DNA of 40,929 nucleotides from Bacteroidales bacterium (lineage in GTDB: Bacteria > Bacteroidota > Bacteroidia > Bacteroidales > Marinilabiliaceae): contig JAKSLE010000022.1 in assembly GCA_024401365.1 (NCBI GenBank), positions 1-40,929 on the forward strand. The letters are read 5' to 3'. This document shows positions 1-40,929 of the stretch, piece by piece (the first letter of the stretch is position 1; each line of letters begins with the position of its first letter). A program made the position numbers and the translations under genes. The notes under the pieces are model-generated. The model was not told the origin of the DNA, did not search any database, and saw only the letters and a list, made by a program, of their open reading frames with translations.

Positions 1-54
1 GGTCTTGAAAACCGGCGTACGAGAGTACCGGGAGTTCGAATCTCTCTCTCTCCG
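1..54 (+). tRNA. tRNA-Ser(TGA), 5' end outside the window
   Basis: The 3' part of a serine tRNA. The anticodon loop at 4-10 carries TGA at 6-8. A long variable arm follows, then a T arm at 30-46 with loop TTCGAAT. The acceptor 3' strand TCTCTCC (47-53) would pair with GGAGAGA, a common tRNA-Ser 5' end, and G54 is the discriminator base. CCA is not encoded. Confidence 0.9.
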
Positions 55-61
55 CGGTAAG

Positions 62-98
62 ATACCAAGTACAGTAGAAGTGCTTGGTATTTTTTTTT
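62..98 (+). terminator. Rho-independent terminator of tRNA-Ser
   Basis: ATACCAAG (62-69) pairs with CTTGGTAT (83-90) and is followed by an unbroken T run. Confidence 0.85.
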
Positions 99-125
99 AG
101 AATACAATATAAAATATGAACGATT

Positions 126-446
126 ATGGAGACGCTAGAGCCAGAAAAGAAGAAATTGATCACGATAAAAGAAGATATTATAAGATCATCCACGTATGAT
201 GTCATCATGCACAATGATGATGTGACTACTATGGAGTTTGTGATTTCTGTGCTGATGTCGGTTTTTTTCAAGTCGGAGACTGAGGCGGAAGATCTCATGA
301 TGAAAGTTCATATAGAGGGGCAAGCTACGGTAGGCACATACAATTCGAAAGATGTGGCGCAGTCGAAGGCCTGCAAGGCAGAAGCTATGGCCAGGGCTAA
401 TATGTTTCCATTGCAGTTGACCGTAGAAGAGCATCCGGTACGATAA
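126..446 (+). CDS. clpS: ATP-dependent Clp protease adaptor ClpS
   Basis: A cytosolic adaptor that hands N-degron substrates to the ClpA unfoldase. The 106 residues match the usual family length. The substrate-pocket signature is present as VIMHNDD (N30, D31, D32) with M36 just after it, and H62 lies in MKVHIEGQ, matching the family's conserved Asp-Asp and His pocket. The charged N-terminal tail of about 20 residues fits the flexible extension that enters ClpA. clpA follows after 57 bases, so the pair is probably co-transcribed. No clear TAnnTTTG promoter was found between the tRNA-Ser terminator and the ATG. Confidence 0.93.
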   Translation: METLEPEKKKLITIKEDIIRSSTYDVIMHNDDVTTMEFVISVLMSVFFKSETEAEDLMMKVHIEGQATVGTYNSKDVAQSKACKAEAMARANMFPLQLTVEEHPVR

Positions 447-503
447 GATTTGCGTATATATACGATAGAAGACAATAACAGAGGTAAGAAGGAGAAACAG
501 CAG

Positions 504-2969
504 ATGAAAGCGGAAGAAAGATCATTGGATATATTTACAGACGATGTCGTAGAGGTGATTGTTGCGGCAAGAGGATATGCCAGCAGCATGAGGCATGAGT
601 TCGTGACGCTTGAGCATGTAGCTTATGCGATGGTATCGTTGGTTAAGAATACAGCAGATATTTTTGCTACGTTAGGTATAGCTAAGGTAGAAAAGATAAA
701 GAGATCTCTTTTGTCCCATTTGGCGCAGATGGAGGTAGTTCCGCCATTTGTTCCAGATTACGAGTTGGAAGAGAGCTTGAACTTTGTGGCTGTGATGGAT
801 ATTATATCCAAGCGAGTAAAGATGGAGAAGAAAGAGGGGGAGAAGGTAAGCCTTGCTATGTTCATGGGTGTTTTCGTCCAGTTCAACCCTTCGATGTGCT
901 TTGCGTCTAAGGTATTTCAGAGTGTTATAAAAGAAGACATGCCCTCGTTTATGGTCAAGTTATTGACTGAGAGCATCAGCATAGAGCCAAAGGACCTAGT
1001 AGAAGACATTGTAAATCAGATGATGACAGTCGCTACAGGAGGAGAAGGAAAGGGTTTGAGAGGCGAAGTCAGGGTATTAAAAGGTCCAGCTGCCCTTGAG
1101 ATGCTCAAGAAAGAGCTTCAAAATGGGGGTATAATCAAGCGAGGTGGAGACGAAAACTCCGACGAAGAAGGGAGTTGGGATGCATCAAATGTACAACAGT
1201 TGAGAGTTGACGTTTTGTATCCATTTGATGCCAAAGAAAAGAGAAAGCACAAGACATATTGCAGAGAATATGAGCTTGACAAGATAGTTACGACATTGAT
1301 GCGTTGTGACAGGAGCAACGTAATACTTGTGGGTGAGTCGGGAGTAGGTAAGACCCAGATGGGGTATGCCATAATGCAATTGATAAACTCGAAAGAATGT
1401 CCTGAGTATTTGGCAGGAGGTGCTATTTTTGAGTTGAATCTAGCAGGGTTGACAGCTGGAGTACAGATAAAGGCAGAAGTAGATGCCCGAATGTCGGCAG
1501 CTATGGCTCCATTTACAAATGAAAAGGCGCCAAAGGACAAGCATGTGATAATATTTATAGACGATATACATGGTTTTGTGGGCGGAATGCGACAAGGCAA
1601 TGAATCGCTAGATATTTTCTCTGTACTCAAGCCATTTGCGGAGGTAAAGAATCTACATTTTGTAATTGCTGCCTCGTACGAAGACTATAACAAGTTACAA
1701 GGCTCCAACAAAGTTGTGGACAAGCTCTTCCAGAAGATAGAGATTAAGGAGCCATCGGCAGAAGATACAAAACTCATTGTGAGCAAGGTAATAGCCACAT
1801 ATGCCAAGTATCACAATGTAAGTTATCCTACCAATATTATCAACGAAGCCGTTGAATTAGCGGAGAGGCATATTGGAGAGCAATTCTTCCCAGCCAAGGT
1901 AATAGACCTTTTGGACGAGGCTGGAGCCATGATGAGGGCAGAGAGAGCCAAGCAGTCGAAAGATAGCAAGACGAGTAAGCTGAGAGTTACCAATGAATGT
2001 TTGCAGAAGGCCATTGCCATCAGAACGCACAAAGAAAAAGGTGCGTCTAGGGCAGGTAAGTCGACTGCGGAGAAGTATTCGCAGTTGCTCGATGAGATGC
2101 AAAGCAAGATATACGGTCAAGACACCGCTTTGAATGAAGTAGTGAATTCTGTTCTGATGGGGCAAGCCGGACTAGAAGACGAGACCAAGCCGTTGGCATC
2201 TCTATTTTTTGTAGGTCCTACAGGAGTAGGTAAGACAGAAGTTGCCAAAGAGCTAGCCAACCAGTTGGAAGTTCCCCTCATTCGATTTGACATGAGTGAG
2301 TTTGCGGAGGCCCATACTGTAGCCAAGTTGATAGGCTCGCCGGCGGGCTATGTTGGCTATGACGAAGGAGGCCTTTTGACCAATGCTGTCAGAAAGTCGC
2401 CAAGTGCAGTTGTGCTATTTGACGAGATAGAAAAGGCGCACAAAGACATATATAATATACTATTGCAAGTGATGGACTATGCCTCGCTGACGGACAACAA
2501 GGGAGTGAAGGCATCGTTCAGGAATACCATTATTATCTTCACCTCCAATGCTGGTGCTCAATTTGCGAAGCAAGCCTCGTTGGGATTTGGCAGCAAAGTC
2601 ACTGCTGGTGATGCCATGATGACAGAAGTCAAGAAAGTCTTCAAGCCAGAATTTATCAACCGTTTGTCGCGAATAGTAGTATTTAACGGTATGGACAAGA
2701 AGATGGCATCGCTGATATTGGACAGCAGGATAAAGAAGCTCACCGAACAAGTGGCAAAGAAAGGTGTGTCGATAGAGTTTACCGAAGCTGCCAAGGAATG
2801 GTTGTTGGCCAAGGGTTATACGCCAGAATATGGAGCGAGGGAGATGGATCGAGTTATCAGTCAGCACGTTAAGTCGACATTATCGAAAGCCATGCTATTT
2901 GGTTCACTCTCCAAGAAGGGGGCTAAAGCCAAAGTAGATGTAGAGGGCGATGCGATAGTCATATTGTAA
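504..2969 (+). CDS. clpA: ATP-dependent Clp protease ATP-binding subunit ClpA
   Basis: AAA+ unfoldase that feeds proteins to the ClpP peptidase. From the ATG at 504 it has 821 residues: an N-terminal Clp-N region (about 1-150), AAA+ D1 with Walker A GESGVGKT near 276-284 and Walker B IIFIDDIH near 348-356, and D2 with Walker A GPTGVGKT near 571 and Walker B VVLFDEIEKAH near 636. A short LGFG loop after D2 sits where ClpP-binding IGL/IGF loops lie. The frame is open back to a TTG at 450, but the ATG at 504 has a purine-rich AGAAGGAG about ten bases upstream and begins the family-like sequence MKAEERSLDIF, so 504 is preferred. Pairing with clpS separates it from ClpB and ClpC. Confidence 0.93.
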   Translation: MKAEERSLDIFTDDVVEVIVAARGYASSMRHEFVTLEHVAYAMVSLVKNTADIFATLGIAKVEKIKRSLLSHLAQMEVVPPFVPDYELEESLNFVAVMDIISKRVKMEKKEGEKVSLAMFMGVFVQFNPSMCFASKVFQSVIKEDMPSFMVKLLTESISIEPKDLVEDIVNQMMTVATGGEGKGLRGEVRVLKGPAALEMLKKELQNGGIIKRGGDENSDEEGSWDASNVQQLRVDVLYPFDAKEKRKHKTYCREYELDKIVTTLMRCDRSNVILVGESGVGKTQMGYAIMQLINSKECPEYLAGGAIFELNLAGLTAGVQIKAEVDARMSAAMAPFTNEKAPKDKHVIIFIDDIHGFVGGMRQGNESLDIFSVLKPFAEVKNLHFVIAASYEDYNKLQGSNKVVDKLFQKIEIKEPSAEDTKLIVSKVIATYAKYHNVSYPTNIINEAVELAERHIGEQFFPAKVIDLLDEAGAMMRAERAKQSKDSKTSKLRVTNECLQKAIAIRTHKEKGASRAGKSTAEKYSQLLDEMQSKIYGQDTALNEVVNSVLMGQAGLEDETKPLASLFFVGPTGVGKTEVAKELANQLEVPLIRFDMSEFAEAHTVAKLIGSPAGYVGYDEGGLLTNAVRKSPSAVVLFDEIEKAHKDIYNILLQVMDYASLTDNKGVKASFRNTIIIFTSNAGAQFAKQASLGFGSKVTAGDAMMTEVKKVFKPEFINRLSRIVVFNGMDKKMASLILDSRIKKLTEQVAKKGVSIEFTEAAKEWLLAKGYTPEYGAREMDRVISQHVKSTLSKAMLFGSLSKKGAKAKVDVEGDAIVIL

Positions 2970-2996
2970 GTCGGCAATAAAAATATTCGGTTAAAG

Positions 2997-3027
2997 TTTG
3001 CACAAGACGAAAATGTGAGTACTTTTG
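2997..3027 (+). promoter_or_regulatory. Bacteroidota housekeeping promoter for tRNA-Leu
   Basis: TTTG (2997-3000), 19 bases, TACTTTTG (3020-3027): an exact match to TTTG-N19-TAnnTTTG. Expected start of transcription is near 3034, ten bases before the tRNA. Confidence 0.85.
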
Positions 3028-3043
3028 CAGACGATTTGGTTAG

Positions 3044-3126
3044 GCCCAAATGGCGGAATGGTAGACGCGCCAGTTTCAGGGACTGGTGGGGGCAACTCCG
3101 TGCAAGTTCGAGTCTTGTTTTGGGCA
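3044..3126 (+). tRNA. tRNA-Leu(CAG)
   Basis: Acceptor GCCCAAA (3044-3050) pairs with TTTGGGC (3119-3125), and A3126 is the discriminator. The anticodon stem CCAGT/ACTGG encloses TTCAGGG with anticodon CAG. A class II variable arm (about TGGGGGCAACTCCGT) and a T loop TTCGAGT are present. CCA is not encoded. Confidence 0.95.
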
Positions 3127-3134
3127 CATTTTTT

Positions 3135-3172
3135 GCTCTAAGGATTTTGAGTCCTTAGAGCATTTTGTTTAT
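3135..3172 (+). terminator. Rho-independent terminator of tRNA-Leu
   Basis: Ten-base-pair stem GCTCTAAGGA (3135-3144) with TCCTTAGAGC (3152-3161), followed by a T-rich tail. Confidence 0.85.
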
Positions 3173-3348
3173 GAGATTGTGGATTTTTAACGGGAAAATG
3201 CTCAGTTGAGAATATTTTTTATTTATTTTTGTGCGAGATTTGGCTTACAATTGTTGGCAAGAATAATTCAAATAGGGAACTTTGAGTTGCTTGCAGATTT
3301 TGGTTAGGTTTTAGTAATAAGTATAGAGGGCAGAGAGGCCACTTATAT

Positions 3349-5169
3349 ATGATGAACATTTATAAGAATATTCGTAGGTTTATGACTACGGTTATCACAC
3401 TTGCTACAGCGGGTGTGTGTTTGTTGTTGATTATTGCGGCGTACAGCTATAGTAGGAGAGTGCTCCAGAAAGAGACCCGAGAGTCGCTTGAGAGGCAGGC
3501 AGAGACAACTGCAAATGAGATTGCTGAGATTGTTGCCATGCGAAATAGGCAAGTAAGCATAGTTGCCAAGGGTCATCATTTTGATTCCTATACTGACGGT
3601 ATAAATGTGAGGTCGAACAAAGTTCGTGAGACAGTTTCGACATTCAAGAGTATGCTTGAGGGGGATCCTACGATTGTTAGATTTGTGATAATCAACAAAG
3701 ATGGAGAAGGAATTACGACAGAATATAATGTGGTAGATCTTACGCAGAGAGCGTATTTCAAGGAGACAATAAAAGGCAACGTAGGTAGACCAGACTTGAT
3801 TGTTTCCAAGACATCGGGCAAGATGACTGCGATGTACTCTGTGCCAATTCGCAATTCAGAGCAAGAAGTTATAGGTGTTTTGTCGACAGGTATTGATGCA
3901 GGGGTGTTCTCTGAGATAGTTAAAGATGTGAGTATTGGTAGTGAGCATCCGTACATTATAGATTTGGATGGTCGTGTTATAGCACATGAGAATAATGACT
4001 TGGTACTAGAAGGCTATAACCTACTTGAAGATGACAGGACGAAAGAATTTATCAGTCGTGTAGTCGGTGACAACAAAGTTGGAGTTGGGGAATATCCAAG
4101 AGAAGGTGAGAAGCTTATTGCTGGGTATGCGCCAGTAAAAGGTACGCACTGGATGGTAATAGCGCCGATGAAAGACAGTGAGGCTTACGATGGGGTTGTA
4201 TATATGCGAAACCGACTAGCTATTTTGATGGGTGTTTCGTTGATTGTTGCCATTCTTTTAGCAGCGTGGATTGCAAAACGTGTTTCGGCACCTATAGGAG
4301 GCTTGAAGAAGATGACAGACTCCATGTCGAGTGGTAATCTAGTGCTCAGTGATGTAATTTCGGACAAGGAAGCTAAGAAGATCTTGGCAAGAAAAGATGA
4401 GTTAGGAGATTTGGCATTAAGTGTTAAGACACTTAATGAGAATCTGACCGATGTGCTAAAGAATATCAAAGCCGCATCTGGTAAGATTGCTGAAGATGCC
4501 AAGAAGATTGACGATACGGCAAGCATTGTAGAAGATGGTGCCAATCAGCAGGCGACAGCTACTCAAGAGATTACCTCTACTATGGAAGAGATGGCTGCGA
4601 TGATTAAGCAGAATGCTGGGAATGCACGTATGACGGAGCAAAAATCGCAAGAAGCCATTGTTAAAGGTGAAGAAGGATCGCGCATAGTACTTGAGACGGT
4701 TGACGTGATGAAGCAGATTGGAGAGAAGATTGGTGTAATTGAGAGTATCTCGCAGCAGACCAACATTCTAGCGCTCAATGCTTCCATAGAAGCGGCTAGG
4801 GCAGGTGTAGCAGGTAAGGGATTTGCGGTAGTTGCTCAAGAAGTCATAAAGTTGGCCGAGATAACAAAAGATGCTGCGCAAGAGATTACAGATTTGAGTA
4901 TACATGGAATGCAGTTGGCCGAGACTTCGGGAAAAGCTGTAGAAGGCCTTTTGCCAGATATCAAAGCTACAGGATCACAAGTTAAGGAGATTGTTTTGGC
5001 CAGCGCAGAGCAAGAGTCGGGAGCCGAGCATGTGTCGGTAGCGATGCAGCAGATGGATCAGGTCACACAGGTTAATGCCAAGTCGTCTGAAGAGTTGAAC
5101 TTTATGGCTGGAAATCTTAGTGCTCAAGCAGAAGCTTTGTTAAGATCGCTTGAAGTATTTAAGATATAA
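3349..5169 (+). CDS. Methyl-accepting chemotaxis protein with dCache-type sensor
   Basis: A 606-residue transmembrane receptor. Visible parts are a first membrane helix (about 12-33), an extracytoplasmic dCache-like sensor (about 40-285), a second helix (about 289-309), a HAMP segment beginning [10 protein letters not shown], and a long coiled-coil signalling domain. The CheA/CheW-binding hairpin tip is well conserved ([20 protein letters not shown], about 466-487). It ends in EVFKI, with no CheR-docking NWETF-like tail. Two ATG codons are in tandem at 3349 and 3352. No che gene lies in the window, so it is an orphan receptor here. A terminator follows, so it is probably monocistronic. Confidence 0.93.
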
Positions 5170-5202
5170 CTTGGATAGGGTAGTAGCCTACATAATATTA
5201 GA

Positions 5203-5237
5203 GGGACTTGCTATTTGCGAGTCCCTTTTGTTTTTTA
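5203..5237 (+). terminator. Rho-independent terminator after the chemoreceptor gene
   Basis: GGGACT (5203-5208) pairs with AGTCCC (5220-5225), followed by TTTTGTTTTTT. Confidence 0.85.
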
Positions 5238-5259
5238 GATGTTTTTAACACACTTATAT

Positions 5260-5290
5260 GTATTTCGTATTGAAATACTATATACATTTG
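5260..5290 (+). promoter_or_regulatory. Efflux operon promoter with inverted-repeat operator
   Basis: A perfect -7 box TACATTTG lies at 5283-5290, with no good TTTG at the -33 spacing. In its place is a 19-bp inverted repeat, GTATTTC (5260-5266), five bases, GAAATAC (5272-5278). An operator at this position would block the polymerase or recruit an activator. The leader to the first ATG is about 40 bases. Confidence 0.65.
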
Positions 5291-5334
5291 CAGTGTAATA
5301 GTCAAGTAGAACACTGATATAATATACACGATAT

Positions 5335-6045
5335 ATGATACACTTAACTAACATACACAAGACATATAACAATGGGGCACCATTGCATGTGTTGAAAGGT
5401 ATAGACCTTGATATAGCCAAGGGAGAATTTGTCTCCATTATGGGTGCCAGTGGTAGTGGTAAGTCGACGTTGCTCAATATACTAGGTATATTAGACAACT
5501 ATGATGAAGGAGAGTACTATTTGGCAGGCAATCTTGTAAGGAATTTATCGGAGAGTAAGAGTGCTGAGTTCAGGAATAAGCTTATTGGCTTTATATTTCA
5601 GAGTTTCAATCTTATCAGTTTCAAGAATGCAGTAGAGAATGTAGCGTTGCCACTTTTCTATCAAGGAGTATCGCGTAAGAAGCGCAATATCATGGCTATG
5701 GAGTACCTGGACAAGTTGGGCTTGAAAGATTGGGCGCAGCATATGCCTAGTGAGATGTCCGGTGGTCAGAAGCAAAGAGTAGCTATAGCGAGAGCGCTCA
5801 TAACGCAGCCACAGATAATATTAGCCGATGAGCCTACTGGAGCCCTTGACTCGAAGACATCGGTAGAGGTGATGGATATTTTAAAGACGCTACATAAAGA
5901 TGACAATATGACTATAGTGGTGGTAACGCACGAAAGTGGAGTAGCCAATGAGACCGATAAGATTATTCATATTAAGGATGGTTTGATTGGTAAAATTACA
6001 GAGAACTATAATCATGATTTCTGGAAGGCAGCTTCGTCGAAATAG
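5335..6045 (+). CDS. ABC transporter ATP-binding protein, MacB/LolD type
   Basis: Cytoplasmic ATPase of 236 residues that should power the two FtsX-type permeases encoded next. Walker A is GASGSGKST (37-45), the ABC signature is MSGGQKQRVAIARAL (about 140-154), and Walker B runs into ILADEPTGALD (about 161-171), the extended wording typical of the MacB/LolD/FtsE branch. It is the first gene of a five-gene operon that ends with a TolC-like gene. Compared with one-piece MacB, the ATPase and membrane parts are separate proteins here. The substrate cannot be read from sequence. Confidence 0.92.
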   Translation: MIHLTNIHKTYNNGAPLHVLKGIDLDIAKGEFVSIMGASGSGKSTLLNILGILDNYDEGEYYLAGNLVRNLSESKSAEFRNKLIGFIFQSFNLISFKNAVENVALPLFYQGVSRKKRNIMAMEYLDKLGLKDWAQHMPSEMSGGQKQRVAIARALITQPQIILADEPTGALDSKTSVEVMDILKTLHKDDNMTIVVVTHESGVANETDKIIHIKDGLIGKITENYNHDFWKAASSK

Positions 6046-6078
6046 TAGTACTTTATTAATCCATTCAATTAAACGAAT

Positions 6079-7329
6079 ATGTTTGACACGGTAATTGAAA
6101 TAATTGGAACGCTGAAGCGCAACAAGATGCGTACTGCCTTGACAGGTTTTGCTGTATCGTGGGGCATTTTCATTCTGATAGTGCTATTAGGAGCAGGAAA
6201 TGGCTTGATGAATGCTTTTTCTGCCAATCAAGAAGGCAGGGCATTCAATATGGTGCGAGTACAACCAGGATGGACAACCATAGAGTATCTAGGTTTGAAA
6301 GAAGGCAGATCCATCAGGTTCTTTGAGAATGATATGGACTTTATACTATCTCACTATCCAAGCAACGTAGAAGAGATAGGAGGAGAGGTATACGGTGGCA
6401 GGGGGATTATTTCCCGTGGTCAGAATTACACGAACACGTCATTGCAAGGAGTATCGCCGATAGCCAAGAGGATGAACGGAGTGAAACTCAAAGAAGGCAG
6501 GTTTATCAATGAAACGGATGCAAAAGAGAGACGTAAGGTAGTAGTTATTAGTTCCGAGATGGTTGAGACCCTCTATCCAAATGGAGAAAATCCTATTGGA
6601 ACATTCCTTCAGTTTGACAAAATTATGTGGCAAGTTGTAGGAATATACAAAAGTGAGCGTTCGAGCGGTAATGAGAGGGTATATGTTCCATTTCAGACAT
6701 ATATAGCCATTTACCCATCTGCGTTGGAGAATGGTGGGTTGCAGATGGTTATGTCCATCAAGAATCTTGAGACAGAAGCCGATCATGAGGCATTTGAAGA
6801 AAATTTGCGTAAGGATCTTGGTATGAGAAGGCTCTTTGACAAAGACGATTTGAGTGCCATGTGGGTACATAACCGACTCCAGAATTACATGCAGATGATG
6901 AATGCTACAGGTATCCTCAACAATGCCATTTGGGTAATTGGTATTCTGACATTATTAGGAGGTGTAGTAGGTGTTTCGAACATTATGCTCATCACGGTAA
7001 AAGAGCGAACCAAGGAGTTTGGTATCAGAAAAGCATTAGGAGCGAAACCAAGGCAGATACTTCAACTAATTATATTTGAGAGTATAGCTATCACTACACT
7101 CTTTGGATATATAGGAATGTTTTGTGGAATTCTACTCACAGAGAGTATAGCCAATATACTTGAGGTACAGAATGCAGGTGCTGAACATGTGTCGTTTGCC
7201 AATCCGACGGTTGAGCTATCTACGGCACTAGCTGCGACGCTGACATTGATAATTGCGGGCACATTGGCAGGGTTCGTTCCTGCGCAAAAAGCCACAAAGG
7301 TAAAGCCTATAGAGGCGATGAGAGGATAA
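6079..7329 (+). CDS. MacB-like ABC transporter permease (first of two)
   Basis: A 416-residue inner-membrane permease with MacB_PCD-FtsX architecture. It has a first membrane helix near residues 19-42, a long periplasmic domain, then a C-terminal three-helix FtsX block beginning near 280 with the typical sequences GVVGVSNIMLITVKERTKEFG and RKALGAKPRQI. It ends with VKPIEAMRG, as many family members do. It lies 33 bases after the ATPase gene and 22 before a second permease. The two are different enough that a heterodimeric transporter is the natural inference. Confidence 0.92.
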   Translation: MFDTVIEIIGTLKRNKMRTALTGFAVSWGIFILIVLLGAGNGLMNAFSANQEGRAFNMVRVQPGWTTIEYLGLKEGRSIRFFENDMDFILSHYPSNVEEIGGEVYGGRGIISRGQNYTNTSLQGVSPIAKRMNGVKLKEGRFINETDAKERRKVVVISSEMVETLYPNGENPIGTFLQFDKIMWQVVGIYKSERSSGNERVYVPFQTYIAIYPSALENGGLQMVMSIKNLETEADHEAFEENLRKDLGMRRLFDKDDLSAMWVHNRLQNYMQMMNATGILNNAIWVIGILTLLGGVVGVSNIMLITVKERTKEFGIRKALGAKPRQILQLIIFESIAITTLFGYIGMFCGILLTESIANILEVQNAGAEHVSFANPTVELSTALAATLTLIIAGTLAGFVPAQKATKVKPIEAMRG

Positions 7330-7351
7330 GCAATAATGGAGGAGAAGAGCT

Positions 7352-8599
7352 ATGAGGATAGATAGAGATACGGTAGAAGAGATAATCAAGACCATTACGC
7401 AGAACAAATCAAGAAGTCTGCTTACGGCATTCGGAGTATTTTGGGGTATATTGATGCTCGTTATACTTTTGGGAGGCGGTAATGGTGTTCAGAGGATGAT
7501 ATGGTCGAACTTTGATGGTTTTGCCACAAACTCTGGTTTTACTTGGGCCGGGAATACATCGGTACCATATAAAGGTTTCAAGAAAGGTCGTGCTTGGGAT
7601 GTTACCCTTGATGACCTGCAGAACGTCAGAAAGAATGTATCGGGGTTGTCCCATGTATCGGCAGCTTCGGCACATTGGGGAACTCCGCCTATATATGGTG
7701 AGAAGAAGTATAGTGATGGATGGCTCAGAGGGAACGAGCCGGAATATCAATATATAGAAGATCCGCAGTTGGTATATGGTCGTTCGATCAACGAGATAGA
7801 CTATAGAGAGTGCCGAAAGGTGTGTGTGTTGGGCATGAATGTTTATGAGGCCCTGTTTGAGAAGGGGGAAGATCCTTGTGGCAAGCGCATACAAGTTGAC
7901 GGAATATATTACACGGTAGTAGGAGTAAGCAATGTACAAGAGAACATCAACCTACTTGGCATGAACAAAGATGCGGTGATAATACCGCTCTCGACACTAC
8001 AGAGGACATATAACGAGGGTAAGGTTGTCTACTATATAGCATATACAGCAAAGCCTGGAGTTAAGGTCAGCGATGTAGAGAGCAAGATCAGAGAAGTAGT
8101 AGCGATACCAAATTATGTTTCTCCAGACGATAAAGAAGGAGTGCGGCAGATCAATGCGGAAGAGATGTTTGAGATGGTAGACACGCTATTTGGGGCGATT
8201 GAGGTATTGATATGGCTTGTGGGACTTGGAACGCTGTTGGCCGGTATTATAGGAGTTTCGAACATTATGATGGTAACGGTCAAGGAGAGGACGGTAGAGA
8301 TAGGTATCAGAAGAGCAATAGGAGCGCAGCCTAGGGACATACTGCAACAGATTTTGGCAGAGAGTATATTGCTAACATCGGTAGCGGGTATGGCAGGCAT
8401 CTCGGTTGGCGTTGGCATAATGCAGATTATGGATACGCAGATAGTGGATGATATGGGCAACTCATTTGGATATCAAGCTACGTTCGGATCGGTGGTCAGT
8501 CTAACGATATTAGTAATAGTACTAGGAGCTGTAGCTGGACTAGCACCGGCAATGAGAGCCATGGCCATAAAGCCTGTAGAGGCAATGCATGAAGATTAA
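7352..8599 (+). CDS. MacB-like ABC transporter permease (second of two)
   Basis: A 415-residue partner of the preceding permease with the same plan: membrane helix near residues 22-42, a large periplasmic domain, then a C-terminal FtsX block containing GVSNIMMVTVKERTVEIGIR and RRAIGAQPRDIL, ending IKPVEAMHED. Family knowledge suggests that the periplasmic domains act mechanically on the adaptor and outer-membrane duct rather than passing substrate through the membrane. Tight spacing on both sides puts it in the efflux operon. Confidence 0.92.
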   Translation: MRIDRDTVEEIIKTITQNKSRSLLTAFGVFWGILMLVILLGGGNGVQRMIWSNFDGFATNSGFTWAGNTSVPYKGFKKGRAWDVTLDDLQNVRKNVSGLSHVSAASAHWGTPPIYGEKKYSDGWLRGNEPEYQYIEDPQLVYGRSINEIDYRECRKVCVLGMNVYEALFEKGEDPCGKRIQVDGIYYTVVGVSNVQENINLLGMNKDAVIIPLSTLQRTYNEGKVVYYIAYTAKPGVKVSDVESKIREVVAIPNYVSPDDKEGVRQINAEEMFEMVDTLFGAIEVLIWLVGLGTLLAGIIGVSNIMMVTVKERTVEIGIRRAIGAQPRDILQQILAESILLTSVAGMAGISVGVGIMQIMDTQIVDDMGNSFGYQATFGSVVSLTILVIVLGAVAGLAPAMRAMAIKPVEAMHED

Positions 8600-8642
8600 C
8601 AGATAACTAACAAGATATTTAACTGAATAAAAATAAAGTATT

Positions 8643-9734
8643 ATGAAACACTTTCTTAAAATATTTCTCATACTAGCAGTAGCTGCAGTATTTGTGTGGA
8701 CATTTGTATTTCTATATCGCAAGTCATGTCCTGTAGAAGAAGTCTATGAGATTGAGAATGTAGAAAAGACTACACTTGAGAAGACTACAGTTGTGACAGG
8801 TAAGATAGAGCCAAGGAACGAGATTCTGATTAAGCCTCAGATTTCAGGTATTATCAGCGAATTGTACAAAGAGGCTGGTCAATCCGTAAAAGAAGGTGAA
8901 GTAATTGCCAAGGTAAAGGTTATTCCAGAGCTTGGTCAGTTGAACTCCGCTGAGAGTCGTGTAAGGGTAGCAGAGATGAACCTCAAGCAATATGAGATAG
9001 ACGCTGACCGTACCAAGTCGCTCTTTGAGCAGAAGTTTGAGAGTCAGGAGACATACGAGAATGCACTTTTGAAGGTAAAGCAAGCCAAGGAAGAGCTTCA
9101 GGTAGCAAAAGATCAGTTGGAAATTGTGCGAGACGGTATTACAAAGAATTCAGCTTCAATGAGTTCCACATTGATACGTTCGACAATTACGGGTCTTATT
9201 CTAGATGTTCCAGTGAAGGTAGGTAACTCGGTTATCCAAGCCAACACTATGAATGATGGTACTACAATTGCTACTGTAGCCAATATGAACGACCTGATTT
9301 TCAGGGGAAATATTGATGAGACAGAAGTCGGCCGAGTACACGAAGGTATGCCAGTAAAGATTACACTTGGCGCGCTTCAAGACATGGAATTTGGTGCGAA
9401 GTTAGAGTACATCTCACCAAAGGGCGTAGAACAGAATGGAGCTAACCAGTTTGAAATTAAGGCCACAGTTGTAGTTCCAGACACTGTAGTAGTACGTGCT
9501 GGCTACTCGGCAAATGCAGAGATTGTGCTTCAGCGAGCAGCAGATGTATTGAGTATTCCAGAAGGTACATTGGAATTCTCGGGAGATACAGCCTTTGTAT
9601 ATGTACTTACTGATTCTATTAACGGTCAGCAATTTGAGCGTAGAGAAGTTAAGACCGGTTTGAGTGATGGTATCAGAATTGAGACAAAGAGTGGCTTGAG
9701 TATAGAAGACAAGCTCAGGGGAGCGAAGAAATAG
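8643..9734 (+). CDS. HlyD/MacA-family periplasmic adaptor subunit
   Basis: A 363-residue membrane-fusion protein joining the permeases to the outer-membrane channel. An N-terminal membrane anchor (about 5-23) is followed by the first half of a biotinyl-lipoyl domain (GKIEPRNEILIKPQISG), an alpha-helical hairpin rich in Lys, Glu and Gln (about 100-165), the second lipoyl half, and beta-barrel and membrane-proximal domains. It is fourth in the operon, between permease and TolC-like genes, the usual MacA-type context. Confidence 0.92.
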   Translation: MKHFLKIFLILAVAAVFVWTFVFLYRKSCPVEEVYEIENVEKTTLEKTTVVTGKIEPRNEILIKPQISGIISELYKEAGQSVKEGEVIAKVKVIPELGQLNSAESRVRVAEMNLKQYEIDADRTKSLFEQKFESQETYENALLKVKQAKEELQVAKDQLEIVRDGITKNSASMSSTLIRSTITGLILDVPVKVGNSVIQANTMNDGTTIATVANMNDLIFRGNIDETEVGRVHEGMPVKITLGALQDMEFGAKLEYISPKGVEQNGANQFEIKATVVVPDTVVVRAGYSANAEIVLQRAADVLSIPEGTLEFSGDTAFVYVLTDSINGQQFERREVKTGLSDGIRIETKSGLSIEDKLRGAKK

Positions 9735-9776
9735 CATACATATATAATATAGGTATAACCACAAATAAGCAAGGGT

Positions 9777-11108
9777 ATGAAAAGGATAGTAATGACAGTA
9801 GGCTTGGCGCTGATGTTCGCGGGAGCAATTATGGCGCAAGAGCAGGGGAGTGGCAAGAAGAAAGTATGGACACTTAAAGAATGTGTAGAGTATGCGATTG
9901 AGAACAATCTTGAGATAAAGAGAATGGAGCAATCGTATGCCAGTGGAGAAGTGCAGTTGGACAATGCCAAGAAGCAATATTTGCCTTCGCTATCAGCCTC
10001 GGTATATCAAGGATTTGATTTTGGTAGAGGTTTGACCTCCAACAATACATATGCGAATAGGAATACCAGCAATACCAATGTAGGTGTAAATGCGCAGTTG
10101 ACACTCTTTGAGTATGGCAGGGCAGCGCAGAAGAAATCGGCAGAGTTCAATCTCAATGCTGCGTTAGCGGACCTAGAAAATGCCAAGGACAATGTTGGCA
10201 TAGCGGTAGCAAGAGCATATCTACAGGTATTATATGCGAAAGAGATGGTAGGGGTAGACGAGAAGCAGTTGGAGCTCTCGGAGTTGCAGCTCACGCAAAA
10301 AGAGTCGCTACTCCAACAAGGCAAGGCGGCAGAATCGGATGTTTATCAAGCAAAGAGTAGGGTAGCATCAGACAAGATGACGCTTGTTAAGGCCAAGAAT
10401 GACTATGAGTTGGCGCTTCTTGACCTCAGTCAGTCGCTCGAGCTGCCATCGCCAGAAGGTATGGAAGTAGAGATACCTACCATAGATGTGATGCAGTTGC
10501 AAGCTACATCGCCAGAGCAGATATATACAGAAGCATTACTTTGTCGTGACGATATTAAGGCTGCGCAGTACAGAGAGCAAGCTGCGGAGCAATCGATAGT
10601 ATCTGCTAAAGCTGGACATATACCTACCTTGTCGGCTTCGGCAGGAGTGAATACCAATTACTATAGTGTGAAAGGTATGGATAATCCATCGTTTGGAGAT
10701 CAGGTAAGTGATAACCTCAGTAAATCGGTATCGCTCAATCTTCAGATTCCGATCTTCTCGAGATTTTCAGTTTCAAACCGTGTAAAATCTGCCAAGATAG
10801 AAAAGATCAGTTCTACCATTGCTATAGACCAAGCCAAGAAGAGTCTGTATAAGGAGATCCAGCAAGCATTCTACAATGCAGAGAGTGCCAGAGCTCAGTA
10901 TGAGGCTAGTATTGTTGCTCAAGAGGCAGCTAAGGAGTCGCTAGATATGCAGACAAAGAAGTTCTCAGCAGGTAGAATTACGCAGACAGAGTACAATGAG
11001 GCTGTGAATGCATGGAGTAAGTCGGAATCAGATATGGTACAAGCAAAGTATCAGTTTGCATTTGCAGTAAAGATACTTGACTTTTACAGAGGGGCAGAGA
11101 TGCAATAG
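9777..11108 (+). CDS. TolC-family outer membrane efflux protein
   Basis: A 443-residue outer-membrane channel. A signal peptide (about 1-20, ending IMAQ) precedes two repeated OEP halves, each with long helices; KVWTLKECVEYAIENNLEIK opens the first as in many Bacteroidota TolC homologues. The length is typical of the family. It is the last gene of the efflux operon and is followed by a hairpin terminator, so ATPase, two permeases, adaptor and channel form a complete tripartite pump without genes outside the operon. Confidence 0.92.
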   Translation: MKRIVMTVGLALMFAGAIMAQEQGSGKKKVWTLKECVEYAIENNLEIKRMEQSYASGEVQLDNAKKQYLPSLSASVYQGFDFGRGLTSNNTYANRNTSNTNVGVNAQLTLFEYGRAAQKKSAEFNLNAALADLENAKDNVGIAVARAYLQVLYAKEMVGVDEKQLELSELQLTQKESLLQQGKAAESDVYQAKSRVASDKMTLVKAKNDYELALLDLSQSLELPSPEGMEVEIPTIDVMQLQATSPEQIYTEALLCRDDIKAAQYREQAAEQSIVSAKAGHIPTLSASAGVNTNYYSVKGMDNPSFGDQVSDNLSKSVSLNLQIPIFSRFSVSNRVKSAKIEKISSTIAIDQAKKSLYKEIQQAFYNAESARAQYEASIVAQEAAKESLDMQTKKFSAGRITQTEYNEAVNAWSKSESDMVQAKYQFAFAVKILDFYRGAEMQ

Positions 11109-11144
11109 TGAAATATACTTAATTTTGCTATCAGTTAAGGATGA

Positions 11145-11179
11145 GGATAGGCAGAAATGCCTACCCTTTTTCTATTTTT
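11145..11179 (+). terminator. Rho-independent terminator of the efflux operon
   Basis: TAGGCA (11148-11153), tetraloop GAAA, TGCCTA (11158-11163), extended by GG/CC around one bulged A, then a T-rich tail. It lies inside the upstream extension of the HAD frame, which argues against the early start of that frame. Confidence 0.75.
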
Positions 11180-11180
11180 G
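11173..11180 (+). promoter_or_regulatory. Possible -7 box for the HAD phosphatase gene
   Basis: TATTTTTG matches TAnnTTTG but has no -33 TTTG at the right spacing. It would start transcription almost at the ATG. A second match, TAATTTTG, at 11120-11127 also lacks a partner. Confidence 0.35.
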
Positions 11181-11188
11181 CACTCGAT

Positions 11189-11959
11189 ATGATAAAAGCA
11201 GCATTTTTTGATTTAGACGGTACGTTGGTCAGTTTCAAGACTCACACTATCCCGGAATCTACAATAAAGGCATTAGACCTTTTGAGGAGTAATGGGGTAA
11301 GGTTGTTCATGGCATCGGGCAGGCACAGGAGCATGATGTACCAGTTGGGCGACCTTAAGTTTGACGGTTATGTCACGATAAATGGCTGCATTACATACGT
11401 AGATGGAAAGATTATCGATAAGCATCCCATTGCCAGGGATGTTGTGCAGAAGAAATTAGCATATATGGAAAAGCATCCGATGCCAAGTTGTTTTGTCTGT
11501 GAAGACGGGCTTGTCATGAACTATCTCAATAATGATACGGATACCATATTTGATCTATTGGCATTTCCTACGCCGCCGTTGAAAGATTTGCGAGAAGCGG
11601 TAAAGGGCAAAGACGTTTATCAATTTATCTCATTCTGTCCTAAAGAGCAAGATGACACTATGATGGCAGAGCTAGGAGGATGTGCGTCGGCCAGATGGCA
11701 TGAATTATTTACTGATATTGTGCCAAAGGATATTAGTAAAGTCACTGGTATTCAAGCCATAGAGCGGTTGATGGGCATTAGCAGGGAAGAAATTGCCACT
11801 TTTGGAGATGGAGGCAATGATGTAGAGATGCTAGAATATGCTGGATTAGGCATTGCTATGGGCAATGCGGCGCCAGAAGTACAAAAGAGAGCGAAAGAAG
11901 TCACCACGACGGTTGATGAAGATGGCATTTTGAATGCTGTTCAACGATGGATATTGTGA
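11189..11959 (+). CDS. Cof-type HAD-IIB family hydrolase
   Basis: A cytosolic 256-residue phosphatase of the haloacid dehalogenase superfamily. Motif I is FFDLDGTL (nucleophile D8, general acid D10), motif II is the serine in MASGRH, and motif IV is GDGGNDVEML near 206-215. The cap lies between motifs II and III, as in Cof/YbiV proteins that act on sugar phosphates, nucleotides or pyridoxal phosphate. The frame is open to an ATG at 11141, but that start lies within the upstream terminator; 11189 opens directly on the conserved MIKAAFFDLDGTL. The substrate is unknown. It is followed by the susC control region, which gives no firm functional link. Confidence 0.9.
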   Translation: MIKAAFFDLDGTLVSFKTHTIPESTIKALDLLRSNGVRLFMASGRHRSMMYQLGDLKFDGYVTINGCITYVDGKIIDKHPIARDVVQKKLAYMEKHPMPSCFVCEDGLVMNYLNNDTDTIFDLLAFPTPPLKDLREAVKGKDVYQFISFCPKEQDDTMMAELGGCASARWHELFTDIVPKDISKVTGIQAIERLMGISREEIATFGDGGNDVEMLEYAGLGIAMGNAAPEVQKRAKEVTTTVDEDGILNAVQRWIL

Positions 11960-12017
11960 AATAATCTTATTATTTGTTGTCTTTTCAGTCTTCATTTGGG
12001 CAGATTGTATGCTCAAA

Positions 12018-12195
12018 TTGCGCAAATTCATTGCGCAAAATTAAGGATTCTCACCTATATAATGCTTAATTTTTTGCGCAAATAATATACTCAATGCTTA
12101 GTTTTTTGCGCAAAAATCTGCTACTATGTTACGAAAAATAAAGTATTTGTAACGTGTAGAAAAGTGAAAATGCATTGTATTGCGCAATTTTGCGC
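12018..12195 (+). promoter_or_regulatory. Array of TTGCGCAA palindromes upstream of susC
   Basis: In the 334-base gap 11960-12293, perfect TTGCGCAA sites lie at 12018, 12031, 12074, 12106 and 12180, with a half copy TTGCGC at 12190. Two of them sit in a 22-base direct repeat that starts with AATGCTTA and ends in TTTTTTGCGCAAA (12061-12082 and 12093-12114), one mismatch between copies, exactly 32 bases apart, about three helical turns. They look like binding sites for a dimeric regulator of the SusCD pair. The rest of the gap is AT-rich with nothing else recognised. Confidence 0.6.
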
Positions 12196-12205
12196 TTGCA
12201 AGTTC

Positions 12206-12234
12206 TTGACACAAGTTAACATTTAGCTAATTTG
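12206..12234 (+). promoter_or_regulatory. Possible susC promoter
   Basis: TTGACA at 12206-12211, then 16 bases, then TAATTTG at 12228-12234. This is neither an exact TAnnTTTG box nor an exact sigma-70 promoter, but it is the best candidate between the palindrome array and the ATG. Confidence 0.35.
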
Positions 12235-12293
12235 ATCATGAACGAGCAAGCAATTCATAAAACTAACCCAAATTTAAATTTTAAGGTACGTCT

Positions 12294-15200
12294 ATGGCTA
12301 ATTACAGTACAGGACTAACCAGTAATGCTAAGATGATGAGAAACAATTATCGCAGAATGCTCTCATTACTCATGGCGATTTGTCTAACAGTATGTGCATT
12401 TGCACAGAACATGACAGTTACTGGTATTGTGACTTCTAAGTCAGACAACATGCCACTTCCAGGTGTGAATGTTGTCGAAGCAGGAACTACTAATGGTACT
12501 ATCACCGATTTTGATGGTAAGTATACATTAGTAGTAAAGCAAGGCTCAACCATTAACTTTACATTTATTGGTTTTGCTGAGCAATCACATCAAGCTGCTC
12601 CAACTATCAATGTAGCGATGGTTGATGAGACAGAGTTGCTTGGTGACGTTGTAGTAGTAGGTTACGGTACACAGCGTAAGGAAGCTGTTACAGGTTCCGT
12701 AGCATCAATGAACGGCGAGTCGATTCGTGAGGTTCCTGGTGGCAACATCACACAAAACCTTCAGGGTCGTATTGCTGGTGTAGAGATGGCGCAGACATCA
12801 TCTAAGCCAGGTGCAGAGATGCAGATCCGTATTCGTGGTACACGTTCATTGAACGCATCCAACGATCCATTGGTAGTATTGGATGGTATACCATTTGCAG
12901 GTAGTCTTGGTGATATCAACCCAAGCTCTATCAAGAGCATTGATATCTTGAAGGATGCCTCTGCAACAGCTATTTACGGTTCTCGTGGTGCTAACGGTGT
13001 TATTATCGTTACAACAAATAAGGGTACAAAGGGACAGAGTGCTAAGCTTACATACAGCGGTTACATTGGTGCAAAGACAGTATTTGCAAAGTTCCCAATG
13101 ATGAACGGCAAGCAGTTTGAGAAGCTTCGTGACTATGCTGGCAAGTATCCAGTAGATGGTGAAGACGAGAAGCGTGGTACAGACACTGACTGGCAGGATG
13201 AGATGTATGAGAATGGTCTTGTAATGAACCATGACGTTTCTGTAACAGGTGGTGGTGAGAAGAACGCATACAGCTTTGGTGCTGCATACTACAAGGAAGA
13301 GGCTGTAATTGCGCTTCAGGAGTACTCACGTATTTCTATGCGTGGATCATTGGATCAGGGTGTTGGTGACTACTTCAAGATTGGTTTCACAACAACAAAC
13401 AACTATACAGTTAAGTATGGTGACGACCTTGGTCTTTACAATGTACTTTCTCCATCTCCAATTGTAAGTCCAAAGAATTCAGACGGTACAAACAAGCGAG
13501 TTTTCCACTCTGCACAGGATGATTCTTGGACATATACAAGAGAGACACTTGAGGCACTTGGCGACAACTACATTGACAAGAAGATTGCTTACGGTACATA
13601 CAACAGTATCTATGGTGAGCTCTCTATTCCAGGCGTTGAAGGTCTTAAGTATCGTGTAAACGTTGGTTTGAATGCACGTTTTACAAATGATGGTCACTAT
13701 ACCGGCGAGGGTGTATTCTCTACAAATGCGCAAGAGCCATCATCTGCATCGCAGTCGAACTCGACAACAACAAACTGGGCAGTTGAGAACCTTATCACAT
13801 TTGACCGTTTGTTCGCAGACAAGCATCAAGTTAACTTCGTAGCAATGTACTCAGCAGAGAAGAGCCACTATCACAGCTCACACATGTCTGCACGTGACGT
13901 TCCTTACGAGGCATTCCAGTTCTACAACATTGGTCGTGCTAACGGTACAATCACAGTAAATCCTGACTATCAGGGTTACAACGAGACAGGTCTTATGTCT
14001 TGGATGGCACGTTTGATGTACTCTTACGACAGCAAGTATATGCTCAGCGTTGCTCTCCGTTCGGATGGTTCTAGCCGTTTGGCTGAGGGTAAGAAGTGGC
14101 ATACATACCCAGCTGTATCAGCAGGTTGGAATATTGCAAATGAGGATTTCTGGGGTGTAGAGCCAGTAAGCGCACTCAAGGTACGTGTAGGTTACGGTGA
14201 GACATCTAACCAGTCTGTAGATCCATACAAGACACTTGGTAGACTTGCGACACGTCCATACAACTTCGGCAGCTCGTACGAGACAGGTTTCTATGTATCG
14301 GAGCTTCCAAACCCAGACCTTGGTTGGGAGTATTCAACTACAATGAACTACGGTCTTGATTTCGGTTTGTTCAACGACCGTTTGACAGGTAGCTTCGAGT
14401 ACTATGTACAGCATACAAAAGACGTACTTCTTTCAGTAGGTCTTCCTTCAACATCGGGTGTAGGCAGCTTCATGGCTAACATTGGTGAGACAGAGAACAA
14501 GGGTTGGGAGTTGAACCTCAACGGTACAATTTTCCAAAACGATGACTGGACAATTGATGCTGGTTTCAACATCTACTCTAACAAGAACAAACTCGTTAAG
14601 CTTGCTTCAGATCAGAAGAAGGATGAGGGTAACGGTTGGTTCGTTGGTCACGCTATCAATGCAATCTACGATTATGAGTATGATGGTCTCTGGAATTCTT
14701 CAGACCCAGACTTCAAGTATCTCGACATCCTCGAGCCAGGTGGTAATGAGGGTATGATCAAGGTTAAGTACAACGTAGAGCGTGATTCAAGCGGCAAGCC
14801 AACACGTGCTATCGGTCCAGATGACCGTCAGATCATCGAGGTAGATCCAAAGGCGCAAGGTGGTTTCAACACACGTATTGCATGGAAGGGTCTTGACCTC
14901 TCGATTATTGGTGCATTCAAGTGTGGTGGCAAGTTGATTTCTACACTTCATGCAGCAGGCGGTTACCTCAACATGTTGACAGGTCGTCGTGGCAACGTAG
15001 ACGTAGACTACTGGACAGAAGAGAACAAGGGTGCTAAGTATCCAAAGCCAGGTGGTATTCAGAGTGGTGATAACCCAAAGTATGGTTCTACACTTGGTTT
15101 GTTTGATGGTTCATACTGCAAGATTCGTACAATCACACTTGGTTACAACCTTGACTCTGCAGCATGGTTCAAGAATGACGTAATCAAGACATGTCGTGCA

Positions 15201-15389
15201 TACTTCACAGTACAGAATCCTTTCGTAATCTCATCTGATTACCACAAGGAGACAGGACTTGATCCAGAGACAAACTCATACGGTAATGAGAACCAGGCAG
15301 TTGCAAGCTACAACCGCAGAATCCTCGTTGTTGGTACTAACACACCACAAACACGTTCGTTCATCTTTGGTCTTAACATGACATTCTAA
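12294..15389 (+). CDS. SusC/RagA family TonB-linked outer membrane receptor
   Basis: A 1031-residue outer-membrane importer that works with the SusD lipoprotein encoded next. After the signal peptide (ending CAFAQ) come a carboxypeptidase-regulatory-like domain (VTGIVTSKSDNMPLPGVNV), a TonB-box-like stretch (GDVVVVGYGTQ), the plug (IRIRGTRSLNASNDPLVVLDG to YGSRGANGVIIVTT) and a long beta barrel ending in FIFGLNMTF with a C-terminal Phe. No STN domain is seen, so signalling through an anti-sigma factor is not expected. The ATG at 12294 puts 13 residues before MMRNNYRR; a start at 12333 is equally possible. No glycoside hydrolase or regulator gene is adjacent, so the substrate is unknown. Confidence 0.94.
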   Translation: MANYSTGLTSNAKMMRNNYRRMLSLLMAICLTVCAFAQNMTVTGIVTSKSDNMPLPGVNVVEAGTTNGTITDFDGKYTLVVKQGSTINFTFIGFAEQSHQAAPTINVAMVDETELLGDVVVVGYGTQRKEAVTGSVASMNGESIREVPGGNITQNLQGRIAGVEMAQTSSKPGAEMQIRIRGTRSLNASNDPLVVLDGIPFAGSLGDINPSSIKSIDILKDASATAIYGSRGANGVIIVTTNKGTKGQSAKLTYSGYIGAKTVFAKFPMMNGKQFEKLRDYAGKYPVDGEDEKRGTDTDWQDEMYENGLVMNHDVSVTGGGEKNAYSFGAAYYKEEAVIALQEYSRISMRGSLDQGVGDYFKIGFTTTNNYTVKYGDDLGLYNVLSPSPIVSPKNSDGTNKRVFHSAQDDSWTYTRETLEALGDNYIDKKIAYGTYNSIYGELSIPGVEGLKYRVNVGLNARFTNDGHYTGEGVFSTNAQEPSSASQSNSTTTNWAVENLITFDRLFADKHQVNFVAMYSAEKSHYHSSHMSARDVPYEAFQFYNIGRANGTITVNPDYQGYNETGLMSWMARLMYSYDSKYMLSVALRSDGSSRLAEGKKWHTYPAVSAGWNIANEDFWGVEPVSALKVRVGYGETSNQSVDPYKTLGRLATRPYNFGSSYETGFYVSELPNPDLGWEYSTTMNYGLDFGLFNDRLTGSFEYYVQHTKDVLLSVGLPSTSGVGSFMANIGETENKGWELNLNGTIFQNDDWTIDAGFNIYSNKNKLVKLASDQKKDEGNGWFVGHAINAIYDYEYDGLWNSSDPDFKYLDILEPGGNEGMIKVKYNVERDSSGKPTRAIGPDDRQIIEVDPKAQGGFNTRIAWKGLDLSIIGAFKCGGKLISTLHAAGGYLNMLTGRRGNVDVDYWTEENKGAKYPKPGGIQSGDNPKYGSTLGLFDGSYCKIRTITLGYNLDSAAWFKNDVIKTCRAYFTVQNPFVISSDYHKETGLDPETNSYGNENQAVASYNRRILVVGTNTPQTRSFIFGLNMTF

Positions 15390-15408
15390 TTTGATAAAGC
15401 AGTAAATT

Positions 15409-17304
15409 ATGAAACTCAGTAAATATTTTCTTGCTGCTGGTGCTTTGGCTTTGTTGGCAACATCATGTGATGATGTGCTAGAAGAGACACCTCGTGGCAT
15501 TTACACACCAGAGTACTTTAAGACAGAGAAGGGTGTTATGGGTGGTCTTACATCACAGTACACACACCTTCGTCAGATCTACAGTACATATTTCTATGCA
15601 TGGCTTGAGTGTGGTACAGACGAGTACACATACGGACAGTCGGCAGACAACAACTTCAAGGATGTTGACTTCACAGGTGTAGGTCAGTACAACTCAACAT
15701 CGAGCCGTTCGGACAACATGTGGGGATCGGCCTTCACAAACATCAATACAGCCAATGGTATTATTGAGAATGGTGAGGCAGCAAACCTTGATGCATCCCT
15801 CATAGCAGAAGCACGTTTCTTCCGTGCATACGACTACTTCCAGTTGGTACAGATTTTCGGTGGTGTACCACTTGACCTAGGTTCAGGCGAGTTGGCATTC
15901 AACACATCAAAGTCGCGTACATCAGTACGTAACACAGTACCAGAGGTATATGCAGCTATTTTTGCTGATCTTGAGAAGGCGGTAGCAGACCTTCCAGAGA
16001 AGCCACGTATGACAGGTACAGTAACAAAGACGACAGCACGTCTTATACTTGCCAAGGCATACTTGACATTTGGCTGGTGGCTTGAGAATCCAAAGGGTAT
16101 AGCAACATATCCTGCATGTGACCGCAAGGCGAAAGACGGCAAGAGCGCAGCACAATACTTCCAGATGGCATACGACATGGCACTTGACGGCATCAACAAC
16201 CCAGGTGTTTATGGTTTGAATGACACATATTACGAGACACACCTTGGTTCGAATGACCGCAATAAGGAGTGGCTTCTCTATGCAGACCACACAGAGGCAG
16301 ATGAGTTCTATGATGGTCAGAACCACGGTTATGCATCAGGTGGTGCATTTGACCAGATTTTCGTATGGTTCTCAACATCGAACTACTGTAACATCAAGAC
16401 GGCTGACGGAGTAGCAATTGGTCGTGAGGCAGCACAGGAGTATGGTCGTCCTTGGACACGTATGGCTCCTCCAGTAGATGTATTCACAAAGACATTTGCA
16501 GACAAGGAGAACGACTCACGTTATGATGGTACATTTGTAGGTGTATACCATGCAAACTGGCATCGTAATGGTGACTCTGCAAAAGAGCATGAAGGTGCAA
16601 ACGGCATGATGATACAGCAAGACGGTGCTGTACTCAGCTTCATTCCACAAGTTGAAGGTATTGACTATTCGAAGAATGGTGCTGGTGTAGGTGCTGGTAT
16701 TCTTCCAGGTCGTGCAGACTATGTAATAGGCTATGAGGATATCAACCGTATTCTTTACCCAGGTCTTTGGAAGCTTGGTACATATCGTACAGACAACAAT
16801 GGTGGTATGGGTTCGCCAAACGGTGGTATCACACGTCCTACATTGTTGGCTAAGTTCTCTGAGTTCTACCTTGTAGCAGCAGAGGCAGCAGTTAAGGGTG
16901 CTACAGGAGCTAAGTCGGCTCGTGACCTTGTAAATGTACTTCGTGCACGTGCAGGTAAGTGGGTATACTCAAATGCTGAGCATGTTGCCAAGGAAGAAGA
17001 TCACAGTGCAGAGATGGTAGCAGCTACACCTGAGACAATTGACATTGAGTACATTTTGGCAGAGCGTTCACGTGAGTTCTTTGGTGAAGGTCTTCGTCGT
17101 CTTGACTTGATCCGTACACAGATGTACAAGGAGATTGCTGGTACATATCGCATTGCTGGTAATGGCTATGGTGATCACGTAGCTGAGACATTCACACGAG
17201 ACTTCAAGGATCACAACTGGTTGGCTCCAATTCCACAAGGTCAGCTTGACGCTATGGAGATGACAGCTGACGAGAAGAAGGCTTATCAGAATCCAGGATA
17301 TTAA
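15409..17304 (+). CDS. SusD/RagB family nutrient-binding lipoprotein
   Basis: A 631-residue surface lipoprotein that caps the SusC barrel. The signal peptide ends in the lipobox LATSC with lipidated C20, followed by acidic DDVLEE, which fits the acidic surface-export signal known from Bacteroidota lipoproteins. SusD features include FFRAYDYFQLVQIFGGVPL near residue 140, TPR-type helices, and the C-terminal region ILAERSREFFGEGLRRLDLIR. It starts 19 bases after susC stops and is followed by a strong terminator, so susC-susD form a two-gene operon. The ligand is not predictable. Confidence 0.94.
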   Translation: MKLSKYFLAAGALALLATSCDDVLEETPRGIYTPEYFKTEKGVMGGLTSQYTHLRQIYSTYFYAWLECGTDEYTYGQSADNNFKDVDFTGVGQYNSTSSRSDNMWGSAFTNINTANGIIENGEAANLDASLIAEARFFRAYDYFQLVQIFGGVPLDLGSGELAFNTSKSRTSVRNTVPEVYAAIFADLEKAVADLPEKPRMTGTVTKTTARLILAKAYLTFGWWLENPKGIATYPACDRKAKDGKSAAQYFQMAYDMALDGINNPGVYGLNDTYYETHLGSNDRNKEWLLYADHTEADEFYDGQNHGYASGGAFDQIFVWFSTSNYCNIKTADGVAIGREAAQEYGRPWTRMAPPVDVFTKTFADKENDSRYDGTFVGVYHANWHRNGDSAKEHEGANGMMIQQDGAVLSFIPQVEGIDYSKNGAGVGAGILPGRADYVIGYEDINRILYPGLWKLGTYRTDNNGGMGSPNGGITRPTLLAKFSEFYLVAAEAAVKGATGAKSARDLVNVLRARAGKWVYSNAEHVAKEEDHSAEMVAATPETIDIEYILAERSREFFGEGLRRLDLIRTQMYKEIAGTYRIAGNGYGDHVAETFTRDFKDHNWLAPIPQGQLDAMEMTADEKKAYQNPGY

Positions 17305-17355
17305 TTGAAACTGTGACGATAAATTGAATGTGACCTTCCGAGAGGGAGGATTATA

Positions 17356-17387
17356 GAGGGTGTGCTTAGGCGCGCCCTCTTTTTTTG
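17356..17387 (+). terminator. Rho-independent terminator of the susCD operon
   Basis: GAGGGTGTGC (17356-17365), loop TTAG, GCGCGCCCTC (17370-17379), then a run of T. All ten pairs form, two of them G-U. Confidence 0.9.
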
Positions 17388-17407
17388 TTTGTTTGTGGGT
17401 AGGGGGT

Positions 17408-17576
17408 GGGTATATTCTGATAGGCTGGATGGTAGTTGTTGGTCGTAATTTTTTTATTTTGTAGGTAGTAGATGGGTATATGCTGATAGGCTGGAGGGTA
17501 GTTGTTGGTCGTAATTTTTGTGTTATGAGGTAGGCTGGTGGTATAAGGGAGGGTAGTGTTTGCTCGCAGTTTTTTA
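17408..17576 (+). repeat. Intergenic tandem repeat, 66-bp period
   Basis: Two 46-base units at 17408-17453 and 17474-17519 differ at only two positions; a diverged third copy lies at about 17531-17576. Each ends in TTGGTCGTAATTTTT, a core that recurs in the repeat at 36484. The strand is strongly G+T rich, and no open frame or hairpin explains it. Confidence 0.8.
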
Positions 17577-17632
17577 TTGGATAGAGTATTAGTGGTCTTT
17601 AGGTATTAGTAGTATCTACGAAACTTTTTTCA

Positions 17633-17640
17633 TAGATTTG
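17633..17640 (+). promoter_or_regulatory. -7 promoter box of the structured RNA
   Basis: TAGATTTG, an exact TAnnTTTG, lies just before the first stem of the RNA. No TTTG is present at -33, so the promoter may be weaker or need an activator. Confidence 0.6.
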
Positions 17641-17645
17641 CGTTG

Positions 17646-17981
17646 AATTAGATATTACCTCCACGCTGAGGGCATGGCTCGACGGGGCTGTGTGGGTGTG
17701 GAAGTATGCTTTATACATAAAAATGGCGCTATAATTCGCCTGTCGGTTGACGCTTTGAAACTTAGGAACTTTCAGAATTTGTTATCAACGACAGAGTAGA
17801 GATAGACGTCACGGGAAGGTATATACCTCCTGAGGGTGTACTGTGGGCTTATGGCTCGTGGTACACCTGTGGGAGTACATATATACTTATCAGCGTGGAT
17901 GTCTCTCTGTATATGTCTATAACAAAGGTTTCCTAAGACCTCAAGGCGTGGACAGTCAGAGAATGACTCCACGCTTTTTTT
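17646..17981 (+). ncRNA. Candidate structured noncoding RNA of about 335 nt
   Basis: This unit has its own -7 box and a strong terminator. A long-range nine-pair helix joins TCCACGCTG (17660-17668) to CAGCGTGGA (17891-17899). Inside it are GGCG/CGCC (17725-17728, 17737-17740), a nine-pair bulged helix 17741-17750 with 17785-17793 that carries an apical hairpin 17754-17776, and a long hairpin 17819-17886 of about 23 pairs. Outside it, AGGT/ACCT (17926-17941) closes a loop TTCCTAAG. That loop is the exact complement of CTTAGGAA in the apical loop at 17761-17768, an eight-pair kissing interaction. It lacks recognisable tmRNA, RNase P, SRP or cobalamin-riboswitch motifs. A Bacteroidales-1-type RNA, also described as running from promoter to terminator, is a possible relative. 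No long coding frame was found in it. Confidence 0.65.
17946..17981 (+). terminator. Rho-independent terminator of the structured RNA
   Basis: GCGTGGA (17946-17952) pairs with TCCACGC (17968-17974), with inner GTCA/TGAC and loop GAGAA, then seven T. The stem strand also matches the RNA's own first helix. Confidence 0.9.
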
Positions 17982-18023
17982 GTGGGTATATGCGAATGAG
18001 AGTTTTTGAAAAATGCTGGTTTA

Positions 18024-18031
18024 TAGATTTG
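18024..18031 (+). promoter_or_regulatory. -7 box upstream of the frameshifted gene
   Basis: TAGATTTG is an exact TAnnTTTG 33 bases before the ATG at 18064. There is no TTTG at the N19 position. Confidence 0.45.
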
Positions 18032-18063
18032 GAGTTGACTGGCGGGAAAGAAAATAATAATAA

Positions 18064-18653
18064 ATGGCAGAAACATTAGACGCATTATTGGAAGAATATC
18101 TCAATCGTAAGACATGTTCTACTGATTTAAAAGAGAAAGTTCTAAAATTGTGGAATGAGAAATCGAGTATGTCCGAAAAAATTGTGAATCTATTTAGATA
18201 TACGCGTCATCTTAATCGACACACGAAAAAAACCGCGAACTATTTGCTAAAAACTTCGTGGAGGATCCGGCATATTACTTTAACATGCCGTGCTTTCTCA
18301 ACCTTTTTAATGAGGTAGGCAAATACGTGAAAGCCACGAAAGGTATAGGTGAGATGGCACAATACGACATATCTCTTGCCTTGGCGTTACTATCGGAGAG
18401 GGAAGAGCTATTGCCACAAGATGTTTTTATTCATCGTGGTGGTAGGATTGGGGCAAGAAATCTATTTGGCGAATACTACAGGACCGACAAGCATGACGGA
18501 TATGAAACATTGCCTAAGGAATATCTTCAGTTCTTTGGTAATCTGGACGTCATGCGAATTGAAGATTTTCTCTGTAATAAACACGACAGTTTGAAGATAG
18601 AGTGTTTGTCTGAAGAACAAGTAAACAAATTAAAGAAGTTAACAGCTAATTAA
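18064..18653 (+). pseudogene. Hypothetical protein gene split by a frameshift
   Basis: Two overlapping frames read as one protein: 18064-18318 begins MAETLDALLEEYLNRK and keeps a natural composition up to about RHLNRHTKK, after which it turns into unlikely sequence. The other frame takes over with NRELFAKNFVEDPAYYFNMP and runs to 18653. The switch lies at or just after a run of seven A at 18226-18232 and needs a -1 shift. The second half contains ISLALALLSEREELLPQDVF followed by IHRGGRIGARNLFG, which resembles a conserved family of unknown function. Homopolymer mutation or assembly error is most likely. LRR gene follows after ten bases. Confidence 0.6.
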
Positions 18654-18663
18654 AAAGAAGAAA

Positions 18664-19785
18664 ATGAAACGAATCGTTCTATTGTTGCTCATGACATTCA
18701 TAGTCAATGTCGGAGCTTGGGCATCTGACTTTGAATTCGGTGGCATAAGCTACAATGTTACTTCATCATCAGATTTGACGGTGGAAGTAACCTACATTGA
18801 TAACAAATATAGTGGAGATGTTGTTATCCCATCTTCTGTAACGTATGAAGGAACGACCTATAGTGTGACGCAGATAGGTGATGTTGCATTTTATGGATGC
18901 AGCGGTTTGACATCGGTGGTGATACCTTCGAGTGTGACGAGGATAGGTAATGATGCATTTGAAGAATGCAGCGGTTTGACATCTGTAGAGATACCTTCGA
19001 GTGTGACGGAGATAGGTTTTGCGGCATTTAGGGATTGTAGCGTTTTGACTAGCGTTACTATTTCAGAAGGTGTGACTTTTATAGATAGTTATGCATTTCA
19101 AGGTTGCTATAACCTGACGAGCGTAACGATTCCATCGACAGTTACTGATATTGGTGTAGATGCCTTCCCAAATCCATACGACAATGAAGAGTGTAAACTC
19201 AGCACTATAACGTTGTTGACAAAGACTCACAGTGTAGCCTTGAAGATACTTGGATATTACGGGACGACGGCTGATCAATACCAATATTCAGGTTTCCACT
19301 CAAAAGGTTATGCGGCTGTTTATGTTGCTGATGGACTCTTGCCATTCTATGAGTGGTTCTGGGGCGGATATTACAACTTCATTGAGATAGGTGATGTGCC
19401 AAACGTGATAAATGGCGAAGGTGGCATCGCAAGCATCGTGAAGGTGTACAACAACAAAGTTGATATCAACGTTGACCTCGAAGAGGGTTACAGTGTCAGC
19501 GAGATTAAGGTGAATGGCAAAGTTGTTTACACAGCATCGGCGAGCAACAAATCATTGTCGGTAGACGTTTTTGTAATCAAGAACAGCGAAACATCGTTCA
19601 CCCTTGTAGGTGTGACTGCTGATGACACCATCGAGGTGGCATATAACAAGTCGACACCAACAGGTGTTGGTGTGATAGAGATGCAGAGAGAGGTGAAAGG
19701 CGTATATGACATATATGGCCGCAAGCTCACTGAGCCTCAGCGAGGCATCAATATTATTGATGGTAAGAAGGTGATAGTGAAGTGA
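18664..19785 (+). CDS. BspA-type leucine-rich repeat surface protein
   Basis: A 373-residue exported protein. A signal peptide (about 1-21, ending GAWA) precedes a short beta segment and about four BspA/Treponema-type repeats of 23 residues with the pattern LTSVxIPSSVTxIGxxAFxxCSG (about 55-170); the first repeats are visible as a 69-base DNA repeat at 18870-19020. A beta-sandwich-like middle follows. The C-terminus, VYDIYGRKLTEPQRGINIIDGKKVIVK-like, resembles the short terminal domain common on Bacteroidales exported proteins and loosely a type IX sorting domain; no more than that can be said. Family roles include adhesion to host or other cells. Confidence 0.85.
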   Translation: MKRIVLLLLMTFIVNVGAWASDFEFGGISYNVTSSSDLTVEVTYIDNKYSGDVVIPSSVTYEGTTYSVTQIGDVAFYGCSGLTSVVIPSSVTRIGNDAFEECSGLTSVEIPSSVTEIGFAAFRDCSVLTSVTISEGVTFIDSYAFQGCYNLTSVTIPSTVTDIGVDAFPNPYDNEECKLSTITLLTKTHSVALKILGYYGTTADQYQYSGFHSKGYAAVYVADGLLPFYEWFWGGYYNFIEIGDVPNVINGEGGIASIVKVYNNKVDINVDLEEGYSVSEIKVNGKVVYTASASNKSLSVDVFVIKNSETSFTLVGVTADDTIEVAYNKSTPTGVGVIEMQREVKGVYDIYGRKLTEPQRGINIIDGKKVIVK

Positions 19786-19813
19786 GGGGGTAGATAGATA
19801 AATAAATAATAGA

Positions 19814-19846
19814 GGCTCGCATCTGTTGGGTGCGGGCCTTTTAATT
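19814..19846 (+). terminator. Rho-independent terminator after the LRR gene
   Basis: GGCTCGCA (19814-19821) pairs with TGCGGGCC (19831-19838), then TTTTAATTTT. Confidence 0.8.
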
Positions 19847-19873
19847 TTAGCATATAAGTTGATTTTTGCGGTA

Positions 19874-19927
19874 TAGATTTGTTGAATTCAACTTTTATGT
19901 TTATTTTTGGGTTGAAATTACGCAACC
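19874..19927 (+). promoter_or_regulatory. Promoter and operator-like repeats of the TA-like operon
   Basis: The -7 box TAGATTTG (19874-19881) overlaps a perfect palindrome GTTGAATTCAAC (19881-19892). A second inverted repeat, GGTTG (19910-19914) with CAACC (19923-19927), ends at the ATG. The two GTTGAA half-sites are 30 bases apart, about three turns. This is the layout expected for repression by the downstream HTH protein. Confidence 0.55.
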
Positions 19928-20419
19928 ATGGAAAGAAATCTACTTATAGAACTACTAGAAACGGGCGAAAAGGTTAGCCTATATTCTCCACGATTTGAGG
20001 GAGAAGAATATACGGAATTTGAAAAGTTCCTGATGGAGTTTAAGGATTCTCATACTCACGATATTCAGGTACTTGTGCGCAGATTAAGCATTATCAAGCA
20101 GAATGGTGCAGAAGACAGATATTTCAGGTATGAGGGTACTATGAATGACAGAGTAATGGGCTTACCTTCGCATATTGACACTTCTGAGCTAAGGTTATAT
20201 TGTTTGAATATCAGTCGTAAGGTGCTCATATTAGGTAGTGGTGGAATAAAAACAACCAAGACTTACGAGCAAGACATCCGACTGCACAGATGTGTTCAGA
20301 CGCTTCAGAAAATTGACATTGAGATTAAACATAAAGAGAGACGGCAGATAGTTACCATTACAGGCACGCGACTTGCAGGCCCTCTGACATTTACAATTGA
20401 CGAAGACGATGAAGAATAA
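19928..20419 (+). CDS. Putative RelE/HigB-like toxin of a toxin-antitoxin pair
   Basis: A 163-residue soluble protein, not securely recognised. Its context, an overlapping downstream Xre-type regulator, is that of HigBA-like modules, where the toxin comes first. The stretch ELRLYCLNISRKVLILGSGG followed by KTTKTYEQD has the shape of the central strands in RelE-superfamily toxins. It is longer than classical HigB (about 90-110 residues), with an extra N-terminal part rich in Glu and a very acidic tail DEDDEE. It could instead be a non-toxic protein regulated by the HTH partner. Confidence 0.5.
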   Translation: MERNLLIELLETGEKVSLYSPRFEGEEYTEFEKFLMEFKDSHTHDIQVLVRRLSIIKQNGAEDRYFRYEGTMNDRVMGLPSHIDTSELRLYCLNISRKVLILGSGGIKTTKTYEQDIRLHRCVQTLQKIDIEIKHKERRQIVTITGTRLAGPLTFTIDEDDEE

Positions 20420-20756
20420 AGTGAATCCTATAATGGAGATGATTAGGCAGCAGACGCCTCCTGAGGTGAATAAGCAGGTAGATCTGTGTGTAGCCATTGC
20501 CAACAGAGTGTATGACCTGCTAGAAGAGCGAGGTATGAGTCAGCGTGACCTTGCGCGAGCATTAGGTAAAACGGAGACAGAGGTCAGTCGTTGGCTGTCT
20601 GGTACGCATAACCTAACCATTGCTACCATTGCAAAGATGGCTATTATTCTAGAAGATGATATTATTACCGCGACATCGAGTCACAGGCATGAAGAATACA
20701 AATCCCTTGACGACGATACAGCCTCTACTATGGTAGCGGAGGAAATATGTGGATAG
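20409..20756 (+). CDS. Xre-family HTH regulator, putative antitoxin
   Basis: A 115-residue DNA-binding protein with one helix-turn-helix (about residues 35-75): MSQRDLARALGKTETEVSRWLSG is the HTH, followed by NLTIATIAKMAIILEDDI, as in HigA/Xre antitoxins. The ATG at 20409 overlaps the end of the upstream gene by 11 bases; the same frame is open to a TTG at 20397, which is less likely. It is co-transcribed with the upstream gene and probably binds the GTTGAATTCAAC palindrome at the operon promoter. Confidence 0.8.
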   Translation: MKNKVNPIMEMIRQQTPPEVNKQVDLCVAIANRVYDLLEERGMSQRDLARALGKTETEVSRWLSGTHNLTIATIAKMAIILEDDIITATSSHRHEEYKSLDDDTASTMVAEEICG

Positions 20757-20911
20757 GGGAGGAGTTAAAAATCTGTTAAATATTGGAAATATTGCTCCTG
20801 ATGAAAAAGAATGGTGGAAAATCAAATAAAAAGTGTAAATTAGCGCATCGAATGGCGACCTAGAGAGATTGGTTGCTATACAAAAACAAAACACATAATT
20901 AATTCGGAAAT

Positions 20912-22396
20912 ATGATCAATCAACCAGTAGTGAAGCTTGGTATCGTTGGTGTAAGCCGCGACTGCTTCCCAATTGAGCTCACAAAGAGCCGTCTTGCTGC
21001 TCTTATGGCAGAGGTAAAGAAGGCAGGCCTCCCAGAGGTATACGACTGTCCAGTAGTAATTGAGAACGACGTAGATACATACAAGGCTCTTGATTGGGCT
21101 AAGGCTAATGGTATCAACGCAGTATGTATGTTCCTCGGCAACTTTGGTCCAGAGGGTCCTACAACACTCTTTGTACAGAAGTTCGGTGGTCCTGCAATGG
21201 TAATTGCTGCTAAGGAAGAGGGCAAGGCTAACCTCGCAAATGACCGTGGTGATGCACTTTGTGGTGTACTCAACTTCTCATATAGCGTAGGTCTCCGTCG
21301 CCTCAAGGTATATATCCCAGAGTATCCTAACGTAACTCCAGCAGAGGCTGTTAAGGAGCTCGCTGACTTCCGTAACATCGCTCGCGTTGTAATCGGTGTT
21401 CGCAACCTCAAGGTTATCGGCTTCGGTCCACGTCCTTGGGACTTCCTCGCTTGTAACGCACCTATCCAGCCAATGTACGATCTCGGTATCGAGGTACAGG
21501 AGAACTCTGAGCTTGACCTCAAGAAGGCATTTGATGAGATTCTCGCTAAGCCAGGCAAGGCTGCAGAGGTTGCTGCTGTAGCTAAGGATATGGAGAAGGA
21601 GCTTGGTAAGGGTAACAAGTATCCTGAGATCATCAACAAGATGGCTCAGCTTGAGGTAACACTCATGGATTGGTATGAGAACCAGAAGGGTGGCTCTAAG
21701 TATGCAGTATTTGCAAACAAGTGCTGGCCAGCATGGCAGCCAATCTTCGAGTTCGAGCCTTGCTACGTTAACTCACGTCTCACAGGTCGTGGTATTCCAG
21801 TAGCATGTGAGGTTGACCTCTATGGTGCTCTCTCTGAGTACATGGCAGAGTGCGCTACAGAGAAGCCAGCTACACTTCTCGATATCAACAACTCAGTTCC
21901 TGCTGACGTTATCCCTGCTGGTGCAAACCTCGCAGGTGCAGACCTCAAGGACCTTTACATGGGCTTCCACTGTGGTAACACATGCTCACAGTGCATGAAG
22001 AGCTGCGAGATTAAGTATCAGCTCATCCAGGCTCGTCTCATGAGCCCAGATATCACAAAGGGTACACTCGAGGGTCAGATTGCTCCAGGCAAGTCGACAA
22101 TGTTCCGTATCCAGTCTAACTCTGACAGCAAGCTCGTTTCTTACATTGCTCAGGGTGAGTTCCTTGACGTTGATCCATGCTCTTTCGGTGGTATCGGTAT
22201 CCACGCTATCCCAGGTTTCGCTCGTTTCTACCGTCACGTACTCGTAGGCAAGCGTTTCCCACACCACGGTGCATACGCATTCGAGCATTGTGGCAAGGTT
22301 CTCTTCGAGGCTCTCAAGATGCTCGGCGTAGAGGACATCAACACTCCACTCCCTGCAGGTCAGTTGTACCCAGGTGAGAACCCATTTGCTCTCTAA
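20912..22396 (+). CDS. L-fucose isomerase family protein
   Basis: A 494-residue cytosolic enzyme of the L-fucose/L-arabinose isomerase superfamily (aldose-ketose isomerases with a divalent metal). Segments that fit the family's active-site ligands are CEVDLYGALSEYM near 299, LLDINN near 325, FHCGNTCSQC near 352 and FEHCGKVLFEAL near 457. It is shorter than E. coli FucI (about 590), as are many COG2407-type relatives, so the true sugar is uncertain. Codons ending in C, especially CTC for Leu, are far more frequent than in neighbours, suggesting high expression. No fucose kinase or aldolase lies nearby. It is monocistronic, with its own terminator. Confidence 0.8.
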   Translation: MINQPVVKLGIVGVSRDCFPIELTKSRLAALMAEVKKAGLPEVYDCPVVIENDVDTYKALDWAKANGINAVCMFLGNFGPEGPTTLFVQKFGGPAMVIAAKEEGKANLANDRGDALCGVLNFSYSVGLRRLKVYIPEYPNVTPAEAVKELADFRNIARVVIGVRNLKVIGFGPRPWDFLACNAPIQPMYDLGIEVQENSELDLKKAFDEILAKPGKAAEVAAVAKDMEKELGKGNKYPEIINKMAQLEVTLMDWYENQKGGSKYAVFANKCWPAWQPIFEFEPCYVNSRLTGRGIPVACEVDLYGALSEYMAECATEKPATLLDINNSVPADVIPAGANLAGADLKDLYMGFHCGNTCSQCMKSCEIKYQLIQARLMSPDITKGTLEGQIAPGKSTMFRIQSNSDSKLVSYIAQGEFLDVDPCSFGGIGIHAIPGFARFYRHVLVGKRFPHHGAYAFEHCGKVLFEALKMLGVEDINTPLPAGQLYPGENPFAL

Positions 22397-22416
22397 TCAA
22401 ATAGGTTTATATAATG

Positions 22417-22453
22417 ACACCTGCCATTCTGATGGATGGCAGGTGTTTTTTTT
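22417..22453 (+). terminator. Rho-independent terminator of the isomerase gene
   Basis: Eleven-base-pair stem ACACCTGCCAT (22417-22427) with ATGGCAGGTGT (22436-22446), then a run of T. Confidence 0.92.
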
Positions 22454-22514
22454 GTATATATATGGGTAGCTTGGTTATATTTTGGGTGAGGGTATGTTGT
22501 ATGATTTAATTTAC

Positions 22515-22522
22515 TATATTTG
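22515..22522 (+). promoter_or_regulatory. -7 box of the plug-domain protein gene
   Basis: TATATTTG, an exact TAnnTTTG, 28 bases before the ATG; no good -33 box. Confidence 0.5.
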
Positions 22523-22550
22523 TTGTGAGTAACTTATATAGTACAAGCGT

Positions 22551-23240
22551 ATGAACAAGATTTTTCTTTCTGCCATAATGTTGTTTGTTGGCATTTCGAG
22601 TGTTGGTGCTCAGAATGCTGAGGGGGTACCCTTTAATGGTGTAATAAGTGATTTTGTGGGCAATGCAGCCAAGAGGGCTAAGGTATCTGTAAATGACTAT
22701 TATTATACCATGACAGATCGTCAAGGCAGGTTTGGCTTGACGGATGTAAAAGATACAGATACACTGAAGATTAAGTACCAGAAGTCGGTCTATTACATTC
22801 CAGTAGCAGGCAGAAAGAGTATCAGGATAAAGTTGGCAGACCAGTTGGACAAATCTGCCATGTTTGAAGCTGCAGAAGATCAAGAGCTTGTAGATTATGG
22901 TTATGGTTTTGTGAAGCGAAGAGAATCGCTCAACATCAGCAATGGTATACCAGGAGAAGTTTTGCGCAGAAGGAACACTACCAATATACTTGATGCTCTT
23001 TCGGGGATGGTACCGGGGTTGAATTTACAAAACAAGAGTGGTAAGACAAAAGCCCTGATCAGGGGAGTGGGCACGATAGGCAAGACAGATCCGCTATTTA
23101 TTGTTGATGGGGTAGAAGTAGAGTCGCTAGACTACATTTCGGTATATGATGTAGAGAGGGTAGAGGTTTTGAAGGACGGCTCCATGTATGGAGTAAGGGG
23201 AGCCAATGGAGTGATTATTGTGCGTACGATAGGCAGGTAA
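22551..23240 (+). CDS. Plug-domain-only SusC-like protein
   Basis: A 229-residue exported protein with a signal peptide (about 1-21, ending VGAQ), a carboxypeptidase-regulatory-like beta domain (about 25-105; FNGVISDFVGNAAKRAKVSV) and a TonB-receptor plug (about 130-229) with ALIRGVGTIGKTDPLFIVDG and SMYGVRGANGVIIVRT. In a true SusC receptor this would be followed by a barrel of about 700 residues; here a stop codon ends the protein straight after the plug. The sequence is intact, with its own promoter box, and downstream DNA belongs to porQ in opposite orientation, so no barrel remnant is left. Function is unknown; it may be a periplasmic soluble protein. Confidence 0.8.
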   Translation: MNKIFLSAIMLFVGISSVGAQNAEGVPFNGVISDFVGNAAKRAKVSVNDYYYTMTDRQGRFGLTDVKDTDTLKIKYQKSVYYIPVAGRKSIRIKLADQLDKSAMFEAAEDQELVDYGYGFVKRRESLNISNGIPGEVLRRRNTTNILDALSGMVPGLNLQNKSGKTKALIRGVGTIGKTDPLFIVDGVEVESLDYISVYDVERVEVLKDGSMYGVRGANGVIIVRTIGR

Positions 23241-23241
23241 C

Positions 23242-24240
23242 TTATTGTAATTTCATAGAGAAGCCGATGCTATTGGTGGTACCGGCGAGGTGGTAGCGGG
23301 ACATAGCGTACTTGATATCGAAGCGTTTAGCCAAGTGAAGGCCAATGCCCCAAGAGAGTCCGGCGGTGCCACCCACGGAGCTAAGGCGCAATTCGCGGCG
23401 TTTGCGTTGGTCGTAACCCACTGATACATAGAATGCTTTAGCCGGTTGGAATTCGATACCTAAGATACAATGGCGCAAGAGGCAATCTCCGAATACAATT
23501 TTCTTTTCGCCCTCTGGGGTTAGGTCCCATTTGCGGAAATCCTTGACAGTCAGAATGATATGAAAAGGAGCCCTGAGAGGTGAGTATGCGCAAGACATAG
23601 ACACCTGAGGGCGCAATGTATGGCGAGAAGTAGACCCATCGGCATCGTAAGCAGAAAGTTGTCCACCCACATTATTTATAGTCAGTGCTGCGCTTATTCG
23701 GCGGTCGGACGTTCTAAAAGCCAATCCGAAATCCACAGACAAGCCGAAGCTAGAATATCCCATGAGGTTGCTCCATACCGGTTTAAGGGTTGCGCCCATA
23801 GAGATATTAGGTGCCAGACGTTTGCAATAAGTCAGCAACAGAGCATTTTCGGCGGCCGATTTAGAACCTAGGGAAGAACCCCATTGGTCGGCAGCCTCTA
23901 TAGAGCCGTATCCTATATGTTGGAATGCTACGCCCACCATACCAATACGATTTATATTATGGGCATAAGCAGCCTGGCCAGTCCATATACCATCAGTCAG
24001 CGGTGCTGCATCGATGCTGACAGACGTGCTGAGAGTGTCGTGCAGCAAAGCAGGATTATGAGTCCACGCTCCTGGTTCATCCACGCTCAGTATATTGTGT
24101 TTGCCACCAAGTCCTATACTACGGGTACTGTAGGGCAGACGAAGGAAGTCGTACGTTGTCTCGTCCGACTGCGCTGAGCATAAGACATTGATACCCAGCA
24201 AGGCAGAACACAATATGGATATGGACCTGAAGTTGATCAC
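23242..24240 (-). CDS. porQ: Type IX secretion system protein PorQ
   Basis: A 332-residue predicted outer-membrane beta-barrel protein. It has a signal peptide (about 1-23) and the PorQ-like features YDFLRLPYSTRSIGLGG at 30-46, NPALL at 62-66, then FQHIGYGSIEAADQWGSSLG and alternating beta strands to the C-terminus. In the type IX system PorQ belongs to the outer-membrane attachment complex with PorU, PorV and PorZ. Its ATG overlaps the stop of the acyl-CoA ligase gene by four bases (ATGA), so the two are translationally coupled. Its stop lies one base from that of the convergent plug-protein gene, with no terminator between. Confidence 0.82.
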   Translation of the reverse strand: MINFRSISILCSALLGINVLCSAQSDETTYDFLRLPYSTRSIGLGGKHNILSVDEPGAWTHNPALLHDTLSTSVSIDAAPLTDGIWTGQAAYAHNINRIGMVGVAFQHIGYGSIEAADQWGSSLGSKSAAENALLLTYCKRLAPNISMGATLKPVWSNLMGYSSFGLSVDFGLAFRTSDRRISAALTINNVGGQLSAYDADGSTSRHTLRPQVSMSCAYSPLRAPFHIILTVKDFRKWDLTPEGEKKIVFGDCLLRHCILGIEFQPAKAFYVSVGYDQRKRRELRLSSVGGTAGLSWGIGLHLAKRFDIKYAMSRYHLAGTTNSIGFSMKLQ

Positions 24241-26150
24241 TTCTTGAGATTTACTGTTATTGTGTTGATATTGTGCTGGTTTGTGATCTCCTTGCCCTCT
24301 GGAGTGAGGAGGTAGTTGATGAGATCTGTGTAGTGCTCAGTAACCTTTGGACGAACCATCTTCATTGTAGAGTTGAGCATCTTATTCTGCTCTGTGAAAG
24401 GTTCAGGGAGGATGGCCATTGTGGCAGGTAACCAACGGTCGGGATGCATCCCCTGAGCGGAGCCACCCTTACGGAGTTGGCAAACCTCCTTCCAGATTAT
24501 ATTGAGTGCCTCAGTTGCATACTTAGGGTCATCGGGCTTGATATGATGATGCTTAAGTTTAGCCTTCAAGTTATTATAGTTAGGCGCAATAAGAGCCACT
24601 GTATAAGCACATTGGTTATTATGGAGCATACACTGGTCGATACAAGACGAGAGGTCGACGATAGACTCCTCTATACCCTCGGGGCTATATTTCTCGCCAT
24701 CGGCGCTAATGAGGAGGCTCTTGAATCGGCCGAGGACAGAAAGGTAGCCATCCTCGTCGATATAACCCATATCGCCGGTATGGAGCCAGCCATTGACTAT
24801 AGTAGCGGCTGTAGCCTCGTCGTTTTTCCAATAACCCTTCATGACGTTGCCACCCTTGACGCACACCTCGCCCTTCTGGCCACGAGGCAGAGGTTGGTCG
24901 TTATCGTCATGTATTTCGCACTCCATGAACTGGAAAGGCTGTCCAGAAGTGCCGAACTTACACTTATCCAGCAAGTTGGCCGAAATTACAGGAGAAGCCT
25001 CGCTAAGACCATAACCCTGCATGATAGGGATACCCACGGCACAGAAGAAACGTTGAAGTTCGGTATCGAGCAAAGCGCCTCCGCCAATAAAATACTGTAG
25101 GCGGCCGCCGAAGTTCTCACTAATCTTGCTCATAACCAGCACATCGCCCAATTTTTTCAGGGGCCAAAGCATCCAGCGCAGACCGTGGCCGGCGTTGAAA
25201 TACTCAGCATTGTAGATATAAGCCACTTTGCGGAAGAATTCGAACATTGCCCATACGAATTTACCCTTAGCCTTGATACCAGCCTCGATATTCTTGCGGA
25301 ATGTTTTAGAGAGGGCAGGAACAGACATCATGAGGGTAGGGCGGACCTCCTTCATATTTTTAGGTATATTGCGGAGGGTCTCCATTGGAGATTTACCGAT
25401 TTCCTGAGATGCCACTGCTGCTCCGTAGTAGATGAAGCAATAGAGGTTGGTAGTATGAGCGAACGAGTGATCCCAAGGCAAGATAGAGAATGTGACATCT
25501 GTAGGCTCCAGGTGGAACGCCGTACAACTTTGGATTGTATTAGTCACGTAGTTGCCATGAGAAAGCATTACGCCCTTAGGGTCGGACGTAGTACCCGACG
25601 TATAAGAGATATTTACGAGGTCGTCGGGAGAAGTCTCGGCTACGGAAGCCTCGAAAGCAGCTCTATTCTCGGGAATTTGGAGCCACTGCTCGCCGTTGTG
25701 AGAAATCTCTGAGAAAGAGAGTGCTTTGGACCCCTCGGGAACCTGGTCGAGGCAAATGATATTTACATTGAGATTATCGCACACGTTACCGATTCTTGCT
25801 GCCTGAGTTCCAGAGACGATAAGATACTTAGCGCCAGAATGCTTTATACGGAAAGTAACCTCGGGGTCGGGAATCAATTTTACAGAAAGCGGCACATTGA
25901 TAGCGCGAGCGTAAAGGATACCCAGCTCAGAAATGAGCCATTCAGAGCGTCCCTCCGACAAGAGAGCCAAGCGGTCGCCCTTCTGGATACCCAGTTGGAT
26001 TAGTCCTGCGCCGAAGTTGCGTGCCATATTACGCACCTCGGTATAAGTTTTAGAGACCCACTGTCCGTTGATTTTATCTAAGGTCAGGGTATTATTAGGG
26101 AAAAGCTTGACGCCGCGGTCGAGCAATCCGAAAAGAGTATTAAATTCCAT
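24237..26150 (-). CDS. Long-chain fatty acid--CoA ligase (AMP-forming)
   Basis: A 637-residue adenylate-forming enzyme that activates fatty acids to acyl-CoA. The P-loop-like motif SYTSGTTSDPKGV is near 178-190, GYGLSEASPV follows further on, and GWLHTGDMGYIDEDGYL is near 450, all hallmarks of AMP-binding ligases. The frame is open to 26231, but that longer start would overlap the upstream yjbQ-like gene; the ATG at 26150 begins MEFNTLFGLLDRG two bases after its stop. It is the middle gene of yjbQ-like, ligase, porQ. Confidence 0.93.
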   Translation of the reverse strand: MEFNTLFGLLDRGVKLFPNNTLTLDKINGQWVSKTYTEVRNMARNFGAGLIQLGIQKGDRLALLSEGRSEWLISELGILYARAINVPLSVKLIPDPEVTFRIKHSGAKYLIVSGTQAARIGNVCDNLNVNIICLDQVPEGSKALSFSEISHNGEQWLQIPENRAAFEASVAETSPDDLVNISYTSGTTSDPKGVMLSHGNYVTNTIQSCTAFHLEPTDVTFSILPWDHSFAHTTNLYCFIYYGAAVASQEIGKSPMETLRNIPKNMKEVRPTLMMSVPALSKTFRKNIEAGIKAKGKFVWAMFEFFRKVAYIYNAEYFNAGHGLRWMLWPLKKLGDVLVMSKISENFGGRLQYFIGGGALLDTELQRFFCAVGIPIMQGYGLSEASPVISANLLDKCKFGTSGQPFQFMECEIHDDNDQPLPRGQKGEVCVKGGNVMKGYWKNDEATAATIVNGWLHTGDMGYIDEDGYLSVLGRFKSLLISADGEKYSPEGIEESIVDLSSCIDQCMLHNNQCAYTVALIAPNYNNLKAKLKHHHIKPDDPKYATEALNIIWKEVCQLRKGGSAQGMHPDRWLPATMAILPEPFTEQNKMLNSTMKMVRPKVTEHYTDLINYLLTPEGKEITNQHNINTITVNLKK

Positions 26151-26152
26151 GA

Positions 26153-26566
26153 TTATTCTCCAGTTATAGTAGCCACTATACGGCGGGCGCCGCCATAGTG
26201 ACGGAATTCGCAGAGGTAAATTCCCTGCCAAGTTCCAAGGTTAAGGTGTCCGTTTGTGATAGGGATAGAGATGCTAGGGCCGATAATTGAGCATTTTGCG
26301 TGAGCTGGCATATCGTCGTCGCCCTCCAATGTATGTTGGTAATAAGGTTCGCGTTCGCGTATTACGTGGTTGAAGATACTCTCGAGGTCGGTACGCACGT
26401 CGGGGTCGGCATTCTCGTTGATAGAGAGTGCGGCAGAGGTGTGTTTGATAAAGAGGTGGAGCAGGCCGACCTTTGGTAGTTGAGGCAAGTGATTGATTAT
26501 TTCACTTGTTACCAGGTGAAAGCCTTTTCTACGTTCTTGGAGAGTAAATTCTGTTTGTTGCCACAT
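26153..26566 (-). CDS. YjbQ/UPF0047 family protein
   Basis: A 137-residue cytosolic protein of the YjbQ family (secondary thiamine-phosphate synthase enzyme family; biological role unsettled). Visible hallmarks are HTSAALSINENADPDVRTDL (42-61), EGDDDMPAHAKCSIIG (81-96), and NLGTWQGIYLCEFR (109-122), with conserved His and Glu residues. The family is usually about 130-140 residues, which supports the ATG at 26566 rather than the upstream one at 26626. It is first in an operon with acyl-CoA ligase (two-base gap) and porQ. Confidence 0.9.
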   Translation of the reverse strand: MWQQTEFTLQERRKGFHLVTSEIINHLPQLPKVGLLHLFIKHTSAALSINENADPDVRTDLESIFNHVIREREPYYQHTLEGDDDMPAHAKCSIIGPSISIPITNGHLNLGTWQGIYLCEFRHYGGARRIVATITGE

Positions 26567-26587
26567 AACGACTACTATTTGTGTACG

Positions 26588-26618
26588 CGAATATAGTAAT
26601 ATTTGCAGACATAAAAAA
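26588..26618 (-). promoter_or_regulatory. Possible promoter of the yjbQ-like operon
   Basis: On the minus strand: TTTT, 19 bases, TATATTCG (26595-26588), two mismatches in all to TTTG-N19-TAnnTTTG. Its upstream end overlaps the T run of the tRNA-Tyr terminator. Confidence 0.4.
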
Positions 26619-26646
26619 AGAGACAAGCCTTAAAGGATTGTCTCTT
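26612..26646 (-). terminator. Rho-independent terminator of tRNA-Tyr
   Basis: On the minus strand AGAGACAA (26645-26638) pairs with TTGTCTCT (26626-26619), followed by a run of T (26618-26612). Confidence 0.85.
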
Positions 26647-26650
26647 GATG

Positions 26651-26731
26651 TGGGAGGGATAGGATTCGAACCTATGAAGCCGAAGCAACAGATTTACAGT
26701 CTGCCCCATTTGACCGCTCTGGAACCCTCCC
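26651..26731 (-). tRNA. tRNA-Tyr(GTA)
   Basis: Read on the minus strand, acceptor GGGAGGG (26731-26725) pairs with CCCTCCC (26658-26652), and A is the discriminator (26651). The anticodon stem CAGA/TCTG encloses a loop with GTA. A long class II variable arm and T loop TTCGAAT are present. CCA is not encoded. Confidence 0.95.
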
Positions 26732-26786
26732 AGAGCCCGCTATCGGTATTTGATATAGTATCTTATTTCCTTCCCGATTGCGAGTG

Positions 26787-26817
26787 CAAAGGTATGACTA
26801 TTTTTGTAATCTCCAAA
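26787..26817 (-). promoter_or_regulatory. Promoter of tRNA-Tyr, overlapping the 3' end of ribH
   Basis: On the minus strand: TTTG (26817-26814), 19 bases, TACCTTTG (26794-26787), an exact match. The -33 box is inside the last codons of ribH. Confidence 0.85.
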
Positions 26818-27292
26818 GTAAATCCACCATTTTTATTGCTGTAATGGCGCATTCGGTACCTTTGTTTCCCAAGGCGCCGCCGCAGCGAGCCTCTGCCTGA
26901 GCGAGGTTGTCTGTTGTTAAAAGACCGAAAACGAACGACTTATTGTATTTGACGTTCAGGTCTGTGATACCCTGAGTTGTACCAGAACATACATAGTCGA
27001 AATGAGGGGTGTCACCACGGATTACGCAACCAAGAGCTATGATAGCGTCGGAATCGGTATATTCTGCCATCCATTTTGAGCCAGAGGTGAGTTCGAAGCT
27101 ACCTGGTACCCATTCTACGCGGATATTCTCCTCTTTTGCGCCGTTATCGAGGAGGGCCTGTACGGCGCCTTCGAGGAGGGCGCCTGTAATATTGCGGTTC
27201 CACTCTGCCACTACGATACCGAATTTCATATTAGCTGCGCTAGGAACTGTGGATGCGTCGTATTCTGAAAGGTTGTGAAGTATTGATGCCAT
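26798..27292 (-). CDS. ribH: 6,7-dimethyl-8-ribityllumazine synthase
   Basis: A 164-residue enzyme of riboflavin synthesis that condenses 5-amino-6-ribitylaminouracil with dihydroxybutanone phosphate. Family sequences are [13 protein letters not shown] near 24-36, VPGSFELT near 63-70, [18 protein letters not shown] near 85-102 (the GDT-H region with the catalytic His), and [15 protein letters not shown] near 121-135. Length is normal. It lies downstream of the TPR gene; an intervening terminator hairpin suggests partial read-through or an unseen promoter. No other rib genes are present. Confidence 0.95.
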
Positions 27293-27316
27293 ATTAGTGG
27301 GGTATTTTGTTTTGTA

Positions 27317-27357
27317 CTAAAAAAGTCGCAAGAGGGTAGCCTGCTTGCGACTTTTAT
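27317..27357 (-). terminator. Rho-independent terminator between the TPR gene and ribH
   Basis: On the minus strand AAGTCGCAAG (27353-27344) pairs with CTTGCGACTT (27332-27323), followed by further T (complement of the A run from 27318). It lies only about 25 bases before the ribH start. Confidence 0.8.
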
Positions 27358-27376
27358 GATGTGTGAAATACTCTGA

Positions 27377-28054
27377 TTAGTCTACTGTAGCGATTGACTT
27401 CTCGATGTCACGAGCTACATTGCTACGAGAGTACTTATCCTTGATTGTCTGATAAGCTGCCTTAGCCTCAGCCTTCTTGCCTGCTGCGCGGTATGCATCG
27501 CCGAGCTTCTTGAGGAAGATTGGAGAAGCGATAGCGTTGTCGGCATTAGCTGCCTTCTTGTAAGCTGCGATAGCTGCCTCTGTGTTGCCGAGCTCAGACT
27601 CAGCGTCACCGATAAGACCCTTAGCCATTGTATTGAGAGCGTCGTCATCAGAAGAGAAAGAATCGAAATTCTTCTTAGCCTCTGCGAACTGACCGAGGTT
27701 AAGCTGGCAGATACCTGCATAGTACTTAGCGAGCTCACCTGCTGGTGTTGAGCCATATTTGTCGATTACAGCGAGGAACCCGTCGTTCATGCCGTCGCCG
27801 TTGAGGGCGAGATTGAAGCTATCTACCTCGAAATAGTACTGAGCGTTGAAGATAGAAGCCTGAGCCTCCTTCTTTAATGGCTCGCGGTAGAGAGAGTTGT
27901 AAGCCCATACGAGTGCTACGACACCAAGAATAACGAGAGCAACTGTAATGATTGTCTTCTGATTCTTTTCGATAAACTGTTCTGTACGCGAGAGAGCGAT
28001 CTCTACATCCTGCAAGCTCTTTTCAGCCTGATCCATTTGTGATTTATCTGACAT
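27377..28054 (-). CDS. Membrane-anchored tetratricopeptide repeat protein (YfgM-like)
   Basis: A 225-residue protein with a charged cytoplasmic N-terminus of about 33 residues, one membrane helix (about 35-53, IITVALVILGVVALVWAY), and an exported part with Ala-rich TPR helices (YYAGICQLNLGQFAEAKKNF; AYRAAGKKAEAKAAYQTI). The layout matches YfgM/ancillary SecYEG-type proteins and similar tetratricopeptide proteins of Bacteroidota, usually linked to envelope protein folding, but no specific partner is visible. It has its own exact housekeeping promoter and a terminator, with ribH downstream. Confidence 0.85.
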   Translation of the reverse strand: MSDKSQMDQAEKSLQDVEIALSRTEQFIEKNQKTIITVALVILGVVALVWAYNSLYREPLKKEAQASIFNAQYYFEVDSFNLALNGDGMNDGFLAVIDKYGSTPAGELAKYYAGICQLNLGQFAEAKKNFDSFSSDDDALNTMAKGLIGDAESELGNTEAAIAAYKKAANADNAIASPIFLKKLGDAYRAAGKKAEAKAAYQTIKDKYSRSNVARDIEKSIATVD

Positions 28055-28084
28055 TGTTTTATTAGTTTTCTATTTTTAGCGGTG

Positions 28085-28115
28085 CAAATTTAGGGTATTT
28101 TACTTGTACTGCAAA
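28085..28115 (-). promoter_or_regulatory. Housekeeping promoter of the TPR gene
   Basis: On the minus strand: TTTG (28115-28112), 19 bases, TAAATTTG (28092-28085), an exact match to the Bacteroidota consensus, about 30 bases before the ATG. Confidence 0.85.
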
Positions 28116-28174
28116 ATCTTTTGAAACACTTTTTTAAGATTTTGGCGCAATATGTGGTAGATTTATTCAACTTT

Positions 28175-28948
28175 CTAGTTGTTGGGTATATAGAGAGCCG
28201 TTTTATCATCCGACAAAGTACGTAGGGGGAGTTGGTACAATTGCGACAGTAAATCCGCATTTAACAGTTCAGAAGCAGGACCCTCGTTGAAAGTCGTACC
28301 ATCCTTAATCAGAAGCAGATAGTCGGCGTAACGTGAAGCTAAATTTATGTCGTGCATAACCATGACTACTGTACGGTTGTGCGTTGATATTTCGCTTTTC
28401 AAAATCTGCATTATAGACTCCTGGTGGCGGAGGTCGAGGTTAGCTGTGGGCTCATCAAGGAGCATTATAGGAGTATCCTGAATGATAGCGCGAGCGATAG
28501 CCGTCAGTTGTCGTTCTCCTCCGCTGATATCAGACAATGCCTTATGGGCAATGTGAGACAATCCCAGATGAGACAAAATGCTATTAGTCAGTGCTTTATC
28601 CTCGTTGGAGTCAGACAGAGAAAAAAGCGGTCTATGGGGAGTTCGACCCAATAAGGCGTATTCGAAGACAGACAACGGCAGAGGCTCGGTAAACTGGGAT
28701 ACCAGCGAAATCTTTTGAGACAGAGCGCGTTGAGACATTGCGGAGAGGGGGGAGCCACATATAGAGACAACCTCTGCAGGAGATGGGATAAGTCGGCACA
28801 GCGCTTTCAATAGCGTAGACTTTCCGCACCCATTTTCGCCTAGGATAGCTGTAAGTTTTCCCTCGGGAATAGACGCAGAGAGCCCGTTCAGCACCCTATG
28901 GGCACCGTAAGAGGCGTGGAGATTATCTATTTTGATGCAAATACTCAT
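28175..28948 (-). CDS. ABC transporter ATP-binding protein, BtuD/FecE type
   Basis: A 257-residue cytoplasmic ATPase of a metal-chelate importer (cobalamin, haem or siderophore). Walker A is GENGCGKST (37-45), the signature is SGGERQLTAIARAI (about 141-154), Walker B ends in IMLLDEPTANLD, and the switch His is in VMVMHDINLA. Its ATG overlaps the stop of the permease gene (four bases). It is the last gene of the run that begins with gyrB; no convincing terminator was found after it. Confidence 0.9.
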   Translation of the reverse strand: MSICIKIDNLHASYGAHRVLNGLSASIPEGKLTAILGENGCGKSTLLKALCRLIPSPAEVVSICGSPLSAMSQRALSQKISLVSQFTEPLPLSVFEYALLGRTPHRPLFSLSDSNEDKALTNSILSHLGLSHIAHKALSDISGGERQLTAIARAIIQDTPIMLLDEPTANLDLRHQESIMQILKSEISTHNRTVVMVMHDINLASRYADYLLLIKDGTTFNEGPASELLNADLLSQLYQLPLRTLSDDKTALYIPNN

Positions 28949-29934
28949 GCTTTACGGTAGTTGATCCATAAGAACATTATTCCGCCTAGGAGTCCTGTAA
29001 TAACGCCAACGGGCAACTCCTGAGGGAAGATTATATGGCGAGCCACTATGTCGCACAACAATAAAATAGATGCACCGATAAGCATGCTACAAGGCAAAGA
29101 AAAGCGTCGATCCTGTCCCACCAGAGCCACGGTAAAGTGAGGAACGACCATACCGACGAAAGCGATTACGCCAGCAGAAGCGACGCAGACTGCCGATAAA
29201 CATGAGGCTACAGCAAGTACGACAGGAACAAAAATAGACGTGCGAATACCTAATGTATGGGCGTCGACTGAGCCTAGTAGCAGTATATTCAGCAGATTTC
29301 CCAAAAATGGCGCTAATGCTAGAAACACTAAGGCTATGGTTGTACAAGAGTAAGCGACGCCAGTTGATACGCCTTCGAAGCCACCTATAGACCAGCTAAT
29401 GATGCTGCTCATTTGCTCGCGAGTAGATAGGCTAAGCAAGAGAGTTGTTATGGCGCTGGAGACAAAGCTGAATACAATACCTGAAAGAAGAATATGGGAA
29501 GAAGAGGTCTGTTTAGAGAATCCTATTGAGAAAGGATTGGCGATGAAAAAGATTGAGGCGAGTGATCCCAGAAGGGCGAAAATCATATTTCCATTACCAT
29601 TTAGGATGCCGGACAATCCCATAGAGATACAGATAGCGACACCGACTAAAGCTCCGCCAGATACGCCTAAGGTGTATGGTTCGACCAGAGGGTTGCGGAA
29701 GACGGTCTGCATTATGATACCCGAAGCTCCAAGAAGAGCTCCCACGGATAATGCTATAAGGGTACGAGGGAGGCGTAGTTCGGAAAAGATGATATACTCT
29801 ACGCTATCGGAATTTAGAGAAGAGATATTCAGTAACTGAGAAATGGATAATCCGTTTTCGCCTATGCATAGAGAAAGAGCGAATGTCAAGAGACACAAAG
29901 CTGCAATTACTATTATAGAGGCGATACGTCGCAT
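28945..29934 (-). CDS. FecCD/BtuC-family ABC transporter permease
   Basis: A 329-residue inner-membrane protein with about ten hydrophobic segments, typical of BtuC/FecCD/FhuB permeases. Recognisable family sequences are LRLPRTLIALSVGALLGASGIIMQTVFRNPLVEPYTLG-like (about 50-90), GVIAFVGMVVPH near residue 255 and the ending GVITGLLGGIMFLWI. It would pair with the ATPase encoded downstream and the binding protein upstream. Confidence 0.92.
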   Translation of the reverse strand: MRRIASIIVIAALCLLTFALSLCIGENGLSISQLLNISSLNSDSVEYIIFSELRLPRTLIALSVGALLGASGIIMQTVFRNPLVEPYTLGVSGGALVGVAICISMGLSGILNGNGNMIFALLGSLASIFFIANPFSIGFSKQTSSSHILLSGIVFSFVSSAITTLLLSLSTREQMSSIISWSIGGFEGVSTGVAYSCTTIALVFLALAPFLGNLLNILLLGSVDAHTLGIRTSIFVPVVLAVASCLSAVCVASAGVIAFVGMVVPHFTVALVGQDRRFSLPCSMLIGASILLLCDIVARHIIFPQELPVGVITGLLGGIMFLWINYRKA

Positions 29935-29948
29935 GTAGACAATCTTAG

Positions 29949-30755
29949 TTATTCGGACAATGCCTCATATATAGTCTGCAAAGTCTCGCGGAAGAACTGA
30001 GGAGTAGGGCAGCACGACTTATTGGCATCCACTATCACTGTTTTGCAATGAGGGATAAGTCGTTTCCACTCAGAAGCCTCGGCAGAAGCCAGGCTCATAT
30101 CACCCATGTCCGATATAAATATTACGTCTGGGCGTTGAGTAAGCACATGCTCTCGGCTTATCTGGCCGTTGTTAGAAGAGACAATATTATCTATTCTAAA
30201 AGCAGAAATATACTCACTCATGTAAGAATCCGGGGTAACTGCCCACAGAGGATTTGTACCGATTTGGAAGAGTGCCTTAGTGAATTTGACGCTTTTGAGG
30301 AGAAAATTCTTAGAAGCTATGCTATCTCGGATAGCCTTTACGTTGTCCAATTCGCGAGAGAGGTAGTCCTGAGTCTTGCCCTGTTCCTCGATAGCTGAAC
30401 CTATGTGCAAGGTAGTAATTACTATTTCGTCGAAAGAAGAAGGGGTAGGGAAGTCAACCACCTCTATACCCAATGATTTCAGTCGAGAAATGATATTAGG
30501 CTTAGTAAAAGCCATAGTAAACACTACGTCGGGGCGGAGGGCTACGATACTCTCAAGGTTTGTAGACAAAACATCGCCTACCACTGTTGCACCCTCTATT
30601 TCAGGGCAATAAGAAGTTCGTCCTACGATAGTATTCTCGGCTCCCATCTGTTGGATGGTGTATGTAATAGAGGGAGCCAGGCTGACTACGCGTTTTTGTC
30701 CCAAGATTTGGACCGTAATCAGAGCTACAAATAGCAAAGAGAGAAATCTCATCAT
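29949..30755 (-). CDS. BtuF/FecB-type substrate-binding protein
   Basis: A 268-residue exported binding protein of the helical-backbone metal receptor family. A signal peptide (about 1-19) precedes KRVVSLAPSITYTIQQMGA, the usual BtuF opening, then GDVLSTNLESIVALRPDVVF and a second lobe with LTQRPDVIFISDM. There is no lipobox Cys at the signal cleavage site, so it is likely soluble periplasmic. With the next two genes it makes a complete importer. The ligand may be a corrinoid, haem or iron chelate; no riboswitch or Fur site is seen because the genes sit inside a longer operon. Confidence 0.85.
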   Translation of the reverse strand: MMRFLSLLFVALITVQILGQKRVVSLAPSITYTIQQMGAENTIVGRTSYCPEIEGATVVGDVLSTNLESIVALRPDVVFTMAFTKPNIISRLKSLGIEVVDFPTPSSFDEIVITTLHIGSAIEEQGKTQDYLSRELDNVKAIRDSIASKNFLLKSVKFTKALFQIGTNPLWAVTPDSYMSEYISAFRIDNIVSSNNGQISREHVLTQRPDVIFISDMGDMSLASAEASEWKRLIPHCKTVIVDANKSCCPTPQFFRETLQTIYEALSE

Positions 30756-30761
30756 GGTAAA

Positions 30762-31472
30762 TTAAGCAGTAAAGAGGAAAATTGTAGGCTTCTTGTGAAA
30801 ATCAGGTGTTCCAGCCTTCATCCATTCAGAAATAGACCTAGTAACTATGCTCTCTGAGGGGCAAGCCACGTCGGTAGCTATGCACAAGCGTGTAGATGGT
30901 CGCAATATACGAGTAAGATCCTCGAAAAGCTTGACATTGCGGTAAGGCGTCTCTATAAATATCTGTGTCTGGCGTTCCTTGGCAGAGCGTTCCTCCATGC
31001 GGCGGATACGTTTCTCCAATTCGCCCTTATCCACGGGCAAGTAGCCTACGAAGGCAAAATTCTGGCCATTCATACCAGAAGCCATCATAGCCAAGAGGAT
31101 AGAAGAAGGGCCTATGAGAGGCACAACCTGGAGGCCCATACGGTGGGCTGCCTCTACGGCAAGGGCGCCTGGGTCTGCTATACCAGGGCAGCCTGCCTCG
31201 GACATTATACCTATATCATTACCCTCCAAAGCAGGAGTCAAGAGAGGTTTGATTTCCTCCCATTTAGTATCCTTATTAAGTTGCTGTATAGAGAGTTCGT
31301 CGATAACTATCGCCTTATCCATTCGTTTCAGGTATCGGCGAGCGGTACGAATCTCCTCCACCAAAAAAAACTTAAGACGACGTACAACATCAATGTTATA
31401 CGTCGGCATAGTCTGTTCGGCGGTTGATTCGTCGCCTAAAAAAGTAGGTATCAGATAAACTTTACCTTTCAT
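30762..31472 (-). CDS. RsmI-like SAM-dependent methyltransferase
   Basis: A 236-residue enzyme with the tetrapyrrole-methylase fold, related to RsmI, which modifies C1402 of 16S rRNA. The central GIMSEAGCPGIADPGALAVEAAH (about 88-110) and VVPLIGPSSILLAMMASGMNGQNFAFVGYLP-like stretch (about 115-146) follow RsmI closely. It is shorter than E. coli RsmI (286), as is a common Bacteroidota version that lacks the C-terminal domain. Being beside a corrinoid-type importer invites confusion with cobalamin-pathway methylases, but the motifs point to RsmI. It starts 16 bases after the esterase gene ends. Confidence 0.85.
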   Translation of the reverse strand: MKGKVYLIPTFLGDESTAEQTMPTYNIDVVRRLKFFLVEEIRTARRYLKRMDKAIVIDELSIQQLNKDTKWEEIKPLLTPALEGNDIGIMSEAGCPGIADPGALAVEAAHRMGLQVVPLIGPSSILLAMMASGMNGQNFAFVGYLPVDKGELEKRIRRMEERSAKERQTQIFIETPYRNVKLFEDLTRILRPSTRLCIATDVACPSESIVTRSISEWMKAGTPDFHKKPTIFLFTA

Positions 31473-31488
31473 TTATTGCAATTAGTTA

Positions 31489-32721
31489 TTATTCATTTGT
31501 GGCGGCAAAATTCTCCTCTAAGAAACCGATAAGTTCGTTTGCCATTTTCTCCTGCTGAGCCATACTAGGGTGGTAGTCGGCACCGAAACCGAGGTCGCCT
31601 GTCTGAGGAGACATATCGAATCGGTACAAGAGCTTATCCTGAGGATTCTGAGTAAGAATTCTATCGAGACAATATTTTACGTCGATCAAAGCCTGACCGC
31701 CGAGCATTGAGCCAGACAAGAAAATGATTGCGCTACTTGGGTAGGTTTCGCGCAATGTCTGATAGAAAGACAAGTATGCCTCGCCCAACTTATCGATATC
31801 GTAGTTATCCAAACTTGTATCGTTTGTACCCAAGTTTACGAATATGAAGTTAGGCTGATAAGACCTGTGGTCCCATGTGTAAGACTCGTTGTCGAACAAT
31901 GTGCGGTGGAACTGCTGAGTCATATTTATGCGACTTCCCTCGCGCTTATCGCCATAATTGCGGTATACGCCGATGCCCGAGCGAGAGATAGAATGCCACT
32001 GAGCGTTGAAATAGCGGGCAGTAATAGCTGCGTAGCTATAATAGTGGTTCTCGGTCAGGTAATCGAACCCATGTTTAGGGTCGTCATCCTCTACGCCATA
32101 TCCGCAAGTGATAGAGTTGCCGATAAACAAGAACTTGAGGCCGTTCAATATAGGCTTTTCGAGGAGGGCTTTCTCTCCGCAGAGGCGGAATCCGTAGAAA
32201 GTAGGATTATGGGCATAGCCCTCGGTAGCCAGCATGATACGTATAGAGTGAGGTCCAGCTGAGAGAGAATCGACATACATTACATCTGTATCCTCGCCGA
32301 ACTCCCATCGTTCAGGTTCGCCCTCGTCCAAAGAAACCATGAAAGAACCAGAGCCTGCTCTCATTTTGACGCCAATATAGTTACCCTTGAAATTGGCGAT
32401 GATAGATGAGCCAGGGTAGTTGAACCTTACAGAGCCATCCTCGTCGTAGACGAAGCGGCCCATATAAGCTATTCTTGGGTTAGAAGCTTTGTAGAAGAGA
32501 CTATAGTCTGGGTATTGGATAATCTCGGAGCTTCCGTAGAGGGTTTCATCGTATTCTTCGTATTCAACTTCATCATCATTATATTCATCGCTTTTGAAGA
32601 ATTCGGACACTTTATCCCAGAAGCCAGTAGATTCTGTCTGGTCGTCATCCTTGGACATTATACCTATAGTACCATAGATAATCAGGCCTATGGCGATTAT
32701 GAATAAAGGTTTTCCGCTCAT
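31489..32721 (-). CDS. SGNH esterase, CE2-like, membrane anchored
   Basis: A 410-residue predicted exported carbohydrate esterase. An N-terminal membrane helix (about 4-22), an acidic linker (about 24-65) and a jelly-roll domain (about 85-190) lead to an SGNH hydrolase domain: FIGNSITCGYG with nucleophile S203, NLGTND for the oxyanion hole, and GADYHPS with the Asp-His pair. This two-domain order is that of CE2 acetyl-xylan esterases, which remove acetyl groups from plant polysaccharides. It lies 32 bases after gyrB on the same strand, an unexpected place for a polysaccharide-active enzyme. Confidence 0.85.
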   Translation of the reverse strand: MSGKPLFIIAIGLIIYGTIGIMSKDDDQTESTGFWDKVSEFFKSDEYNDDEVEYEEYDETLYGSSEIIQYPDYSLFYKASNPRIAYMGRFVYDEDGSVRFNYPGSSIIANFKGNYIGVKMRAGSGSFMVSLDEGEPERWEFGEDTDVMYVDSLSAGPHSIRIMLATEGYAHNPTFYGFRLCGEKALLEKPILNGLKFLFIGNSITCGYGVEDDDPKHGFDYLTENHYYSYAAITARYFNAQWHSISRSGIGVYRNYGDKREGSRINMTQQFHRTLFDNESYTWDHRSYQPNFIFVNLGTNDTSLDNYDIDKLGEAYLSFYQTLRETYPSSAIIFLSGSMLGGQALIDVKYCLDRILTQNPQDKLLYRFDMSPQTGDLGFGADYHPSMAQQEKMANELIGFLEENFAATNE

Positions 32722-32753
32722 AATGAGATGAATACTAGGTGGTAATACGAATA

Positions 32754-34724
<1,971 letters not shown>

Positions 34725-34748
34725 CTATAACAAGTGTAATTAACGTGG

Positions 34749-34779
34749 CAAAGATACTAAATTTGATTGGATATAAAAA
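34749..34779 (-). promoter_or_regulatory. Promoter of gyrB
   Basis: On the minus strand: TTTT (34779-34776), 19 bases, TATCTTTG (34756-34749). One mismatch to the consensus, at the -33 box. Confidence 0.65.
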
Positions 34780-34876
34780 ATAAATTAAGAGGATAAAAAT
34801 TGGGGTTGAAAATAGTCAATAATTGAGGGCATTTTTGAGGGGGATGAGGGGGTGGCAGGGTGGAGTGTAAAATTTT

Positions 34877-34893
34877 TTGGCACGGTGTTTGCA
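34877..34893 (+). promoter_or_regulatory. Sigma-54 (RpoN) promoter of the His-rich protein gene
   Basis: TTGGCACGGTGTTTGCA matches the -24/-12 consensus TTGGCACGNNNNTTGCA at every fixed base, with GG and GC exactly ten bases apart. Transcription should start near 34904, about 39 bases before the ATG at 34943. No TAnnTTTG box is found in this gap on the plus strand. Confidence 0.75.
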
Positions 34894-34942
34894 GTTGGTT
34901 AGACAACGAACTTAAGTATTAACCCAATAAATACTGAAAGCC

Positions 34943-35491
34943 ATGAAAACAATAGTAACAATGATATTTGGCATGATGTTTATTATGACATCTGCATTTG
35001 CTCAAGGTCCACATCACCATGGTTATGGTCCACATAGAGGGCATATTTCAAGATATGTACATGGGCCAAAGTATCATCCGGCGGTAGTTGTACATCACGA
35101 TGCTCCGATGTACTGTACACACAGTCACTGTGACAGGGGAGCCACGCTGATGGTAAGCATCAATGGTATTACCGATATTGAGGCATCACGCCTTGCGATA
35201 GGGTTGCCAGGTCACATTCAGATAGTAAATGAGTTTGGCTTAGGAGACCGCAGATATATGCCATCGGCAGATTTGCGCTTGGAAGTAAGGCATTTGCATG
35301 GCAGTGACTATGTAGTGGAACTGATAGATGCTCATGCGCCTAGGCATGCTGCTTTGGTAGCATCGTGGGCCGTAGACAGGCTATTCAGCAATGCACGCTG
35401 GAATATAGAGCGTTGTCTAAGTGCCCACAAGCATGAGATACACAGAATAGCGATGGACTGGACAGACCATCACCATCGCCATAGAGGTTAG
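34943..35491 (+). CDS. Histidine-rich secreted protein of unknown function
   Basis: A 182-residue exported protein not assigned to a family. The signal peptide ends SAFAQ at 21. The mature N-terminus (about 22-65) is packed with His (GPHHHGYGPHRGH, then YHPAVVVHHDAP and THSHCD), and the C-terminus ends DHHHRHRG. Between them is a folded-looking middle with VSINGITDIEASRLAIGLPG and RLEVRHLHGSDYVVELID. His clusters at both ends suggest zinc, nickel or copper binding in the periplasm or at the surface. It is controlled by a sigma-54 type promoter. A hairpin follows, so it is probably alone in its transcript. Confidence 0.8.
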   Translation: MKTIVTMIFGMMFIMTSAFAQGPHHHGYGPHRGHISRYVHGPKYHPAVVVHHDAPMYCTHSHCDRGATLMVSINGITDIEASRLAIGLPGHIQIVNEFGLGDRRYMPSADLRLEVRHLHGSDYVVELIDAHAPRHAALVASWAVDRLFSNARWNIERCLSAHKHEIHRIAMDWTDHHHRHRG

Positions 35492-35526
35492 GTTATATTA
35501 GGATATAGATTATTATTTGTTGGTAT

Positions 35527-35566
35527 GTGCGAGGTCGGCCGAGACGGTTGGCCTCGCATTATTATT
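35527..35566 (+). terminator. Probable terminator after the His-rich gene
   Basis: TGCGAGG (35528-35534) pairs with CCTCGCA (35552-35558), with an inner GGCC/GGTT stem; the tail TTATTATT is only moderately T-rich. Confidence 0.6.
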
Positions 35567-35602
35567 CGCTTGTTTAAGAAACGTGAAAACTACGAGGTAG
35601 TA

Positions 35603-35633
35603 GTTGTATTTTATGTTGAAGTAACTACCTTTG
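35603..35633 (+). promoter_or_regulatory. Promoter of the cyclophilin gene
   Basis: GTTG (35603-35606), 19 bases, TACCTTTG (35626-35633): one mismatch to the consensus. The box covers the TTG at 35631, so translation cannot start there. Confidence 0.7.
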
Positions 35634-35663
35634 CGATTGAAACTAAAATTACGGCAAGATCTT

Positions 35664-36401
35664 ATGTCAATAGTTAAGATAGAGACATCGATGGGTGACA
35701 TTGTTGTGCGCCTTTACGATGAGACACCTCTCCACAAGGAGAATTTCCTCAAGTTGGTCAAGGAAGGGTATTATGACGGCACGATATTTCACAGAGTGAT
35801 TAAGGGGTTCATGGTACAAGGAGGAGATCCTGACACCAAGAATGCCAAGAAAGGTGCCAACTATGGTTCAGGTGGACCAGACTACACTATAGAAGCAGAG
35901 ATAAAGTCGGGCTTATTCCACAAGAGGGGTGCGTTGGCGGCTGCGCGTCTTGGCGACGAATTTAATCCAGAGAGGCGTTCGAGCGGATCGCAATTCTACA
36001 TTGTATGGGGAGAAGTCTACAATGAAGGCAAGCTCAACCAATATATCAAGCAGATGGCGATGGTAGCCGAGCAGAATATCCTTGACAGGCTTGCGCAAGA
36101 ACACAGGTCGGAGATAATGGAGTTGAGGAAGAACAGAGACAGGGCAGGGTTATCGGCATTGCAAGACAAGCTTATGGCGGAAGCTAAGGCAGAAGCCAAG
36201 AGCAAGAAAGTAGGCATGAGTGACGAGCAGAAGCAAGCCTATACGACAGTAGGCGGTACCCCATTCCTTGACGGAGAGTACACAGTATTTGGAGAAGTAG
36301 TTGAGGGATTAGAGATAGTAGAGAAGATACAAGCGGTAAAGACCTTGACAGGGGACAGACCTGTAGAAGATGTGGTACTAGTCTCGGCGAAATTGGCGTA
36401 A
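35664..36401 (+). CDS. Cyclophilin-type peptidylprolyl isomerase
   Basis: A 245-residue prolyl isomerase, without a visible signal peptide, so probably cytosolic. Catalytic cyclophilin motifs are FHRVIKGFMVQGGDP (about 44-58) and SGSQFYIVWG (about 110-119), ending with TVFGEVVEGLEIVEKI. Between the last two lies a charged helical insertion of about 85 residues (rich in Lys, Glu and Ala), much larger than in E. coli PpiB, as in many Bacteroidota cyclophilins. The open frame extends to 35631, but the promoter box there and the start MSIVKIETSMGD favour the ATG at 35664. Confidence 0.92.
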   Translation: MSIVKIETSMGDIVVRLYDETPLHKENFLKLVKEGYYDGTIFHRVIKGFMVQGGDPDTKNAKKGANYGSGGPDYTIEAEIKSGLFHKRGALAAARLGDEFNPERRSSGSQFYIVWGEVYNEGKLNQYIKQMAMVAEQNILDRLAQEHRSEIMELRKNRDRAGLSALQDKLMAEAKAEAKSKKVGMSDEQKQAYTTVGGTPFLDGEYTVFGEVVEGLEIVEKIQAVKTLTGDRPVEDVVLVSAKLA

Positions 36402-36426
36402 AGACGACAGACATATATAAGATAAT

Positions 36427-36465
36427 GGGCACAGGCTTCGGAGAGAGGTCTGTGCTCTGTTTTTG
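36427..36465 (+). terminator. Rho-independent terminator of the cyclophilin gene
   Basis: GGGCACAGGC (36427-36436) pairs with GTCTGTGCTC (36448-36457) over ten positions, then TGTTTTTG. Confidence 0.85.
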
Positions 36466-36483
36466 TGTATATAGAGATAAGCG

Positions 36484-36683
36484 TTTGGTCGTAATTTTTT
36501 GTTTTTGAGATAGGTTTTTGGGGAGTGAGATTGTAGTTTGTAGATAGTGTGTAGATACGGCGAAGTCAGTTTTTGGTCGTAATTTTTTGTTTTTGTGGTA
36601 TGTTTTTGGGGAGTGAGATTGTAGTTTGTAGATAGCGTGTAGATACGGTGAGGTCAGTTTTTGGTCGTAAATTTTGTTTTTGG
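36484..36683 (+). repeat. Intergenic tandem repeat, 88-bp period
   Basis: Units start at 36484 and 36572, with a partial third at 36660; the 88-base spacing is exact. Each begins with TTTGGTCGTAA and continues with a T tract, then a G+T-rich body. The core TTGGTCGTAATTTTT is shared with the repeat at 17408. The remainder of the 470-base gap (36684-36871) holds the promoter of the next gene. Confidence 0.85.
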
Positions 36684-36749
36684 CAAAAATGGTAATGTAG
36701 ATAATTAGGTGTTGTTTGTCGATAGGAGAGAGGTGATTGTCTATGAAGG

Positions 36750-36780
36750 TATTTTAATTGTAAAAAAACGTTTATATTTG
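36750..36780 (+). promoter_or_regulatory. Promoter of the DUF362-GH10 gene
   Basis: The -7 box TATATTTG (36773-36780) is exact; the -33 position at N19 reads TATT, two mismatches. The leader would be about 85 bases. Confidence 0.5.
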
Positions 36781-36871
36781 GACTTTGATAATTGTCTGTA
36801 TTTTGAAGGATATGAAAATTCTTCAATTGATGCGGGTATTTAACTAGTTAACCAATTATAAAAAGGTATAG

Positions 36872-38869
36872 ATGAAAAAGACGTTATTGAGTATTGCCTT
36901 TATGGCGATAGGCGTAGTAGCCATGGCTCAATTCAGGGGTATGCCGAAGCCAAAGTCGACGGTATACTACACGAAGGAGATTACTCCAGAGTCGTTGGTA
37001 AGGATGTACAGTGTGCTTGGCATTGACGTTAGTGGTCATGTAGCGGTAAAGATAAGCACTGGAGAGCGTGGCAACAATCATTATTTGAAGCCAGAACTTA
37101 TCAAGGACCTTGTGAACAAGGTAAACGGTGTGATTGTAGAGTGCAATACAGCATACGGAGGATCGCGACAAGACGTGAATGAGCACTGGAAGACAATTAA
37201 GGAGCACGGATTCACGAAAGAGTTTGCGGTAGACATTATGGACCAGTACGGTGAGATGCGCATTCCTGTATCCGACAAGTCGAACATCAAGTATGACTGT
37301 GTAGGAGACCATCTTGCAAACTATGACTATATGATCAACCTTGCGCACTTCAAGGGACACGTTATGGGTGGCTTTGGTGGTGTATTGAAGAATGCATCAA
37401 TTGGAGTAGCAAGTACATCAGGTAAGGCATACATTCACTCAGCAGGTCAGACAGAAGATGCGGCAGAATGCTGGAAGTTGAAGACAGAGCAAGACAGATT
37501 CCTTGAGTCGATGGCTGCGGCTGCGCAGGCTGTGCACAACTACATGGACGGCAAGGTACTCTACATCAATGTGATGAACAATATGAGCATTGACTGTGAC
37601 TGTGATGGGCATCCACACGCTCCAGAGCTCAAGGATATGGGTATTGTAGCATCATTGGACCCAGTAGCATGTGATCAGGCATGTCTTGATATGGTATTCA
37701 ACCACAAGGCTACAAAGGGAGACAATGAGAAGCCACTTATTGAGCGTATCAATAAGCAGCACGGTACATACATTACAGAATATGCTGAGAAGATTGGTCT
37801 TGGCCAGCGTGAGTACAAGCTTGTGGACGTAGACGAGATTGTAAGCGGTCTTACAGATGCATACAAGGGTTACTTTGACGTAGGTGTAGCACTTAACATG
37901 TTCAACCTCAGTACAGAGCGTCAGGTAGAATTGATCAAAGCCAACTACAGCTCGATTACAGCAGAGAACTGTATGAAGCCAGCATCACTTCAGCCAAAAG
38001 AGGGAGAGTGGAACTGGGCAGATGCTGACAAGCTTGCGAACTTCTGTCGTGAGAACAAGATCAAGATGAGAGGTCACTGTTTGTGCTGGCACTCGCAATT
38101 TGCGGACTGGATGTTTACAGGTCCTGACGGCAAGCCAGCATCGAAAGAGCTCTTCTACGAGCGTTTGGAGAAGCACATCAAGACAGTTGTAAACCGTTAT
38201 AAGGACATTGTATATGCTTGGGACGTTGTAAACGAGGCTATGACAGATGATGAGAAGGCAGAAGATCCATATCGTCAGTCGCGTCATTACAAGCTCTGTG
38301 GCGATGAGTTTATTGCCAAGGCATTCCAGTGGGCACATGAGGCAGATCCAAAGGCTATATTGTTCTACAACGATTACAACGAGTGTACTCCACACAAGCG
38401 TGATAAGATCTACAACATGGTAAAGAAGATGCAAGATGCTGGTGTACCTATCACAGGTATTGGTATGCAGGCACACTACAACATCTACGAGCCATCGGAG
38501 GCAGACTTCAAGGCTGCTATTGAGAAATATTCGGAGCTTGTTAAGCACATTCACATTACAGAGCTTGACGTTCGTGTTAACCGAGAGATGGGTGGTCAGC
38601 TTCAGTTCAGCCGTACAGGTGAGACAGTTACACCTATGGTTAAGATGCGTCAGCAGAGACAGTACGATATGTTGTTCCGTGTCTTGAGAGAGCACAAGGA
38701 CGTTATTGACGTTGTTACATTCTGGAACTTGAGTGACTTAGACACATGGTTGGGTACAGCCAACTATCCACTTCCATTCGACAAGAATTTGTTGCCAAAG
38801 GATTTCTACTACTCATTGAGAGATTGGGAGAAGCAGCCTAAGGAGACATTCCCATGGATGGGATTCTAA
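36872..38869 (+). CDS. Secreted DUF362-like domain fused to GH10 endo-xylanase
   Basis: A 665-residue exported protein in one uninterrupted frame. A signal peptide (about 1-19, ending VAMAQ) is followed by a DUF362-like domain (about 40-325) with VAVKISTGERGNNHYLKPEL, AHFKGHVMGGFGGVLKNASIG, the cysteine motif DCDCDGHPHAPE and LDPVACDQACLDMVF. From about 335 to 660 it is a GH10 xylanase: acid/base E455 in WDVVNEAM, nucleophile E564 in HITELDV, plus MRGHCLCWHSQ and FWNLSDLDTWL. GH10 enzymes cut beta-1,4-xylan. DUF362 proteins are uncharacterised, often Fe-S associated. Monocistronic, with a terminator after it. The fusion is the odd point. Confidence 0.88.
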   Translation: MKKTLLSIAFMAIGVVAMAQFRGMPKPKSTVYYTKEITPESLVRMYSVLGIDVSGHVAVKISTGERGNNHYLKPELIKDLVNKVNGVIVECNTAYGGSRQDVNEHWKTIKEHGFTKEFAVDIMDQYGEMRIPVSDKSNIKYDCVGDHLANYDYMINLAHFKGHVMGGFGGVLKNASIGVASTSGKAYIHSAGQTEDAAECWKLKTEQDRFLESMAAAAQAVHNYMDGKVLYINVMNNMSIDCDCDGHPHAPELKDMGIVASLDPVACDQACLDMVFNHKATKGDNEKPLIERINKQHGTYITEYAEKIGLGQREYKLVDVDEIVSGLTDAYKGYFDVGVALNMFNLSTERQVELIKANYSSITAENCMKPASLQPKEGEWNWADADKLANFCRENKIKMRGHCLCWHSQFADWMFTGPDGKPASKELFYERLEKHIKTVVNRYKDIVYAWDVVNEAMTDDEKAEDPYRQSRHYKLCGDEFIAKAFQWAHEADPKAILFYNDYNECTPHKRDKIYNMVKKMQDAGVPITGIGMQAHYNIYEPSEADFKAAIEKYSELVKHIHITELDVRVNREMGGQLQFSRTGETVTPMVKMRQQRQYDMLFRVLREHKDVIDVVTFWNLSDLDTWLGTANYPLPFDKNLLPKDFYYSLRDWEKQPKETFPWMGF

Positions 38870-38908
38870 TACTTGGAGATAGTAATTAGATTTAGTTTTT
38901 CAAATAAT

Positions 38909-38952
38909 GAAGCCCTGAAGCATGTGAGTGTTTCGGGGCTTCTTTTTGTTTT
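38909..38952 (+). terminator. Rho-independent terminator after the DUF362-GH10 gene
   Basis: GAAGCCC (38909-38915) pairs with GGGCTTC (38936-38942), extended by TGAA/TTTC(G), then TTTTTGTTTT. Confidence 0.88.
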
Positions 38953-38994
38953 GAAAAAAAATTGCAATATTGCACGAAAAAATTGTTCCTGGAT

Positions 38995-40635
38995 ATGGAA
39001 GAGTATATACACGACGATCTGGATTATTCATTTACAAAGCGCGGGGCTATAGTGAGGCTGATATCTGCTGCCGTCGTGTTTGTTGTCGCAATAATAGTAG
39101 AGTTCTATGTGGCGTTAAATCCCACTTATGCAGACTCCGTTATATCTTACAATCCTCTTTCTACACTTCAGCAGACAATTTTTTATTTTGTAATAGCTAT
39201 ATCGTTGGAAGTGGTCATCAGCCAGACATTGCTTCTGATGAAAGTTGCCTTATGGACATGTTTAGTTGATATAATAGCCTCTGTTTTTTCGCTTTTTGTT
39301 GCCTTCTTTATAGTAGATGGAGTTGTTGTGCTATCTCGCTGTTTTCAGCCAAAGGATTATACTATGTCGTTAGGCTATGTAGTCGGCAAGCATAGCGAAT
39401 GGGGAGAACCTTTGTCGTACGAAATATCCGTTAATACAGACTATACCTCGGCATTCCGGCTCAAGGTTAGGCATAGTGCCTATCGGGATATTTCGCTTGG
39501 GGACACTGTGCTGGTTCGTATTACGACCAGTGGCGATACCTGTGTTCTCAACTATAGGCCCTCGCACGAAGCCATTGAAAAATTTCGGTTGCCGCAGACG
39601 TATGTGGACGGGAAGTTGCGCAAGGTGTACAATGACGATGAATATACAGAAGAGCAGAGGCGCGTTCTTCTGAAATGGTCGTACCTTGTTGTTGGCAATG
39701 TATATGATATAATAGAAGAAGCGCCTAATAGGATAATCAAGGTTGGTGTTGCCGATAGCCTGGCTGCAAGGCAATATTTGAATGGCAGTATGCCTGAATA
39801 TGCCAAGATAATCAGTCAGATACGTGTCGGAAGTAAGGTTATTTTGCGCGTAGCAGAATCTTGCCCTCTTGTCAATGAAGTCTTTGATTGGTTCCCTGAT
39901 ACAGCCTCCATTTGCAGGTATGCAGAACCACAGGTTTTTGATCCGAAAGAAAAGCCTGCCAAGACTATTTCTCCAAGCAGGGCGATGGAAGTAGAAGATC
40001 TATACAATTCGTTTTACTGTATAGGTCGCGTATATGGTAAGTATAGAGACTTGGGTGCAGGCATGCACTTTGAGATTGGGGTTTCAGACAGCCTGTTGGT
40101 AGATCGTATATTCAAGTTGCGGACAAATAACGATATGCATATATGTAACTATGTATTTTGTGGAGATATGGTAATACTTCAAGTGGCATATAGAGATTAT
40201 CGCTTATTCCGTGTTGTAGATTGGTTTCCAGATAGTGCAACCATTCAGAAATACAAGAATCCTGTAAGTGTTCAGTTGCCATATAATCAGAACGTGGATA
40301 CTGGAGATGTACAGTGGGGTGGTGTAGACGAAAAAGCACTAAGCAAACACTATATAGCTAAGATTTATAGGCGTTCGCATAAGCAGACAGGTTATATTTG
40401 GGCGCTAAATCCTAATTCGTATGATGTTGGGGTGGTAAAAGAAGCATGTAGCCATGGACTTTTATCTACGGTCGAACGAGAATTGTTGAGGAATAGAGGG
40501 TTTAAGGTAGGGTCGCCGGTATTGCTTCAAGTTTCAGACTCGTTGCCGTCATGTAATAGAATTCTCAAGTGGAATCCGACGCCAGAAGAAGTAGAAAAAT
40601 ACAAGAAACCGGTTCTTATAGTAAATTATGAGTGA
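38995..40635 (+). CDS. Membrane protein with four copies of an unrecognised repeat
   Basis: A 546-residue protein, not recognised. Three hydrophobic helices (about 17-40, 61-82, 86-113) anchor it, with an acidic N-terminus outside them. The remaining 430 residues hold four diverged units of about 85 residues (about 126-205, 229-316, 340-427, 451-546). Each opens like IGRVYG, has a central Gly-Asp/Ser turn followed by VLLQV-type strands, and closes with a motif of the form W-x-P, then IxKYxxP. The frame is open to a TTG at 38962, but the ATG at 38995 is more likely. The predicted folds are beta-rich. The gene stands alone between a terminator and the tRNA-Asp promoter. Confidence 0.75.
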   Translation: MEEYIHDDLDYSFTKRGAIVRLISAAVVFVVAIIVEFYVALNPTYADSVISYNPLSTLQQTIFYFVIAISLEVVISQTLLLMKVALWTCLVDIIASVFSLFVAFFIVDGVVVLSRCFQPKDYTMSLGYVVGKHSEWGEPLSYEISVNTDYTSAFRLKVRHSAYRDISLGDTVLVRITTSGDTCVLNYRPSHEAIEKFRLPQTYVDGKLRKVYNDDEYTEEQRRVLLKWSYLVVGNVYDIIEEAPNRIIKVGVADSLAARQYLNGSMPEYAKIISQIRVGSKVILRVAESCPLVNEVFDWFPDTASICRYAEPQVFDPKEKPAKTISPSRAMEVEDLYNSFYCIGRVYGKYRDLGAGMHFEIGVSDSLLVDRIFKLRTNNDMHICNYVFCGDMVILQVAYRDYRLFRVVDWFPDSATIQKYKNPVSVQLPYNQNVDTGDVQWGGVDEKALSKHYIAKIYRRSHKQTGYIWALNPNSYDVGVVKEACSHGLLSTVERELLRNRGFKVGSPVLLQVSDSLPSCNRILKWNPTPEEVEKYKKPVLIVNYE

Positions 40636-40768
40636 ATATTCGTGTTGTGTAGCAATATTGCTCAATAGTAAGTAGTATGACCATAAGAATACCTCCCCCC
40701 AAAATCATGTTGATAATCAATGACTTAAAAAATAACGTCAATTTTTCTTGAAAAAAGTGCCCGAAATG

Positions 40769-40799
40769 TTTGGAGGTAAAGAAAAAGTGCCTACCTTTG
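40769..40799 (+). promoter_or_regulatory. Housekeeping promoter of the tRNA-Asp operon
   Basis: TTTG (40769-40772), 19 bases, TACCTTTG (40792-40799), an exact match. The 243-base gap from 40636 holds nothing else recognised; the transcript would have a leader of about 70 bases before the tRNA. Confidence 0.88.
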
Positions 40800-40878
40800 C
40801 ACCCGTTAAGACGAACGGACGATGCCGCGAGGCTTAACTGGAAATAAGTCAAATGGGCTTAAGCACAGACGAAGGTTT

Positions 40879-40929
40879 GGTGTGGTAGTTCAGCTGGTTA
40901 GAATACATGCCTGTCACGCATGGGGTCGC
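40879..40929 (+). tRNA. tRNA-Asp(GTC), 3' end outside the window
   Basis: Acceptor 5' strand GGTGTGG starts at 40879. The D stem GTTC/GAAT and the anticodon stem CATGC/GCATG with loop CTGTCAC (anticodon GTC) are complete. The sequence ends before the T arm. Confidence 0.9.

Follow-up and report, generated by a model that had tools for sequence, protein, structure and literature searches.

Architecture and context of the fusion gene

The gene under study occupies positions 36872..38869 on the forward strand of the window, by which we mean the whole stretch of 40,929 nucleotides that was analysed, and consists of a single open reading frame running from ATG to stop over 665 codons, with no internal stop. 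Pfam places two domains in the 665-residue product, a DUF362 core at residues 57-273 (PF04015; 37040-37690, +; E 5e-44, 151 bits against a cut-off of 24, profile positions 1-200 of 200) and a GH10 catalytic domain at residues 327-650 (PF00331; 37850..38821, +; E 3.3e-95, 319 bits against a cut-off of 22.1, profile positions 2-309 of 311), both matches being far beyond chance. The open frame and the domain search thus confirm the original prediction that one frame joins DUF362 to GH10. Homology to stand-alone DUF362 proteins stops near residues 321-322 and that to GH10 starts at residues 326-327, which leaves a junction of residues 323-326 (37838..37849, +) almost devoid of a linker. A frame break near residues 325-335 was looked for and none was found; the junction is also open in four other assemblies, whose DUF362 domains are 71-90% identical to that of the window. 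The N-terminus of the protein, MKKTLLSIAFMAIGVVAMAQ, resembles a Sec signal peptide when judged by eye (residues 1-19; 36872..36928, +), with a putative cleavage site, also placed by eye, between AMA and Q, and the N-termini of the five fusions are alike. The export-signal-like start behind the earlier claim of a secreted enzyme is therefore present.

GH10 enzymes are retaining endo-1,4-beta-xylanases. The domain covers the PF00331 profile at nearly full length and carries the two catalytic glutamates that had been claimed for it, Glu455 (38234..38236, +; WDVVNE) as the predicted acid/base and Glu564 (38561..38563, +; ITELD) as the predicted nucleophile; we take them to be the catalytic pair from the motifs of the family, and both are present in 5/5 aligned fusions. 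Judging from its family, the GH10 half should be a retaining endo-1,4-beta-xylanase and should cut xylan. The best 60 of 145 PDB matches all cover the protein only from about residue 314 onward and are mostly named xylanases. Residues 326-655 also align with positions 1-340 of the 694 of NF041944, a family of bifunctional xylanase/feruloyl esterases with which the names Xyn10D-Fae1A and CE1 are associated; the score of 545.8 bits, against a whole-protein cut-off of 1200, comes from the first half of the profile only and does not make the fusion a member of this equivalog.

The gene is flanked by a cyclophilin gene (35631-36401) and by a gene whose product matches no Pfam family above the cut-off (38962-40635). 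Among the 25 window proteins scanned with Pfam no clear xylan locus was found, the nearest possible link to xylan being a CE2-type carbohydrate esterase gene (31489-32721), which lies beside gyrB and has a relative in the same place in two other genomes (G065, G066). Elsewhere the window holds a SusC/SusD-type pair (12294-17304), downstream of which come genes for a BspA-type leucine-rich-repeat protein (18664-19785) and for an L-fucose isomerase C-domain (20912-22396). It also contains a 229-residue frame (22551-23240) that has only the plug domain of a TonB receptor, with no barrel, and is perhaps a truncated receptor.

Recurrence of the fusion and history of the GH10 half

The N-terminal half is matched in 9/71 genomes of the family to which the window genome belongs. 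Within the genus (15 genomes), five carry the fusion in open frames of 665-668 residues (G000, the window's own, G065, G066, G060 and G067), two carry a DUF362 gene with no GH10 attached (G059 and G064) and eight have no DUF362 match; each fusion genome has one DUF362 match of this kind, the fused one. The fusion genomes form a single clade in the gyrB tree (100/100), the four others being 90-97% identical to the window in gyrB, against at most 75% in nine genomes; G056 has no gyrB match. In G000, G065 and G066 the fusion is found close to gyrB; in G060 the two share a contig but are about 49 kb apart. Among 395 Bacteroidia genomes sampled, nine match the DUF362 alignment, the window's own frame being the only one above 400 residues. 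A search of GTDB genomes returned at least 578 relatives, and the best 80 include no fused GH10, with a longest frame of 466 residues; as this search may omit genomes very near that of the window, the 0/80 count cannot serve as independent evidence beyond the near kin of the clade. Likewise, the DNA around 78 of these 80 loci (L075 and L087 were left out of the neighbour analysis) yielded no GH10, and of the 83 plasmid records matched none does so over 80% of the fusion protein. No report of a DUF362-GH10 fusion was found in the available portions of the literature on DUF362.

The closest GH10 relatives occur in six genomes of the genus (G055, G058, G059, G062, G063 and G064), in frames of 733-769 residues that are 58-68% identical to the GH10 of the window over the best matched stretch. 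The two that were scanned with Pfam both have GH10 followed by an esterase domain (PF00756), and a search with the esterase half finds it sharing a frame with GH10 in all six genomes. In the fusion genomes the esterase is free-standing (5/5; frames of 367-396 residues, 69-72% identity) and opens, by eye, with a signal-like peptide just ahead of the domain boundary. Neither form is found in G056, G057, G061 and G068. When the GH10 tree is rooted with three paralogues, of which two have long branches, the five fusion GH10s form a clade (99/100) within the GH10-esterase set, and the node uniting them with G063, G058 and G055 is supported at 95/97. The five free esterases fall on one side of a branch (100/99) in a tree that includes G062 and that, being unrooted, does not itself show the ancestral state. 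From the placement of GH10 and the distribution of the esterase across the genus, the GH10-esterase form is most likely ancestral, one clade having traded the esterase for DUF362. A distant GH10 paralogue was also noted in G065 (contig C23, 71657-72670, L113), with one in-frame TAA in the matched stretch.

Stand-alone relatives of the DUF362 domain

The original prediction rested on the premise that DUF362 is generally an intracellular domain, which proved wrong for this subfamily. Indeed, a crude regular-expression test on the N-termini of 82 stand-alone relatives classed 38 as SPI-like, 38 as lipobox-like, 2 as Tat-like and 4 as unclear, one of the latter (L054) showing by eye a lipobox after a later Met; with 78/82 having export-like N-termini, export is the rule in the subfamily. 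The DUF362-CBM9-dockerin proteins described in the part of PMC5742341 available to us speak against the same premise.

In a DUF362 tree of 87 rows the five fusions form a clade (SH-aLRT 100) placed within a set of 16 rows (99) that otherwise contains stand-alone proteins of gut and rumen Bacteroidales, whereas the G059 copy groups with Paludibacteraceae forms and the G064 copy with Palleniella. The simplest reading of this topology is that the domain was probably taken up laterally from another gut Bacteroidales.

As for the surroundings of the stand-alone genes, in which one representative per cluster of neighbours was scanned with Pfam, at least one redox-type neighbour (aldo/keto reductase, flavodoxin, FMN/flavin reductase or carboxymuconolactone decarboxylase) occurs in 34/78 loci, a count to which we give little weight because it comes with no background rate. 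Genes for a carboxymuconolactone decarboxylase-cupin and for TonB receptors also recur beside the stand-alones L019-L098.

Predicted fold and putative active site

Pfam describes DUF362 as a domain of unknown function, and it shares clan CL0471 with the LarA-type proteins, as stated in the available part of PMC11770544. The AlphaFold model of the N-terminal half (36935-37846) has a mean pLDDT of 93.7 and, together with the Pfam and fold matches, delimits a LarA-fold domain at residues 22-322 (36935..37837, +), so that a full-length PF04015 match over the cut-off is accompanied by the predicted fold expected from the clan. The LarA-type fold matches span about residues 33-291, with TM-scores of just 0.41-0.49 over the query and rmsd values of 6.7-14.7 (Foldseek). 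Structure prediction, which had been proposed for this half, thus returned a LarA-like fold with its His-Lys-His residues and did not return a carbohydrate-binding module: none is present among the 50 fold matches listed, and a known carbohydrate-binding family, also looked for, is not represented among the Pfam matches, four in all at E values of 1 or less. A PDB search found no solved relative by sequence for the N-terminal half, the weak matches looking like chance.

In a gapless profile alignment, three residues fall in register with the H-x9-K-x15-H pattern of LarA: His163 (37358..37360, +) with its first, catalytic histidine (His174 of LarA1), Lys173 (37388..37390, +) with its cofactor lysine (Lys184 of LarA1) and His189 (37436..37438, +) with its nickel ligand (His200 of LarA1), the roles of Lys184 and His200 being those given in the part of PMC9283937 available. 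The pattern is present in 29/30 LarA-type loci, a sample drawn from 40 genomes with a match. Of these loci 27 entered the profile, that of DUF362 being built without G067; among the rows dropped, H-x9-K-x15-H and a second motif, D.TR, are both present in L165 (in the correct ORF) and L178 and both absent from L175. L175 nevertheless has Lar_N over the cut-off (108.7 bits) and is possibly a LarA relative that makes no use of the nickel-pincer nucleotide (NPN). As a sequence statistic the DUF362-LarA profile match is weak (hhalign probability 1-5%, pairwise E 0.008-0.042). The D.TR motif, which should hold the NPN-phosphate arginine (R75 of LarA1) according to the accessible parts of the LarA papers, is found in 29/30 LarA-type loci, and DUF362 has STGE at the equivalent place by eye, with no evident counterpart. 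Lar_N (PF09861) has no match in G000, nor does it appear among the Pfam matches of the fusion protein with E values of at most 1. The LarA fold and the His-Lys-His residues point to a catalytic pocket rather than to a carbohydrate-binding module.

The DCDCD site was also inspected: the motif starts at residue 241 (residues 241-245; 37592..37606, +) and contains Cys242 and Cys244. These two cysteines and the counterparts of His163, Lys173 and His189 are conserved across the stand-alone proteins, with His163, Cys242 and Cys244 in 82/82. The DUF362 half may have the metal-binding or redox role proposed earlier. Taking the 80 alignment positions that are at least 97% conserved in the 82 stand-alones, all 80 are kept in G000, G065 and G066, 79 in G060 and 65 in G067, and no stand-alone lacks more than 2. 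The 15 positions lost in G067 include Y95, R99, H105, K161, H163, K173, H189 and C242, a joint loss which is what one expects if the residues form one functional site; the frame of this copy is nonetheless open, and so the fusion can persist without that site. The copy may be misbinned, since it lies on a 3.1-kb contig.

LarC (PF01969) is the nickel-inserting enzyme of NPN synthesis. Profile searches found LarC in 0/15 genomes of the genus, at completeness values of 74-99% and with positive controls in 6/14, and in 0/50 genomes searched as hosts of the stand-alone relatives (of 80 loci). LarA is over the cut-off in 39/395 genomes sampled across the phylum and in 0/295 genomes of the Bacteroidia, where two sub-threshold matches were obtained. 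Although many of the genomes are incomplete, incompleteness is unlikely to be the reason for LarC being missing everywhere, and the pocket residues would so be kept where the NPN pathway is lacking.

Interpretation of the fusion

We are highly confident of the architecture of the gene, its recurrence, the exchange of partners, the predicted fold, the conserved residues and the failure to find LarC in the genomes searched. The fusion is a genuine chimeric enzyme and is probably exported. Taken as a whole, an exported chimera that arose by a partner swap, and whose DUF362 half is a second enzyme domain of LarA-type fold, is a reasonably probable explanation. The ancestor shared by one clade would have split a GH10-feruloyl esterase enzyme, fused its GH10 half to a secreted DUF362 protein that had stood alone and was probably acquired from another gut Bacteroidales, and kept the esterase half as a gene of its own. 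Export, lateral uptake, catalysis and the class of substrate are what we infer: the DUF362 half would work by proton or hydride transfer, its substrate being a small acid of the hydroxy or uronic type, such as a product of xylan side chains (a guess from its GH10 partner), with a cofactor or metal that would not come from the LarB-LarE-LarC route. This active-enzyme chemistry is put forward tentatively. We regard as doubtful the wider proposal that the exported DUF362 family consists of extracytoplasmic enzymes in which the LarA pocket (one Lys and two His) is reused for another metal or organic cofactor, and that the GH10-fused member has as its substrate a xylan degradation product, for instance a glucuronic or aldonic acid. 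The loss of site residues in G067, the weak LarA profile match, the low TM-scores, the lack of a D.TR counterpart and the lack of an obvious xylan locus all count against the explanation.

It is unlikely, in our view, that the two domains are functionally uncoupled, the fusion being an accident of rearrangement whose halves work alone, or DUF362 a passenger on its way out. Such a situation would agree with the decayed DUF362 site of G067 and its long branch (0.41, where the other fusions have 0.015-0.15), with the former esterase partner having outlived the split as a gene of its own, and with a GH10 half far more conserved than DUF362 (pN of 0.006 and 0.098, respectively, between G000 and G066, quoted alone since pairwise dN/dS is mostly saturated at synonymous sites). 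However, the fusion has been kept in a clade with members as little as 90% identical to the window in gyrB, the pocket residues are retained in 4/5 fusions, and no fusion genome has another DUF362 of this kind. The G067 domain, open in spite of its lost site, would also suit a non-catalytic module that binds or positions the xylanase in the manner of a CBM, and the DUF362-CBM9-dockerin proteins offer a precedent; but the near-invariance of the pocket residues in 4/5 fusions and 82 stand-alones is typical of catalysis or metal binding, and with a LarA-like model and no CBM match this quite improbable role was set aside.

Very improbable is an outright LarA-like racemase or epimerase using NPN scavenged from other microbes. 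The fold and the His-Lys-His register are common to both, LarA-type enzymes with a single catalytic histidine exist (as described in the available part of PMC12611868), and the TonB receptor gene that adjoins the stand-alone DUF362 gene in 12/78 loci might provide a route of uptake; yet a protein with a Sec-type signal would be expected to leave the cytoplasm still unfolded, ahead of any cofactor loading, and because LarC was not found in the 15 genus genomes or in the 50 searched hosts of the stand-alones, and LarA is over the cut-off in none of 295 Bacteroidia genomes, we rejected this as the leading reading. Finally, although the window comes from a draft genome of 76 contigs, an assembly chimera or frame error has a practically negligible probability, being refuted by the recurrence of the open junction in four other assemblies and by the separate esterase half in 5/5 fusion genomes.

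Relation to known systems

The gene can be compared with several known systems. With the GH10-esterase enzymes (NF041944, and those of the six genus genomes) it has in common the GH10 half, but it lacks their esterase half and has DUF362 in front of GH10. With the DUF362 proteins that gut Bacteroidales export in stand-alone form it shares 56-74% domain identity, the near-invariant residues and export-like N-termini, whereas for these no GH10 was found and frames reach at most 466 residues (best 80 of at least 578, from which near kin may be omitted). The DUF362-CBM9-dockerin proteins also tie DUF362 to a carbohydrate-active architecture, although, as far as the description in the available part of PMC5742341 goes, the partner is a binding module plus dockerin and not a glycoside hydrolase. 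The likeness to the LarA superfamily (DUF2088, nickel-pincer racemases) lies in the predicted fold, the residue register and the clan; unlike LarA, DUF362 of the fusion type is shorter, has an extra Cys-x-Cys and, in its subfamily, an export signal, shows no D.TR by eye, and is found in hosts in which the searches found no LarC. That DUF362 has replaced an esterase as the partner of a xylanase suggests a field of substrates for a domain of unknown function, and raises the question of how a LarA pocket acts outside the cell without the nickel-pincer cofactor. A direct test of what DUF362 does becomes possible with the fusion, the site-less G067 copy, the predicted LarA fold and the negative LarC searches taken together.

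DUF362 is also found joined to another domain in G059, where a single frame (L011, 1417-2799) encodes a lipobox-like DUF362 followed by DUF1893/TM1506 (Pfam), directly after a gene that by eye resembles a TonB receptor; frames of similar length occur at L031, L038, L040 and L043.
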